Part shown: piece by piece, positions 1 through 64,000 of the stretch
Layout of the letters: each line of letters opens with the position of its first letter
Position numbering within the stretch: the first letter of the stretch is position 1
NCBI RefSeq assembly: GCF_024868665.1
Contig: NC_079898.1
Location: forward strand, 1,345,443-1,409,442
Source: Triplophysa rosa
Lineage: Eukaryota; Chordata; Actinopteri; Cypriniformes; Nemacheilidae
Direction of reading: 5' to 3'
Length of the DNA: 64,000 nucleotides
Position numbers and translations under genes: made by a program
Notes under the pieces: generated by a model
Database searches by the model: none
What the model saw: only the letters and a program-made list of their open reading frames with translations
What the model was told of the DNA's origin: nothing

Positions 1-2
1 CA

Positions 3-626
3 GCTCGCACCTCACACTGTATACAACTACAAGGAAAGGGAGATACTTGGTTCCATTTAACATCCTGTGTAGCTTGTGACCCCCCTTCTAGGTCTCTTGC
101 TGACACTGGTTTGGACCTAAGGACTCAGGTCCAAGAGAGGGAGGATACACAGAGTCACGGTAAAACAGACACTGAAATTGCCACTGGACAACACCAACAG
201 CTCCAAATTATACACAAAACAGGCGATATTTTCACAAGCCCACACACAGAACCATTGGCCCATTGTGTAAGTGCTGACTGTGCATACGGAGCAGGTATAG
301 CTAAACAGTTCAAATGGCGATATGGTACAGGGAAAGTAATTGATCAAAACAAACAACGAGGTGAATGTGCAGTAACTAAAGAAGAAGATGGCAGAATTAT
401 TTTTCACCTAATAACTAAAGAACAATGTACTCATTTACCAACATATGACTGTTTCACAGAAAGCCTAAAACACATGAGAGGTTGGTGTGTGGCTAATAGA
501 GTAAAAAGAGTCTCAGTACCCCGGCTGGGGTGTGGTCTAGATAAACTAGACTTCAAGAAAGTGCAAAAGATTCTGAGTGAAGTGTTCACGGACGTGGACA
601 TACAAATAACCATTTATTCCTTATAA
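3..626 (+). CDS. Endogenous retrovirus Pol C-terminus fused in frame to an OARD1/TARG1-like macro domain (5' partial)
   Basis: The frame is open from the window edge to a stop at 624-626, about 207 codons. The first 28 or so codons resemble the C-terminal end of gammaretrovirus-type integrase (a W-x-H-L...C-x2-C-DPP segment). The rest is a full macro domain of the terminal ADP-ribose glycohydrolase type: a GDIF strand, AHC-x3-DC, GAGIA loop, LITK, and GCGLDKL near the end. In TARG1 the catalytic residues are the Lys of LITK and the Asp of GCGLD; both are present here. No in-frame ATG precedes the domain (the codon at 111 is TTG), so within this window it can only be made as part of Pol or from a spliced message. 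It lies about 180 bp upstream of the env leader. Known for the family: removal of ADP-ribose from acidic residues. Inferred: a captured host gene acting during infection. The macro assignment is firm; the integrase assignment of the short 5' part is moderate. Confidence 0.8.
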   Translation, partial: ARTSHCIQLQGKGDTWFHLTSCVACDPPSRSLADTGLDLRTQVQEREDTQSHGKTDTEIATGQHQQLQIIHKTGDIFTSPHTEPLAHCVSADCAYGAGIAKQFKWRYGTGKVIDQNKQRGECAVTKEEDGRIIFHLITKEQCTHLPTYDCFTESLKHMRGWCVANRVKRVSVPRLGCGLDKLDFKKVQKILSEVFTDVDIQITIYSL

Positions 627-804
627 TCAAGTTTTCATTATTGTGTGATTTTGAGTGTTGTTCAATGTTTTTCAATTTTCAGGTTTGAAAGTGTATTTTT
701 AAGAGTGTTTTCTTACAAGTTTTAAGGTATTAAGTTTTTAAGAAGTGTTGATTTTGTAAAGATAACAAGACAATACTAGAGAGGGTGAATACAACAGCAA
801 CAAG

Positions 805-867
805 ATGAAGCTGTGGGAAAATTGGAAGTTGTTGTGTGTGTTAGGGATAATTGCAGAACCATCGTAG
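805..867 (+). pseudogene. env: Retroviral env leader fragment, frameshifted off the rest of env
   Basis: An ATG at 805 opens a 20-codon frame with a short polar start and a hydrophobic Leu/Ile/Val stretch, typical of an Env signal peptide, then stops at 865-867. The surface-subunit frame that follows is in another phase, so a small indel near 830-865 has separated leader and body. It lies about 180 bp after the Pol-macro stop, the position expected for a spliced env message. The role is inferred from position and composition only. Confidence 0.55.
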
Positions 868-1439
868 GGATAATTTTTGGAATACAAAAAAGTCAGGAAG
901 GTAATAGCACCACACCGCGAACTAGACATAGAAGGTCAATAACATCAACAGACAAATGCTTACAGAAATATGGTGGAATTGAGCTAAATTATACAAAAGG
1001 AAGTAATACATCATATACAGTTGATTTGTGTAGTATTATCCAATGCAACGGGAAGAATAGTTCATGGCGAGGATATGATGTTTACCTGTGTGGGCTGGGA
1101 TGGCCGGGTAATCATAGATGGTGTCCCACTTGGAACCATGTGTGGCAAGCCACTAATCCAGATTTTCAGGGAACCACAGAAACAAAGACAGCGAATGGTG
1201 AAGTAAAAGCGGCAGGACATTTTAGCATACAAAGAGATTTTAGTCACGCACAAAATCCTATAACCATATCTATAGTAGGTTTACAACAAGATATATACAA
1301 AACAAACGCACAGGGTGTACCGAACCAGTGTTGGGATACCAAGGAAGGACAATTTTATGTACTAGTGGGAGTGGATGTGACTGGTAAGGATACATTGGGT
1401 CTGGTAAAAAATTGTGTTAAAAGAAAGACCAGAAAATGA
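813..1439 (+). pseudogene. env: Retroviral Env surface subunit, N-terminal part (broken)
   Basis: This frame holds about 200 codons with several N-glycosylation sites (NYT, NTS, NSS), many Cys and Trp residues (CGLGWPG, RWCPTW) and no hydrophobic leader of its own. That fits the receptor-binding part of a retroviral Env surface subunit. It ends at TGA 1437-1439. The next Env frame opens at 1472 in a different phase, so a second indel lies between about 1415 and 1475. The first 10-15 codons are probably out-of-frame leader sequence. I recognise it mainly because it sits directly upstream of an unmistakable Env transmembrane region. Confidence 0.65.
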
Positions 1440-1471
1440 AACAACAACCTCGAAAAAACCATTGCCAGTAA

Positions 1472-2830
1472 AAAAACCCAAAGGGTGAAATAGTAGAAAT
1501 TGATTATACCAAATTGAAACCGGAAGACATAATAGAAAAAGCCACAGTGTATGGGGAAAACAATTTATGGCTGGAATGGATAATTACCACAGCCAGAGAA
1601 CAAGGATTAGATGATTGTGTAGGGTGTGCTAACGCAAGACCCAAACTACACATAGAACCAGCTCCCTTGCATCCAAACGATACCTGGGGCTACGGGTGTA
1701 TGCTAGCCTTGACACATCAAGCATCACCACCAAATTGTACCACGTTGGCAGCAATATTTCCACCCATCTCAAATCACTCTAAAGCAGGACCATTCACACC
1801 ACAGAAAGCAAACTACACGTGTTTTAACATTACACGTAACTCACCAACAAGTAACCTAGGGGAAATAAGTAATCGGGTAAACTGGTGTAATCAGATAGTG
1901 ATAGATAACGGGACACAAATAGGAACATGGGCTAGAGCAGGATTGTATTACTATTGTGGAGATCGTAGACTGTTTACTAGAGTACCTGAGGGAGCAAGAG
2001 GAGTGTGTGCTATGGTAAGGTTAGGAGCCCCGATAACCCTGATAGGTGAAAGAACTGTGAATGAGGAAAGCATGAGTTCAGCCACACTTGCCAGAAGATG
2101 CAGAAGACACATCCTCAGGAAGAGGGCAACAGGTTCAAGTGTAGATTTGTCATTAAACAGCCCCACATACATCGATGCAATAGGAGTTCCTAGGGGAGTA
2201 CCAAATGAATACAAATTAGCAGATCAGATAACAGCAGGATTAGAGAACATACCGATAATATCTGCATTTTTCCCAGTCACTCCCAACAAGAATGTAGATA
2301 GAATTAACTATGTACATTATAACGTGATGAGATTAGCAAACATGACAAGAGATGCCGTTGATGGTTTAGCGGAACAACTAGCACCAACTTCCCTGATGGC
2401 CATCCAAAACCGTATGGCCCTAGACATGCTGTTAGCAGAAAAAGGAGGAGTATGTTTTATGTTTGGAGATCTTTGTTGTACTTACATTCCAAACAATACA
2501 GCCCCAGATGGATCAGTCACTAGAGCATTAGAGGGATTGAAGACGCTATCAGTAGAGATGAAGGAACATTCAGGTGTAGATAACCCTATAGAAGATTGGC
2601 TAGACAAGATCTTGGGGAAATGGAAAGCAGTGGTGATGTCTATTGTAGTGTCAATAGGAGTTTTCTTAGCTATATTGATTACCTGTGGATGCTGTTGTAT
2701 TCCCTGTATTAGATCACTGTGCAATAGGTTAATTGTTACAGCTATTGAAAAGAAAGAATCTCCACCCCCATACAGTATGCCTTTGTTATCAAGTGATCTA
2801 GCAGAAAATGAAGGAGAAGATGATGTGTGA
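1472..2830 (+). pseudogene. env: Retroviral Env, surface C-terminal part plus transmembrane subunit, gammaretrovirus type
   Basis: The frame is open from 1472 to the stop at 2828-2830. In order it shows a CVGC motif (the CXXC disulfide-isomerase-like motif of gammaretroviral surface subunits), several N-glycosylation sites, and a basic RKR stretch near 2120-2130 that would be the furin site. An immunosuppressive-domain-like helix is followed by the diagnostic C-x6-CC (CFMFGDLCC, 2452-2478). A membrane anchor lies at about 2625-2700 with a Cys-rich inner edge, then a short cytoplasmic tail with PPPY, a possible late-domain or endocytic motif. This half is uninterrupted, but it has been separated from its leader and surface N-terminus by frameshifts, so no whole Env can be made as read. 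There is no ATG at the frame start. Confidence 0.85.
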
Positions 2831-2837
2831 CCTCTTA

Positions 2838-2856
2838 CGAGGTCAAGAGAGGGAAT
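2838..2856 (+). other. Polypurine tract of the endogenous retrovirus
   Basis: A purine-rich stretch (ending AAGAGAGGGAATT) lies just after env and directly before a TGTGG start of a candidate LTR. This is the expected position and composition for plus-strand priming. Confidence 0.6.
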
Positions 2857-3600
2857 TGTGGAAATATTATTCAGTTAGAAGTATGATTTAATTACCAATA
2901 TAATCAATAAGTGTTTTCTTTCATTAAATCATTAAGCTGTGTGCTTTTAATGTGTTTGCTTGCTTGCTCTAATGGAAAAATACTGCTGTGCTATGAGGAA
3001 CTCACCAAGAGCTGCATGAATAAAAAACAGGATGTGGGTTAAAACTGATAGAACATTTAGTTCTGATGGGGGGGCAAAATAACTGCTGACAAAGAGTCAC
3101 ATAGGGAAGGAATGTTATGAATTAATCCAATGCATATGTTTTAAGTATAATCATGAGTTTTGATGTGTTTTATTGAATCATAGGATTAAGAAACAATGCT
3201 GCATAATTAAAGCATTAGATGATTGAGTTTTTTACTGAAAGTATTTTTACATGTTGTTTTGCGATATGAAACTGTCTCTAGGGAACGCTTCCTCAAATTA
3301 GCAACTGACCGCAGGTTGCAAAACATGTGTTGTGCAAAGATGTTGTTTTGCAGATATACGTGGTGCACGGTGATGGTGGAAAGGGAGCAGCACTCCTTAA
3401 AAGGCAGAGGAGGAGTCAGAAGATGCGAGCGATGTCACATACTGAATAAATATGTGTGTTTTTGAATAATTTGGGTTGTTGGCTTGTGGTGGAGTGAGGA
3501 GATCGTCTGACAACCCAAAGCTTTGTTACTCCTTTTTACATCTGATAATAAACTTCTAATCGATTTTGGAGAACGTCTCTGTGCAAATTTTTGAACATGC
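2857..3600 (+). mobile_element. Candidate 3' LTR of the endogenous retrovirus
   Basis: The start TGTGGAAATATT follows the polypurine tract. Inside are a TATA-like CTTAAAAGG at 3395-3403 and poly(A) signals AATAAA at 3445-3450 and 3547-3552. The 3' boundary is uncertain: CA ends occur near 3600 and 3621, and no second LTR is available in the window for comparison. The length of about 740-765 bp is plausible for a fish gammaretrovirus-like LTR. Confidence 0.6.
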
Positions 3601-3756
3601 AGGACTGCCTTAAAAGTCCAACACGTTTCATTGACACAGCATATATGCTTATCTGACTTGAACATACTCGTCACTGCGCTACAAACAGCGGCGTGCTGGT
3701 TTGATCACACACCGCCCGAGAAACGCAGCTCTGTGTCTTTGACAACTCAGCCATAC

Positions 3757-4021
3757 TGTAATGATGAGGTAGTCATGTAGGATCCAAATGCAAACAGGTT
3801 TAATCAAAAGTTACATCCGAGGAAACCAAGGCAGAGAACACGACACAGAACACATTACAATATAACAATACCAGACACAAGGGTTTAAATAGACAAGCTA
3901 ATCAGGGAAACAAGATAGAGGTGCACACAATTGAGGCGGGGCAATATAAGACACTGCAAAATGACAGACAAAACACAAAATGGAGGACAAACTAAACAAG
4001 ACACAGACAGGTATTGTGACA
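3757..4021 (-). mobile_element. Solo LTR (gypsy-like), minus orientation, with 5-bp target duplication
   Basis: On the minus strand the element runs TGTCACAATACC...TCATTACA, with a TATA-like CTATTTAAA and a poly(A)-like ATTAAA in the expected order. It is flanked on both sides by CATAC (3752-3756 and 4022-4026), a perfect 5-bp target duplication. No internal coding sequence is present, so this is a solo LTR of 265 bp. Confidence 0.75.
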
Positions 4022-4359
4022 CATACACATACAGTTCATATAGTGTTTTTATTTCTGTAAGACTGGTCTTCTGTTTTGAAAACAGTTGTGAAGCATTGAT
4101 TTGTGTAAAGTCTATGTAACTTGACGCTTTGTGTACTTTTTTTGTGAAATGCCCAGGATGCAAAATTATTTTCTTACAGTTTTAAAGTTAATACAAATTT
4201 TAGTTGACTGTTCCTATTTACAAAAGTGAGTAAATGCCATTAAAAGTTAAAAAGGTATCACTGTTTATTTCTTATTTTAAAGCTTACTGAATTATAAAGC
4301 TTTAAATATGTACATATAAAACCCCACATTATTGGCCCCTCTGTTTTAATTGTGGCCCC
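4022..4359. other. AT-rich intronic or intergenic sequence, no gene seen
   Basis: AT-rich sequence without recognisable coding, splice or repeat boundaries. Confidence 0.5.
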
Positions 4360-4736
4360 CCCTTACAGAAAAGACACACGAAATTCACATGTGCAAAAAA
4401 CACGTGATCACATGTGAAATGTGTGTTTTTGGAACATTTTGGTGTGAATTCATGTGAAACCCATGGGATAACATGTGCGACATGTCTCCACATGTGATCA
4501 CATGTTCTTCACGTCACCACATGTTGCACATGTCATCCCATGGGTTTTTACATGTTATCCTATGTGTTTCACATGGGAATTCACATGGAATTCACACCAA
4601 AATGTTCCAAAAACACACATTTCACATGTGATCACACGTGTTTTTTGCACATGTTAAACACATGTTGTATACATGTGATCACATGCGGAAAAACATGTAA
4701 AAAACATGTGAAATTCATGTGTCTTTTCTGTAAGGG
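4360..4736. mobile_element. Palindromic fold-back MITE (377 bp) built of ACATGTGATCACATGT motifs
   Basis: The ends CCCTTACAGAAAAGACACA and its inverse (TGTGTCTTTTCTGTAAGGG) form long terminal inverted repeats. The pairing continues inward through repeated ACATGTG/TGATCA/CACATGT blocks and CCATGGG, so nearly the whole element can fold as one hairpin. There is no coding capacity. I could not fix a target duplication, so the superfamily is left open. Confidence 0.8.
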
Positions 4737-4906
4737 ACTTGTGACCCTCAGTGGAAAACCCTAGAATCACCCCTGAAAACACTCAAACAATAAACCATCA
4801 GTACACTAAAGCAATTAAAGAAGGATTTCTTCTACTAACATATCTTTCCTCTTCTATTGGAATCAAAGCATTGCATTTATGTTGATTTAATAAGATAGTT
4901 ACTCAC

Positions 4907-5104
4907 AGAAATGTATGCTTTTGCTTTGATGTCATTCAGGAACAGTTGGAGACTCTTGTCTTTGTTATACAGTGCAGTCAGTTTCTTGGACCATATCGAT
5001 GGAACAAACTCCTTGTATTGCAGTTGCCTGTAGAGGCTGAATATTCTGTGCAGATCCATCACCAGACAGCTACAGTTATAAATGATGAGCCCAAACTCCT
5101 TCAT
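4907..5104 (-). CDS. pld5: pld5-like exon, after the first HKD region
   Basis: Minus-strand exon of 198 bp, exactly 66 codons in phase 0. The acceptor is ...TTAACAG at 5105-5106 and the donor GTGAGT reads down from 4906. It encodes MKEFGLIIYNCSCLVMDL and onward through a W-S-K-K-L...YNKDKSLQL segment, which matches the conserved KELG-x2-YNCSCL block of the PLD3/4/5 family; the W-SK-L and YN/D-K-LQL positions fit PLD5 best. Family members are type II membrane proteins of the endomembrane or lysosomal system. PLD5 is regarded as catalytically inactive. Exons beyond this one, including the second HKD-like motif, are not seen and should lie left of the window. The retrovirus and MITE on the left are therefore probably intronic. 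Confidence 0.85.
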
Positions 5105-5921
5105 CTGTTAAGAAATGGAATTCTCACTTCCAGCCCAATGATGAAATTAGGACTGGAATGACGCGTCGACGTAATTGATTATGTTAATGGATGCGATGTG
5201 ATGTGGCAACACATTAAAAAGGTATAATTTACTTTTTATTTACAGTTTCCTAACCAACTGTGTTGGCGATATGTGGATTCTTTGTTAAAACTTTTCACAC
5301 AATACCAGAATACAGGCCGTATTATGTGATTAATAGGGTTGCAGTTGTAAAGCATCCTGATTTATGTGCTGCCACGTGTACCACATCTGACACGAAAAAG
5401 TCTATTGTAGAACCCATTGTAGCTTGCCACGTATCGCCATCGTGGCTGGTGTGGGCAAAAACTAAATAACAAGGAAAATATAACCTTTTAAACGTGTCAA
5501 ATCAATTACATCAAAGTGTCGACAAGCTGTCCCAGCTAAACACGTAAGAACATTGCACATCTTTCACGTACGTATGTTTCTTTGCCATGTTGACTTTTAT
5601 TTTGTTTTTATATAAGTGTTTTTGTTTTAGCTCTTGTGAATGTAAGCCCTTGCCCTTGCCCTTGAGTCCAGTCTTGTTTTGTTTTGTTATTAGGGGGCTT
5701 TGTGCTAATTTCAGTTTTCTTGTGTTCTGGTTTATTAAACCACATACTAATCTAGATTTTTTACAAATATCTTTTAAATATATGACATATATGGCTTTCA
5801 TTTAAGCTAGTGATAAAACATGTTGGTACTAGATTATGACATGCACAGCTGTTTGAAAAGGGACGCAAGAGTCAAACTATTGCTGGTTATGTAAATCTAT
5901 TCAAAGAGAGTTTCTCTGTAC
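5105..5921. other. pld5 intron (817 bp), no further feature
   Basis: Lies between two phase-compatible exons. A 69-codon plus-strand frame at 5260-5469 has no recognisable motif and is treated as chance. Confidence 0.6.
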
Positions 5922-6049
5922 CGTAGAGAATGATCTCCAGTCCATGGCAGCACTTCCAATGTACATGTGCTTTCTGTCCACTACCCAGAATGAAGAATTC
6001 ATCTGACCTTTGGTGAGCACTGTCATATTCACAAAGTGCACTTCAGCAC
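5922..6049 (-). CDS. pld5: pld5-like exon carrying the degenerate first HKD motif
   Basis: Minus-strand exon of 128 bp. The acceptor is TTCTTTCAG (6050-6058) and the donor is GTACAG from 5921. It encodes GAEVHFVNMT...SSFWVVDRKHMYIGSA-x-MDWRS. Active PLD3 and PLD4 have H-x-K-x4-D here (LHTKFWVVD). In this exon His and Lys are replaced (NSSFWVVD) and only the Asp remains, as in PLD5. This identifies the gene as the inactive PLD5 branch. Its two leading bases complete the Gly codon begun at the end of exon 14883-14991. Confidence 0.88.
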
Positions 6050-7088
6050 CTGAAAGAACACACAGTCAAGATTAGGGTTAACGCAACAAAAAGAGAAATT
6101 GAGTGAGAAACGGTGGACAAAATTGATCAAAAATGTTCTGCCCTTGTATTGTTTGCATGGGCACACATCTGTTTCTGTTGCATGTGTTTTAATGTATAAA
6201 TGTGCTAAAGAGAGAGCTTAAATTTCGCTGTACAGCTCTGCAATAAGAAAGAGATAAAGGGAGGGCTAAGAGATAAAACACGTAGTGCTACAGATCATCA
6301 AAGCTGAAAAAAGTACATTACACAGCTTGTCTAACATTATCTTTCTGCATGTTTATATCTTGTAACACTTGACTAAACTACTATTCCATGGTGTGCATTC
6401 TGCAGTCAACGTGTGCAGGGTTAGTCCATACTCTGAAGTAGGAAATGACATTCCTACTGTATATCTGTAACCGATCTTTACCTGCACAGCTCTCACGTTA
6501 GCTGGCCTCTGTTACATATCTATACTCATGAACAGAAAATATCAGAATGACAGTGTCAAAACATTTAGAAATATTTTTATTTTGAAATAAAAATAAAGGA
6601 CATGTCAGACTGCAGACATGACACTGTTAAACAAACAGAAACTACCGGCTCATTTAGGATCTTTTACTGTTCATATGTATTTAAGCCTTTAAATCACTGT
6701 TATTTTATTGATGGTTTTATAGCACTTAAATGTGCAGTTCTGTTCTACATGCACACACTATGTACTTACTGTGTAACTACACAAGGAATGGTGGCTTAAT
6801 TCTCATAAAACACTGAGAGAGACTAGTTTGACAGTTGATGCACCTAACATTAATAATTATGTGATACCTTTACAATGAAATGATAATGCAAGATATTGGA
6901 GAATTTCTTATATTTTATATGAGGCTTTTATGCTTCTTACAAGCATGCAATACACGTACACTGAGCTGATTGTTTACTTCACAATATGTATGTAGTTTAC
7001 AGTAAACTACATTTTTTCCCCAGTTCTGCTAATAAAATAAGGTCACATCATGGTAAAACCTGATGTAACGTGATAAACGGCTTGTAAG
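6050..7088. other. pld5 intron sequence left of DIRS copy A, no gene seen
   Basis: AT-rich, no coding similarity recognised. It is part of the 8.8-kb intron into which DIRS copy A inserted. Confidence 0.5.
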
Positions 7089-7095
7089 TTCCCTT

Positions 7096-7131
7096 TCTGT
7101 CGGTCTCTCGACGTTGTGTCGAGCCAACAGA
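7096..7131. repeat. Terminal hairpin of DIRS copy A (5' end)
   Basis: TCTGTCGGT pairs with the distal arm (here AGCCAACAGA, slightly decayed), with an inner TCGAC/GTCGA stem. The same 36-nt hairpin recurs at the ends of the other DIRS copies, for example perfectly at 15814-15849. Confidence 0.7.
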
Positions 7132-7174
7132 TGGGGTTCGTCCCTGAGAACCAATCGCTTCCGACTTCTTAGAA

Positions 7175-7241
7175 AAGGCCAATGAAATTGGCAAATAAAA
7201 TTTGCATGCCGGACTCCGCCCCCGGATATCCGGGTATAAAA
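7175..7241 (+). promoter_or_regulatory. DIRS leader promoter: inverted CCAAT pair, octamer and TATA box
   Basis: GCCAATGAAATTGGC (7178-7192) is a perfect palindrome of two CCAAT boxes. ATTTGCAT, the POU octamer, is at 7200-7207, and TATAAA at 7235-7240 is preceded by the palindrome CCCGGATATCCGGG. The same block is conserved in the leaders of the other copies (for example near 15895-15960, 24000-24050 and 32400-32460), which supports function rather than chance. The first ORF1 ATG lies about 215 bp downstream. Confidence 0.65.
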
Positions 7242-7455
7242 GGCAGACAGCGTGCCTCATTCATTCACCTTTTGTTCTTCGGAGCCTTCGCTCATGATCA
7301 ACAGACTTCGCTACAAGATAGCAACTACAAGACTGCCGGTTCTACGACGTGGTGCAGCGGACTGTCCCTTCCTGCGGAGACTTCCCCTGGACGTCTCGGC
7401 GGTTCCAGAAGTGTTCTAGTTTTTTCTCTAAAAGAGCAAATTTCTCCAGTGTGGA

Positions 7456-9543
7456 ATGTCCCGCTGTTCTCGTGGGTGCAACACACTCATCAAGGAGGGG
7501 GACGGACACGAGGTCTGCTTCCAGTACGCTGGGGCAGCCCTTGTGGATACGTCCTGCCCGCACTGCGGGCGGTTGACGATTCAGACGTTGCGTCATGGGT
7601 GGCTGTGTTCCCACGGGACTCAGCCACCACCTCGTCTGCTTCCCGTTCCGTGACGGCAGGACTACGGCCCTGCCATCCGCTATGGCGAGCAGCGAGGGTG
7701 ATATGAGGATTACTGTGAGCGCTAATCCGTCAGCCACCGGCTCGCGGACCGTTCACACCTCGTCTTGCTCATCTGACCGTTCCCCCTGAGATGGTCCCAC
7801 CGTCTTGTTCCTCAACCACGTATTCGGAAATGGTGCGTGATGATGAGATGTCCGTTGCAGCATCGGAGGGCGACTTACTGGCATCGGACTCTGGCGATTC
7901 CTCTGAGCTCCCTCCCTCGGGGGGTCGAGCCCAGGACCAGGAAGAAGTGGAAATGTCAGCCATGCTTTCCCGGACCGCCGGCATTGGGTTGCAGCGCACC
8001 GCACTGCCTCTCCCAACGCTCGCGGCTGGATATATGGTACCTCGGGTTTGAGAGCGGCTCCAAGCCGTACTCGCCCCCAGTGCCGTCTTTCCCCGGAAGT
8101 GCATGAGGAACTTAGTATGACCTGGAACACCCCCTTCGGTGCGTGCACGTCAACTAGTTCCATCGCCCTTTCTTCCCTCGATGGTGTGGCAGCTAGAGGA
8201 TACGTTGATGTCCCCCAGGGGCTCGACCTAGACTCCTGTCCAAAGCATGTAGGTTTTTCGGCATCCAAGATGTCGAGAGCTTACTCTGCTGCGGGCCAAG
8301 CTGTCACCTCTCTCCACACTATGGCCATCCTGCAGGTCAGGCCAAGGTGTTGAGAGAGCTCCACGAGGGTAAGACCAACCCAGTGCTTATGCAGGAACTC
8401 CGCGCCGTCACCTACCTCGCGCGTTTGGCGATGTCCAAACTTGTGGTCCAGGAGAGACACCTCTGGCTGAACCTTACACAGATGAGTAATGCCAAGAAAG
8501 TCTGCTTTCTCGATGCACCCATCTTGCAAGAGGGGGCTGTTTGGTGATACTGTTGAGCTGCAGTTCTCGACAGTAAAGAAGCAGACAGGATATCAAGATA
8601 TCCTCCCCCGCCGCGACTCGGCTGCCCTCTGGCCGTCGACATCCCGTGCACAGTCTGCTTCCCAGCAGCCCTGGTCCTCTTCGACGCCTTCCGGTTTCGG
8701 CGCCCCCCACTCAGGCGGCCCCCCGGAAGAAGACATCGAAGAGGAGACCACCACCCCGTCAGCAGCCGTGGCAGAAGCCGAAGCGACCCTCATGGGAAGA
8801 CCCCAGGGAGATCGAGAATACCTTCGGGCCCGGTCCCAGCCATTCCTTCGCTGGTTCGTCGATCCGGGACGGTTCCTGCCCCATCCCAACAGCCCACTTC
8901 TAAGAGTTTTCTCTCTCTCTCTGGGTGTTTATCACAGCCGCTCTCACCCTCTATACGATGGTGTTCAGCAACTGGTGTTCAGCAAGACGTTGCGTGACGG
9001 CGAAACCCAATGTCGAGGATAATCAGCAGCCTAAGCACTCTCAATCGACGGTGCGTTGTGCTACATCATCATCTGAGTATTATCACAGCCGCTCTCACCC
9101 TCTACACGACGGTGTTTGGCAACTCAATGTTGAGGCAAGACCCAATGTTGAGGATAATCATCAGCCTATGCACTCTCAATCGATAGTGGGTTGTGCTACA
9201 TCATCGTCAGGCAGGTAAAACAGCAGAGTCGATCTCCACTCCGGGGCCCCCCCCACGGCGAGGGATCCACACTGCCAGCCATCAAACCACCCCCCAAGGG
9301 GTCGATGAAGCGGAACGTACCCCTAGCCTCCCTGTCTCGGTCCCTGGGAGCCTGACAAGAGCTTCCCAAACCGTCACGGTGACTACGGGATACGATCCGT
9401 CTCGGCTACGCGGTCCAACTCCCCAGACGCCCGCCCAAGTTTCGGGCATCCTCCAAACCTCAGTCAGAGGCAAGGATGCTCCCGTGCTTCGGGCCGAGGT
9501 CGCCACCCCTCTGGTGAGGAAGCGATCATGCTCGTCCCTCTAG
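7456..9543 (+). pseudogene. DIRS copy A ORF1 (Gag-like), frameshifted
   Basis: An ATG at 7456 opens MSRCSRGC...EGDGHEVC...SCPHCGR, the Cys-rich start typical of fish DIRS ORF1 and possibly a zinc-binding fold. The frame breaks near 7650. Conserved ORF1 pieces continue in other frames at 7791-8051 (acidic Ser/Glu-rich), 8048-8353, 8347-8547 and 8489-9022, then a Pro/Ser-rich tail to about 9540. ORF1 is assumed to be the nucleocapsid-like protein of DIRS elements. At least five frame changes make this copy non-coding. Confidence 0.7.
8931..9216 (+). repeat. Tandem duplication, period 151 bp, inside ORF1 of DIRS copy A
   Basis: The block starting ATCACAGCCGCTCTCACCCT at 8931 recurs at 9082, and both copies run through ...CTCAATCGA...GTTGTGCTACATCATC. 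The other DIRS copies in the window have a single unit, so it is private to this copy. Confidence 0.7.
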
Positions 9544-9569
9544 CCGAGATGTTCAACGGGTTTTACAGC

Positions 9570-10082
9570 CCGTACTTCATCGTCCCCAAAAAGGGAGTTG
9601 CTAGATCTGCGTACCCTGAACAGGCACCTACTCAAGCTGCCGTTCAGGATGCTCACACAGCAGCGCATCCTGGCATCTATCAGATGTGAAGATTGGTTCA
9701 TTGCAATCGACCTGAAGGACTCTTACTTTCATGTCTTGATTCTTCCTCGTCATCGCCCGTTCCTACGGTTCGCTTTCGAGGGTCAGGCATATTAGTACAG
9801 AGTCCTCCCTTTCAGTCTGTCCCTGTCCCCACGAGTTTTCACGAAGATCGTGGAAGCCGCCCTCACTCCCCTCAGGGAGAGAGGTGTGCGGGTACTAAAC
9901 TATCTCAACGACTGGCTCATTTGACACACTCGCGAGATCTGTTATGTACACACAGGGACCTAGTGCTTCGGCACCTAGATCGATTGGGACAACAGGTCAA
10001 CCGAGAAAAGAGCAAGCTCTCCCCTGTGCGCAGCTTCCTCTTTCTTGGTGTGGAACTCAACTCTGTCTCCATTACAGCGTGA
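9570..10082 (+). pseudogene. DIRS copy A reverse transcriptase, inactivated
   Basis: The segment LDLRTLNRHLLKLPF...DWFIAIDLKDSYFHV...FLRFAFEG (9598-9795) is the conserved DIRS reverse transcriptase finger-palm block. A stop follows at 9793. The palm continues in a shifted frame as LPFSLSLSPRVFTK and reaches the catalytic motif at 9901-9915, where YLDDW reads YLNDW followed by a stop. The thumb (HSRDLLCTHRDLVLRHL...FLGVEL) continues to 10082. An Asp to Asn change in the metal-binding pair, together with stops and frameshifts, means no activity. This is the only copy in the window that retains the palm at all. Confidence 0.85.
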
Positions 10083-11170
10083 CTGACTACAGAGCGCGCT
10101 CAGTCAGTATTGAACTGCCTGGAATATTTCAAGCAGTCAGCGGTCCCCCTGAAACAATTTCAGAGGCTCCTGGGCACATGGCATCCTCGGCGGTGGTGAT
10201 ACCCCTCGGGTTGATGCACATGATACCGCTCCAACACTTGCTACAGAGTCGAGTTCCCTGGAGAGTGTGGCACACCGGCAGCAGGCGGATGGTGATTACG
10301 CCTCTCTGCCGACACACCCTAACCCCTTGGTCTTCAATGACCTTTCTACGCTGGGGTCCCTCTCGGGCAGGTCACGAGGCATGTCGTGGTGATGACAGCC
10401 GCCTCCCTGCAGGGTTGGGGTGCCGTGTGCAACGGGCACGCAGTGTCGGGGCGATGGATGGGCCCGCGCCTGTGCAGGCATATCAACTGCCTAGATTTGT
10501 TGGATGTGCTACCCTCACTGAAGGGGCTACAACCTCTCGTGCAGGACAAGCACGTGCTGGTCCGGTCGGACAGCACAACTTCCGTAGCGTATTTCATCCG
10601 CCAAGGTGGCGTTCGCTCATGGCAGCTAACACGACTCGCCTGACTCCTCCTCCTGTGGAGTCCGCAGGTGAGCAGATCCCTGCAAGCCACACATATCCCA
10701 GGCGACCTGAACCAGACAGCCGATGCGCTCTCTTGTCAGTTGACGCCTCGCGGAGAGTGGCGACTCCACCCCCGCGGAGTCCAGCTCATTGGGTACAGTT
10801 TGGGCGGGCTCAGGTAGACCTGTTCGCCTCCCTGGATGCCACCCATTGCCCGCTAGGTTACGCCCATCCGAGGCCCTCCTCGGCATGGATGCTCTAGTGC
10901 ACAGCTGGCGGTGGGACAAGTGGAAGTACGCCTTCCCCCAGTGAGCCTCATTGCACAGACCCTGTGCAAGGTCAGGGAAGAGGAGCATCAAGTGTGCTAG
11001 TTGCGCCATACTGGCCCAACCGGACTTGGTTCTCGGAGCTAATGCTCTTGACGACACCCTCCCCTGGCCGATTCCCCTGACGAAGGACCTGCTTTTCCAG
11101 GGGAAGGGCACATTATGGCATCCCAGGCCAGACCTCTGGAACCTCCATGTCTGGCCCCTGGACGGGATGA
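10083..11170 (+). pseudogene. DIRS copy A RNase H and methyltransferase-like region
   Basis: The RNase H block is visible as QRLLGHMASSA-like sequence near 10165, then GWGAVCNGHAVSGRW...RHINCLDLL...KHVLVRSDSTTSVAYFI (10416-10600). It is followed by the IPGDLNQTADALS segment near 10690-10740. From about 10790 the DLFASLDATHCPL...YAFPPVSLIAQTLCKV segment is the region described in DIRS elements as a phage-like DNA methyltransferase domain. It is spread over at least three frames, so it is non-functional. It ends at the GRDEEIL junction to the recombinase. Confidence 0.7.
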
Positions 11171-12575
11171 GGAGATCCTGAGTGGCCTATTCCCTGCGGC
11201 GGTTAAGACCATCACTCAGGCTAGGGCCCTGGCCACTGGGCGGCTATACGCCTGTAAGTGGTGCCTCTTTTCATCCTGGTGCTCTTCTCGAAGAGAAGAC
11301 CCCGGAGTTGCTCGATTAGGAATGTGCTGTCCTTCCAGAGACTCGAGAGTAATCTCTCTCCTTCCACACTGAGCGTGTATGTAGCCGCTATTGCCGCTCA
11401 TCACGACCCAGTTGCTGGTAAGTCTCTAGAATGGCACAACCTGATCAATTGGTTCCTAAGGGACACGGGAAGGCACTGCCTCACCCGCGCTCCGTACCCT
11501 CTTGCGACCTTGATGTGGTCCTGGATCCCCTCGGAGATGCCGCTCTTTCTCACCTCATGATGAAGATGGCTCTCCGGATGGCGCTCAAGAGGGTAGCGGA
11601 CCTAAAAGCATTCTCCGTGTCCACAGATTGCCTGGAACTCGGGCCCGGTGATTCTCACGCTATCCTGAGACCCCGGCCCGGCTACGTGCCCAATGTTCCC
11701 ACCACTCCCCCTACACCAGGTGGTGAACTTACAGGCGCTCCCCACCGGGGAGGAAGACCCAACCTCATTCATGTTGTGTCCAGTACGCACATTGCGCCTC
11801 TGCTTGGACCGCACGCGGCGCCACAGGAGCTCTGAGCAGCACTGTAACAAGACTTCAAGGGGACAGGAAGGAAGAGGCTGGAATCAGGGTAGAGCTGACG
11901 ACTACGAACTTTTATTCTTAACAAAATAACACAAGCGCTGTACTCGCCTAAATCAAACACCGCCACTTCTGTGGACGAACAGTCTTTCTTGTGGTCAGAG
12001 CCTCCCGCTCTAAGTCCTCCGCTCACTCGTCCCAAGCCACTTGCCACCAGCCGTCAGCTCTTGTCTCTCTCCCCGACTGTCTCTGCCTTGCTGCTTTTAA
12101 GCCTCTCCACGCCAGTTACTGGAACAAGGCACAGGTGTTCATTATTTGTGCGAGCGCCACTCACTCACGCTCGTCTCCTCACTCTCTCTCCTGCTGCAGA
12201 CTTCGCTGAACCACGCCCACCTTGCCACAAGCACTTTTTCTGTTTTGGAGATCAGCAGGGAGGGCTTTCTCAAACAGAGATTGGCCCACTGGATCATGGA
12301 CGCCGTCACTACGGCGTACCTGTCCTAAGATCGCCCACGCCCACTGGGTGAGAGCTCTCTCCACACGGAGTACAGCCTCCTCGTGGGAACTGGCTCGAGG
12401 CGCCTCTCTGGCAGACATCTGCAGAGCTGCGGGTTGGGCTACACCCATCACCTTCTCGAGGTCCTACAGCCTCCGCGTAAACCGGTGTCAGCTCGAGTCT
12501 CGCAGGCATCAGGCAAGACTGGCGACTGGTAGGGTATACGCCTATGACAGTACCTTCCCCCCTTTCTCCTAAGGG
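11171..12575 (+). pseudogene. DIRS copy A tyrosine recombinase, interrupted by a solo LTR
   Basis: The N-terminal core-binding part reads ...QARALATGRLYACKW...FSSWCSSR near 11215-11290. The catalytic part includes the first Arg box, LKRVADLKAFSVST (11587-11625), then PRPGYVPNVPTTP. The solo LTR at 11843-12229 separates it from ...FCFGDQQGGLSQTEIGPLDHG and the box II segment near 12350-12370. There HSTRG reads LSTRS, so the catalytic His is Leu. The Tyr candidate (SRSYSL) follows near 12465. DIRS recombinases integrate the circular cDNA without target duplication. This one is dead through the insertion, the His loss and frameshifts. Confidence 0.8.
11843..12229 (-). mobile_element. Solo LTR (387 bp) nested in the recombinase of DIRS copy A
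   Basis: Ends are TGTAACAAG and CTTGCCACA (inverted with two mismatches), flanked by AGCAC at 11838-11842 and 12230-12234. On the minus strand it carries a TATA-like CTTAAAAG followed by a poly(A) signal AATAAA near the end, so the LTR is minus-oriented. Removing it rejoins the DIRS recombinase sequence. Confidence 0.8.
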
Positions 12576-13230
12576 GGTCAGCGTACTAAACTAGCCTCCC
12601 TTCTTCCCCCACTGGGTGAAGAACAGGCACTCCATCCATCACTAAGCAAGCACTTCCTGCGGGCGGGCTGGGCAGAGCAGCCCTGCCCCTTAGGCCAGGT
12701 ACCAACTGAGTTATCCACAACATAGCTCTAACCGGACCTAGTGCTACCGGACGTTGTAACCCCCCAGCAGGGCGGTTCCATTTGATGTATCCTCATGATT
12801 GGTTCCCACCTTGGTAACCCATGATCTTCCCTAGGTAGACCTCCACCTCGCGGTTAACTCCTTCAGTCCGCACATTCTTCCCATGAGTTCTCCCCCATCG
12901 GTGAGACCATGTTGGTATCTCCACTAAACTCCTCCCTCCGGTAGGAAGTGGTCTCTGTAGCGCATCTCCCGCTTGAGGAAGTAGCGCTTACCCAGTGGCA
13001 TTACGGTACCAGGCGGCTTCTCGCTGTTAGAGAAACAAGGCCGCCGCCTGTGAGGCCGAAGGTAGGGGCCTTCCCACCTTTCAAGTAAAGCTCTGGGACC
13101 CCCTACCTACCCACTGGTAGGTTAAAATTTTGCGGTAGCGCTCACGGCTGACACGCCCAGGCCAGTCACCATTGCTTCGCTAGAGATTGTGACAGGGCAC
13201 AGTGTTGTGGTGTTTTACATAGGAACCCCA
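12576..13230 (+). other. DIRS copy A 3' non-coding tail
   Basis: A GC-rich tail with no frame, conserved with the 3' ends of copies B (about 18700-19350), D (38480-39130) and F (minus strand). It starts with CACTGGGTGAAGAACAGGCA-like sequence and ends at the GGAACCCC that begins the terminal hairpin. Confidence 0.7.
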
Positions 13231-13273
13231 TCTGTTGGCTCGACACAATGTCGAGAGACCGACAGAAAGGGAA

Positions 13274-14017
13274 CATCCGTAACCAAGACGTTTTGTATAA
13301 ACATTGGTGTCAGATGTTCATTTGTCAGATGATCTTTGGACATCTCAATTTGTTGGCTCGAGTGAATAAAGTTGGACCTTTTGGCACTTTTGGAATCTTT
13401 GGGCCCTATCATACACCCAGCGCAATGCGGCACCAAGCAAGTGCTTTTTGCTAGTTTCAGCCCTAGATTTGCAGTTATCATTTTCACGTCATGCACCATG
13501 TTGTTTGCAAAGCAAATGCATTTGCAGCCATTTGTATGCCCATGGGCGTGTTGGTGTGAAAATTAGGTGTGTTCAGGCACATTGTTGGCGCATTGCTATT
13601 TTAAGGCTGCTGAAATATACTGCACCACTGACCAACTGAAACCTGGTCTAAAGTCAATGGCGCAGTATTTTTTGGGTTACTTTAAAAGAGCGTATTAATA
13701 ATATGCGCCATAGACGGGTCCACTAAGCGTGTACACTGCTTATTACACACAGAGGGATGTGCAGCAGCAAATAAACATCCTGAATATGAAAAATGACCAT
13801 GGGCTTAGATTGTTAAAATAGAGTCCATTTTCTTCCTGCACTGAGAAGATTGATTCTCTACAACAAAGGTAACTCTTGTGTTGATGATGATATGTGTAAG
13901 GTAAGTGTACAGTAGAAATTAAGGCTGCATGTCTCAATGTCAATCAATAAAAGAAAGAAAAAAGTTGAACATGTATATTAGTATCTAATATAAGTAATAT
14001 ACTTACTTCTGTATGAC
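13274..14017. other. pld5 intron between DIRS copy A and the SINE
   Basis: It begins with the partial motif CATCCGTAACCAAGACG (13274-13290), the end sequence of the short leader module found beside other DIRS copies. Around 13560-13720 there is a degenerate interspersed repeat rich in GCGCA motifs that I cannot name. No gene. Confidence 0.5.
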
Positions 14018-14166
14018 ATTTACATTTATGCATTTGGCAGATGCTTTTATCCAAAGCGACTTACATTTCATTATACTATATATATGTTTCTGAGTATGTG
14101 CCTTCCTGCGATCAAACCCATGATCTTGGCATTGTCAGCGCCATGCTCTAACCACCGAGCCACAGG
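14018..14166 (-). mobile_element. tRNA-derived SINE with L2-type 3' tail
   Basis: The minus strand begins with a tRNA-like head containing an A box (GTGGCTCGGTGGTTAGAGC) and a B-box-like GGTTTGATCGC. It ends in AAGTCGCTTTGGATAAAAGC-type tail sequence, the 3' end shared with fish L2 LINEs and used for trans-mobilisation. Length about 149 bp. Confidence 0.8.
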
Positions 14167-14882
14167 AAAGCCTTCAGTGCAAATGGGGGTAAACATATGC
14201 TTGATAACTGTTACAATTTTGAGGTGGTCCTTGTAAAATTGTTTCCCCTTTAAGGGGTCCCTGGCCCCCTAAATTTTTAGACCCCCTGGTCCAACGGCAG
14301 CTTTAGCGGAGTTGCTCATGGCATTGGATGGGTAGACCCTGCCAGCAGTCGAGCAAGAGCACTCCTGCGAACTGCAACATGACACTGAGGAAGTGGAATT
14401 AGGGAATGAGTTTAGATGTTCGACAGGGAGAGTCCTCACAGCATCCGATGGGAGCTTTAGCTAAGATGCATTGAACAGGTAGACCTTGCCATGCAGTCGA
14501 ACAAGGGGGGATGGAGGGGCAAGACTAGGAAATAAGTAAATGATGAATTTCTGCTGCCTCAGGCAGGAAGTGGATACCGTGACTGTTGAAAAACGTTTCT
14601 CAATCTCCTTATGAGTGACCATTCCTGTTATGATTTTAAACCGGCATTCCCCTGACTGCTAATGTTTAGACTGTCTAATGTCTATTGTATCTGAGTGTTG
14701 TGTTTCCTGTAGATTTCGAAGAAATGTTTTTGTAAATGCATTTGTTAACAAACTGTTATTCAATTTCTGTGCCTTTCTGAATTTGGCTATAGACCTAAAA
14801 GTATACAAGCGAGCAAAGATGTGAGTTCAAACAACATATCATTTATGACAAAGAAATTAAACAAACACTGTCACATACTTAC
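14167..14882. other. pld5 intron, no gene seen
   Basis: Contains two imperfect copies of a GGTAGACC(C/T)TGCCA...CAGTCGA(G/A)CAAG segment (about 14330 and 14480). Nothing else recognised. Confidence 0.45.
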
Positions 14883-14991
14883 CATGCTCTTTTAGAATGT
14901 TTAGTTCTGAGGAATCTGATATTCCACTGACCACCCTCAAGCTGACTTATCTAGACTTCAAAAGTGTCAGTCGATGAAATAAGATCTCACC
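14883..14991 (-). pseudogene. pld5: pld5-like exon with an in-frame TAA
   Basis: Minus-strand exon of 109 bp. The acceptor CCTTAG ends at 14992 and the donor GTAAGT reads down from 14882. It encodes GEILFHRLTLLKSR, a stop, then VSLRVVSGISDSSELNILKEHG. The block aligns with the PLD5 segment between the membrane-proximal block and the first HKD region. Phase fits both neighbours: the previous exon ends on a whole codon, and the final G joins GT of the next exon to give Gly. The TAA is at 14947-14949. The next usable AG downstream would break the phase. Either this gene copy is disabled, as is plausible for one ohnologue in a tetraploid cyprinid, or the base calls are wrong. Confidence 0.75.
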
Positions 14992-15152
14992 CTAAGGATC
15001 ACAAATGGAGCAGTTTCAGTAAAATGCAGTTAAATGCAGTGACAGTAAATTGGGAACAATATGCCCTCTTTGTTTTATTCTGTGTTTAATGTGCAGATAT
15101 TCAACAATTATGTAAATGGAATAAATAAATATGTTTCTGTGTTTGCCATTAC

Positions 15153-15330
15153 CTGTTTGGCTTGAGGAATAAGAAACTCATTCTTGCTTGAGTTCAGAGC
15201 CCACCATGGTGACACAATCTCGACGAATCGACGTGCTTGTTCTAAAAGTTCATGGAGACCAGCGTTCAGTGGAATGGTGCCCTTATAGGGAATGGAAAGA
15301 TCTTCTGGAATATTCTCCACGAGCACAAAT
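15153..15330 (-). CDS. pld5: pld5-like exon, LVENIPE block
   Basis: Minus-strand exon of 178 bp. The acceptor TTGCAATCACAG ends at 15331 and the donor GTAATG starts at 15152. It encodes FVLVENIPEDLSIPY...LHELLEQARRFVEIVS and the W-AL-x-SS end of the same block, matching the conserved LVE-IPEGL start of the PLD3/4/5 luminal domain. The first base completes an Arg codon begun in exon 57060-57196, about 41.7 kb away. A 160-bp intron separates it from the next exon. It is open throughout. Confidence 0.87.
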
Positions 15331-15806
15331 CTGTGATTGCAAGAGAATCTACATTAAAATGGAGGCTGGAATTATGGACAGGAGTGTCACTAGATGATGC
15401 ATGAAACATTTCTTGAAAATCAGACATACAGAATTGGAGGTTCCAAGGAAAAGGGAGACAGAGACCACCCTCGTGATTCTGGACATGAATAACCGTTTTC
15501 CTATCTCTGGACCATTAGGTCTTGAAGTGACGAAACTGTGCATGTACCATCTGATCATGCTTGTGAAGTTTTGTACCAAAACTAAAATCTATTTTGGCAT
15601 GCTTACAGTGCTACCTGTGGCTGCAGTACACAATAAAACAGTTTGTTGCATCAATAAGAAATGTCTGTTAGTGGCACTAAAAAGTTTGAGACTCCAAACT
15701 TCCTATGGTTAATGGATCGGTTGTCCTCTATCTGCTTGGCAAGTATCATAACTTGTGGTTCTATGGGCTGCCACAGGCTTGAGCAGAGGGAGAAAGCTAA
15801 TTTTCC
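15331..15806. other. pld5 intron left of DIRS copy B
   Basis: Start of the 41.7-kb intron. No gene seen. Confidence 0.5.
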
Positions 15807-16172
15807 TTCCCTTTCTGTCGGTCTCTCGACGTTGTGTCGAACCGACAGAATGGGGTTTGTTTTGAGAACCTATCACCTTCTGAGTATTTAGAAAAGGCCA
15901 ATGAAAATTGACAAATGAAATTTGCATGCCGGGCTCCTTCCCGGATGTCCGGGTATAAGAGGGAAGCCGGCGTGCTCATTCATTCATCTTTTGTTCTTCA
16001 GAGCCTACGCATCTGATGAGCTTCTCTACGATCTTTGGTGATCATTTTTCTGCTGGAATCTACGACGTGGACAGTGGACGGTCCCTTCCTGCAGTGACTC
16101 TCCCCTGGGCGTCTCGGCAGTTCCGGAGGTGTTCGAGCAAATTTCCTTTCTAAAAGAGCAAATTTCTCCAGC

Positions 16173-18116
16173 ATGGCATGTCCCGCTGTTCTCATGGGTG
16201 CAACACACTTATCGAGGAGGGGGACGGACACGATGCCTGCTTCCAATATGCTGGGGCAGACGTTGTGGATACATCCTGCCCGCACTGCAGGCGGTGATGA
16301 TTCAGACATTGTGTCACAGGTGGCTGTGTTCCCACGGGACTCAGCCACCACCTCGTTTGCTCCCCGTTCCGTGGCGGCAGGACTACAGCCCTGCCGTCCG
16401 CTACGGCAAGCAGCGAGGGTGATATGAGGATTACTGTGAGCGATAATCCGCCAGCCACTGGCTCATGGACCGTTCACACCTCGTCTCACTCGTCTGACCG
16501 TTCCCCAGGAGACGGTCCGCAGTCTTAATCCTCAATCACGTATTCGGACACGATGCGTGATGATGAGATGTCTCCTGCAGCATCGGGGGGTGACGTACTG
16601 CCATCCGACTCCGACAATTCCTCAGGCTCCCTCCCTCAGGGGGTCGAGCCCAGGAAGAAGCTGACGTCGAAGTGTCGGCCATGCTTTCCCGGGCCGCCGT
16701 GAGTGTTGCAGTGCCCACACTGCCTCTCCCGGCACTCGCGGCTGGATACATGGCGCCTCGGGTTTGAGCGCGGCTCCAAGCCGCGCCCACCCCCAGTGCC
16801 GTGTTTACCGGAAGTGCATGAGGAACTTGGAACGCCCCCTTTCCGGCATTTTTCACGTCAAACAAAGTTCGGTCACCCTCTCTTCCCTCGAGGTTGAGAC
16901 AGCTGGAGGATACGTCGTTCTCCCCCAGGTGGAGTATGCCGCCGCGGTGCACTCGTGCCCGTAGGCGGCGGCCACCTGGGGGGGCTCGACCTAGACTCCC
17001 GTCCAAATCATTGTGGTGTCTCGGCATCTCTGGTGTTGAGAGCTTACATTGCGGCGGACCAGGCTGCCTCCTCTCTCCACGCTATGGCTCCTGCCAGGCC
17101 AGGGTGTTGAGAGAGCTCCACAAGGGTAAGACCTACCCAGCGCTTATGCAGGAACTCCGCGCCGTCACCGACCTCGCTCTACGGGCGACCAAGGTGACGA
17201 CGGGGGCCCTGGGTCGGACGATGTCCACACTTGTGGTCCATGAGGAACTCCTCTGGCCGATACTTGCGCAGATGAGTAACGCTGAGAAGGTCCGCTTTCT
17301 CGACGTACCCGTCTCGCAAGGGGGGGCTGGTTGGTGTTACTGTGGAGGGTTCTCGACAGTAAAAAGCAGTCCTCCGTGCGCAACTCGGCCGCCTCGGCCG
17401 TCGAGTCCCGTGCACTGTCTGCTTCCCAGCAGCCCTGGTCCTCTTCAACGCCCTCCAGTGACCTGGAGGAGCAGCGAAGAGGAGACCATCGCCCCATCAG
17501 CAGCCGCGGGCAGCGCTGTCATGGGATCACCTCAGGGGGATCGAGGCTACCATTGGGCCCGACCCCAGCCACAGCGCTGGGAGGTCGGATAGGGACGGTT
17601 CCTGCCCCGTCCCTCCATCTGCTGGCCCCCTCTGGGGGGCTGGCGCCCACTTACTCTCAAAAAGGAGAGTTTCCTCTCTCTCTGGGTTACCTCAGCCGCT
17701 CTCACCCTCTGCACGACGGTGAACGGCAAACTCGACGTTGCGTCATGGCAAAGCGCAATGTCGAGTATAAACACCAGCCCTCAGCACTCTCAGTCAGACA
17801 GTGCGTTGAGCTGCGCAGTCGCCAGGCAGGAAATATGGCAGAGCCGATCTCCTCCCCGGGGGGCCTCCCCTGGCAAGGAATCCGTACTGCTAGCCATCGA
17901 ACCACCCTCCGCGGGGGCGATGAAGCAGATCAACCTCTAGTCCCCTGTCACAGTTCTGGGAGCCCCCAGACTGTCAGGCGGGCTGAGGAAGACGATCCGT
18001 CTCGGCTACGCGATTCAGTCGCTACACGTCCGCCCAAGTTCCGGGACGTCCTTTTACCTCAGGCAGAGGCAGGGATGCCCCCGTACTTCGGGCGGAGGTC
18101 GCCTCCCTTCTGGTGA
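16173..18116 (+). pseudogene. DIRS copy B ORF1 (Gag-like), frameshifted
   Basis: The start MACPAVLMGATHLSRRGTDT is an out-of-frame reading of the conserved ORF1 N-terminus. Pieces of ORF1 appear in several frames (16703-16964, 16894-17592 and 17331-18116), including the ALRATK...MSTLVVHEE-LW segment conserved among all copies. Multiple indels; no product expected. Confidence 0.6.
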
Positions 18117-18119
18117 GAA

Positions 18120-18690
18120 ACCGCATGCGCGCTACACCTCCAAGAGGGTAGGGGATCTACAAGCACCTCCGTGTCCACAGATTGCCTAGAACTCGGGGCC
18201 GGGATTCTCACGTTATCTTGAGACCCCGCCCCGGCTACGTGCCCAAGGTTCCCACCACTCTCCCGAGAGACCAGGTGGTGAACCTGCAGGCGCTCCCCAC
18301 CGGGGAGGAAGACCCAACCTATCCGTGTTGTGTCCAGTACGCGCACGGCGCCTCTACTTGGACCGCACGCAGAGCCCAGAAGCTCTGAGCAGCTCTTTGT
18401 CTGTTTCGGAGGTCAGCAGGAGGGCTGTCTCCAAACAGGGGCTGGCGCACTGGATCGTGGATGCCCTCGAGGGCATACCGATCTCTTTTCCTGCCCGTTG
18501 GGGGTGAGGCTCACCCCTCGTGGCTGGCTCAGGGCGCCTCCCTGGCAGACATCTGCGGAGCTGCGGGTTGGGCTATGCCCAACAACTCCGTGAGGTTCTA
18601 GTACCTACGCGCGGAACCGGTGTCAGCCCGCATCCTGGCAAGGTGTGGGACCGGCAGCCGGTAGGGCATACTCCTGCGGAAGCCCTTCCC
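18120..18690 (+). pseudogene. DIRS copy B recombinase C-terminal remnant
   Basis: It includes KRVGDLQ, RPRPGYVPKVPTT and VVNLQALPTGEEDP, the LSSSLSVSEVSRR segment and ASLADICGAAGW-like sequence. Between GLRLTPR and WLRAPPW the expected HSTRGVASS segment is shortened, removing the box II Arg. Confidence 0.65.
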
Positions 18691-19396
18691 CCTCCGGGGG
18701 GAGCAGTGGCGATCCCGCCTCACTTCTTTCCCCTCGGGTAAAGAACAGGCATTCCATTCATCACTAAGCACCCTTCCAGGGGACAGGCTGGGCAGAGCAG
18801 CCCTGCCCCTTTAGGCCGGGGAACAGTTGAGTTATCTCCCACATAGCTCTAACCGGACCTAGTGCTCCAGACGTGGTAACCCTCCCTCCGTGGGCTGTTC
18901 CGTCTGATGTATCCTCATGAATGGTTCCCACCTTGGCAACCCATGACCTCCCCAGGTGGACTCCCACCTTGTGGTTAACTCCTGCAGTCCGCACATTCCT
19001 CCCATGAGTTCTCCCCTATGGTGAGACCATGTGGTGTCTCCACTAATTCCTCCCTATGGTAGGTAGTGGCCTCTGCAGCGTTTTTCCCCCCCAGGGGGGA
19101 ATAATGCTTACCCAGTGGCCCGTACGGTGCCGGGCGGCTTCTCGCCATTTAGAGAATCAGGCCTCCGCCCGTGACGGCCGGCGTTAGGGGGCTTCCCAAC
19201 TTTTTGTGGAATGCTCTGGGTCCCCCTTCCTCTCCACTGGAAGGTCATAATTTCGCGCTAGCGTGTTCGTTTGACTCGCCCAGGCCAGTCAACGTCGCTC
19301 CGCAGAGATTGTGACGTGGCTCAGTGCTGTGGCGTCTTCTATAGGAACCCCATTCTGTCGGTTCGACACAACGTCTAGAGACCGACAGAAAGGGAA

Positions 19397-19666
19397 CGTC
19401 TTGGTTACGGATGTAACCTCGGTTCCCTGATGGAGGGAACGAGACGTTGTGTCCCTCATGCCACAACACTGGCCGCCCACCCCAGCGGTCGGGGGAGGAT
19501 GCTTTAGGCTCCTCAGACCAAAGGTGAATGAATGAGCACGCCGGCTTCCCTCTTATACTCGGACATCCGGGGAGGAGTCCGGCATGCAAATTTCATTCGC
19601 CAATTTTCATTGGCCTTTTCTATATACTCAGAAGATGATAGGTTCTCAAGACAAACCCCATTCTGA
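19397..19666 (-). mobile_element. Inverted DIRS leader module abutting the 3' end of copy B (truncated)
   Basis: It starts CGTCTTGGTTACGGATGTAACC directly after the DIRS 3' end. It then runs through ...GAACGAGACGTTGTGTC, a CGGTCGGGGGAGG spacer and the DIRS leader in reverse (TATACTC, ATGCAAAT, ATTGGC). It breaks off at CCCCATTCTGA without its second palindromic end. Confidence 0.75.
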
Positions 19667-19829
19667 CCCGGCAAAGCACCCCCAAGGATTTCCTAATATC
19701 TTTTAAGGAGTGTCTATTTATCTATATCTTCCCACCTGTTTCTGATTGGAATAGAAAAGATGTAAGAATGACACTGGCCAATTTCCTGTGGCGTAGAGAG
19801 TAAAGCCTGTGTTGACTAATTCATGTTGA

Positions 19830-20597
19830 CTACGTTTTGTTTTGTCGAACACGTGGAGTGCCGTTTGACATCTCCACACATGTTCAGTGTCTGCATCACT
19901 CGCCCCGCCCCCGTGTCTCCCTGACAGGCTTTCCCCTCACCGGTTTCCCATCACCTCATCACTCTCATCCCTGTAGCTGGTTCCTGATCAGTAGCTTCCC
20001 CTGGTCTCTCATTATGTTCCACCTGCAGTTTATTCCCGCCTTTTAGGTTTTCTCTATTTAATCCCTCTCATCCTCTCGTCTTGTGTCAGACTGTTGTTTG
20101 TAGCAGTCGTTCCCTGACCTTTTCTAGTCATGTCTAGTCATAGTAAGATTCTATTTTTCTTGTTTTCCCCTCTAAATTCAGGGTTAGTCTTCTAGTTAAC
20201 TCTCTGGTATAATTCCTATAGTCCAAGTCTCCAGTGCCTAGTTCTCTTGTACTCTAATTCTGTTTTCCCATAGTTCCCGTTGGCTTCCCGGACTGTCCTG
20301 CTCTCTACACTCCGGCATCTCTTCACCAGCGACCACCTCTCTCGGCAAGAATAGGCCGGTGGGTCGAGGGTTCTCCCCGCCGTGCGTTCCCCCCTTCGTG
20401 GGACAGAATCTCCCGGACTGGGTCTACTTCAGATTCTTCCATGAGTGCCGTCGGGTCGAGCCCTCTTCCCGTGGACTCACATGGTTCCGAGGCCGGTGTC
20501 TCTTCATGGATTCTTGTGGAAACTTTTCAATAAAAACCTATTCATTTCCCGCAATTGAGTCTCTGCAGTCTCTGTTCTCGCACAGTCATGACAGAAA
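19830..20597 (+). mobile_element. Probable solo LTR of a gypsy-type element
   Basis: Shows a TATA-like CTATTTAATCCC near 20055, a poly(A) signal AATAAA near 20530 and an end ...CACAGTCATGACA near 20594, the typical terminus of fish gypsy LTRs. The left boundary and target duplication were not resolved. No coding sequence. Confidence 0.5.
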
Positions 20598-21169
20598 AGT
20601 GGCTAACGAGTGTTTAATAATTAAGTTTTAGGGTAAGGTTGGGGTGAACAACTGGTAATGTAACTAAACTGACCTGACAGGCCCACCAATGATGAATATC
20701 CCACTGATGTTTTATATAAATATTTTATTTCTTAAACTATTATTACTTTATTAATTTGAATATAATTACAAACAAGCTGATAATATCCCAAATCAATAAA
20801 AAATGCCGCGCACTCGCAACATGTAAACGTCAAAGGGATACTTTAATAGCAAATAAAATCTTTCAAAAATGTTTCTGGTTCACACGCATTCAAGAGATGA
20901 CAAAAGCTAGACATCAATGATAACAGCGCTGTCAATATGGATATTTCTCTTAAACAAACGCATGGATTCGCTTCAGAAGACCTTTGTTAAGACCACAGAG
21001 CCGTATTGAGCAGTTATGTGATGGATGGCTGGATGGATTCACTTTTTGGAGCTTCAAAAAGTCAACATCCATTCACTCCCATTCTACCGCTTTGAAGTAA
21101 AATGATACGTGGTATTATAACTATGACTGCATTATTCTTCAAGAAGAAAACCATATTCATTTAGGATGC
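20598..21169. other. Intron sequence, no gene seen
   Basis: AT-rich; nothing recognised. Confidence 0.4.
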
Positions 21170-21327
21170 CTTTGCTCACTCCTGCTTTAGTCCTCCTAGT
21201 AGCATGTCCTTGTAAACTAAATGTACTGTTTAGCGTGTTGACAAAATGTTTATATGCTCTCTTACTTGTAAGTCGCTTTGCATAAAAACATCTGCCAAAT
21301 GAATAAATGTAAATAAATGTAAATATT
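21170..21327 (+). mobile_element. 3' tail of an L2-type LINE
   Basis: Ends TTGTAAGTCGCTTTGCATAA...AAATGAATAAATGTAAATAAATGTAAAT, the conserved L2 3' end with its short repeat. The rest of the element is missing. Confidence 0.65.
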
Positions 21328-22739
21328 ACATTAACGGTTTATTAATATTATTTCTGTACTTTATACCTTGCATATGTGCGAGTAAACACATATTTTAGTG
21401 ATTTTAAATGAACAGACCCTGATGTTTGTGATTGTGACTAAAGAAGCTTTTGATTGTTGTTTCTAAAAACGGACAACCTGCTAAACTTATGTGGTAAGAC
21501 AAGAATATAATGTTAACCATAAAGATAATGTTTATTCATCTCTGTCAATAAATATCTGCTTTGAATCCTCTATATTGTGTTGAAGTCTTTGATTATTTAT
21601 GTCATTTACTTAAGTCAGAACCAAAACTGCTGTAATTTCACGGAGACATGCGTGACATTATTCAGGGTAAAATATAATAGAATGGGATGAAATAAAAAAA
21701 GAGACAACCCACTTAGGAGACTATGATCTCACGACCAGGGCTCTGTTGGGGATTTTGAGGGGTGCGTATAAAATGATTATAATCTTATTAATTGACAAAC
21801 TGTAAAATATAAGTTGAGAGAGCTCTTTGCTATGAACAATAAAATGCTTATCAAACTCATTCTAGATGCCAGCAGTTTACAAAGCTACATGTAAATCATT
21901 CTGTTGGCCTGTGCCCTTTCCTTGTGTCAATATCGAAATATCTTATTTTATTCATGTTCACAGAATTGTATGCATGACCTGTGTATTTCCTGTACTCTTC
22001 TGTCAAAACTTCATAAAACAAGGTTTTGGCTATCTCCACAAAATGTTAAAACAATAGTGCACACCGGACGAGAAGCGGTGCCGCGCGTCATGTTTATAGT
22101 AGCCTATAACTCGCAAATAGGCAGTACTGCAGAAAGGGAACACAAGCGTGACCAGACATGCGGTGCATTCCAAACAGAATATATCTCCCTCGGAAGGGCC
22201 CTTAGGGAAGGAGATACCATACAAAACATCACTTGGTCCAAATAAAGAGAAAATGATGTAACATTTGGGATGTAACAGAATGTTCCCATACCGTCCTCGG
22301 TTGGTCATATGTGAGCCTTTATGTGAAAACTCAGCTAAAGTATTTTTGTGATTTACTGTTTTCTACATAAAATCATCCTACGGCATGTAAAGAACATTCT
22401 GTCCATTCTGTTCCGGAGGCTGCCCACATTAGCAGCATCCCACCAAGACTCCTGGTGCTCCAGACATCATTTCACGAGTTCACCTTAGGAAATAGATAGG
22501 GCGGAGAGAGTGGTAAGTGTATTTGGCATGCTGTCTACTGAGAGAGCTCAGAGATCTGTATTTTTGCCCGAACTCAGAGTACTCCACCCTGTATGGGGAG
22601 AGGGCTCTGAGCTTGGTGTTAGCCCGAACCCAGAGCTCTCCCCCAAAAGATGTGACTAACGCGGGACAGCAGCTGATGACCTCCCAAAATAGCATAGTTT
22701 AGGCGATGAGGTGGTGGCCGTTGGAGTGGGATCACTGAT
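21328..22739. other. Intron sequence, no gene recognised
   Basis: No exon or nameable repeat. Around 22540-22640 there are two near copies of a CCCGAAC(T/C)CAGAG segment. Confidence 0.4.
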
Positions 22740-22939
22740 GAGGTGCCTGAAAAGAAAGTTTGCCTCCTGCGGGAGCAGCCGTAGAAAATTCTGAAAATAA
22801 GGAAGATAGAGACTTTAGTGTAGCAGTGAAAAAAAATAAATAAAGGCTTACGGGAGTGGGTATTCCAATAGCATCTGGAATAGAGTTTGGCTCCTGTGGG
22901 AGCCGCTACGGTATCTGAAAAGAGATACAGTATATGGTA

Positions 22940-23140
22940 AAGACACTGCTGCGGCAGTGTAAAATAAGATAAAGGCTCATGCGAGAGCGGGCACTGCTGC
23001 GATAGTGGAAAATAGATATATAGGGCTCCTACGGGAGATGGCACTGCTGTGTCAGTGGGAAATAGAGATAAAGGCTAATGCAGGAGTGGGCACTGCTGCG
23101 GCAGTGGGTAATAGAGTTAAAGCTCCTGCAGAAGCTGGCT
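22940..23140. repeat. Degenerate tandem repeat, about 49-bp period
   Basis: Units of the form GGCTCNTGCGGGAG-TGGGCACTGCTGCGGCAGTGG-AAATAGAGATAAA start at 22974, 23024, 23073 and 23121. Less regular related units extend left to about 22755. It lies at the 3' side of the Ngaro recombinase remnant (minus strand), where Ngaro elements carry split direct repeats. Confidence 0.65.
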
Positions 23141-23214
23141 CGTACTGGCGTGAACGGGTTCGGCTGATGAGGGTTCGGCTGATGGTAGCATTCTTAATGT
23201 GAGAGCCATCTGAT

Positions 23215-23870
23215 CGAATGTAGCTTTTAAAGGCTTCTGTTGACCAGCGGCCGAGCGCTTGAATTTGCTGTTGGGGGAGGCCTTTTTGTGCGGCTGTTGT
23301 TGCTGTTCCTATTCAAAAGGAATGACTGGAGAAATTCTTCACTGGGATGCCAGATTGGAGCATAATGAACCTGACATGTTTCTGAAACCAGAAACGAGTG
23401 ACAGGTCAATAGCTGTCATCTACGAAATGTTGGTGAGATCAGGGCCGGTTCTAAACATTGGAGGCCCTAGGCAAATTTTATTTTGGAGGTCTCTCACAGC
23501 ACCCCACCTTTTAGAAGTATTATATTACACTGTAAAAATGTAACAATTCTAACAAGCTAGTGATATTATTAAATAATCTGTATCAATTTGAAATTGCTCT
23601 AAATAAAATGTTAGGGTAGTCGGAAATTTTTTTTTTTGCAACAATTTTACAGTAACACACACATTACTATCTGGGGTCTAGGCAGGTGGGTTGGGCTTTT
23701 TGGATGCCTTTAATGAGCATGGAGGTTTGCGAACTGGCTATTTGAGGGGAGGATGATCCGTATATAAGTTTATGAAAAAAATTGAATTCCACTTAGCCTT
23801 TAATATAGCCAGCTTGGAGATTTTTGTTAATATTAAGATGAGATATGAACGAAGTGATAGCGAGCATGGA
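23215..23870 (-). pseudogene. Ngaro-type tyrosine recombinase remnant
   Basis: On the minus strand, 23760-23690 reads SSSPQIASSQTSMLIKGIQK, a recombinase core-binding segment. 23330-23215 reads SHSFRIGTATTAAQKGLPQQ and continues through IQALGRW to SEAFKATF. HSFRIG is the box II H-x-x-R of Ngaro-type recombinases, and the ALGRW-x-x-EAFK block carries the region of the nucleophile Tyr, which here appears as Phe. The two pieces are separated by a non-coding insert that starts CAGGGCCGGTTCTAAACATT-like near 23445. Stops and gaps make it a pseudogene. Together with the RNase H remnant at 27815-28430 it forms one Ngaro element. Confidence 0.6.
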
Positions 23871-23873
23871 AAA

Positions 23874-24202
23874 CGTCTTGGTTACGGGTGTAACCTCAGT
23901 TCCCTGATGGAGGGAACGAGACGTTGTGTCGAGCCGACAGATGGGGTTCGCTCTTGAGAACCAACCAACTTCTGACTAGTTTAGAAAAGGCCAATGAAAT
24001 TGGCGATTGAAATTTGCATGCCGGACTCCGCCCTGGATATCCGGGTATAAAAGGGAGACGGCGTGCTGCATTCATTCACCTTTGGTCTGAGGAGCCTGAG
24101 CATCCCTCGACCTCTGCGGCGGGCGGCCAGCGTTGTGGCAAGAAGGACACAACGTCTCGTTCCCTCCATCAGGGAACTGAGGTTTCATCGGTAACCAAGA
24201 CG
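23874..24202 (+). mobile_element. Palindromic-ended DIRS leader module (329 bp) abutting the 3' end of DIRS copy C
   Basis: The ends CGTCTTGGTTACGGGTGTAA and TCGGTAACCAAGACG are inverted. Inner arms TTCCCTGATGGAGGGAACGA and its inverse follow. The interior is the DIRS leader with CCAAT, ATTTGCAT and TATAAAAG, oriented toward copy C. It directly abuts TTCCATTTCTGTCGG, the 3' terminus of minus-strand copy C. Confidence 0.8.
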
Positions 24203-24649
24203 TTCCATTTCTGTCGGTCTCTCGACGTTGTGTCGAGCAGACAGATGGGGTTCCTATGGAAAACGCGACAGTGCTGTGCCGCATCACAATCTCCAGCGGA
24301 GCGACGTTGACTGGCCTGGGCGAGTCAGACGGGAGCGCTAGCGCGGAATTGTAACCGTCCAGTGGAGAGGTAGGGGGTCCCAGAGCTTTTGAAGAAAAGG
24401 TGGGAAGCCCCTGCCACCGGCCGTCACGGGCGGAGGCCTTGATTCTCTAACACCGAGAAGCTGCGCGGCACCATAAGGGCCACTGGGTAAGCATTAATCC
24501 CCCCCTGGGGAAAAAACGCTACAGAGACAACTATCCTGCCATCGGGAGGAATTAGTGGAGACATCACATGGTCTCACCAGTCAGGGGAGAACTCATGAGA
24601 AAACGTTCAGACTGAAGCAGTTAACCGCAAGAGGGTATGGAGCGCGGAT

Positions 24650-24962
24650 GAGGCAGTCGCCTTCTCGCTCCCCTTAGGAACCTAATGACCAGGTCGTGCT
24701 GTCCCCAAGGCTTCCCAGCAACTGGGTCGTGATGAGCGGCCGTAGCGGCTACATACACTCCCAGTGTGGAGGGGGGAGAGGTTACTCTCCAGTCTCTCTT
24801 GAGGAAGGGACAGCACGTTCCCGATAGAGCAACTCCGTGGGTGTTCTCCCCGAGAAGAGCACCAGGACGAGAAGAGGCGCCACTTATGGGCGTATAGCCA
24901 CCTAGTGGCCGAGGCCCTAGCCTGAGTGATGTCCCAACTACCGCAGGGGGTGGGCCACTCAG
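24650..24962 (-). pseudogene. DIRS copy C recombinase N-terminal half
   Basis: Shows ILSGPPPAVVGTSLRLGPRP and, after frame changes, SPPSTLGVYVAATAAHHDPV then AGKPWGQHDLVIRFLRGARR, the core-binding helices of the DIRS recombinase. It ends at PHPRSIPSC before the catalytic domain. Confidence 0.65.
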
Positions 24963-25740
24963 GATCTCCTCGTCCCGTCCAGTCCAGACATGGAGGTTCC
25001 AGGGGTCTGCCTGGGATGCCTTAACGTGCCCCTTCCCCTTGGAAAGCAGGTCCTTTGCCAGGGGGAGCGGCCGGGGGGAGTTGTTGTCAAGAGCCTTTGC
25101 TCTGAAACCAAGTCCGGTTGGGCCAGTAAGGCGCAACTAGTACCACTTGATGTACCCTCTTCCCTGACCTTGCACAGGGTCTGTGCAATGAGGTTCACTG
25201 GGGGGAAGGCGTACTTCCGCTTGTCCCACGGCCAGCTGTGCGCAAGGGCATCCGTGCCGAGGGGGGTCTCGGTCAGGGAGTACCAAAGCGGACAATGGGT
25301 GGAGTCCAGGGAGGCAAACAGGTCCACCTGTGCCTGGCTGAACTGCTCCCAAATGAGTCGGACTGCGCGGGGATGGAGTCGCCACTCTCCGCAAGGCGTC
25401 GACTGATGAGAGAGCGCATCGGCTGTCTGGTTCAGGACGCCTGGGATGTGTCTGGCTCGCAGGGAGCTGATCACCTGCTGGTGGGACGGGCTTGATCGCT
25501 CCCTTCGCCAGAAGGGTGGCGACCTCTGCCCGAAGGGTGGCGACCTCGGCCCGAAGCACGGGCACATCCTTGCCTCTGCTGAGGTAGAGAGGATGCCCCG
25601 AAACTTGGGCAGCCGTCTGGCAAACTGGATCGCGTAGCCGAGAAGGATCGTACTCCCTAGCCAACCTGACGGCCTGTGAAGCCGAAGCCAGGCTCCCAGG
25701 AACCGAGACAGGGGGACTAGGGATTTGATCTGCTTCATCG
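24963..25740 (-). pseudogene. DIRS copy C fused ORF1 end, RNase H tail and methyltransferase-like region
   Basis: One 259-codon frame joins an ORF1 tail to LRARHIPGVLNQTADALS (end of RNase H). It then runs through IWEQFSQAQVDLFASLDSTH, CPLWYSLTE...LGTDALAHSW and KRKYAFPPVNLIAQTLCKV, the methyltransferase-like region of DIRS. The join shows that the deletion removed the whole RT. Confidence 0.7.
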
Positions 25741-27560
25741 TCCCCGCGGGGGGTGGTTCGATGGCCAGAAATACGGATCCCTTGCTGGGGGAGGGCCCCG
25801 GGGAGGAGATCGGCTGTGCTGTTTTTCCTGCCTGGCGTTTACGCAGCCCAGTCTGACTGAGAGTGCTTAGGTCTGGTGTTTATACTCAACATTGCGCTTC
25901 GCCATGCCGCAACTTCGAGTTGCCGTCCACTGTCGTGCCGAGAGTGGGAGCTGCTGTAATGACCCAGAGAGAGAGGAAACTCTTTTTGTGAGTAAGTGGG
26001 CGCTAGCCCCCCGGAGGTGTCCAGCAGATGGTGAGACGGGGCAGGAACCGTCCCTATCCGATCCCCCAGCGATGTGGCTGGGGTCGGGCCCGATGGTAGC
26101 CTCGATCTCCCTGGGGACTTCCCATGAGGTCCGCTTCTGCTTTCGCTGCGGCTGCTGACGGAGGGCGTCGAAGAGGACCAGGGCTGCTGGGAAGCAGACG
26201 GTGCACGGGACTCGATGGCCGTGGGCGGCCGAGTTGCGGCGGGGGAGGATATGCTTCTTTACTGTCGAGAACTGCGGCTCGATAGTATCACCAAACAGCT
26301 CCCCCTTGCGAGATGGGTGTGTCGAGAAAGCGGACCTTCTCGGTGTTACTCATCTGTGCAAGGTTCGGCCAGAGGTGTCTCTCATGGACCACAAGTGTGG
26401 ACATCGCCCAACCCAGGGCCCGCGTGGTCGCCTGTAGAGCGAGGTCGGTGGCGGCGTGGAGTTCCTGCATAAGCTCTGGGTCAGTCTTACCCTCGTGGAG
26501 CTCTCTCAACGCCTTGGCCTGGCAGGAGCCATAGCTTGGAGAGAGGAGGCAGCTTGGTCCGCCGCAATGTAAGCTCTCGACACCAGAGATGCCGAGACCC
26601 CACATGCTTTGGACAGGAGTCTAGATCGAGCCCCCCAGTTGGCCGCCGCCTGCGGGCACCAGTGTACCGAGGCTACATACTTCACCTGGGGGACATCGAC
26701 GTATCCTGTCTCACCCTCGAGGGAAGAGAGGGTGACAGAACTTTGTTTGACGTGAAACGTGCCGGAAAGGGGGCGTTCCAGGTCTTACTAAGTTCCTCAT
26801 GCACTTCCGGAAAACACAGCACTGGGGGCGGGCGCGTCTAGGAGCCGTGCTCAAGCCCAATGCTCCATGTAGCCAGCCGCGAGCACTGGGAGAGGCAGTG
26901 TGGGCACTGTAACCCAACTCTCATGGCGGCCCGGGAAAGCATGGCTGACATTTCGACATCCGCTTCTTCCTGGGCTCGACCCCCTGAGGGAGGGAGCTCC
27001 GAGGAATCACCGGAGTCGGATGGCAGTACGTCATCCCCCGATGCTGCAAGAGACATCTCATCATCACGCATCCTGTCCGAATACGTGGTTGAGGAACAAG
27101 ACGGTGGGACCGTCTCCTGGGGAACGGTCAGACGAGCAAGACGAGGTGCGAACGGTCCGTGAGCCAGTGGCTGGCAGATTAACGCTCACAGTAACCCTCA
27201 TATCACCCTCGCTGCTTGCCGTAGCGGATGGCAGGGCTGTAGTCCTGCCGTCATGGAACGGGGAGCAGACGAGGTGGTGGCTGAGTCCCGTGGGAACATA
27301 GCCACCCGTGACGCAACATCTGAATCTTCAACCACCCGCAGTACGGGCAGGACGTATCCACAACATCTGCCCCAGCGTACTGGAAGCAGACATCTTGTCC
27401 GTCCCCATCCTCGATGAGTGTGTTGCACCCATGAGAACAGGAGACGCTGCCAGAAATTTGCTCTTTTAGAGAAAAACACTCGAACAATTCTGGCACTGCT
27501 GAGACGCCCAGGGGAAGTCGCTGCAGGAAGGGACAGTCCACTGCACCACGTCGTAAGATT
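25741..27560 (-). pseudogene. DIRS copy C ORF1 (Gag-like), frameshifted
   Basis: Starts near 27460 with the Cys-rich CSHGCNTLIEDGDGQDVCF...DTSCPYCG block. It continues through the acidic MRDDEMSLAAS segment (27071) and the ELHEGKTDPELMQELHAATD segment (about 26530). Several frame changes. Confidence 0.65.
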
Positions 27561-27814
27561 CCAGCAGTAATTCGGTGTAGAGTTTGAAGTCTCGAAGTCG
27601 ATCAGTGTGAAGGCTCCGAAGAACAAAAGGGTGAATGAATGCAGCACGCCGTCTCCCTTTTATACCCGGATATCCGGGGGCGGAGTCCGGCATGCAAATT
27701 TCATTTGCCAATTTCATTGGCCTTTTCTAAACTAGTCAGAAGTTGATAGGTTCTCAAGAGCGAACCCCATCTGTCGGCTCGACACAACGTCGAGAGACCG
27801 ACAGAAAGGTAACC

Positions 27815-28430
27815 CAGGGCAAGATAGGTTGTAAACTGAATGAAAAGTTTTGAAGCTTTTCCACCCTCTTAGGTAAGATTCAAGGGTCGTAAGTGAGATG
27901 GATGGAATAATGTAATCAAGGGATACGTCGAGGAGAGGTTTCAGTGGGTGGCTCAGGGGAATATCAGTTCTTAATGAGGTACTGGGGTTGGAAGTTGGTC
28001 CGCCTCTGGTGCCAGCAGCCTTAATTTATGAAAGAGAGAGTCAGCTATTTGTTTTTGGACCCGGGAACATGTTGTAATAAACTGATTTATTATCCAAATC
28101 AGATGTCTTAGCAGCGGCATTAGTGCGGGGGAATGTGAACAGCCTTTATTGATGCAATGCATAACGGCTTCGTTGTCGTAGTTTACTACAAAGCTGTTGG
28201 CAGGTAGACCATTCTTTTCCCAACAGAAATGCAGCGACGACTAAAGGATAAAAATCAAAAAGGGCTGAAAACGAAAAAAGACTGAGGAATATTTAATAAC
28301 TGGGTGGGCATGTAGGGAGCGTCATCTTTGAATAATTGGATATCCGTGGGAGAGAAATCATGTTATTTTAAAAGAACGACAAGCCATTCCACTGCTTGAG
28401 GAAAGTTATCAACAAACTGAGCTCGTTGCG
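27815..28430 (-). pseudogene. Ngaro-type RNase H remnant
   Basis: The minus strand reads IQLFKDDAP near 28350, then NYDNEAVMHCINKGCSHSPA and continues through LMPLLRHLIW to about 28085. After a frame change it shows VQKQIADSLFHKLRLLAPEA, a DNEAVVHIINKG...KNQIADSLSR pattern characteristic of Ngaro/DIRS-order RNase H. Stops and a frameshift are present. It lies upstream (minus sense) of the recombinase remnant at 23215-23870 and is separated from it only by DIRS copy C and its module. Confidence 0.6.
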
Positions 28431-28739
28431 GCATTAACTGGTTAGGGATATTTGAGCCTCAAGCATGTGAACGGAGGACGCAAGAGCAATTGCGGAGCCA
28501 GAGGGGGTCCAAGGTGGCACTGAATACCCCTGACATCCAATTGGCCACCCTGGGTGCCACCCAAAAATTGGATTCGCTACTTATGTTGATTGACATCTGA
28601 TTTCACCTCTTGTTGAACAAAGCTTTTATTTTGATGCACATGCCCCAGCACTCTGTCTCCTCCCTCAATTAAATAAATTTGAATATGGTAATGAGTCCAC
28701 CTTGGCAAAACCAAGTAGCAAGAAAATGGAAAAAGCATG

Positions 28740-29160
28740 CAGCAAGAAATGAAAATTTATGGAATGTGAATTGGAGGTGCTACTGTCGGAGGTAGAAACT
28801 AGAAAAAAACATTTTATTTTGAACTTTGTCCTCCGGAATTAATAACAAAAGGAAAAAAAATGAGTGTTTGAGTTTGGCTGATGCCGTCAACGCGGTGGGA
28901 TCGGAAAATCGCACTATAAATTATATTAAAAAGAAATGGTCGGATATAAAAGTGGAAGTTAAGCAGAGAACTTCTGCGCATCGACAGAGTGTGGGCAGAA
29001 CAGGCGGTGGTACAGGGGTTAATGAACTCATACCCTTTGAGCAGAGAGTTGCCTCTATTGTCGGCAACACTTTAATATCTGGAGTAGTATCCGTTGCTGT
29101 GGGAGACTCGGATTTACTACAGGACTGCCACGAAGGTCATTTCTTATTTATTTGCTTAAC
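28740..29160 (+). pseudogene. PIF/Harbinger Myb-like DNA-binding protein fragment (NAIF1-like)
   Basis: 28765-28800 reads CELEVLLSEVETRKKH. After a frameshift and stops, 28830-29125 reads SSGINNKRKKNE...ADAVNAVGSENRTINYIKKK, then WSDIKVEVKQRTSAHRQSVG and an ELIPFEQRVASIVG segment. This is the Myb/SANT-like module of Harbinger transposons that brings the transposase to DNA, also domesticated as NAIF1. A possible second exon (STGTHSESTPPEQPGP) lies at 29340-29395. No HARBI1-type transposase is present. An intact host NAIF1 is unlikely given the frameshift and context. Confidence 0.7.
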
Positions 29161-29479
29161 GTTGGTACACACCAGCCTGCATTTAAGTTTAAAATGCATA
29201 CAATTTAGCTCAAAATTACACAAGAGATTTAACATAACCATTGCATATATGGCAAATATGTGTATTAATAATGAACAGACTCAAATCACAGTTAACATGT
29301 GCCTGTGTTTATTTAGACTTGTATGGTGGAACAGCAGGAACATCCACTGGCACGCACTCAGAGTCCACCCCTCCAGAGCAGCCAGGCCCTTTGTGTCCGA
29401 CGTCTCCGGCGTTTCCAGTACTCCCCCTGATGCTTAGTCCCGTCCGTCTGGCCGCGTCTTGACGCATGCTGTTCTGGAC

Positions 29480-32272
29480 AGTGCAAGAGGTTTGCTGGCA
29501 CAGGTTTGCTTATCAACAATAATTGGAAATATTCCCCACGATCTTCCCTATGCAACAACCATTCATTTTAATACCATGCTGTTAATATCACTTTTCCCAC
29601 TCAGCTCAGTGTTGTTGTAGTTTACCGCCCCCCAGGTCCTCTTCACAACTTCATTGAAGAGTTAGATGTGTTGCTCTCATCATTCCCGGAGGATAGCGGC
29701 CCTCTTGTAGTCTTCGGTGACTTCAACATCCACCTAGAGAAACCCTATGCCTCTGACTTCCACACCCTTACCGCCTCGTTCGACCTCACGTGCCTCGCCA
29801 CAGCCTATACTCACAGATCAGGAAACCAGCTTGATCTCATCTACACCTGTAACTCCACTACAGATAACATTCAAGTCACACCTCTTCACATTTCTGACCA
29901 CTTCTTCGTCACTTCGTCACAACATACTCCTTCCTATATGCACTACACCAACACCACCACCCGTTTATTTTAGACGGAACCTCCGCTCTCTCTCTCCTAG
30001 CACCCTCTCTGCTAAAGTCACATCCTCTCTTCCCTCCAACTTTGCATCTCTAGATGCTGACACTGCCACCGACACCTTATGCTCAACACATCCTGTCTAG
30101 ATAACCTTTGTCCTCTGTACTCCAGACCAGCCCCTGGCTGTCTGACATCCTCCGTGAGCAACGGAGTACACTCAGGGCTGCTGAAAGGAAATGGCGCAAG
30201 ACCAAGAATCCTGCCGACCTAGGGGACTACCAGTCACTACTGTCCTCCTTCTCTGCTAGTGTTACCACAGCTAAAACGTCTTTCTATACCACCAAGGTAA
30301 GCAATGCGCCTAACACTCGGCAGCTTTTCAAGACGTTTAACTCTCTTCTTTGCCTCCCTCCTCCCCCACCCACTTCATCTTTGACCACGGAGGACTTCGC
30401 TGTATTTTTCACTGAGAAAACATCATCCTTCAGCGAACAATTCTTAGCACCTCAGACCTCGGTACACACCTCCCTCACTTCAAACATTGAACTCTCCTCT
30501 TTCACCCCACTGACTGACACTGAAGTCACCAGACTTCTCTCCAGCCACCCCATCACCTGTCCCCTTGACCCAATACCCTCCCATCTCCTTCAGGCCACAT
30601 CCAGCACACTCGCACCTGCACTCACACACATCATCAACACCTCCCTGCTCACCGGCACCTTTCCATTCACATTCAAACAGGCCCAGGTCACACCCCTACT
30701 GAAGAAACCCACATTGGACCCCTCTACTACCGACAGTTACAGACCTGTCTCTCTCCTCCCATTTATTGCAAAAACACTTGAAAGGGCAGCTTTCAACCAG
30801 GTGTCGTCCTACCTATCCCAGAACAAACTACTGGATGACAAGCAGTCTGGCTTCAAAACAAACCACTCCACTGAGACTGCACTGCTATCGGTCACAGAAG
30901 CATTGCGGCTAGCCAAGGCGGAATCTAAATCCTCGGTCCTGATTCTGCTAGACCTATCTGCAGCGTTTGACACTGTCAATCACCAGATACTGCTAGCAAC
31001 CCTGTCATCACTAGGAATTTCAGGCTCTCCTCTCCGCTGGTTCAAATCCTACCTCTCCGGCAGATCCTTCAGGGTGTCATGGAGGGGCTCGCTGTCCACT
31101 GCTCACCACACAATCACATGGATTGGTGCTTGGACTGCTACTTTTTTCCATCTACACGTCATCCTTGGGACCTATCATACGGGCACATGGCTTCTCCTAT
31201 CATTGTTATGCTGACGACACCCAGATCTACATCTCGTTTCACCCAGACGATCCACTGTAGCAGCTCGCTTTACTGCCTGCCTAGAGGACATCTCGGCTTG
31301 GATGAAAGAGCATCACCTCCAGCTGAACCCTGCCAAGACAGAACTACTCGTGTTTCCGGCACATCCCCACTGTGCAACACAATCTCACCATCCAACTTGG
31401 CAATCCATCCAACCACAATCACTCCTTCCAAAACAGCCAGGAACCTCGGTGTCATATTTGATGAACAGCTGTCCTTCCATGATCACATTGCAAAGACAAC
31501 GCGGTCATGCCGATATGCCTTATTCAACATTAGAAAGGTTAGACCCTATCTCACTGAGCATGCGGCACAACTCCTTGTCCAGGCCCTGGTAATCTCAAGG
31601 TTGGACTACTGCAATGCTCTCCTTGCTGGTCTTCCTGCAAAGGCTATCAAACCGCTCCAGCTGGTTCAGAACGCAGCAGCACGCCTCATCTTCCAACAGT
31701 CCAAAAGGGCTCATGTGACGCCCCTTTTCATCTCCCTCCACTGGCTACCGGTTGAAGCCCGTATCAGATTCAAGTCACTAATGCTTGCCTACAGGACTAT
31801 CACTGGATCTGCACTGACATACTTTCACACCCTCCTACACTCCTACACCCCATCAAGATCCCTGCCTTCAGCAAACCAGCGGCGTCTTATACTGCCTTCC
31901 CATAAGGGCAGTAAATCGCTTTCCCGCTCATTCTCATTCACAACTCCTTCCTGGTGGAACATTCTTCCTAATTCGGTCCGGTCAACCACATCTCTCACAA
32001 CATTCAAAAAACTACTTAAAACCCATCTCTTCTGTGAATACTTGACAGACAAATGAAGAAAAAAAAAAAACACTAACCCTCTCACTTTCTCTCAACAGGT
32101 AGTGGTCTAGCTTTTGTTAAAACAAGTAACTTTGTATTGGCATCTATTGCATTATTGCTCCTGTATGACATATCGCTTATTGCTCCTTATACTCTTTGTA
32201 AGTCGCTTTGGATAAAAGCGTCTGCTAAATGACTAAATGTAATTGTAAATGTAAAATGTAAATGTAAGAGCC
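29480..32272 (+). mobile_element. L2-type LINE, 5' truncated, frameshifted
   Basis: The endonuclease end (YRPPGPLHNFIEEL, GDFNIHLEK, ISDHFFV; 29610-29930) is followed by a linker and reverse transcriptase. The tail AAGTCGCTTTGGATAAAAGCG...AAATGTAAATGTAA ends at 32272, the standard fish L2 3' end with a short repeat. Confidence 0.85.
29596..32056 (+). pseudogene. L2 endonuclease and reverse transcriptase remnant
   Basis: Three frames cover the protein: 29668-29973 (endonuclease), 30108-31214 (linker and RT with YRPVSLLPFIAKTLE, QSGF, LLDLSAAFDTVNH) and 31079-32056 (RT end and C-terminal region with LDYCNALLAGLP, QNAAARLIF, LHWLPVEARI). The YADD motif is intact at 31207-31218 but lies in the frame of neither long ORF around the frame change. 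A stop after TRLF breaks the endonuclease from the RT. Confidence 0.85.
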
Positions 32273-32669
32273 TGGACTAGGACTTGCGTAGCATGCTCAG
32301 ATAGGAAAGGTCTAATTCCCTTTCTGTTGGTCTCTCAACGTTGTGTCGAACCGACAGATGGGGTTTGACTTGAGAACCTATCATCTTCTGACTAACTTTG
32401 AAAAGGCCAATGAAATTGGCGAATGAAATTTGCATGCCGGACTCCGCCATGGATATAAAAGGGAGACGGCTTGCTGCATTCATTCACCTTTTGTTCTTTG
32501 GAGCCTTCGATCTTATGATCCATATCGATCTACTGATCTTCAAAAGACTGCTGGAATTTTCTTACGAGGTGGTGCAGCGGACTGTCCCTTCCTGCAGTGA
32601 CTTCCCCTGGGTTTCTCGGCAGTTCCAGAGGTGTTTTCTATCTAAAAGAGCAAATTTCTCCAGTGTGGC

Positions 32670-33140
32670 ATGTCCCTCTTTTCTCGTGGGTGCAACGCAC
32701 TCATCGAGGAGGGGGACGGACACGATGTCTTCCTCAAGTGCTTGGGTGTCCGGCATGCTGAGGCAGCCTTCGTGGATACGTCCTGCCCGCACTGCGGACG
32801 GATGGCTATCCAGACGTTGCGGTCATGGGTGGCTGTGTTCTTTATGGACCCAGCCAGCACCTCGTCTGCTTCCCGTTCCGTGACAGCATTGGCTATGGCC
32901 CTGCAGTCCGCTACGGCGAGCAGTGAGGGTGATATGGGGATTACTGTGAGCAGACCGTTCACGCCCCATCTCGCTCGTCTGACCGTTCCTCAGGAGTGAC
33001 CAAGGTGACCGCACGGGACCACCACCCCATCAGCAGCCACCGCAGGAGCAGAAGCGGCCCTGACGGGAGGAGACTAGGGAGATTGAGAATACCATCGGGC
33101 CCAACCCCAGCCATTCCATCGCTGGTCGGTCAGATTGGGA
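32670..33140 (+). pseudogene. DIRS copy D ORF1 N-terminal part
   Basis: MSLFSRGCNALIEEGDGHDV continues through FLKCLGVRHAEAAFVDTSCP to HCGRM, the best preserved ORF1 start in the window. The frame runs to 32999. The remaining gag is mostly deleted, with only a Pro/Ser-rich scrap to about 33140. Confidence 0.7.
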
Positions 33141-33179
33141 CGGTCCCTGCCCCATCCCACACCTGCTGGGCTGAGTCGG

Positions 33180-33528
33180 GTTCCCTACAGAGTCGGGTTC
33201 CCTGGAGAGCGTGGCACACCAGCAGCAGGGGTATGGTCATCACACCTCTCTGCTGACACACCCTAACCCTCTGGTCTTCAATGACCATTCTGCGGACAAG
33301 GGTCCCCCTTGGGCAGGTTTCGAGGCACGTCATGGTGACGACGGATGCCTCCCTGAAGGGTTGGGGTGCCATGTGCAATGGGCACGCAGTGTCGGGGCTA
33401 TGGGTGGGCCCCCGCCTGTGTTGGCATATTAACTGCCTAGAGTTGTTGGCTGTGCTACTTGCACTGAAGAGGCTGCAACCTCTCATGCAGGACAAGCACA
33501 TGCTGGTCCAGTCGGACAGCACAACTGC
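33180..33528 (+). pseudogene. DIRS copy D RNase H fragment
   Basis: VPLGQVSRHVMVTTDASLKG, WGAMCNGHAVSG, HINCLELLAVLLALK and DKHMLVQSDSTTA: the RNase H catalytic region of DIRS in one frame. It is cut at 33528 by the L2 insertion; a few bases of the same sequence resume at 37543. Confidence 0.8.
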
Positions 33529-33537
33529 ATAGAGACT

Positions 33538-34818
33538 GTGTCTGTCCCCCGAATAATACTACAAAATAACAAAATAGCCAAATCTCAGAGAAAAAATCTA
33601 ATCGTGATTAAACCTGAGGACAATGTAATAAATGACCAAAACAAACTCATAAAGTTCGGCCTACTTAATATTAGATCACTAAATTCAAAAGCAGTTATTG
33701 TAAATGAAATGATCACAGACAACAGTTTTGATATACTTTGCCTTACCGAAACCTGGCTTAAACCAAATGATTATTACGGTCTAAATGAGTGTACACCACC
33801 AAGCTACTGTTATATGCATGAGCCACGTCCGGTTCGTCGAGATGGCGGTGTCGCAACAATCTTTAGAGACTTTCTTACTGTAACTCAGAGAACGGAGCAT
33901 AAATTTAAATCATTTGAAGTGCTTGCGTTGAACATAATTGTTCCAATTGACAGTAAAAAACCATTGCTTTCTTGTACGTTGGCTACAGTGTATAGACCCC
34001 CTGGTCCCTACACTGATTTTCTGAAAGAGTTTGCGGACTTCCTATCGGACCTATTGGTTAACGTTGATAAAGTACTAATTGTCGGAGACTTTAATATCCA
34101 CGTAGATAGTGCTAACGATGCATTAGCAGTGGCGTTTACAGAGCTATTACACTCTTTTGGAGTAACACAACACATCAATGGACCCACTCATCGATTTAAT
34201 CATACACTAGACTTGATTATATCTCACGGAGCCGATCTAACCAATATAGATATTATACCTCAAAGCGACGATGTCACTGATCACTATCTTATAACATGTA
34301 CACTGCGCACTGCAGAAATCAGCCGTTTAACTCGTTATCGACAGGGTAGAACAATTACCTCAACTACTAAAGATAGTTTCGCAAAGAGCTTGCCAGATCT
34401 GACTCCTTTAATAACCATACCAATAAATATAGAATCGCTCGATGACATGACCAGCAAATTGGGCACTATTTTCTCTAATACATTAGAAGCTGTCGCACCT
34501 ATGAAGTCAAAAAAGATTAATGAGAAAAACGCAGCACCATGGTACAATAGCACCACTCGCGCCCTTAAAAGAGAAACACGTAAACTGGAGCGCAAATGGA
34601 AACAAACCCAATTAGAGGTCTTTAAAATTGCGTGGAAAGAGAGTGCAAACTGTTATAAAAAGGCACTAAAAGCAGCAAAGGCTGAGCACCTCCGTAACCT
34701 CATAGAAACTAACAAAAACAATCCAAGGTTTTTATTTAGTACAGTTGCTAAACTAACAAATAAACAGACTCACCTGACCTGGGTATTCCGCCGCACCTTG
34801 GTAGCAATGATTTCATGA
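33538..34818 (+). pseudogene. L2 endonuclease and linker (ORF2 N-terminal part)
   Basis: A 426-codon frame with APE endonuclease motifs in order: GLLNIRSLNSK, CLTETWL, RRDGGVA, TVYRPPG, VGDFNIHVDS and TDHYLIT. A basic helical linker follows (RALKRETRKLERKWK). It ends in a frameshift at about 34790, directly before the RT part in the next frame. The L2 EN-RT protein nicks target DNA and primes reverse transcription from it. Confidence 0.85.
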
Positions 34819-36480
34819 ATTTTTTTACAGAGAAAATCGAAAACATACGAGACAAAATAGTAAAAACTCAACCTCCAAGTCTGTCCTATAAATTAGTACC
34901 AACCATCGCCCCAAAAGAAAGGCTACAGTGTTTTTCACCTATAAAACAGGAAGATTTAATTAAACTTATTGCAACATCTAAACCTACAACTTGCTTATTA
35001 GACCCCATACCAACTAAATTATTAAAAGAGTTATTACCCGTTGCAATTGAGCCCATTTATAACATTATCAACTCGTCAATTAATCTAGGCCATGTCCCAG
35101 GACCTTTAAACTGGCCGTCATTAAGCCTCTTATCAAGAAACCAAACTTAGACCCCAATGAACTAGGAAACTATAGACCGATTTCAAATCTCCCTTACCTG
35201 TCTAAAATACTAGAAAAAGTAGTGTCCACTCAGTTGTGCTCTTTCTTACAAAATAATGACATACACGAAAAATTCCAGTCAGCTTTAGACCCAATCATAG
35301 TACTGAAACTGCGCTCGTTAAAATTACAAAGACCTGCTTATAGCATCAGATAAAGGTAACATCTCACTCCTAGTCCTGCTTGACCTTAGTGCTGCTTCGA
35401 TACTGTAGACCATAAAATACTTCTAGATCGCTTACACAATTATACCGGTATTCAGGGACAGGCACTACAATGGTTCAGATCTTACTTATCAGACAGACAT
35501 CAATTTGTCCATTTAAATGGGGAATCATCAAATCTAACGCAAGTAAATTATGGATTACCTCAGGGATCGGTTTTAGGACCCTTGCTATTCTTCATATACA
35601 TGCTGCCCCTTGGAAACATTATTAGAAAACATGAATTAGCTTCCACTGTTATGCAGATGATACTCAGCTATATATCTCATCAAGACCAGATGATTCCTTC
35701 CAACTATCCAAATTGGCAGAGTGCATCGACGATATAAAGCATTGGATGACTTGTAATTTCCTTCTTTTAAATTCTAATAAAACAGAAATATTACTTATCG
35801 GACCAAAGACACGTGAGCAGAATATTTCGGATTATGACCTGCAAATTGAAGGCTGCACTGTTACTCCAACAAATACAGTTAAAGACCTCGGCGTTATATT
35901 AGACAGCAACCTTCATTTAAAATCACATCTCAAATGTCACAAAAACAGCCTTCTTCCACCTTAGAAATGTTGCCAAATTGCGAAATATTTTATGTGTGGC
36001 TGACGCAGAGAAGTTATTCATGCATTTGTGACCTCAAGACTTGACTACTGTAATGCACTCTTAGTGGTTGTCCTGCACATCAATAAACAAATACAGTTAG
36101 TTCAGAATGCAGCTGCCAGAGTTCTAACCAGGTCCAGAAAATACGATCACATAACCCCAATGTTATCAACCCTTCACTGGTACCCATTAAGTATCGTATT
36201 GACTTTAAAGTTCTTTTAATTACTTATAAAGCCTTAAACGGTTTAGCCCCTACCTACATAACAGAGCTTCTACCACACTACAACCCATCACGCTCTCTAA
36301 GATCTCAAAACTCCAGACTTTTGATAACACCTAGAATAACTAAATCCACCAAAGGGGGTAGAGCTTTCTCATACGTAGCACCTAAACTCTGGAATAGCCT
36401 CCCCGATACTATTCGAGGGTCAGACACACTCTCCCAATTTAAATCTAGATTAAAGACACATCTTTTCAGCCAAGCATTCA
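34815..36480 (+). pseudogene. L2 reverse transcriptase remnant
   Basis: Pieces in several frames: 34815-35150 (KPTTCLLDPIPTKLLKELLP), about 35155-35340, [17 protein letters not shown] near 35375-35425, [10 protein letters not shown] near 35560, and CYADDTQLY at 35647-35670, so the catalytic YADD is kept. Then come 35713-35964 and the LDYCNALL...QNAAARVLTRSRK C-terminal region at 36028-36219. At least four frameshifts or internal stops. Confidence 0.85.
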
Positions 36481-36489
36481 CTAATACAT

Positions 36490-37500
36490 AGCTAATGAAC
36501 AGCAGCTACGCTAATTATTCTCTTTCTGTTTCTGCCCTCGCCTCGGGATGCCCATCCCGAGGTAGGGAGAGATTCCGCCAGGCCCAGATGAACGTCATAT
36601 GCCCATCCACAACTAGAGATTACGCCAGCTACATCGGAAAATCCCGTGCCATCCTCCTGCGAGAGCCTGCGGACTGACTGACCATCCAGCTCCATCCAAG
36701 GCAATTCCATCACCACCCAAGAAAAAGGCGACCATCTGGCCGGCCCAGCTCAGACAATTCCATCCCCAACCGAGAGCAAAGACGGACTACCTGTCACATA
36801 AATGCTAAATTTACAATACTTGGTATTTAATGCTAAACTTACATCACACGACAGCAGTTTGAAGTTATGGCTGCACTCAGTGACTTTGATTGGAGGTAGC
36901 TGGGTGGGTGTTGTGGGGAGTGGGGGGGCTTGTTGGTTGTGGTTCGGGGCGTTTCATTTGTTGGGACTGTGTGGGTCTGGTCTGGTTGGTCTTGTTTTGT
37001 GGTCGATGTCGGACAACAGAGGAATAAAGTTAATTATGCCATTACTACTTTTCCCTGGTTGTTCCTCTGTTGTCTGTTGTTGATCGCGGAATGGGACCGG
37101 GTTGGACCTGCACGGTTTCGGCGGGTGGGGCTTCCTGGGTCGCGGCTCGTGGGCTCTCCCTGTTCTTCGTGGACGTTGCTCGGTGGCTTTGGTCGGGGTC
37201 ACTGAGTGCAGCTATGACACGTCAGAGGAGATCTGGCCCTCCCGGCTGAGCCTGGTTTCTCCCGAGGTTTTTTTTTCTCCATTATTCATCATTGGAGTTT
37301 GGGTTCCTCGCCACAGCAGAGCAGTGCAGTGTTGGCTTGCTCACCGGGAGACTGCATTTATTTATTTATTAGATATTATTTATTATAATGATCTTGCTTG
37401 GTCTATAAACACCATGCACTGTGCTGTGTTTTACCTTTCTGTGTTTTTCTTATTTGCTCCTGTAAAGCTGCTTTGGAACAATGCACATTGTGAAAAGCGC
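36490..37500 (+). other. L2 3' non-coding region
   Basis: No meaningful frame. It ends with the AAGCTGCTTTGGAACAATG...GCGCTATATAAATAAA tail. Confidence 0.6.
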
Positions 37501-37550
37501 TATATAAATAAAATTGAATTGAATTGAATTGAATTGAATTGAACAACTGC

Positions 37551-38480
37551 CGTGGCGGCATTCGCTCATGACAGTTAACACAACTCGGCCGACGCCTGAC
37601 GAAGGACCTTCTTTCGCAGGGGAAGGGCACATTGTGGCATCCGAGACCAGACCTCTAGAACCTCCATGTCTGGCCCCTGGACGGGACGAGGAGATCCTGA
37701 GCGGCCTACCCCCGGCGGTGGTAGAGACTCTCATGCAGGCTAGGGCTCCGGCCATTAGGAGTTTGTATGTCTTCAAGTGGCGCCTCTTCTCTTCCTGGTG
37801 CTCTTCTCGCGGAGAAGACCCACAGAGATGCTCGATCAGGTACGTACTGTCCTTTCTCCAGGAGAGACTTGAGAGGAACCTCTCCCCTTCCACACTGAAA
37901 GTGTATGTTCTTCGATCTTTCTCGCCGGTCGATGAAGACGGCCCTCCTGGTGGCGCTCGCCTCCATCAAGAGGGTAGGGGACCTACAAGCATTCTCTGTG
38001 TGCACGGGTTGCCTAGAATTCGGGCCTGGAGACTCTCACGTTATCCTGAGACCACGGCCCGGCTACGTGCCCAAGGTTCCCACCACTCCCTTCCGGGACC
38101 AGGTGGTGAACTTGCAGGCGCTCCCCTCTGGAGAGGAAGACCCAACCCCATCCGTGTTGTGTCCAGTACTCGCGTGTCCTTTAGAAGCTCTGAGCAGCTC
38201 TTTGTCTGTTTTGGAGGTCAGCAGAAGGGGAGGGCTGTCTCCAAACAGAGACTGGCGCACTGGATCGTGGATGCCATTGCCACGGCATACCGGTCGCAAG
38301 ATCGCCCCTGCCCCTTAGGAGTTAGGGCACATTCCACTCGGGGAGTCGCCTCATCGTGGGCACCTTGCTCATTGGGCTACGCCCAATACCTTCGCGAGGT
38401 TCTTCAACCTCCGTGTAGAACCGGTGTCAGCCCGCGTCCTGCAGAGCAACAGGTAGGACCGGCAACCGCTAGGGCAAACG
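37551..38480 (+). pseudogene. DIRS copy D tyrosine recombinase, frameshifted
   Basis: EEILSGLPPAVVETLMQARA continues through the FKWRLFSSWCSSR helices and SPSTLKVYV (37680-37910), then changes frame. 37905-38318 has MKTALLVALASIKRVGDLQA, the first catalytic Arg box, and RPRPGYVPKVPTTPF. 38330-38380 reads VRAHSTRGVASSW, so box II His and Arg are intact, unlike in copies A, B and F. A deletion in the ASLADICRAAGW region and frame changes leave it non-coding. Confidence 0.8.
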
Positions 38481-39178
38481 TCTGCAAAAGCACTTCCCCC
38501 TCCGGGGGGGATCAGCGGCTATTCCGCCTCACTTCTTTCCCCTCGGGTAAAGAATAGGCATTCCATCCATCACTAAGCACCCTTCCAGGGGACAGGCTGG
38601 GCAGAGCAGCCCTGCCCCCTTAGGCCGGGGAACAGTTGAGTTATCTCCCACATAGCTCTAACCGGACCTAGTGCTCCAGACGTGGTAACCCCCCCTCCGT
38701 GGGCTGTTCCTTCTGATGTATCCTCATGAATGGTTCCCACCTCGGCAACCCACTACCTCCCTAGGTGGTCTCCCACCTTGCGGTTAACTCTAGTCCGCAC
38801 TTTTTCCCATGAGTTCTCCCCTGATGGTGAGACCATGTGGTGTCTCCACTAATTCCTCCCTTCGGTAGGTAGTGGTCTCTGCAGCGTTTTTCCTGCAGCG
38901 GGAATAATGCTTGCCGGGCGGCTTCTCGCTGTTTAGAGAACTAGGCCTCCACCCGTGACGGCCGGTGGCAGGAGCTTCCCAACTTTTTGGTAAAGCTCTG
39001 GGTCCCGCTTCCTCTCCACTGGATGGTCATAATTTCGCGTTAGCGCTTACGTCTGACTCGCCCAGGCCAGTCAACGTCGCTCCGCTAGAGATTGTGACGC
39101 GGCTCAGTGCTGTGCGTCTTACATAGGAACCCCATTCTGTCGGTTCGACACAACGTCGAGAGACCGACAGAAAGGGAA

Positions 39179-39510
39179 CGTCTTGGTTACGGATGTAACC
39201 TCAGTTCGCTGATGGAGGGAACGAGACATTGTGTCCTTCATGCCACAACACTGGCCGCCCACCCCAGCGGTCGGGGGAGGATGCTTAAGGCTCCTCAGAC
39301 CAAAGGTGAATGAATGAGCACGCCGGCTTCCCTCTTATACCCGGACATCCAGGGAGGAGTCCGGCATGCAAATTTCATTCGCCAATTTTCATTGGCCTTT
39401 TCTAAATACTCAGAAGATGATAGGTTCTCAAGACAAACCCCATTCTCTCGGTTCGACACAACGTCTCGTTCCCTCCATCAAGGAACTGAGGTTACATCCG
39501 TAACCAAGAC
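39179..39510 (-). mobile_element. Palindromic-ended DIRS leader module (332 bp) abutting the 3' end of copy D
   Basis: CGTCTTGGTTACGGATGTAA at the left and TACATCCGTAACCAAGAC at the right, with the DIRS leader (TATACCC, ATGCAAAT, ATTGG) in reverse between them. It begins on the base after the DIRS 3' end. The most complete example of the module in this orientation. Confidence 0.82.
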
Positions 39511-40129
39511 TTTTTTTCAAAAAATTCAAATTGGCGAAAACATTTTATAGATTATCATTATTTCACTTTTAGATTTATTTTTTGATATTCAAGGATTCAG
39601 AGGAAAAAAATGTTGATTCTAAGCCACACAGCCTGCGGAGACCAAAACATAACTTAGCTTATTATAGCGCCACCTAGTGTCCAACGAGTGTGCGCATGTA
39701 CCCGAGTAGTGGGTGAAATTTCTGAACATCCCACTAAGTTTGGTATCTCTGTGACTTACAGTTGCTGACGTCCAGACACGTTTAGAGCAGAAAAAGAATA
39801 ATAATAACAACAACAAAATTCCAGCACTTTGGACCCCTAGTAAACAGGCACCAACGGTCATAACATGAAACCTAAACAGCATGCAGTGAAAAATGCTCAG
39901 TAAAGAAGGGGAAACTGGCATGTCTGTCTTGTTGATGTTATCCTACAGAAACTGTGTGTTTAACCGTCTCGCCATACTCAGATGGCAGATCCAGTTGCTC
40001 ACTAAACTGTATGGGTGCCATAATGATGTAACAGTCTCTTGACTGATCACATATCACTACACTGTGTAGCTAACTGATTTCACTAATGCAGTGTTATCCC
40101 AGGACTATAAAGCATATAAAGGAATTACT
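39511..40129. other. Intron sequence, no gene seen
   Basis: AT-rich; an interspersed repeat fragment (ATAATAATAACAACAACAAAATTCC tail region) ends near 39840. Nothing else. Confidence 0.4.
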
Positions 40130-40370
40130 GCACTGCAAAAAATGACTTTCTTACTTAGCCTTTTTTTCTTGTTTTCCAGTAAAAATGTCTAAACATTCTT
40201 GAATCAAGTTGCATTTTCTTGATGAGCAAACTGACCTAAGAAAATAAGTCTTGTTTTTAGTCAAAAAATATGAAATTTCTGTGAATTTCTGCTTAAAACA
40301 AGCAAAAAAATCTGCCAATGGGGTAGGAAAAATAATCTTTTCTGGAATGAAGAACACATTGTCTTTATAT
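40130..40370. mobile_element. Degenerate DNA-transposon-like repeat (MITE)
   Basis: The sequence CACTGCAAAAAATGACTTTC... through AAGAAAATAAGTCTTG to AAAACAAGCAAAAAAATCTG is a widespread fish interspersed repeat type. Family name and termini not determined. Confidence 0.45.
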
Positions 40371-43300
40371 AGTACCTCTCTAATTTGGCCAAAATATAAA
40401 TTCAGATTTTTGAGCACTTACTAAAATAGTGCATGTTCTTACATGAACATGTTTAATAATTGTGTCAAGCTGCACAGGCTGAAAAATCTAATAAATTCAC
40501 AGGCTGGTAAAGACCCAGTGTAAGAAATGTAGCACTGAACCATTAGTGGCTCCAGAGGGACATTACCTCTGTCTTTTATTGAAAGTGGCCTTGAATGAGT
40601 GAAAGTGCCTAGTAATGTTTTCTACTACAGCTAAATAATGTCGATCTGATAATGTGATGCCAGAGCACCAGTGTACAGTTACATTGTATCGAATGTAATA
40701 GAAACTCTTAAAAGACCATTTTAACCGAACCCTGGCCCTGGCAGTTACGCAGTAAAACCACTTCGAATCAATACTCTTTCTAAAAACTGACATTGCAAGC
40801 CTTTTAATCAAACAAATAAGACTTAGTGCTTTAAGTATCCACTGCTGAAAAAAAATGACTACATCTAGTTTTATTCTAGTTAACTTTTCTATTGGAAAGT
40901 CTGGTGAATGTAGCACACACCAGCAATGATAGCCAATAAAAGATTGAATACTGCCTCTGAAAAGCTTTATCTTACTTCTGTCTTTGTTAAAAATAATGAT
41001 CGTGGAAAGGAAAGAAAATAAAAGGGCAAATGTTCAGGACAAAAATAATATTAAAAGGAAAAGATTAGTCCACTGAGTGTTTTCTATAAAGTACAATTGA
41101 AAATACTATCAATGTTTTAAGTGTTGCCAGACATTTTCAATGTCTTTTTTTCCAGTTTACAAGTGTAAGCTTTTTTAGCGAGTCCAAATAATACCACAGA
41201 TTGGAAAATTGAGGTACAAAAACAGCTCGGTGCAGGGTAAAGTCAAAAGCTACTGTATGAAAAAGAGACAATTGAGCTTGTTGACATCTATCACACTTAG
41301 AGTCAAGATCCAGTTTGAATTTGGACAATTTAGTATTTGTCCAAGAGATTCTGTAACTTAACTTGCGTTATACCTGTTAAAATACACCACAGAGAGACAG
41401 AGGGTACAAATAGAGTCTGCTAACAAGTGACAGATGCGGGTGTAATCACGGATGATGGATCACGTAGTCCGGTACATAAGGGCAAACGGGGAATGGTGAC
41501 AATACCATGGTCTGTCCGAATATTCGATTCTGATTAGCTGGAAGGTGTGTATTAAAACCGTTTAATGCACAGATGTGCAGTGCATTAGACCACTGAAACA
41601 GCACCAAAACTTGTTGTTGTCAGCATTTCCTCTCAAGTCTGGTGTAGCCCAGATGAAGAAAAAACAAACACGATTTAAAAGAGACTATTTGAGTTAATTA
41701 TTTACATTGGCAAAGTTATAACTGTCCTATTTTATTTTAATGCATCGCTCAGTTCATATGACCTCATGTGGGGAGTGCTTAGCCCTAGACAGCCAATTAT
41801 GAGCTACGCAGGTCACGTTCAGTTGTCAGCTTGGAGGTGAAGTCCCAGCTGAGTTGTTGTTCCGGTCGCTNTCCACCTTGTGAGCTGCTGCAAGCGCCTT
41901 AGCATCCACGTGCTCGGACTTTGAAATACAGAACAACGGTGAGAAATATATATATCCCTTTTAGCTATTTTGGGGTTACTGTGCTGTTTCTCAGTGTGTT
42001 AGCGGAAGCGATAGAGATGCTAATGGGTATAGGAGTGGATTGAGGCGAGTAATGGTGCAATGGTTGAACATGTATACTGCGGCTATTATTTTAAGCCGAT
42101 GCAAAGGGAAGTTGTTTTATTTTTATATTGCCAATTTAACACAAGAAGTAATTTGATAATCCATGTGAGTTTAAAGTTACTAGGAGGGTAAATTTTGGTG
42201 CAGTTTCTCTCACGCTAGTAGGCCTATAGTGTATGAGAAGTGATTAAGCACATTTCCTTGATATCTCTGAAAGCCACTCATTATGGGTAATTACTGTTGT
42301 TTTAATTCGCGTGTCATGTTATCCTGTTTTGATATGGATATGATATGTTTTGCATGTTAATGGATACTTAACATGAGTATTATAGAATTGCTGTTAATGT
42401 GAACGGTAACACATGTGAGTTCTTGAATGTTTAGTTCTCATATTTGAATTTTTGATATTTTTGAATGTTTAATGTTGTACAACTGAAACTGAAGATTTGA
42501 GATTTATTAAGATTTAAGATATAGGTATGAGGGTTGATGCAATGTGTAACGGCATGACACTTAAGCCTTTAATGATGCATTTGAAATTGAGATTATAATA
42601 AGTATGACCTTGTTTATAGGTCAGGTTTTTTGAGAGGACGGGAAAATTCCGAGGACCAGGACGTTATCCTGATTGTGTCAGATTGCGAGCCAAACCCTTT
42701 GAAGGAAAAGACGCAGACAATGAGATACACACGTACACACACTCGCACATTCACTTTACAATTCTTTGGACATTTATCATCAGGTTAAACCTGCAACCAT
42801 AAAAAAGGAAAAAAATTGAAAAGGGCCCCAACGGACACATTTAATTTTTTTGTGTGCACACATTTATTTGTTTTCTGGTCAATTTGGTTTATTACTTCTT
42901 AAGTTATGTAAACTGAACATTTATTTTGCATTGTATGAAACAAATGCAAGAGTGGTTACTCAACATTTATTCCTCTGTCTGGTTCATTATTGCTGCTCAA
43001 CGCGTTGGCTCCTAACGAACTTTGATATCTTCTGATTCTGGCCGTGGTTTATTCTTGATCCCAGTTCTTATTATACTGTAATTCATTTTTATACCCCTAA
43101 AATTGGTTACACTGACTGGAACTAAAAGTGGTCATGGACTTCTTCACCAAGAGCAGGCCTCTGTCAGTTATGTCCATTTGCATTTGTGTTCCATTAGAGA
43201 TTGCTACATTCTTCAGCAATGAGGGGGTGACGTCGCTGCAGGTGATTCACACATCTCTCTCTCTCAAATAAATGCTATAATTCATTCAAATGAATTTTAC

Positions 43301-43953
43301 TTTATCCTTACCCTTACTTAGTGCATGGTGGGCATAGATATAGGAGGTGTGTATACGACAAAGAGCTTTTGTGCAGTCCTTATCTGTGAAAACGTGGTTA
43401 AGATTTGATTCCCAATTTAGTTTGCCTTTAATAAAGATTTTTGTCTCCAGTCTCTTGAAAACTTGACCAATCTCTTGCTTAGAAGGTACTTAGAAAAGTA
43501 TTTCTTATAAATTCATGTACCTGGAGATATGGAAAGAAATTAATTTTAGAAAGGCAAAATTTATCTGATAGATATGAAGAAGTCATAAACATATTATTAT
43601 GATAAAGATAAGTATAAAGCTTTAGCAGGGCCACCTGTTGTGTCACATCAATGGGTCATGAAAAGTTACCCCCTCTCTAAGGGAGACACTCCAGAGACAG
43701 CAGGGGACAAACAGAAAACCCTCTAGGCTCCAAAGGTCTGAGGGGGGTAACCATCGCTCCAAGTTTATCTTGCCTCGAACCCCGAAAGGGCAGTTTATGA
43801 TTATTCATTCTAACTTCGAAGGGACTGCATGGGGAGAACAAACTCCTCTCCCATGTTGAGAGAAACAGGTGGCCCGAAAGACACCAGAGAACTTTCCAAG
43901 GTTATCCTCTAATGAGGCCACAGTAAACTGACCAAATTGTGTGTGTATATGTA
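40371..43953. other. Long intron stretch without recognised genes; one exon-like segment
   Basis: AT-rich. A GC-richer stretch at about 41800-41940 ends in AACG|GTGAGAAATA, a good splice donor, and contains the N at 41871. A second exon-like block lies at about 42625-42785. No coding frame longer than chance. It could be part of a non-coding transcript or an unrecognised mobile element. Confidence 0.35.
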
Positions 43954-44236
43954 CACTGAACAAAATTATAAATGCAACACTTTTGTTTCTGCCCCGAATT
44001 TTTCATGACCTGAACTTTTTCTATGTACACAAAAGGCCTATTTCTCTCAAATATTGTTCACAAATCTGTCTAAATCTGTGTTAGTGAGCACTTCTCCTTT
44101 GCCGAGATAATCCATCCACCTCACAGGTGTGGCATATCAAGATGCTGATTAGACAGTATGATTATTGCACAGGTGTGCCTTAGGCTGGCCACAATAAAAG
44201 GCCACTCTAAAATGTGCAGTTTTATCACACAGCACA

Positions 44237-44562
44237 ATGCCACAGATGTTGTAAGTTTTGAGGGAGTGTGCAATTGGCATGCTGATTGCAGGAATGTCCA
44301 CCAGAGCTGTTGCCTGTGAATTGAATGTTCATTTCTCTACCAGAAGCCATCTCCAAAGGCGTTTCAGAGAATTTGGCAGTACATCCAACCGGCTTCACAA
44401 CCGCAGACCACGTGTAACCACACCAGCCCAGGACCTCCACATCCAGCATCTTCACCTCCAAGATCGTCTGAGACCAGCCTCCCGGACAGCTGCTGCAACA
44501 ATCGGTTTGCATAACCAAAGAATTTCTGCACAAACTGTCAGAAACCGTCTCAGGGAAGCTCA
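44237..44562 (+). pseudogene. Tc1 transposase N-terminal part
   Basis: An ATG at 44237 is followed after four codons by TAA. The helix-turn-helix region then reads ECAIGMLIAGMSTRAVACEL, SHLQRRFREFGSTSNR and ...NRRPRVTTPAQD...HNQRISAQTVRNRLREA. It is cut at 44562 by the L2 insertion. The paired-like DNA-binding domain recognises the inverted repeats in active relatives. Confidence 0.85.
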
Positions 44563-45202
44563 ACTCAACTCAACTTTATTTATATAGCGCTTTTTACAAT
44601 TTTCATTGTTACAAAGCAGCTGTACATAAGACATATTGACTATAAGCAAAACAATTAAAGTTGTACCTGCAAAAACAAGAAAAAGGTGGAAACAAAGAAG
44701 ACAGACATTCCCACATACAAAACACTCCACACACACAATATGCACATGTACTAACACACATAGACATAGACACGCACACACACACGTACACAGACAAGTA
44801 CGCGCACACACAAAGACACGCACACGCACACAGTGAGAGCACACATTTAAGATAAAGGAGAGAGAAGCACAGGTCAAATATAACAGACTATAAATTCCTA
44901 TATGCAATATTAATTAAGTAAAACTTTAAAATTCTAAAGCATCCCCCCGGCCAGGCAGATGCAAAACAGTATGCAAACGGTGGCGAGGAACCCAAAACTC
45001 TAATCGAGAAAAAAAAACCTCAGGAGAACCCAGGCCCAACCAGGGGATTCTAGTTCCCCTCTGGCAAAAGCTGCTGCCTCTGCACAAGCTCGACAGTGCT
45101 TGCACAACAAGGTTAAATAAAATAAATAAACTTACTAATAAGGTAAATTATAGTTTAAGATTATCATTAATAATCTAATAGCAGTTGAAATTTTGTGGTG
45201 AG

Positions 45203-45410
45203 GACGTGTCAGGTGACCGCGTCCTTCTTTATCCAGCTCTATCATCTCAGCTCTTGTCAGGTCGCCGCTTCCCATTCTCCGCTCTACCATCAGGTCAGGC
45301 CGTGAAGACGTGTCAGGTGACCACGTCCTTCTTTATCCAGCTCTATCATCTCAGCTCTTGTCAGGTCGCCGCTTCCCATTCTCCGCTCTACCATCAGGTC
45401 AGGCCATGAA
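45203..45410. repeat. Tandem duplication, period 104 bp, in the L2 3' non-coding region
   Basis: The block starting GACGTGTCAGGTGACC at 45203 recurs at 45307 with only a few differences. Confidence 0.8.
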
Positions 45411-45566
45411 CTGCATCCTGCTCGCTGTGGTAACCTTGGAACAATGAGACAAGACTGGCTGAGAGTAGAGTACTGTTCTGTACTCTTTGATGCAACAAGT
45501 ACATCAGTTGTGTTTTTGGTTCCGGTTGATCTAACTAATGCAGCCTAAACCCTCTGAAGATTTATA

Positions 45567-46655
45567 TTATGGAAGAGTAGTGTATGCAAGATTAAAAAGA
45601 TGCGTCTTTAGTCTAGATTTAAACTGACAGAGTGTGTCTGCCTCCCGGACAGTGCAGGGAAGACTATTCCAAAGTTTAGGCGCTAGATAGGAAAAGGATC
45701 TACCACCTGCACTTGATTTTGAAATTCTAGGTATTACCAACTGACAGGACGCCTGAGAGCGTAATGCACGTGAAGGACTGTAATACAAAAGGAGTTCATT
45801 CAAGTACTGAGGAGCTAAACCATGTAAGGCTTTATAGGTAATAAGCAAGATTTTAAAGTTAACGCGATGCTTTATAGGTAACCAGTGCAAGGTTGACAGA
45901 ACCGGGCTAATATGTTCATACTTTTTTGTACGTGTAAGAACTCGAGCTGCCGCGTTTTGGACCAATTGGAGTTTTTGTAATAAGCCTGCAGGGCAACCAC
46001 CTAACAGTGCATTACAGTAGTCTAGTCTTGATGTCATGAATGCATGAATTAACTTCTCTGCATCTGACATTGACAGCATATGACGTAGTTTAGATATATT
46101 CTTAAGATGGAAAAACGCAATTTTACAGGTGTTGGCGATGTGGCTCTCAAATGACAGATTACTATCGAATAGAACGCCAAGATTCTTAGCTGACTACGAG
46201 GGTTTTATGGAACATCCGTCAATAGTTAAAAAAAAGTTGTTACTCATCCAGTTTTTTCGACTATGCATTCCATTATTCGATGGAACTGCTGTGTTTTATG
46301 AGGCTTCAAGGAAATATAAAGTTGAGTATCATCAGCATAACAGTGAAAGCTAACTCCGTGTTGCTTTATTATATCTCCTCAAGGTAGCATGTATAATGCG
46401 AAGAGCAGAGGCCCTAAGACTGAGCCCTGTGGTACACCGTACTGGACTTGCGATTTGCGTGACACCTCATTGTTTATTCCTACAAATTGAAAACGGTCGG
46501 ATGAACAATATTTATACCATTTCAAAGCTATTCCTTTAATGCCGACGTAATTTTCGAGTCTATGTAGGAGTGTGCTGTGGTCAATGGTATCGAATGCAGC
46601 ACTAAGGTCTAGCAGCACCAATAACGAGATACAACCTTGGTCAGACGCCAATAGC
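45567..46655 (-). pseudogene. L2 reverse transcriptase C-terminal half
   Basis: Minus strand: 46655-46379 holds [20 protein letters not shown]...[18 protein letters not shown]. The CYADDTQL motif follows in another frame near 46325-46345. 46079-45567 is a clean 170-codon frame (LDYCNALLGGCP, QNAAARVLTRTKKYEHI, LHWLPIKHRVNFK). Truncated 5' and frameshifted at least once. Confidence 0.85.
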
Positions 46656-47316
46656 AAGCTCATCTGCATGCTCTTCGTCCTCATGGGGGTCTCGACCTGA
46701 CTGCAGTTCGTCGTCGTAACCGACTTGAGTGAGCAAATGCTCACATTCGATGGTGTCTGGAACATTGGAGAGGTGTTCTCTTCACGGATGAATCCCGTTT
46801 TTCACTGTACAGGGCAGATGGCAGACAGCGTGTATGGCGTCGTGTGGGTGAGCGGTTCGCTGATGTCAACATTGTGATTCGAGTGGCCCATGATGGCGGT
46901 GGGGTTATAGTATGGGCAGAGGTATGTTATGGACAACGAACAAAGGTGCATTTTATTTATGGCATTTTGAATGCACAGAGATACCGTGACGAAATCCTGA
47001 GGCCCATTGTTGTGCCATTCATCCATGACCATCACCACATGTTGCAGCATGATAATTCCTGGAAGCTGAAAACATCCCAGTTCTTGCATGGCCAGCATAC
47101 TCACCAGACATGTCACCCATTGAGCATGTTTGGGATGCTCTGGATCGGCGTATACGGCAGCGTGTTCCAGTTCCTGCCAATATCCAGCAACTTCGCACAG
47201 CCATTGAAGAGAAGTGGACCAACATTCCACAGGCCACAATCAACAACCTGATCAACTCTATGCGAAGGAAATGTGTTGCACTGCGTGAGGCAAATGGTGG
47301 TCACACCAGATACTGA
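46656..47316 (+). pseudogene. Tc1 transposase C-terminal part
   Basis: Catalytic-domain sequence resumes after the LINE: FTDESRFSL (the first Asp, about 46780-46805), then in shifted frames a MLQHDNS region at about 47040-47060. There a block of about 30 bp that should follow is missing, and with it the HVA/ARPH segment around the second Asp. 47110-47316 reads MSPIEHVWDALDRRIRQR with the catalytic Glu, through to the stop. The DDE triad is therefore incomplete. Confidence 0.82.
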
Positions 47317-47582
47317 CTGGTTTTCAGACCCCCCAATACAGTAAAACTGCACATTTTAGAGTGGCCTTTTATCAGCATCTTGATATGCCACACCTCTGAG
47401 CTGGGTGGATTATCTCGGCAAAAGAGAAGTGCTCACTAACACAGATTTAGACCGATTTGTGAACAATATTTGAGAGAAATAGGACTTTTGTGTACATAGA
47501 AAAAGTCTTAGATCTTTGAGTTCAGCTTATGAAAAGTGGGGGCAAAAACAAAAGTGTTGCGTTTATAATTTTGTTCAGTGTA

Positions 47583-49354
47583 TAGACATGAAGTACGCGT
47601 CCTTCAGGTCGATTGCCATGAACCAGTCCTGACACCTGACGACGTCAGGATGCGCTTCTGCGTGATCAACCTGAAAGGCAGCTATTGTGTAGGTGCCTGT
47701 TCAGAACACACAGACCCAAGATAGGGCGCAACCCCCGCCTTTTTGGGGACAATGAAGTACAGGCTGTAAAACCCATTGAACATCTCGGCTGGTGAGACGG
47801 GCTCGATCACTCCCTTCACCAGAAGGGTGGCGACCTCGGCCCGAAGTACGGGAACATCCTAGCCTCTGACTGAGGTATATCGGATGCCCTGAAACTTGGC
47901 GGGCGTGAGGCGACTGGATCGCGTAGCCGAGACGGATCGTCTTCCCTAGCCAGCCTGACAGTCTGGGAAGCCGGACAGGCTCCCAGAATGAGATGGGGAC
48001 TAAAGGTACGATCTTTTTCATCGTCCCCCCGGGGGGTGGTTCGATGGCTAGCAGTACGGATTCCTTGCCGGGGGAGGTCCCCCGGGGAGGAGATCGGCTC
48101 TGCTGTTTTTCCTGCCTGGCGACTGCGCAGCTCAACGCACTGTCTGACTGAGAGTGCTGAGGGCTGGTGTTTATACTCGACATTGCGCTTGCCATGACGC
48201 AACGTCGAGTTTGCCGTTCACCGTCGTGCAGAGGGAGGGGGCCAGCAGATGGAGAGACGGGGCAGGATCCGTCCCTATCCGACTTCCCAGCGATGTGGCT
48301 GGGGTCGGGCCCAATGGTACCTCGATCCCCCTGAGGTCTTCCCATGAGGGCCGCTTCACCGCGGCTGCTGATGGGGCGATGGTCTCCTCTTCGCTGTCTC
48401 CTCCAGGGGGGGGCGCCTGAGTGGGGGGCCAGAGCTGGAGGCGTCGAAGAGGACCAGGGCTGCTGGGAAGCAGACAGTGCACGGGACTCGACGGCCGAGG
48501 CGGCCGAGTGCGGCACGGAGGACTGCTTCTTTACTGTCGAGAACCCTCCGGGGGAGGCCGCGTGCGGGTCTCGCGCCCCCCGACGGGCGGGGGGTGAGCG
48601 GGGCCGCTGCGGCTCGACAGTAACACCAACCAGCCCCCCCTTGCGAGACGGGTGCGTCGAGAAAGCGGCCTTCTCGGCGTTACTCATCTGCGCAAGGATC
48701 GGCCAGAGGAGTTTCTCATGGACCACAAGTGTGGACATCGTCCGACCCAGGGCCCGCTGGTCACCTTGGTCGCCCGTAGAGCGAGGTCGGTCGGCGGGAG
48801 TTCCTGCATAAGCGCTGGGTCGGTCTTACCCTCTGGAGCTCTCTCAACGCCCTGGCCTGGCAGGAGCCATAGCGTGAGAGAGGAGGCAGCTTGGTCCGCC
48901 GCAATGTAAGCTCTCGACACCAGAGATGCCGAGACCCACATGCTTTGGACGGAGTCTAGGTCGAGCCCCCCCCCAGGTGGCCGCCGCCTATGGGCACGAG
49001 TGCACCGCGGCGGCATACTCCACCTGGGGGACATCGACGTATCCTCTAGCTGTCCAACCTCGAGGGAAGAGAGGGTGACAGAACTTTGTTTGACTGAAAG
49101 TGCCGGAAAGGGGGCGTTTCCAGGTCTTACTAAGTTCCTCATGCACTTCCGGTAAACACGGCACTGAGGGCGGGCGCGGCTTGGAGCCGCGCTCAAACCC
49201 GAGGCGCCATGTAGCCAGCCGCGAGTGCCGGGAGAGGCAGTGCGGGCACTGCAACCCAACACTCACGGCGGTCGGGGAGCCCGAGGAATCGTCGGAGTCG
49301 GATGCAGTACGTCACCCCCCGATGCTGCAAGAGACATCTCATCATCACGCATCG
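47583..49354 (-). mobile_element. DIRS copy E, fragment from RT start through ORF1
   Basis: Minus strand. RT N-terminus at 47583-47790 (IVPKK, MNQKRILTS-like, DW-MAIDLK region, all decayed), then ORF1 back to about 49330. It stops at the N (49355) and has no leader or terminal hairpin. The left side abuts the Tc1 element. Nearly identical to the matching part of copy F apart from many 1-2 base indels. Confidence 0.8.
47701..49330 (-). pseudogene. DIRS copy E ORF1 (Gag-like) with RT start
   Basis: A 345-codon frame (47701-48738) begins with MSTLVVHEKLLWPILAQMSN and passes through the Pro/Ser-rich central part. It reads into FTSRDVQWVLQPVLHCPQKG, an out-of-frame version of the RT start. 48684-49262 carries the upstream ORF1 part in another frame. 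No Cys-rich N-terminus remains. Confidence 0.6.
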
Positions 49355-49380
49355 NTATATATATATATATATATATATAT
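49355..49380. repeat. (TA)n microsatellite with ambiguous base
   Basis: N at 49355 followed by uninterrupted TA repeats to 49380. A possible assembly join between DIRS copy E and the hAT element. Confidence 0.8.
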
Positions 49381-49381
49381 T

Positions 49382-50817
49382 AGGGGTGTAACGATTCTCG
49401 GTAAAACATCGAACCGTTCGGTTCTCCTATCACGGTTCGGAACACACGTGCACCGCGATTACTCTGATGTCGCATCTATAATACAGTTTTGTGGGGAAAA
49501 GGCGCATAAATCACAGAGGGCTGCGTATATGCTTCCGATGAATAATAGCCTACGCTCCACATGCGTTTTACGTGAGAGTATCTTACCAATCAGCTGTTAG
49601 TATGTACCTTTGTTGCTGACTTCACATCACCGTTCCTCGCGTGTACAGCTGCTGTTCAGCATGGCAAGCGAAGGGATAAGCCGCAAATAGAGCCTCCTCC
49701 AGCTTCATACAAGTCTGCTGTCTGGGAACACTTTGGGTTTCCAATACGTTACAGCAGCGATGGTCACAAAAACGTGGACAAAACAGTCACAGTGTGTAAA
49801 ATTTGTATGACGCGAGTGCCATACTCCCAAGGCAATACAACTAATATGACCGGACATTTACGCCGTCATCACCCGGGTGTCGTCAGCTCTCGAGCGCAGG
49901 TGAGACCGAAGCAGTTTCAGCAGCACACACTGCCTTCTGCGTTTAAACAGCCACTAAGCTCTCATTCTGACAAACACAAGACCATAACAAAAGCGCTTGG
50001 TGTTTTTATTGCAAAAGACATACAGCCATACTCCGTCGTTGACGATGCGGGATTCCAGCATTTGATTAAGACGCTTGAACCGCGTTACGAAATCCCTTCG
50101 CGTGCCCATTTCAGCAGCAAGATTATTCCTGAGTTGTATGATGAAACGCGGAGCAAAATTGAAAACAAACTGGCAAACGCAAAACATGTAGCTTTGACAA
50201 CTGATAGCTGGACCTCCAGGGCAACTGAAAGCTACTTGACAGTTACTGCACATTATATTTCGGACTGGCAATTGGAGAGCGCTGTGTTACAAACATGCCC
50301 TCTTTTTGAAAACCACACAAGTAGTCATTTGGCTGATGCACTCATGAGCGCAGTGACAGACTGGAAGTTAGAGAGGCCTAATATCACCATTCCAGTCACT
50401 ACAGATAATGCACGTAATATGGTGAATGCCATTAAAGAAGCAGCAGGACTAGGACCGCAAATTGGATGTTTTGCGCATATTCTGAACCTTGCAGCAAAGA
50501 AGGCAGTAGCACTTCAACAGATAAGCCGTCTGTTAGGTAAAGTCAGAAAAGTTGTAGCATTTTTTCATAAAAGCACAACAGCAGCTAATGCCCTGAAAGT
50601 CAAGCAGGAGATGTTGAATATACCTGCACACAAACTAATACATGACACCCCAACTCGCTGGAACACCATTTATGACATGATGGAGAGATATCTGGAGCAG
50701 CAGCCTGCCATCTACTCTGCCCTGATGGACAAAAATATTAAGAAGAACGTCAAGGACATTGCTGTGTTGTCTGACAGTGAACTGACACTGGCAGAGGAAA
50801 TGATTCAACTGCTTAAC
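49382..50817 (+). mobile_element. hAT transposon, 3' truncated
   Basis: It starts at AGGGGTGTAACGATTCTCGG, a hAT-type terminus, and contains a BED-finger transposase frame. It is cut at 50817, where the DIRS leader module begins. The 3' half is not found to the right of DIRS copy F. Confidence 0.8.
49690..50817 (+). pseudogene. hAT transposase with BED zinc finger, truncated
   Basis: The sequence from SAVWEHFGFP through VCKICMTRVPYSQGNTTNMT to GHLRRHHPG is a BED finger (two Cys, two His). It is followed by the transposase core with FEIPSR-type sequence at ...RYEIPSRAHFSSK, TTDSWTSRATESYLTVTAHY (first catalytic Asp region), VTTDNARNMVNAIKEA and CFAHILNLAAKKA, and HDTPTRWNTIYDMMERYLEQ. The ATG at 49661 is in another frame, so the N-terminus is frameshifted. 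The frame reads into DIRS sequence after LLNL, so the dimerisation domain is lost. In this family the protein cuts and joins at 8-bp targets. Confidence 0.85.
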
Positions 50818-51099
50818 CTTGGTTACGGATGTAACCTCGGTTCCCTGATGGAGGGAACGAGACGTTGTGTCGAACCGACAGAATGGGGTTTGTCTTGAGA
50901 ACCTATCATCTTCTGAGTATTTAGAAAAGGCCAATGAAAATTGGCGAATGAAATTTGCATGCCGGACTCCTCCCCGGATGTCCGGGTATAAGAGGGAAGC
51001 CGGCGTGCTCATTCATTCACCTTTGGTCTGAGGAGCCTTAAGCATCCTCCCCCGACCGCTGGGGTGGGCGGCAGTGAGGTTACATCCGTAACCAAGACG
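50818..51099 (+). mobile_element. DIRS leader module abutting the 3' end of copy F (shortened right arm)
   Basis: It starts CTTGGTTACGGATGTAACCT, runs through the leader (CCAAT, ATTTGCAT, GTATAAGA) and ends TTACATCCGTAACCAAGACG immediately before TTCCCTTTCTGTCGG of copy F. About 50 bp of the right inner arm are missing compared with 23874-24202. Confidence 0.8.
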
Positions 51100-51839
51100 T
51101 TCCCTTTCTGTCGGTCTCTCGACGTTGTGTCGAACCGACAGAATGGGGTTCCTATGAAGAGACGCCACAGCACTGAGCCGCGTCACAATCTCTAGCGGAG
51201 CGACGTTGACTGGCCTGGGCGAGTCAGACGAGAGCGCTAACGCGAAATTATGACCATCCAGTGGAGAGGAAGGGGGACCCAGAGCTTTACCACAAAGTTG
51301 GGAAGCCCCTGCCACCGGCCGTCACGGGGGAGGCCTAGTTCTCTAAGGCGAGAAGCCGCCCGGCACCGTAAGGGCCACTGGGTAAGCATTATTCCCCCCG
51401 GGGGAAAAACGCTGCAGAGACCACTACCTACCGTAGGGAGGAATTAGTGGAGACACCACATGGTCTCACATCAGGGGAGAACTCATGGGAAATGTGCGGA
51501 CTGCAGGAGTTAACCGCAAGGTGGAGTCCACCTAGGGAGGTCATGGGTTGCCAGAGGTGGGAACCATTCATGAGGATACATCAGGAACAGCCCACGGAGG
51601 GGGGGTTCCACGTCTGGAGCACTAGGTCCGGTTAGAGCTATGTGGAGATAACTCAACTGTTCCCCGGCCTAAGGGGGCAGGGCTGCTCTGCCCAGCCTGC
51701 CCCGAGGAAGGTGCTAGTGATGGATAAAATGCCTGTTCTTACCCAGTGGGGGAAAGAGGGGAGGCTAATAGCCGCTGATCCCCCTAGGAAGGGGGAAGGG
51801 CTTTCGCAGGCTAGCCCTACCGGCTGCCGATCCTACACC

Positions 51840-52800
51840 TCTGCAGGACGCGGCTGACACCGGTTCCGCGCGTAGGTATTAGAACCTCACGGAGTTGTTG
51901 GGCATAGCCAACCCGCAGCTCTGCAGATGTCTGCCAGAGAGGCGCCCTGAGCCAGTGCCCATGAGGAGTGTGCCTCACTCCCAACGGGCAGGGGCGAATT
52001 GAGATCGGTATGCCTAACGAGGCATCCACGATCCAGTGCGCCAGCCTCTGTTTGGAGACAGCCCTCCCTTCTGCTGACCTCCAAAACAGACAAAGAGCTG
52101 CTCAGAGCTTCTGGGCTCTGCTGCGGTCCAAGTAGAGGCGCAGTGCGCGTACTGGACACAACACGGAAGGTTGGGTCTTCCTCCCCGGTGGGGAGCGCCT
52201 GCAGGTTCACCACCTGGTCTCTCGGAAGAGTGGTGGGAACTTTGAGGCACGTAGCCGGGGCGGGGTCTCAAGATAACGTGAGAATCCCGGCCCCGAGTTC
52301 TAGGCAATCTGTGGACACGGAGGGTGCTTGCAGATCCCCTACCCTCTTGGAGGTGAGCGCCATCAGGAAAGCCGTCTTTATCAAGACTGAGAAAGAGCGG
52401 CAACCCGAGAGGCTCGAAGGGGCGGGGCCTCTTGAGGCCCGCCACCTAGGTCGCAAGAGGGTACGGAGCGCGGATAAGGTGGTCACCTCTCGCGCCCCTT
52501 AGGAACCTAATGACCAGGTCGTGCTGTCCCAGAGGCTACCCAGCACTTGGGTCATGATGAGCGGCCGTAGCGGCTACATACATTCCCAGTGTGGAGGGGG
52601 AGAGGTTACTCCCCAGTCTCTCTTGAGGAAGGGACAGCTCGTACCCGACCGAGCAACTCCGCGGGTCTTCTCGCCGAGAAGAGCACCAGGACGAGAAGAG
52701 GCGCCACCTATGGGCGTATAGCCAGCCCAGTGGCCGAAGCCCTAGCCTGAGTGACGTCCCAACCGACCGGGGGTGGGTCACTCAGGATCTCCTCGTCCCG
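51840..52800 (-). pseudogene. DIRS copy F tyrosine recombinase, box II Arg deleted
   Basis: The N-terminal helices (WLYAHRWRLFSSWCSSRRED; LSPSTLGMYVAATAAHHDP) lie at 52740-52540. The first Arg box KRVGDLQAPSVS is near 52350, and PRPGYVP near 52265. Near 51965-51940 the sequence reads EAHSSWALAQGASLADICRA. The TRGVA-type residues between H-S and S-W are missing by an in-frame deletion, removing the catalytic Arg. Copy B has the same deletion. Several frameshifts. Confidence 0.78.
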
Positions 52801-53560
52801 TCCAGACATGGAGACCAGGTTTTGCCTGGGATGCCGTAACGTGCCCCTTCCCCTGGGGAAGCATCGCCAGGGGGAGCGGCCAGGGGGGAGTTGTTGTCAG
52901 AGCCTAGCTCCGAGAACCAAGTCCTGGTTAGGCCAAAGGGGCGTAACTAGTACCACTTGATGCTCCTCTTCCCTGGCCTTGCACAGGACCTGTGCAATGA
53001 GGCTCACTGGGGGGAAGCGTACTTCCGCTTGTCCCCGGCCAGCTGTGCGCAAGGGCATCCGTGCCAGGGGCCTCGGACAGGGAGTACCAAAGCGGGCAAT
53101 GGGTGGAGTCCGGGAGGCAACAGGACCACCTGTGCCTGGCCGAACTGCTCCCAAATGAGCCGGCTGCGCGGGGATGGAGTCGCCACTCTCCGCGAGGCGT
53201 CGACTGAGAGAGAGCGCATCGGCTGTCTGGTTCAGGACGCTGGGATGTGTGTGGCTCGCAGGGAACTGATCACCTGCTGACTCCAGAGGAGGAGGCGCCG
53301 GGCGAGTCATGTTAGCTGCCGTGAGGAATGCCACCAATGATATACGCCACAGCAGCTGTGCTGTCCGACCGGACCAGCACGTGCTTGCCCTGCACGAGAG
53401 GTAGTAGCCTCCTCAATGCAAGTAGCACAACCAACAACTCTAGGCAGTTGAAATGCCAAGCAGCGGGGGCCCGTCCACCGCCCCGACACTGCTTGCCCGT
53501 TGCACACGGCACCCCAACCTTGCAGGGAGGCATCCCAAAGGGGACCCCTGTCCGCAAGAA
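52800..53560 (-). pseudogene. DIRS copy F RNase H and methyltransferase-like region
   Basis: RNase H: CNGQAVSGRWTGPR, HFNCLELLVVLLALRRLLPL and KHVLVRSDSTAAVAYII (53510-53330). Then LNQTADALS and the THCPL...YAFPPVSLIAQ-like methyltransferase region in several frames (53250-52900). Confidence 0.7.
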
Positions 53561-54040
53561 GGTCATGGAGACCAGGGGGTTAGGGTGTGTCGGCAGAAAA
53601 GCTGATGACCATACGCCTGCTGCCGGTGTGCCACGCTCTCCAAGGAACTTGACTCTGAGCCAGTGTTGGAGCGGTCGTATGTGCATCGACCCGAGGGGAG
53701 CCTAAGGGGAAGGAGGGCGGCTTCCACGACCTTCGTAAAGACCCGTGGAGACAGGGACAGACCGAAGGGGAGGACCTGTACTGATATGCCCGTCCTCGAA
53801 CGCGAACCGTAGGAACGGCCGATGTCGAGGGAGGATCGAGACATGAAGTACCGTCCTTCAGGTCGATTGCCATGAACCAGTCCTGACACCTGACGGACGT
53901 CAGGATGCGCTTCTGGTGACAACCTGAAAGGCAGCTATTGTGTAGGTGCCTGTTCAGAACACCAGACCAAGATAGGGCGCAACCCCCGCCTTTCTTGGGG
54001 ACAATGAAGTACAGGGTGTAAAACCCCTGAGACATCTCGG
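53561..54040 (-). pseudogene. DIRS copy F reverse transcriptase, palm deleted
   Basis: MSQGFYTLYFIVPKKGG at the start, then CHQKRILTSVRCQDWFMAID, RGRAYQY and LSPRVFTKVVEAALLPL. Instead of the YLDDW palm motif the sequence jumps to the MRPLQHWL-type segment that precedes RNase H. Catalytically dead by deletion. Confidence 0.8.
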
Positions 54041-55670
54041 CTGGTGGGACGGCTCGATCCTTCCTTCCCAGAAGGGGCGACCTCCGCCCGAAGTACGGGA
54101 CATCCTTGCCTCTGACTGAGGTAAAAGGAGCCCCGAAACTTGGGCGGCGTGAGGCGACTGATCGCGTAGCCGAGACGGATCGTCTTCCTCAGCCAGCCTG
54201 ACAGTCTGGGAAGCGAAGCACTCCCAGAAATGAAGGGGGACTAAGGTGATCTTTTTCATCGCCCCCCGGGGGGTGGTTCGATGGCTAGCAGTACGGATTC
54301 CTTGCCGGGGGAGGTCCCCCGGGGAGGAGATCGGCTCTGCTGTTTTTCCTGCCTGGCGACTGCCAGCTCAACGCACTGTCTGACTGAGAGTGCTGAGGGC
54401 TGGTGTTTATACTCGACATTGCGCTTCGCCATGACGCAACGTCGAGTTTGCCGTTCACCGTCGTGCAGAGAGGGGGCCAGCAGATGGAGAGACGGGGCAG
54501 GATCCGTCCCTATCCGACTTCCCAGCGATGTGGCTGGGGTCGGGCCAATGGTAGCCTCGATCCCCCTGAGGTCTTCCCATGAGGGCCGCTTCACGCGGCT
54601 GCTGATGGGGCGATGGTCTCCTCTTCGCTGTCTCCTCCGGGGGGGGGCGCCTGAGTGGGGGGCGCCAGAGCTGGAGGGCGTCGAAGAGGACCAGGGCTGC
54701 TGGGAAGCAGACAGTGCACGGGACTCCGGCCGAGGCGGCCGAGTCGCGGCACGGAGGACTGCTTCTTTACTGTCGAGAACCCCTCGGGGGAGGCCGCGTG
54801 GGGTCTCGCGCCCCCCGAGGGCGGGGGGTGAGCGGGGCCGCTGCGGCTCGACAGTAACACCAACCAGCCCCCCCTTGCGAGACGGGTGCGTCGAGAAAGC
54901 GGACCTTCTCGGCGTTACTCATCTGCGCAAGGATCGGCCAGAGGAGTTTCTCATGGACCCAAGTGTGGACATCGTCGACCCAGGGCCCGCGTGGTCACTT
55001 GGTCGCCCGTAGAGCGAGGTCGGTGGCGTGGCGCGGAGTTCCTGCATAAGCGCTGGGTCGGTCTTACCCTCTGGAGCTCTCTCAACGCCCTGGCTGGCAG
55101 GAGCCATAGCGTGGAGAGAGGAGGCAGCTTGGTCCGCCGCAATGTAAGCTCTCGACACCAGAGATGCCGAGACCCCACATGCTTTGGACGGAGTCTAGGT
55201 CGAGCCCCCCCCAGGTGGCCGCCGCCTAGGGCACGAGTGCACCGCGCGGCATACTCCACCTGGGGGACATCGACGTATCCTCTAGCTGTCCCAACCTCGA
55301 GGGAAGATGTCCGAATACGTGATTGAGGAATAAGACGGCGGATCGTCTCCTGGGGAACGGTCAGACGGGCGAGACGAGGTGCGAAGGTCCGTGAGCCAGT
55401 GGCTGGTGGATTATCGCTCACAGTAATCGTCATATCACCCACGCTGCTTGCCATTGCGGACGGCAGGGCCGTAGTCCTGCACGGAACGGGGAGCAAACGA
55501 GGTGGTGGCTGAGTCCCGTGGGAACACAGCCACCCGTGACGCAACGTCTGAATCGTCACCGCCCGCAGTGCGGGCAGGACGTATCCACAACGTCTGCCCC
55601 AGCGTACTGGAAGCAGGCATCGTGTCTGAGTGTGTTGCACCTATGAGAACAGCAGGACAAGCCACGCTGA
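54041..55670 (-). pseudogene. DIRS copy F ORF1 (Gag-like), frameshifted
   Basis: Cys-rich start region near 55640-55560 (CSHG-type sequence decayed to a frameshifted HPARTAG reading), the ELHK/EGKTDPALMQEL segment near 55050 and the Pro/Ser-rich tail to 54260. Compared with copy E it lacks about 200 bp at 55310, joining GAGGGAAGA directly to the TCCGAATACG segment. Confidence 0.65.
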
Positions 55671-56033
55671 AGAAATTTGCTCTTTTAGAAAAGGAAATTT
55701 GCTCGAACACCTCCGGAACTGCCGAGACGCCCAGGGGAGAGTCACTGCAGGAAGGGACCGTCCGCTGTACCACGTCAAAGATTCCAGCAGCAAAATGATC
55801 ACCAAAGATCGTAGAGAAGCTCATCAGATGCGTAGGCTCTGAAGAACAAAAGGTGAATGAATGAACACGCCGGTTTCCCTCTTATACCCGGACATCCGGG
55901 GAGGAGTTCGGCATGCAAATTTCATTCGCCAATTTTCATTGGCCTTTTCTAATTACTCAGAAGATGATAGGTTCTCAAGACAAACCCCATTCTGTCGGTT
56001 CGACACAACGTCGAGAGACCGACAGAAAGGGAA

Positions 56034-57059
56034 CTATATATAATATACTCAGATACTCACTAATTTAACGACCTTTCATGCATTTAAATGTGACCAAATT
56101 TCTGTACAGGTGCGTACAGTACGAATCGTTAGCACTGTACTTTTGACATTATTATATTATGTTGTTACGTGCCCATCGGTCTGCACAGCAGAGCAAAGTT
56201 AAACAATCTTTCTACCTTTGAACTGGCCCTCTCCTACCAAGCGCACAGCGCTCTTTGTTTGACAGGTGTTTTGGTCATCAGTCATTATAACTGTGTTCTA
56301 GGGCTGTCCTCGATTAAGGATTTACATAGTCGAATTAGAAATCTCATGTCTTGCCTATAGTCGACTGATAGTCGGTGCATGTGGGGAAGAAGTGTACAGT
56401 GGGAGAATGATAAACTCTGAAAGTCTGCGCCATCACCGTGCTTGCTATATGCAGTGATTTTGTTTATATTATGGTTATATATATTTTTGTTGTATCATGC
56501 AGTGCAAAGTTCAGTCTAAGTAACAAACGTGCATTTACAGACAAAGTGTTAATTCATATTTATATGCCCAGACATTTAGTAAGGGACAAATGTTTGTAAA
56601 CAATGTACACATTCATTTGCGAGTCATCTGCTGGTGCATGTGGAACGTGCTGCTTCTCTTTACTGGTCTCACATCAAAGAATATGCAGAGAGATGAGATC
56701 CTGCGGTGTGTCATAGCCAGACCTCGCTCTCATATGCACCGGGGGGATTGGCACCCAACCCTAAAGATGTCCCATTTCTTTACATCATAAATAATATTTT
56801 TAACGGCGCAGTGCGTGCCCGTCTGCTACACCACTGCCCCTATAACCAAAATGGTTCGTACAGATCTAATCATGTTAAAACGTTAACAGGGATAGCTCGA
56901 CTATTTTGATGATTTCTTGGGGCTCTATGTGGCTGCTGACATGGCTTATTGGTTTAGTCCACCCCTGACTCTTGGAGGCCGCTGGAAGCTCGGGGCCCAA
57001 GGCGATTGCCTACCTTTGCCTAATGGGTAAGTCTGCCCCTGTATTTGAGTTTCACTTAC
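56034..57059. other. pld5 intron right of DIRS copy F, hAT-like debris
   Basis: 56296 onward reads TAGGGCTGTCCTCGATTAAG, a hAT-like terminus with scattered TAGTCGA motifs. Near 56955-57045 a GGGGCCCAAGGCGATTGCC...AAGTCTGCCCCTG end of another DNA repeat is seen. No gene. Confidence 0.4.
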
Positions 57060-57196
57060 CGGCATGTCCTGCTGCAGTTGTCTTCAGTAATATCGTCCTC
57101 ATCGTCCCCCCACAAATCCACAGCAGAGAATATTAATGCCACAAGGACAGCACAGCAACCCACTAGAGCAAAGATCACAATGCATTTCTGTTGAGA
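57060..57196 (-). CDS. pld5: pld5-like exon encoding the membrane anchor
   Basis: Minus-strand exon of 137 bp. The acceptor TTTCTTGCAG ends at 57197 and the donor GTAAGT starts at 57059. It encodes SQQKCIVIFALVGCCAVLVA, then LIFSAVDLWGDDEDD and ITEDNCSRTC plus the first two bases of an Arg codon. The signal-anchor helix and acidic stalk match PLD5 (the QQKCIVIFALV...ALIFSAVD pattern), which makes it a type II membrane protein facing the lumen. The cytoplasmic N-terminal exon was not found to the right and may lie outside the window. It joins in phase to exon 15153-15330 across a 41.7-kb intron. Confidence 0.9.
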
Positions 57197-57616
57197 CTGC
57201 AAGAAAGCAGAAAAATGCAAACATTAAATCCAACCTTATACACAAACAATCAAAAAGTATTTTCAATGAGTAAATTAAAGTGATCCCCAAAAAAAAAAAT
57301 ATTTTTTCCAAAGATATTTTCCAAAAGACAAAAAACCTTTGTTTCTGCAGAATTTTCAATTTTGGGTGAATTATCCCTTGGGAACAATACGTTCCATTAA
57401 TGTCATTTCACACAATCCGTTTATGTAGTATTTTTGGTAATACTTGTATTTGTTACCAATCAGTTAATGAACGAGCTAACATCTACTAACAATGAACAAT
57501 ACTTCTGTAACAGAACACTCCGAAGGCAGATGGTAAGTAACTTTGCAACACTTCATTGACACAACATAGACTGAATGCAGGTGAGTAATACTTATAATAC
57601 AATAGGCTGACTGCTA
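57197..57616. other. pld5 intron, no gene seen
   Basis: AT-rich intron sequence upstream of the anchor exon. Confidence 0.5.
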
Positions 57617-58190
57617 ATGGTTAAGGTTCTGTCCCACCTTGTCTTGCTTTTCTTGACCTAGTGGCAGAATCATGACAGAGCCTCATGTTTTGTGTGGGGA
57701 GAGACATATTGTTGTCTTGACATAATATGCGCTCTCTCCGGTCTCGTCTATGGCCCCGCCCCTCTCGTTCCCTCGTTTAGCTTTCCATCAGTGTTTCATC
57801 CCCGACAGCTGTCCCTTGTTAATTATCCTTTGTTAGTCTCCCTATATTATGCCCTTGTGTCTCTTGTCCTGTGCTTGTTCGTATTGCTTGTGTCACTGCT
57901 TGTTCGTCTTGCTAACTGTGGATCTGCCTTGTTCCCTGTATTAGATATTCTTGCCTTGTTCGCCGTCTTGTCGTGTCAGTTATTCGTGGCCATATATGCA
58001 CCCTTCCTTTTGGATTACCCTTCGTTTTGAACTGTCTCGTGGGATGTGTTTATTTTTCAGTTTTGTATTTTAGTCTTATCGTGTTTAACCGCATTGTGGG
58101 TGTTTTTGTTCTGTCCCCTGTGTAATTAAAGTCTTGTCTTAGTACCACCGCTGCCTTGCAATTGGGTTCTTCCCCACCTCATTCGTGACA
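57617..58190 (+). repeat. 5' LTR of the non-autonomous element
   Basis: From GGTTCTGTCCCACCTTG (start eroded) to CACCTCATTCGTGACA at 58190, with an ATTAAA poly(A)-like signal near 58125. Confidence 0.7.
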
Positions 58191-58247
58191 GAATGAACTA
58201 GCCAACACTGAACCAAGCAGGCAGCAATGGACAGTGAGTAGTGCCCG

Positions 58248-59612
58248 TTGAGATCTCGGCAAGCCCACCTCCTATTCGGGATCCATCAGAGGAACTCCAG
58301 TGTGCTGGAGTATGCGCGGGACTTCCTGACAGAGGCGATGGGGATGGAGTTCAATGAGGCAGAGCTTAAGCTCATTTTTAACAGTGACCTCATTGAACCC
58401 CTCAGCGCCAGTGAGACCCGGTTGCTGAAGCCTCTGGGCTTTGGCGATATGCTGAGGTTCCTGGTCAACCGGGACGAGTCCAGGACCTCACCTCCAGTCA
58501 AGTCTCCGCCTTCATTGCCTGCGATCCCGAAGGGGTGTTCCCTGAGCATGGTCACCCTGGGGGCCTCAGCACCACCCCCCTCAAGTTCCGCCAGCTTCGA
58601 CCCTCCCACCAGACTCCATGGCAGGCGTGGACGAAGGGATTCGTGGGACTCCCCGTCCGACTCCACTGGCACGGAGCTAATCGGGCTCCTCTTTGCTTCG
58701 CCGCAGCCGGCCACACGTCCAGTGGGCCGGTCTAAGAAGAAGAAGCCGAGGAGGGGGTTGCGGAGTCCTGCCCAGCCGCCGACATCCAGTCCTGTCCCGC
58801 AGTCAGCAGTCCAGCCAACGTCCAGTCCTGCCCAGTCGCAGACATCCAGTCCTGTCCCGCAGTCGGCAGTCCAGCCAACGTCCAGTCCTGCCCAGTCGCA
58901 GACATCCAGTCCTGTCCCGCAGTCGGCAGTCCAGCCGACGTCCAGTCCTGCCAGGCCGCAGATGTCCAGTCCTGTCCAGCAGCTGGTGAGTCAGTCGGAG
59001 ACCCAGCCAATGATCCAGCTGGCACCCCAGCCGGTGATCCAGCCGGCATTCCAGCCAGCGTACCAACTGGTCCCCAGCCTTGTTCAGCCGGCCTTTCAGC
59101 CGGTCCCCAGCCTTGTTCAGCCGTCCTTTCAGCCGGTCCCCATCCTTGTTCAGCCGGCCTTTCAGCCGGTCCCCAGCCTTGTACCGCCGGCCTTACAGCC
59201 GGTCTCACAGACCTTGACCGGTCCGGTCTTACGGCCGGCAGTTCCCCCCTGCTCAGTGGGACACTGGACTCCCCATGTATTCCCTGTGTTGTCGCCACCC
59301 CTACGCCGCGCTCTCGAGCGCCCTCCTCCGAGGACTAAGACTGATCTCCCCAGTCCTAAACCCTCTGAACTGCCTCCCATGATCTCTAGTGTTCATTCAC
59401 CCCCCCTCCCATGTTTTTTTTTTGCTATGTCACCCCAATTCCAATGTCATGTATGCCTGGCTGCTCTTGATTTTATTTACTATGTTTTGTTGGTTCCTGT
59501 CACTGTCCCAGTCTATCATGTCTTGTCTGTCACCTTGAGGAGCGTCAGGATGCCGATCCTAAAGGGGGGACTTCTATCATGGTTCTTTCCCACCTTGTCT
59601 TGCTTTTCTTGA
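58248..59612 (+). CDS. Gag-like, Pro/Gln/Ser-rich repeat protein of a non-autonomous LTR element
   Basis: A 454-codon open frame; no ATG at its start (the codon at 58248 is TTG and a TAG lies just upstream), so the first usable ATG is near 58336. Residues 15-75 (LEYARDFLTEAMGMEFNEAE...IEPLS) resemble the retrotransposon Gag helical region. A basic patch KKKKPRR follows. Then come three copies of a 20-residue repeat (SSPAQSQTSSPVPQSAVQPT) and four to five copies of an 11-residue repeat (QPVPSLVQPAF). The Pro/Gln tail has no family I recognise. No zinc knuckle is present. The last 60 codons run through polypurine and LTR sequence. Trans-mobilised elements often keep only a Gag-like protein; that reading is inference. 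Confidence 0.5.
   Translation: MRSRQAHLLFGIHQRNSSVLEYARDFLTEAMGMEFNEAELKLIFNSDLIEPLSASETRLLKPLGFGDMLRFLVNRDESRTSPPVKSPPSLPAIPKGCSLSMVTLGASAPPPSSSASFDPPTRLHGRRGRRDSWDSPSDSTGTELIGLLFASPQPATRPVGRSKKKKPRRGLRSPAQPPTSSPVPQSAVQPTSSPAQSQTSSPVPQSAVQPTSSPAQSQTSSPVPQSAVQPTSSPARPQMSSPVQQLVSQSETQPMIQLAPQPVIQPAFQPAYQLVPSLVQPAFQPVPSLVQPSFQPVPILVQPAFQPVPSLVPPALQPVSQTLTGPVLRPAVPPCSVGHWTPHVFPVLSPPLRRALERPPPRTKTDLPSPKPSELPPMISSVHSPPLPCFFFAMSPQFQCHVCLAALDFIYYVLLVPVTVPVYHVLSVTLRSVRMPILKGGLLSWFFPTLSCFS
58811..58990 (+). repeat. Tandem repeat, 60-bp unit, three copies, coding
   Basis: Units start CCAGCCAACGTCCAGTCCTG at 58811 and 58871, and CCAGCCGACG at 58931. The period is a multiple of three, so the frame is kept. 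Confidence 0.85.
59066..59210 (+). repeat. Tandem repeat, 33-bp unit, about four copies, coding
   Basis: Units of the form CAGCCGGTCCCCAGCCTTGTTCAGCCGGCCTTT encode an 11-residue repeat with few differences between copies. Confidence 0.85.
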
Positions 59613-60175
59613 CCTAGTGGCAGAATCATGACAGAGCCTCATGTTTTGTGTGGGGAGAGACATATTATTGTTGTCTTTGCATAATATGCGTGCTCTCCGG
59701 TCTTGACTATGGCCCCGCCCCTCTCGTTCCCTCGTTTAGCTTTCCATCAGTGTTTCATCCTCAACAGCTGTCCCTTGTTAATTATCCTTTGTTAGTGTCC
59801 CTATATTATACCCTTGTGTCTCTTGTCCTGTGCTTGTTTGTCTTGCTAACTGTGGATCTGCCTTGTTCCCAGTATTAGATATTCTTGCCTTGTTTGCCAT
59901 CTTCTTGTGTCAGTTATTTGTGGCCTTATATGCACTCTTCCTTTTGGATTACCCTTCGTGTTGAACTGTGTGATTACCCAGCCTTGTCCGTTTTTGTTAT
60001 CTTGTATGCACTCTACGCTGTGTCGCATTTGTTTATCTAGTCTAGTCCTTGTTATATTATCGTAGTCTTATTATTTTTTACCCTTGTTTTATCCCCCTCG
60101 TGGGAAGTGTTTATTTTTCAGTTTTGTATTTTAGTCGTGTTTTACCCCATTGTGGGTGTTTTTGTTTTGTTTGCC
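59575..60175 (+). repeat. 3' LTR of the non-autonomous element, 3' truncated
   Basis: It starts TATCATGGTTCTTTCCCACC after the polypurine tract and follows the left LTR closely. It ends in TTTTTGTTTTG near 60175, where unrelated sequence begins. Confidence 0.65.
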
Positions 60176-60224
60176 AGTACTGATCAACATCCCAACCTTC
60201 CTGTGACCCATGGTTTGTCTGTAA

Positions 60225-60366
60225 GTTTGAGCCAGTGAGCAACGGACTTTCAAAATAAAATAATAGCGTGCTTAAAAACCTGCGTTAATGCACGATAAAA
60301 TAATTGTCTGCATTAATTAATGAATGCGTTAAACCGATAATATCGCGTTAACTTGCCCAGCCCTAA
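60225..60366 (-). mobile_element. hAT-like terminal fragment (MITE)
   Basis: The minus strand starts TAGGGCTGGGCAAGTTAACG followed by CGATATTATCGGTTTAACGC, a hAT-type non-autonomous terminus. Only one end is visible. Confidence 0.5.
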
Positions 60367-60381
60367 TATATACAGTATATA

Positions 60382-60969
60382 TGTCATGGGTCTGCCTCAC
60401 TTAGTAATGTTTTTCTTGGTCCTGTGGCAGAGTCATGGCAAAGCCTTTGGTTATGTGTGGAGAGAAACATATTATTGTCCTTTTGACAATAATATGCGTT
60501 CTCTCCAGTGTCTCGTCATTGGCCCCCCTCTCGTTTCCTGTATTGTTTCCTGGCCGTGTCTGATTACCCTCACCTGCCCTGTGTCGTTATCCTTCGTTTG
60601 TCTTCCCTATTTAATGCCCTCATGTTTCTTTGTCCTGTGCTCGTGGATTGCATGTGTATGTACTTGAGTTGGTAGTGTTATCGTGTCATGTGCCCTGCTA
60701 CCCTACCATGTGGATTACTGGTTTGTGAATACCCTTGTCTTGTCTTGCCTTGTCCTGCCTTGCTTTTCTTTTGATGTTGTGTCACATATAGCTTAGTTTG
60801 TTTTGCCCCATCGTGGGAAGTGTTTTGTTTCTGTTTTTATTTTTAGTTATCGAGTCTTGTTGTCCCCATTGTGGGTTTTTGTTTCTTGCTTTGTCAATAA
60901 AGTCTTTCGTGTTAACCCCTTCACTGCCGCTGCCTGCATCTGGGTTCTTCAGCCACGCAATCCGTGACA
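60382..60969 (+). mobile_element. Solo LTR (588 bp) inserted in a TA repeat
   Basis: TGTCATGGGTCTGCCTCAC to CAATCCGTGACA, with termini TGTCA/TGACA. It is a divergent relative of the LTRs at 57617 and 59575. The sequence TATATA lies on both sides. It contains an AATAAA signal near 60896. Confidence 0.85.
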
Positions 60970-60984
60970 TATATATATATATAT

Positions 60985-61600
60985 ATACTTCAGAGGGTTC
61001 CCCTGAGGGAGTGGCTAGTAGCCAAGAACGCACTGGAAGGGAGTTAACCCGGTGGCTGGTTGACTAAGGGAGTATTGGGCGTACTTGGCCCAGCAGAGGA
61101 ACTGGTTGCAGGACTCCTGGTGGTCATGGCAGACTGTCCTAAGGAACCTCCCTATTTTCTGGATTTATCTTTCGGTCTGTCCATTCGACTACGGGTGGTA
61201 TCCTGAGGACAAACTAACAGTCACATCCAGGAGAGTAAAAAATGCATGCCATACCCGTGAAATTAACTGAGGTCCCCAAGTGTAGACAATGTCTTCGGGG
61301 ATACTGTAGTACCGGAATACATGTTGAAGCATCAATTCTGCAGATTCCATGGTCAGCCTCCTTCTACTGTGCCTCTCTTACCATGGTCTCGATTCTCCTT
61401 CTCACAGGAGCTACAATCTTTGAGGGGAGGATATACCCCACAGCTGTAGAAATCAAGTTGGGTGGGTCAAACTGTCTGGAGAGCATCAGGTTTCTGATTC
61501 TTAGATCTTGATCAATAGGAAAGAACAAAGTCAAAGTGATTGAAAGAGACCATCGGACCTGGAGAGAATTGAGTCTTTTATGGCACTTTTCCACTGCATA
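60985..61600 (-). pseudogene. Ty3/gypsy pol remnant: RNase H end and integrase core end
   Basis: Minus strand from the right: LQVRWSLSITLTLFF (RNase H end) and LMLSRQFDPPN, then [20 protein letters not shown] (linker to integrase), at 61590-61370. After a gap, 61280-61000 shows DIVSTLGTSVNF...GCDC-FVLR, a YHP-like segment (the conserved GYHPQSNGQTER block decayed), and [20 protein letters not shown]. The integrase zinc finger and the first catalytic Asp region between the two parts are missing. Confidence 0.75.
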
Positions 61601-61799
61601 GTATTGCATGGAATGGCATGGTACAGCTCACATGGGCAGCATCATTGGATTTGCAACACACGAATTTGCATTTTAATACGTAATATTGGCATTTTGTTAT
61701 ATGCTTTGTGACAGTAAAATAGAGATAGAGACCCTTAACACAATGTTAAATGCTACATTAGCTTACCCTCGTGCGCCGTTAAGCAATGATCATTGTCTG

Positions 61800-62336
61800 C
61801 TCTTTGCTGTAAGATTTCCCAAACCCAAATGGGTCAAGCTGCCTCCGCTCTTCACGTCATGGCTATCCTGCAAGCCAAGGCGGTGAAGCAGTTTGACGAG
61901 GGAAGACACGACCCAGCTGTCATGCAGGAACTGCGTCGGGTTGTAAGATACCCACTCTGGTGGTCCAGGAGAGACACCTATGGCTGAGCTGTTTGGGGAC
62001 ACTGTCGAGCATTTTTTCACAACAGTTCTTGGCGGTAAAGAAGCAGATGGAGACCATTAAGCCTCGCCGTGACTCGGCCGCCTTCAGGTCGTCGAGGTCC
62101 CTGACGGTGTTTGCTCCTCAGCAGCCCTGTCCCTCCGCCACGGCTCTGGCGCTCCCTCCTCAGGTGCCCTCCATGGATGGAGAACATCGCGGAGTGGAGC
62201 ATCTGACGGGGACAGCCCAGGGAGACCCAGGACATCAGGCACAACTCCGCTGTTGAGTCGTACCGGGACGGTCCCAGTCCCATCTCTTGCAGGGCCCTTT
62301 TCAGAGCCTGGTGCCCACATTCTCTCAAAAGAGCAT
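61800..62336 (+). pseudogene. DIRS copy G ORF1 C-terminal part
   Basis: MGQAASALHVMAILQAKAVK continues through QFDEGRHDPAVMQELRRVV, then VVQERHLWL in another frame and a Pro/Ser-rich tail. It matches the ALRATT...TLVVHE-LW part of the other copies. Confidence 0.65.
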
Positions 62337-62459
62337 TTTTCTTGTTTTTGCAGGTACAACTTTAATTGTTTTGCTTATAGTCAATATGTCTTATGTACAG
62401 CTGCTTTGTAACAATGAAAATTGTAAAAAGCGCTATATAAATAAAGTTGAGTTGAGATG
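62337..62459 (+). mobile_element. 123-bp L2 tail insertion
   Basis: A 5'-truncated copy ending GCGCTATATAAATAAAGTTG, flanked by AAAAGAGCAT (62327-62336 and 62460-62469). It is the reverse complement of the tail of the L2 at 44563, so the same subfamily. Confidence 0.88.
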
Positions 62460-62525
62460 AAAAGAGCATCCTTTCTCCCTGGGTGTTTATTCCAGCAAAG
62501 TGCAGTCTCAACTTGACGTTACGTC

Positions 62526-63130
62526 ATGCCGATCTTACTCGATGTTGCGTTTCAGTGCAAGCACGTGCTGCTCCGTTCGGACAGCACGGCTGCCGTGGCG
62601 TACATCAACTGCCAGGGTGGCATTCACTCACAGCAGATGTCGCAACTTGCCCGACGCCTCCTCCTCTGGAGTGGTGAAATCCCTGCAGGCCACTCATATC
62701 CCGGGCAACCTCAACCAGACAGCCGATGCGCTCTCTCGGCAGCTCACGCTCCATGGAAAGTGGCGACTCCACCAACCGCTCTGTCCAGCTCATTTGGTCA
62801 TTTTGTCCAGCTCATCAGGTGGACCTGTTCGCCTCCCTGTACACCTCCCATTGCCCGCTTTGGTACTCCCTGATCGAGGCCCCCCTCGGCATGGACGCCT
62901 TAGCGCAAAGCTGGCTGTGGGACAAGCGGAAGTACGCCTTCTCCCCAGTTGTGCCCTATTGGCCCAACCAGACTTGGTTCTCAGAGCTGACGCTTCTGAT
63001 GACAACTCCCCCCTGGCCGATTCCGCTGATGAAGGACCTTCTTTCTCAGGGGAAGGGTGCGGTCTGGAACCCGAGACCAGACCTCTGGAACCTCCACGTC
63101 TGGCTCCTGGACGGGACGAGGAGATCCTGA
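62526..63130 (+). pseudogene. DIRS copy G RNase H end and methyltransferase-like region
   Basis: CKHVLLRSDSTAAVAYINCQ and SQLARRLLLWSG (62550-62680), then IPGNLNQTADALSRQLTL, DLFASLYTSHCPLWYSLIEA, PLGMDALAQSWLWDKRKYAF and SPVVPYWPNQTWF in shifting frames. Confidence 0.7.
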
Positions 63131-64000
63131 GTGACCTGCCTCCCGCAGTCGTGAGCCTGATCACTCAGGCCAGAGCTCCAGCCACTAGGCGACTGTATGC
63201 CTACAAATGGCGCCTCTTCTTGTCCTGGTGTTCTTATAGCGGGGAAGATCCACAGATTTGTGCGATCAGTGTCATGCTGTCCTTCCTCCAGGAAAGGGTA
63301 GAAGCAACCTCTCCCCCTCTATGCTCAAGGTGTATGTCACCGCCATTGTCACACATAGCACGCTTGTGGCCGTTAAGTCTCTCGGACAGCACGACCTGGT
63401 CATTAGATTACTGAGGGGTGTGAGGAGGATGAATCCTCCCCGTCCGCGCTCCGTACCCTCTTGGGACCCTAACGTGGTTCTCGTGGGCATGGGAAGGGCC
63501 CCATTTGAGCCCCTAGGGGAAGCCGCTCTACTTCATCTCACGATGAAGACGGCTCTCCTAGTGGCGCTCACCTCCATCAAGAGAGTAGGGGATCTGCATT
63601 CACTCTCTGTGTCCAACGAGTGCCTAGAGTTTGGGCCAGGCGACTCCAACGTGGTTCTGAGACCCTGGCCTGGCTACGTGCCTAAAGTTCCCAGCACTCC
63701 CTTCAGGGACCAGGTGGTGAACTGGCAGGTGCTCCCGCCAGGGAGAAAGACCCAACCCCTGTCGTGTTGTGTCCAGTACACGCCTTGCGCCTCTTCAGAA
63801 GCTCTGAGAAGCTCTTTGTCTGTTTTGGAGGACAGCAGAAGGGGAGAGCTGTCTCCAAACAGAGATTGGCGCAATGGATCTTGGACGCAATCACTCTGGC
63901 ATACCGATCCCAAGATCTCTCACTCCACCCGGGGTGTAGCCTCCTCATGGGCACTGGCTCAGGGCGCCTCTCTGACAAGCATCTGCTATGCCCAACACCT
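63131..64000 (+). pseudogene. DIRS copy G tyrosine recombinase (3' partial at window edge)
   Basis: SDLPPAVVSLITQARAPATR, then RLYAYKWRLFLSWC and MLSFLQERV. After frame changes 63544-63720 reads MKTALLVALTSIKRVGDLHS then LSVSNECLEFGPGDSNVVL, the first Arg box. 63915-63960 reads HSTRGVASSWALAQGASLTS, so box II His and Arg are present. The Tyr would lie beyond the window. Confidence 0.8.

Follow-up and report, generated by a model that had tools for sequence, protein, structure and literature searches.

The Pol polyprotein of a multi-copy endogenous retrovirus (ERV) in the nemacheilid loach Triplophysa rosa ends in a predicted macro domain of the TARG1/OARD1 type, joined in frame to the end of integrase. 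The reading we consider most probable (roughly 0.6) is that an intronless copy of a host OARD1/TARG1-like gene became the C-terminal domain of this Pol and serves as a particle-delivered ADP-ribose eraser that acts early, together with integrase. This explanation draws on the fusion frame itself, the predicted fold and catalytic pair of the domain, the signature of purifying selection, the many copies in the genome and the same fusion in other cypriniforms. The element, which from its host we take to be epsilon-like, was found at the edge of the 64-kb stretch of DNA that was analysed (hereafter, the window), and its features are collected in Table 1.

Table 1. Features of the macro-bearing ERV copy in the window.
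Feature	Position	Strand	Basis or remark
Open frame: integrase tail, linker and macro domain	3-626	+	207 aa; TAA at 624-626; enters from window edge
Integrase C-terminal tail, 47 residues, cut by window edge	3..143	+	profile match and six sister copies
Purine-rich tract inside pol, codons of QVQERE motif, resembling the 3' polypurine tract	132..145	+	identity to 3' tract
Linker, integrase tail to macro domain	144..200	+	low model confidence; near-neutral dN/dS on few sites
TARG1/OARD1-type macro domain, including stop codon TAA	201..626	+	PDB sequence search, profile, model, fold search
Lys139, equivalent of TARG1 catalytic Lys84	417..419	+	alignment
Asp180, equivalent of TARG1 catalytic residue 125	540..542	+	alignment
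First env frame; from its position, part of the surface subunit	789..1439	+	open frame; Pfam gives nothing above cut-off
Second env frame, remainder of the surface subunit plus a gamma-type transmembrane subunit	1472..2830	+	TLV_coat, CX6CC
3' polypurine tract AAGAGAGGGAA	2845-2855	+	sequence
Probable 3' LTR	2858..3640	+	both ends estimated by eye (TG...CA)

The initial annotation had described an open frame that passes from an integrase C-terminus into a complete macro domain with neither a stop nor an ATG between them, and this was confirmed. The sole methionine of the frame is residue 158, within the macro domain, so the stretch that leads from the integrase part to the macro domain contains no ATG. 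Residues 2–47 match an integrase-tail profile built from homologues (E 1.4e-24), and residues 68–207 match a macro profile in the same search of the 207-aa frame. A chance open frame can be set aside, as 207 stop-free codons would arise with a probability of about 5e-5 (one frame, even composition) and homology decides the matter regardless.

Human TARG1 (PDB code: 4j5r) was the first match in a sequence search of the PDB (E 3.6e-39, residues 62–207), while Pfam Macro is weak on the window frame (13.1 bits, below the 22-bit cut-off). An AlphaFold2 model of the frame, calculated from a 42-row alignment, has a mean pLDDT of 85, with values of 89–98 per ten-residue block from residue 71 onward and below 50 at residues 49–53 and 55–62, which make up most of the linker. 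In a Foldseek comparison of the predicted model with the PDB, ranks 1–8 are all TARG1/C6orf130 (TMt 0.86–0.96), the best being 4j5s_C with TMt 0.96 and 1.1 Å. A weaker fold match is found to the macro domain of Venezuelan equine encephalitis virus (3gqo; TMt about 0.7, 16–17% identity). Among the best 50 matches from a collection of predicted viral structures, many of them nameless, none is named as a retrovirus. TARG1-like macro domains 32–38% identical to the query were also observed in the large phages LP65, Fnu1, LpeD and Bacillus phage G.

The likeness to TARG1/OARD1 (C6orf130) extends over predicted fold, length and the catalytic Lys and Asp, at about 45% identity. The domain differs from TARG1 in being joined to integrase and, compared with the human protein, is one residue shorter in the FKKKFGG loop and has FHLITK for YYLITK. 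The roles of TARG1 Lys84 and residue 125 are taken from the account of the enzyme in PMC7050489, which prints Glu125, whereas the residue is Asp in the human sequence used here. Across 41 hand-picked loach-type rows the catalytic Lys is kept in 32 of the 34 that could be scored and the Asp in 27/28, the losses being Lys to Arg (2/34) and Asp to Asn (1/28). By its closest predicted fold and its kept catalytic pair the domain is of the TARG1/OARD1 type, and the OARD1-like class originally proposed for it is borne out by TARG1 ranking first in both the sequence and the fold searches.

The stretch upstream of the window copy consists of N (1498 bases), and the integrase that precedes the macro domain is known from sister copies. 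A search of the T. rosa genome (684.8 Mb) with the fusion protein returned 159 matches, a lower bound in which fragments are counted and many matches are fragmentary or bear stops. At least 48 are stop-free across residues 1–207, of which 29 belong to frames that reach 500 aa or more and 15 to frames that reach 1000 aa or more, by a hand count among the matches listed in which runs of N may count as open. The window copy's own frame scored 1721 aa, a value that may likewise include N as open and is not relied on. One locus (L001, G000:C161:3807-4427, on a 165-kb contig) is identical to window positions 1–626 at 626/626 bases and represents either a very recent copy or an assembly duplicate.

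Six of seven N-free loci (L003, L004, L007, L008, L010 and L012; L011 was left out) were read upstream. In all six the integrase core (rve) lies above its Pfam cut-off in the same frame as the macro domain, and the zinc-binding region (H2C2) is present below cut-off; an RNase H match was obtained in five, for two of them below cut-off, and a weak match to the MLV-type integrase C-terminal domain also in five. Aligned to P0131, a protein with DD35E spacing, both Asp residues of this motif are found in 6/6 copies and the Glu in 5/6, and in none of the six does a Met fall between QVQERE and the LAHC motif of the macro domain. Downstream of the macro domain, DNA like window positions 627–2200 follows in all 11 loci compared; this env-side likeness spans at least 366 bases in eight of them and 211–247 bases in L003, L006 and L012, where it stops shortly after the env frame begins. 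The in-frame fusion of Pol (integrase) to the macro domain is thus supported on DNA in every sister copy read, with the zinc-binding region and core located upstream where the initial annotation had suggested looking for integrase motifs. Its expectation of macro copies flanked by pol and env likewise held, with pol in the six copies read and env-side DNA at all 11 loci, env being reached well in eight. The six sister copies read presented no upstream stop or splice boundary, no absence of pol and no macro domain lacking pol and env.

The initial annotation also placed env, a polypurine tract and an LTR after the fusion in retroviral order. In the window, env is recognizable from TLV_coat (Pfam, E 1.3e-8) and from the CX6CC motif of the transmembrane subunit at position 2453, and its division over two frames indicates that the env of this copy is broken. 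Env and the tract are therefore in place, env with its frame disrupted, while the LTR that follows the tract is likely, its ends being estimates by eye. AATAAA occurs at 3019, 3445 and 3547 within this probable LTR, and no second copy of it was found within the 64-kb window. From the order of its sequence features, the element is a retrovirus with a CX6CC gamma-type env after pol. Elsewhere in the window, LINE-like open frames were seen by eye at 30105–32238 and 14024–14169 (-), with UnaL2 3' elements (Rfam) at 32185–32238 and 14024–14077 and a tRNA match, barely above cut-off, at 14101–14169.

The purine-rich tract inside pol shares 11 bases (132–142) with positions 2844–2854 in the region of the 3' polypurine tract; among 2000 codon shuffles of the frame 7 gave an equally long match, as did 18 of 1000 base shuffles of positions 1–2820. 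Nucleotides 120–146 are identical in the window and in all ten sister copies compared. At the protein level QVQERE is the same in 9/9 proteins of one set and differs in P0133 (QDQERD), P0016 (QVQEGD) and P0127 (QVQERV). These observations are no more than suggestive of a second (central) polypurine tract in pol, and the tract could be either that or a scar of the capture.

By pooled Nei–Gojobori estimates the macro domain has a dN/dS of 0.249 and the integrase tail one of 0.166, against 0.902 in the linker, a short stretch with few synonymous changes. The sample comprises 11 stop-free Triplophysa copies in 55 non-independent pairs, and the copies rank near the top for protein similarity, a choice that biases dN downward. 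The difference between macro domain and linker indicates that the macro domain has been kept by purifying selection.

The same fusion is present in other cypriniform fish. Proteins from Paramisgurnus (P0131), Misgurnus (P0132) and Puntigrus (P0133) each combine an integrase core above its Pfam cut-off with a full-length macro match, the latter by our own profile, as Pfam Macro is below cut-off in all three; a protein of Danio aesculapii (P0147) contains integrase together with the beginning of the macro domain. Eight macro-less proteins (P0138, P0140–P0145 and P0161), from hosts including Nothobranchius, Nibea and Paramormyrops, have integrases 41–55% identical to that of P0002 of the macro-bearing group. 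These integrases stop 3–23 residues beyond the tail match, ends that for some may be those of a gene model or contig. Three of the eight are entries derived from metagenome-assembled genomes (MAGs) or contigs or are otherwise nameless. With eight related integrases ending so soon past the tail, the macro domain seems to have been added onto Pol at its end.

In a second ERV group (P0068, P0071, P0049 and P0169–P0178) an MLV-type integrase C-terminal domain (PF18697) is joined to a macro domain through a junction shorter than the loach type, under about ten residues. Among 16 rows of this group the catalytic Lys is kept in 9/9 and the Asp in 6/7 that could be scored. Four proteins filed under bacterial MAGs (P0021, P0128, P0137 and P0158; Brevinema, Aeromonas) closely resemble the integrases or macro domains of these fish ERVs and are likely to be fish DNA in metagenome bins. 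No related locus was confirmed in the viral and genome contig collections.

For the origin of the domain, a protein search gave 906 matches, 120 of them listed; 189 proteins were collected, 123 had enough of the domain and 82 were picked for a quick tree. A careful tree of 59 rows was obtained by removing 24 for long branches or near-identity and adding the human protein. In the careful tree the two ERV groups join (92/97) and, with rooting on non-vertebrate rows, the ERV domains group with nine OARD1 rows (98/89), seven of which are from named teleosts outside Cypriniformes. In the quick tree, by contrast, the ERV domains fall outside vertebrate OARD1. Constraining vertebrate OARD1 to be monophyletic costs 9.6 log units. 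The AU test rejects neither this topology (p-AU 0.307) nor a placement of the second ERV group outside (p 0.376), and the length of the ERV branches is a recognized pitfall for such trees. The host's own OARD1, apart from the ERV copies, lies at C21:11872230-11872972 in several blocks, presumably exons, the best of which is 71% identical to Pimephales OARD1. The capture of an OARD1-like gene, as first envisaged, is thus likely to have been from vertebrate OARD1, with other placings permitted by the tree tests; a teleost OARD1 is the most probable source, though not a proven one. A single capture for both ERV groups or two separate ones would each fit: the careful tree joins the groups, but the AU test allows their separation and the junctions differ.

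RNA viruses are well known to use macrodomains against host ADP-ribosylation. The present domain resembles coronavirus Mac1 and alphavirus nsP3 as a viral macro domain of the kind taken to counter this modification, but those two belong to another macro class and are not known to be particle-borne. In the mechanism we propose, a host OARD1/TARG1-like coding sequence would have been captured as an intronless copy and placed after integrase. Located at the C-terminus of Pol, it should, from what holds for retroviruses generally, be packaged in each particle and enter with integrase, arriving in the pre-integration complex. Its substrates there would be ADP-ribosylated proteins, viral or host, or modified nucleic-acid ends, and the removal of their ADP-ribose would shield reverse transcription, integration and first transcription from PARP activity. 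The action would be like that of the coronavirus and alphavirus macrodomains, but brought by the incoming particle rather than made after entry. In the account of TARG1 in PMC7050489, the enzyme is active on mono-ADP-ribosylated protein and on nucleic-acid ends that carry ADP-ribose, releases polymers whole and is an interaction partner of PARP1; the passage on PARP1 in PMC7050484 presents its part in retroviral infection as contested, being needed, not needed or repressive. These activities and the contact with PARP1, taken with the reports on PARP1 in retroviruses, favour an integrase-linked early eraser with moderate confidence.

A later site of action is conceivable, if rather unlikely: the domain, made from the provirus or cleaved from Pol, would work after integration, reversing interferon-type PARP marks on viral RNA or proteins in the cytoplasm in the manner of alphavirus and coronavirus macrodomains, with no link to integrase. 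The kept fold and catalytic pair would also fit that role and the nearly neutral linker would suit release or free movement, whereas the far end of Pol would be expected to yield few molecules per cell and the domain is joined to integrase in 6/6 sister copies read. Gammaretroviral integrase tails are tether sites, which agrees with the notion, improbable in our judgement, that the macro domain has turned into a structural element or ADP-ribose reader within integrase, tethering it to ADP-ribosylated sites on chromatin, with no need for catalysis. The ALC1-like class, as characterized in the part of PMC7050489 that concerns it, does hold readers as well as erasers, but the retention of both catalytic residues in nearly all scorable rows speaks against such a role. 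It is very hard to credit that a chance OARD1 retrocopy inserted in one provirus and was later amplified as baggage: the host-like, intronless domain and the many damaged matches would suit it, but the many genome matches and the dN/dS pattern (0.25 in the macro domain, 0.90 in the linker) disfavour a lone retrocopy, as do the kept catalytic pair and the fusion in Triplophysa, Misgurnus, Paramisgurnus and Puntigrus.

The preferred reading, an early eraser delivered with integrase, has a broader form that we offer as a tentative and doubtful extension. Retroviruses may have acquired a TARG1-type eraser at the end of integrase on two or more occasions (two groups, two junctions), as an integration-stage counter-defence that would keep PARP marks off the ends of the viral DNA, integrase or adjacent chromatin. 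We know of no integration-stage counter-defence by an ADP-ribose eraser from other retroviruses.

A macro domain as such is not new to retroviruses, contrary to what had first been supposed: a passage on fish epsilon-like ERVs in Naville and Volff 2016 (PMC4977317, citing Basta et al. 2009, J Virol 83:10152) states that those of ray-finned fish occasionally carry extra ORFs for CNPase or macro domain proteins, so that macro-domain fish retroviruses were already known. By that review's description, with which we compare, the macro proteins of the Basta 2009 ERVs are additional ORFs, while the domain here is fused to Pol and of the TARG1 class. An integrase–macro fusion, the TARG1 class, a kept active site and a signal of selection are unnamed in the literature searched, though Basta 2009 may describe some of these points; the Pol-fused, TARG1-class, selected form is new at least within that literature. 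Crocodilian ERVs, in the portion of PMC4299795 that describes them, are alike in having captured host mRNA and differ in the genes concerned, KIT-ligand or nectin3; purifying selection is reported for nectin3, whose capture cost env.

The fish element appears to have incorporated a host gene into Pol while retaining both pol and env. Whether, and at which step, ADP-ribosylation restricts retroviruses is disputed in print, as the discussion in PMC7050484 conveys, and a retrovirus that keeps a predicted eraser on its integrase under purifying selection would offer a direct handle on that dispute. The joined form and its maintenance by selection make this a testable case of a virus adopting a host eraser enzyme.
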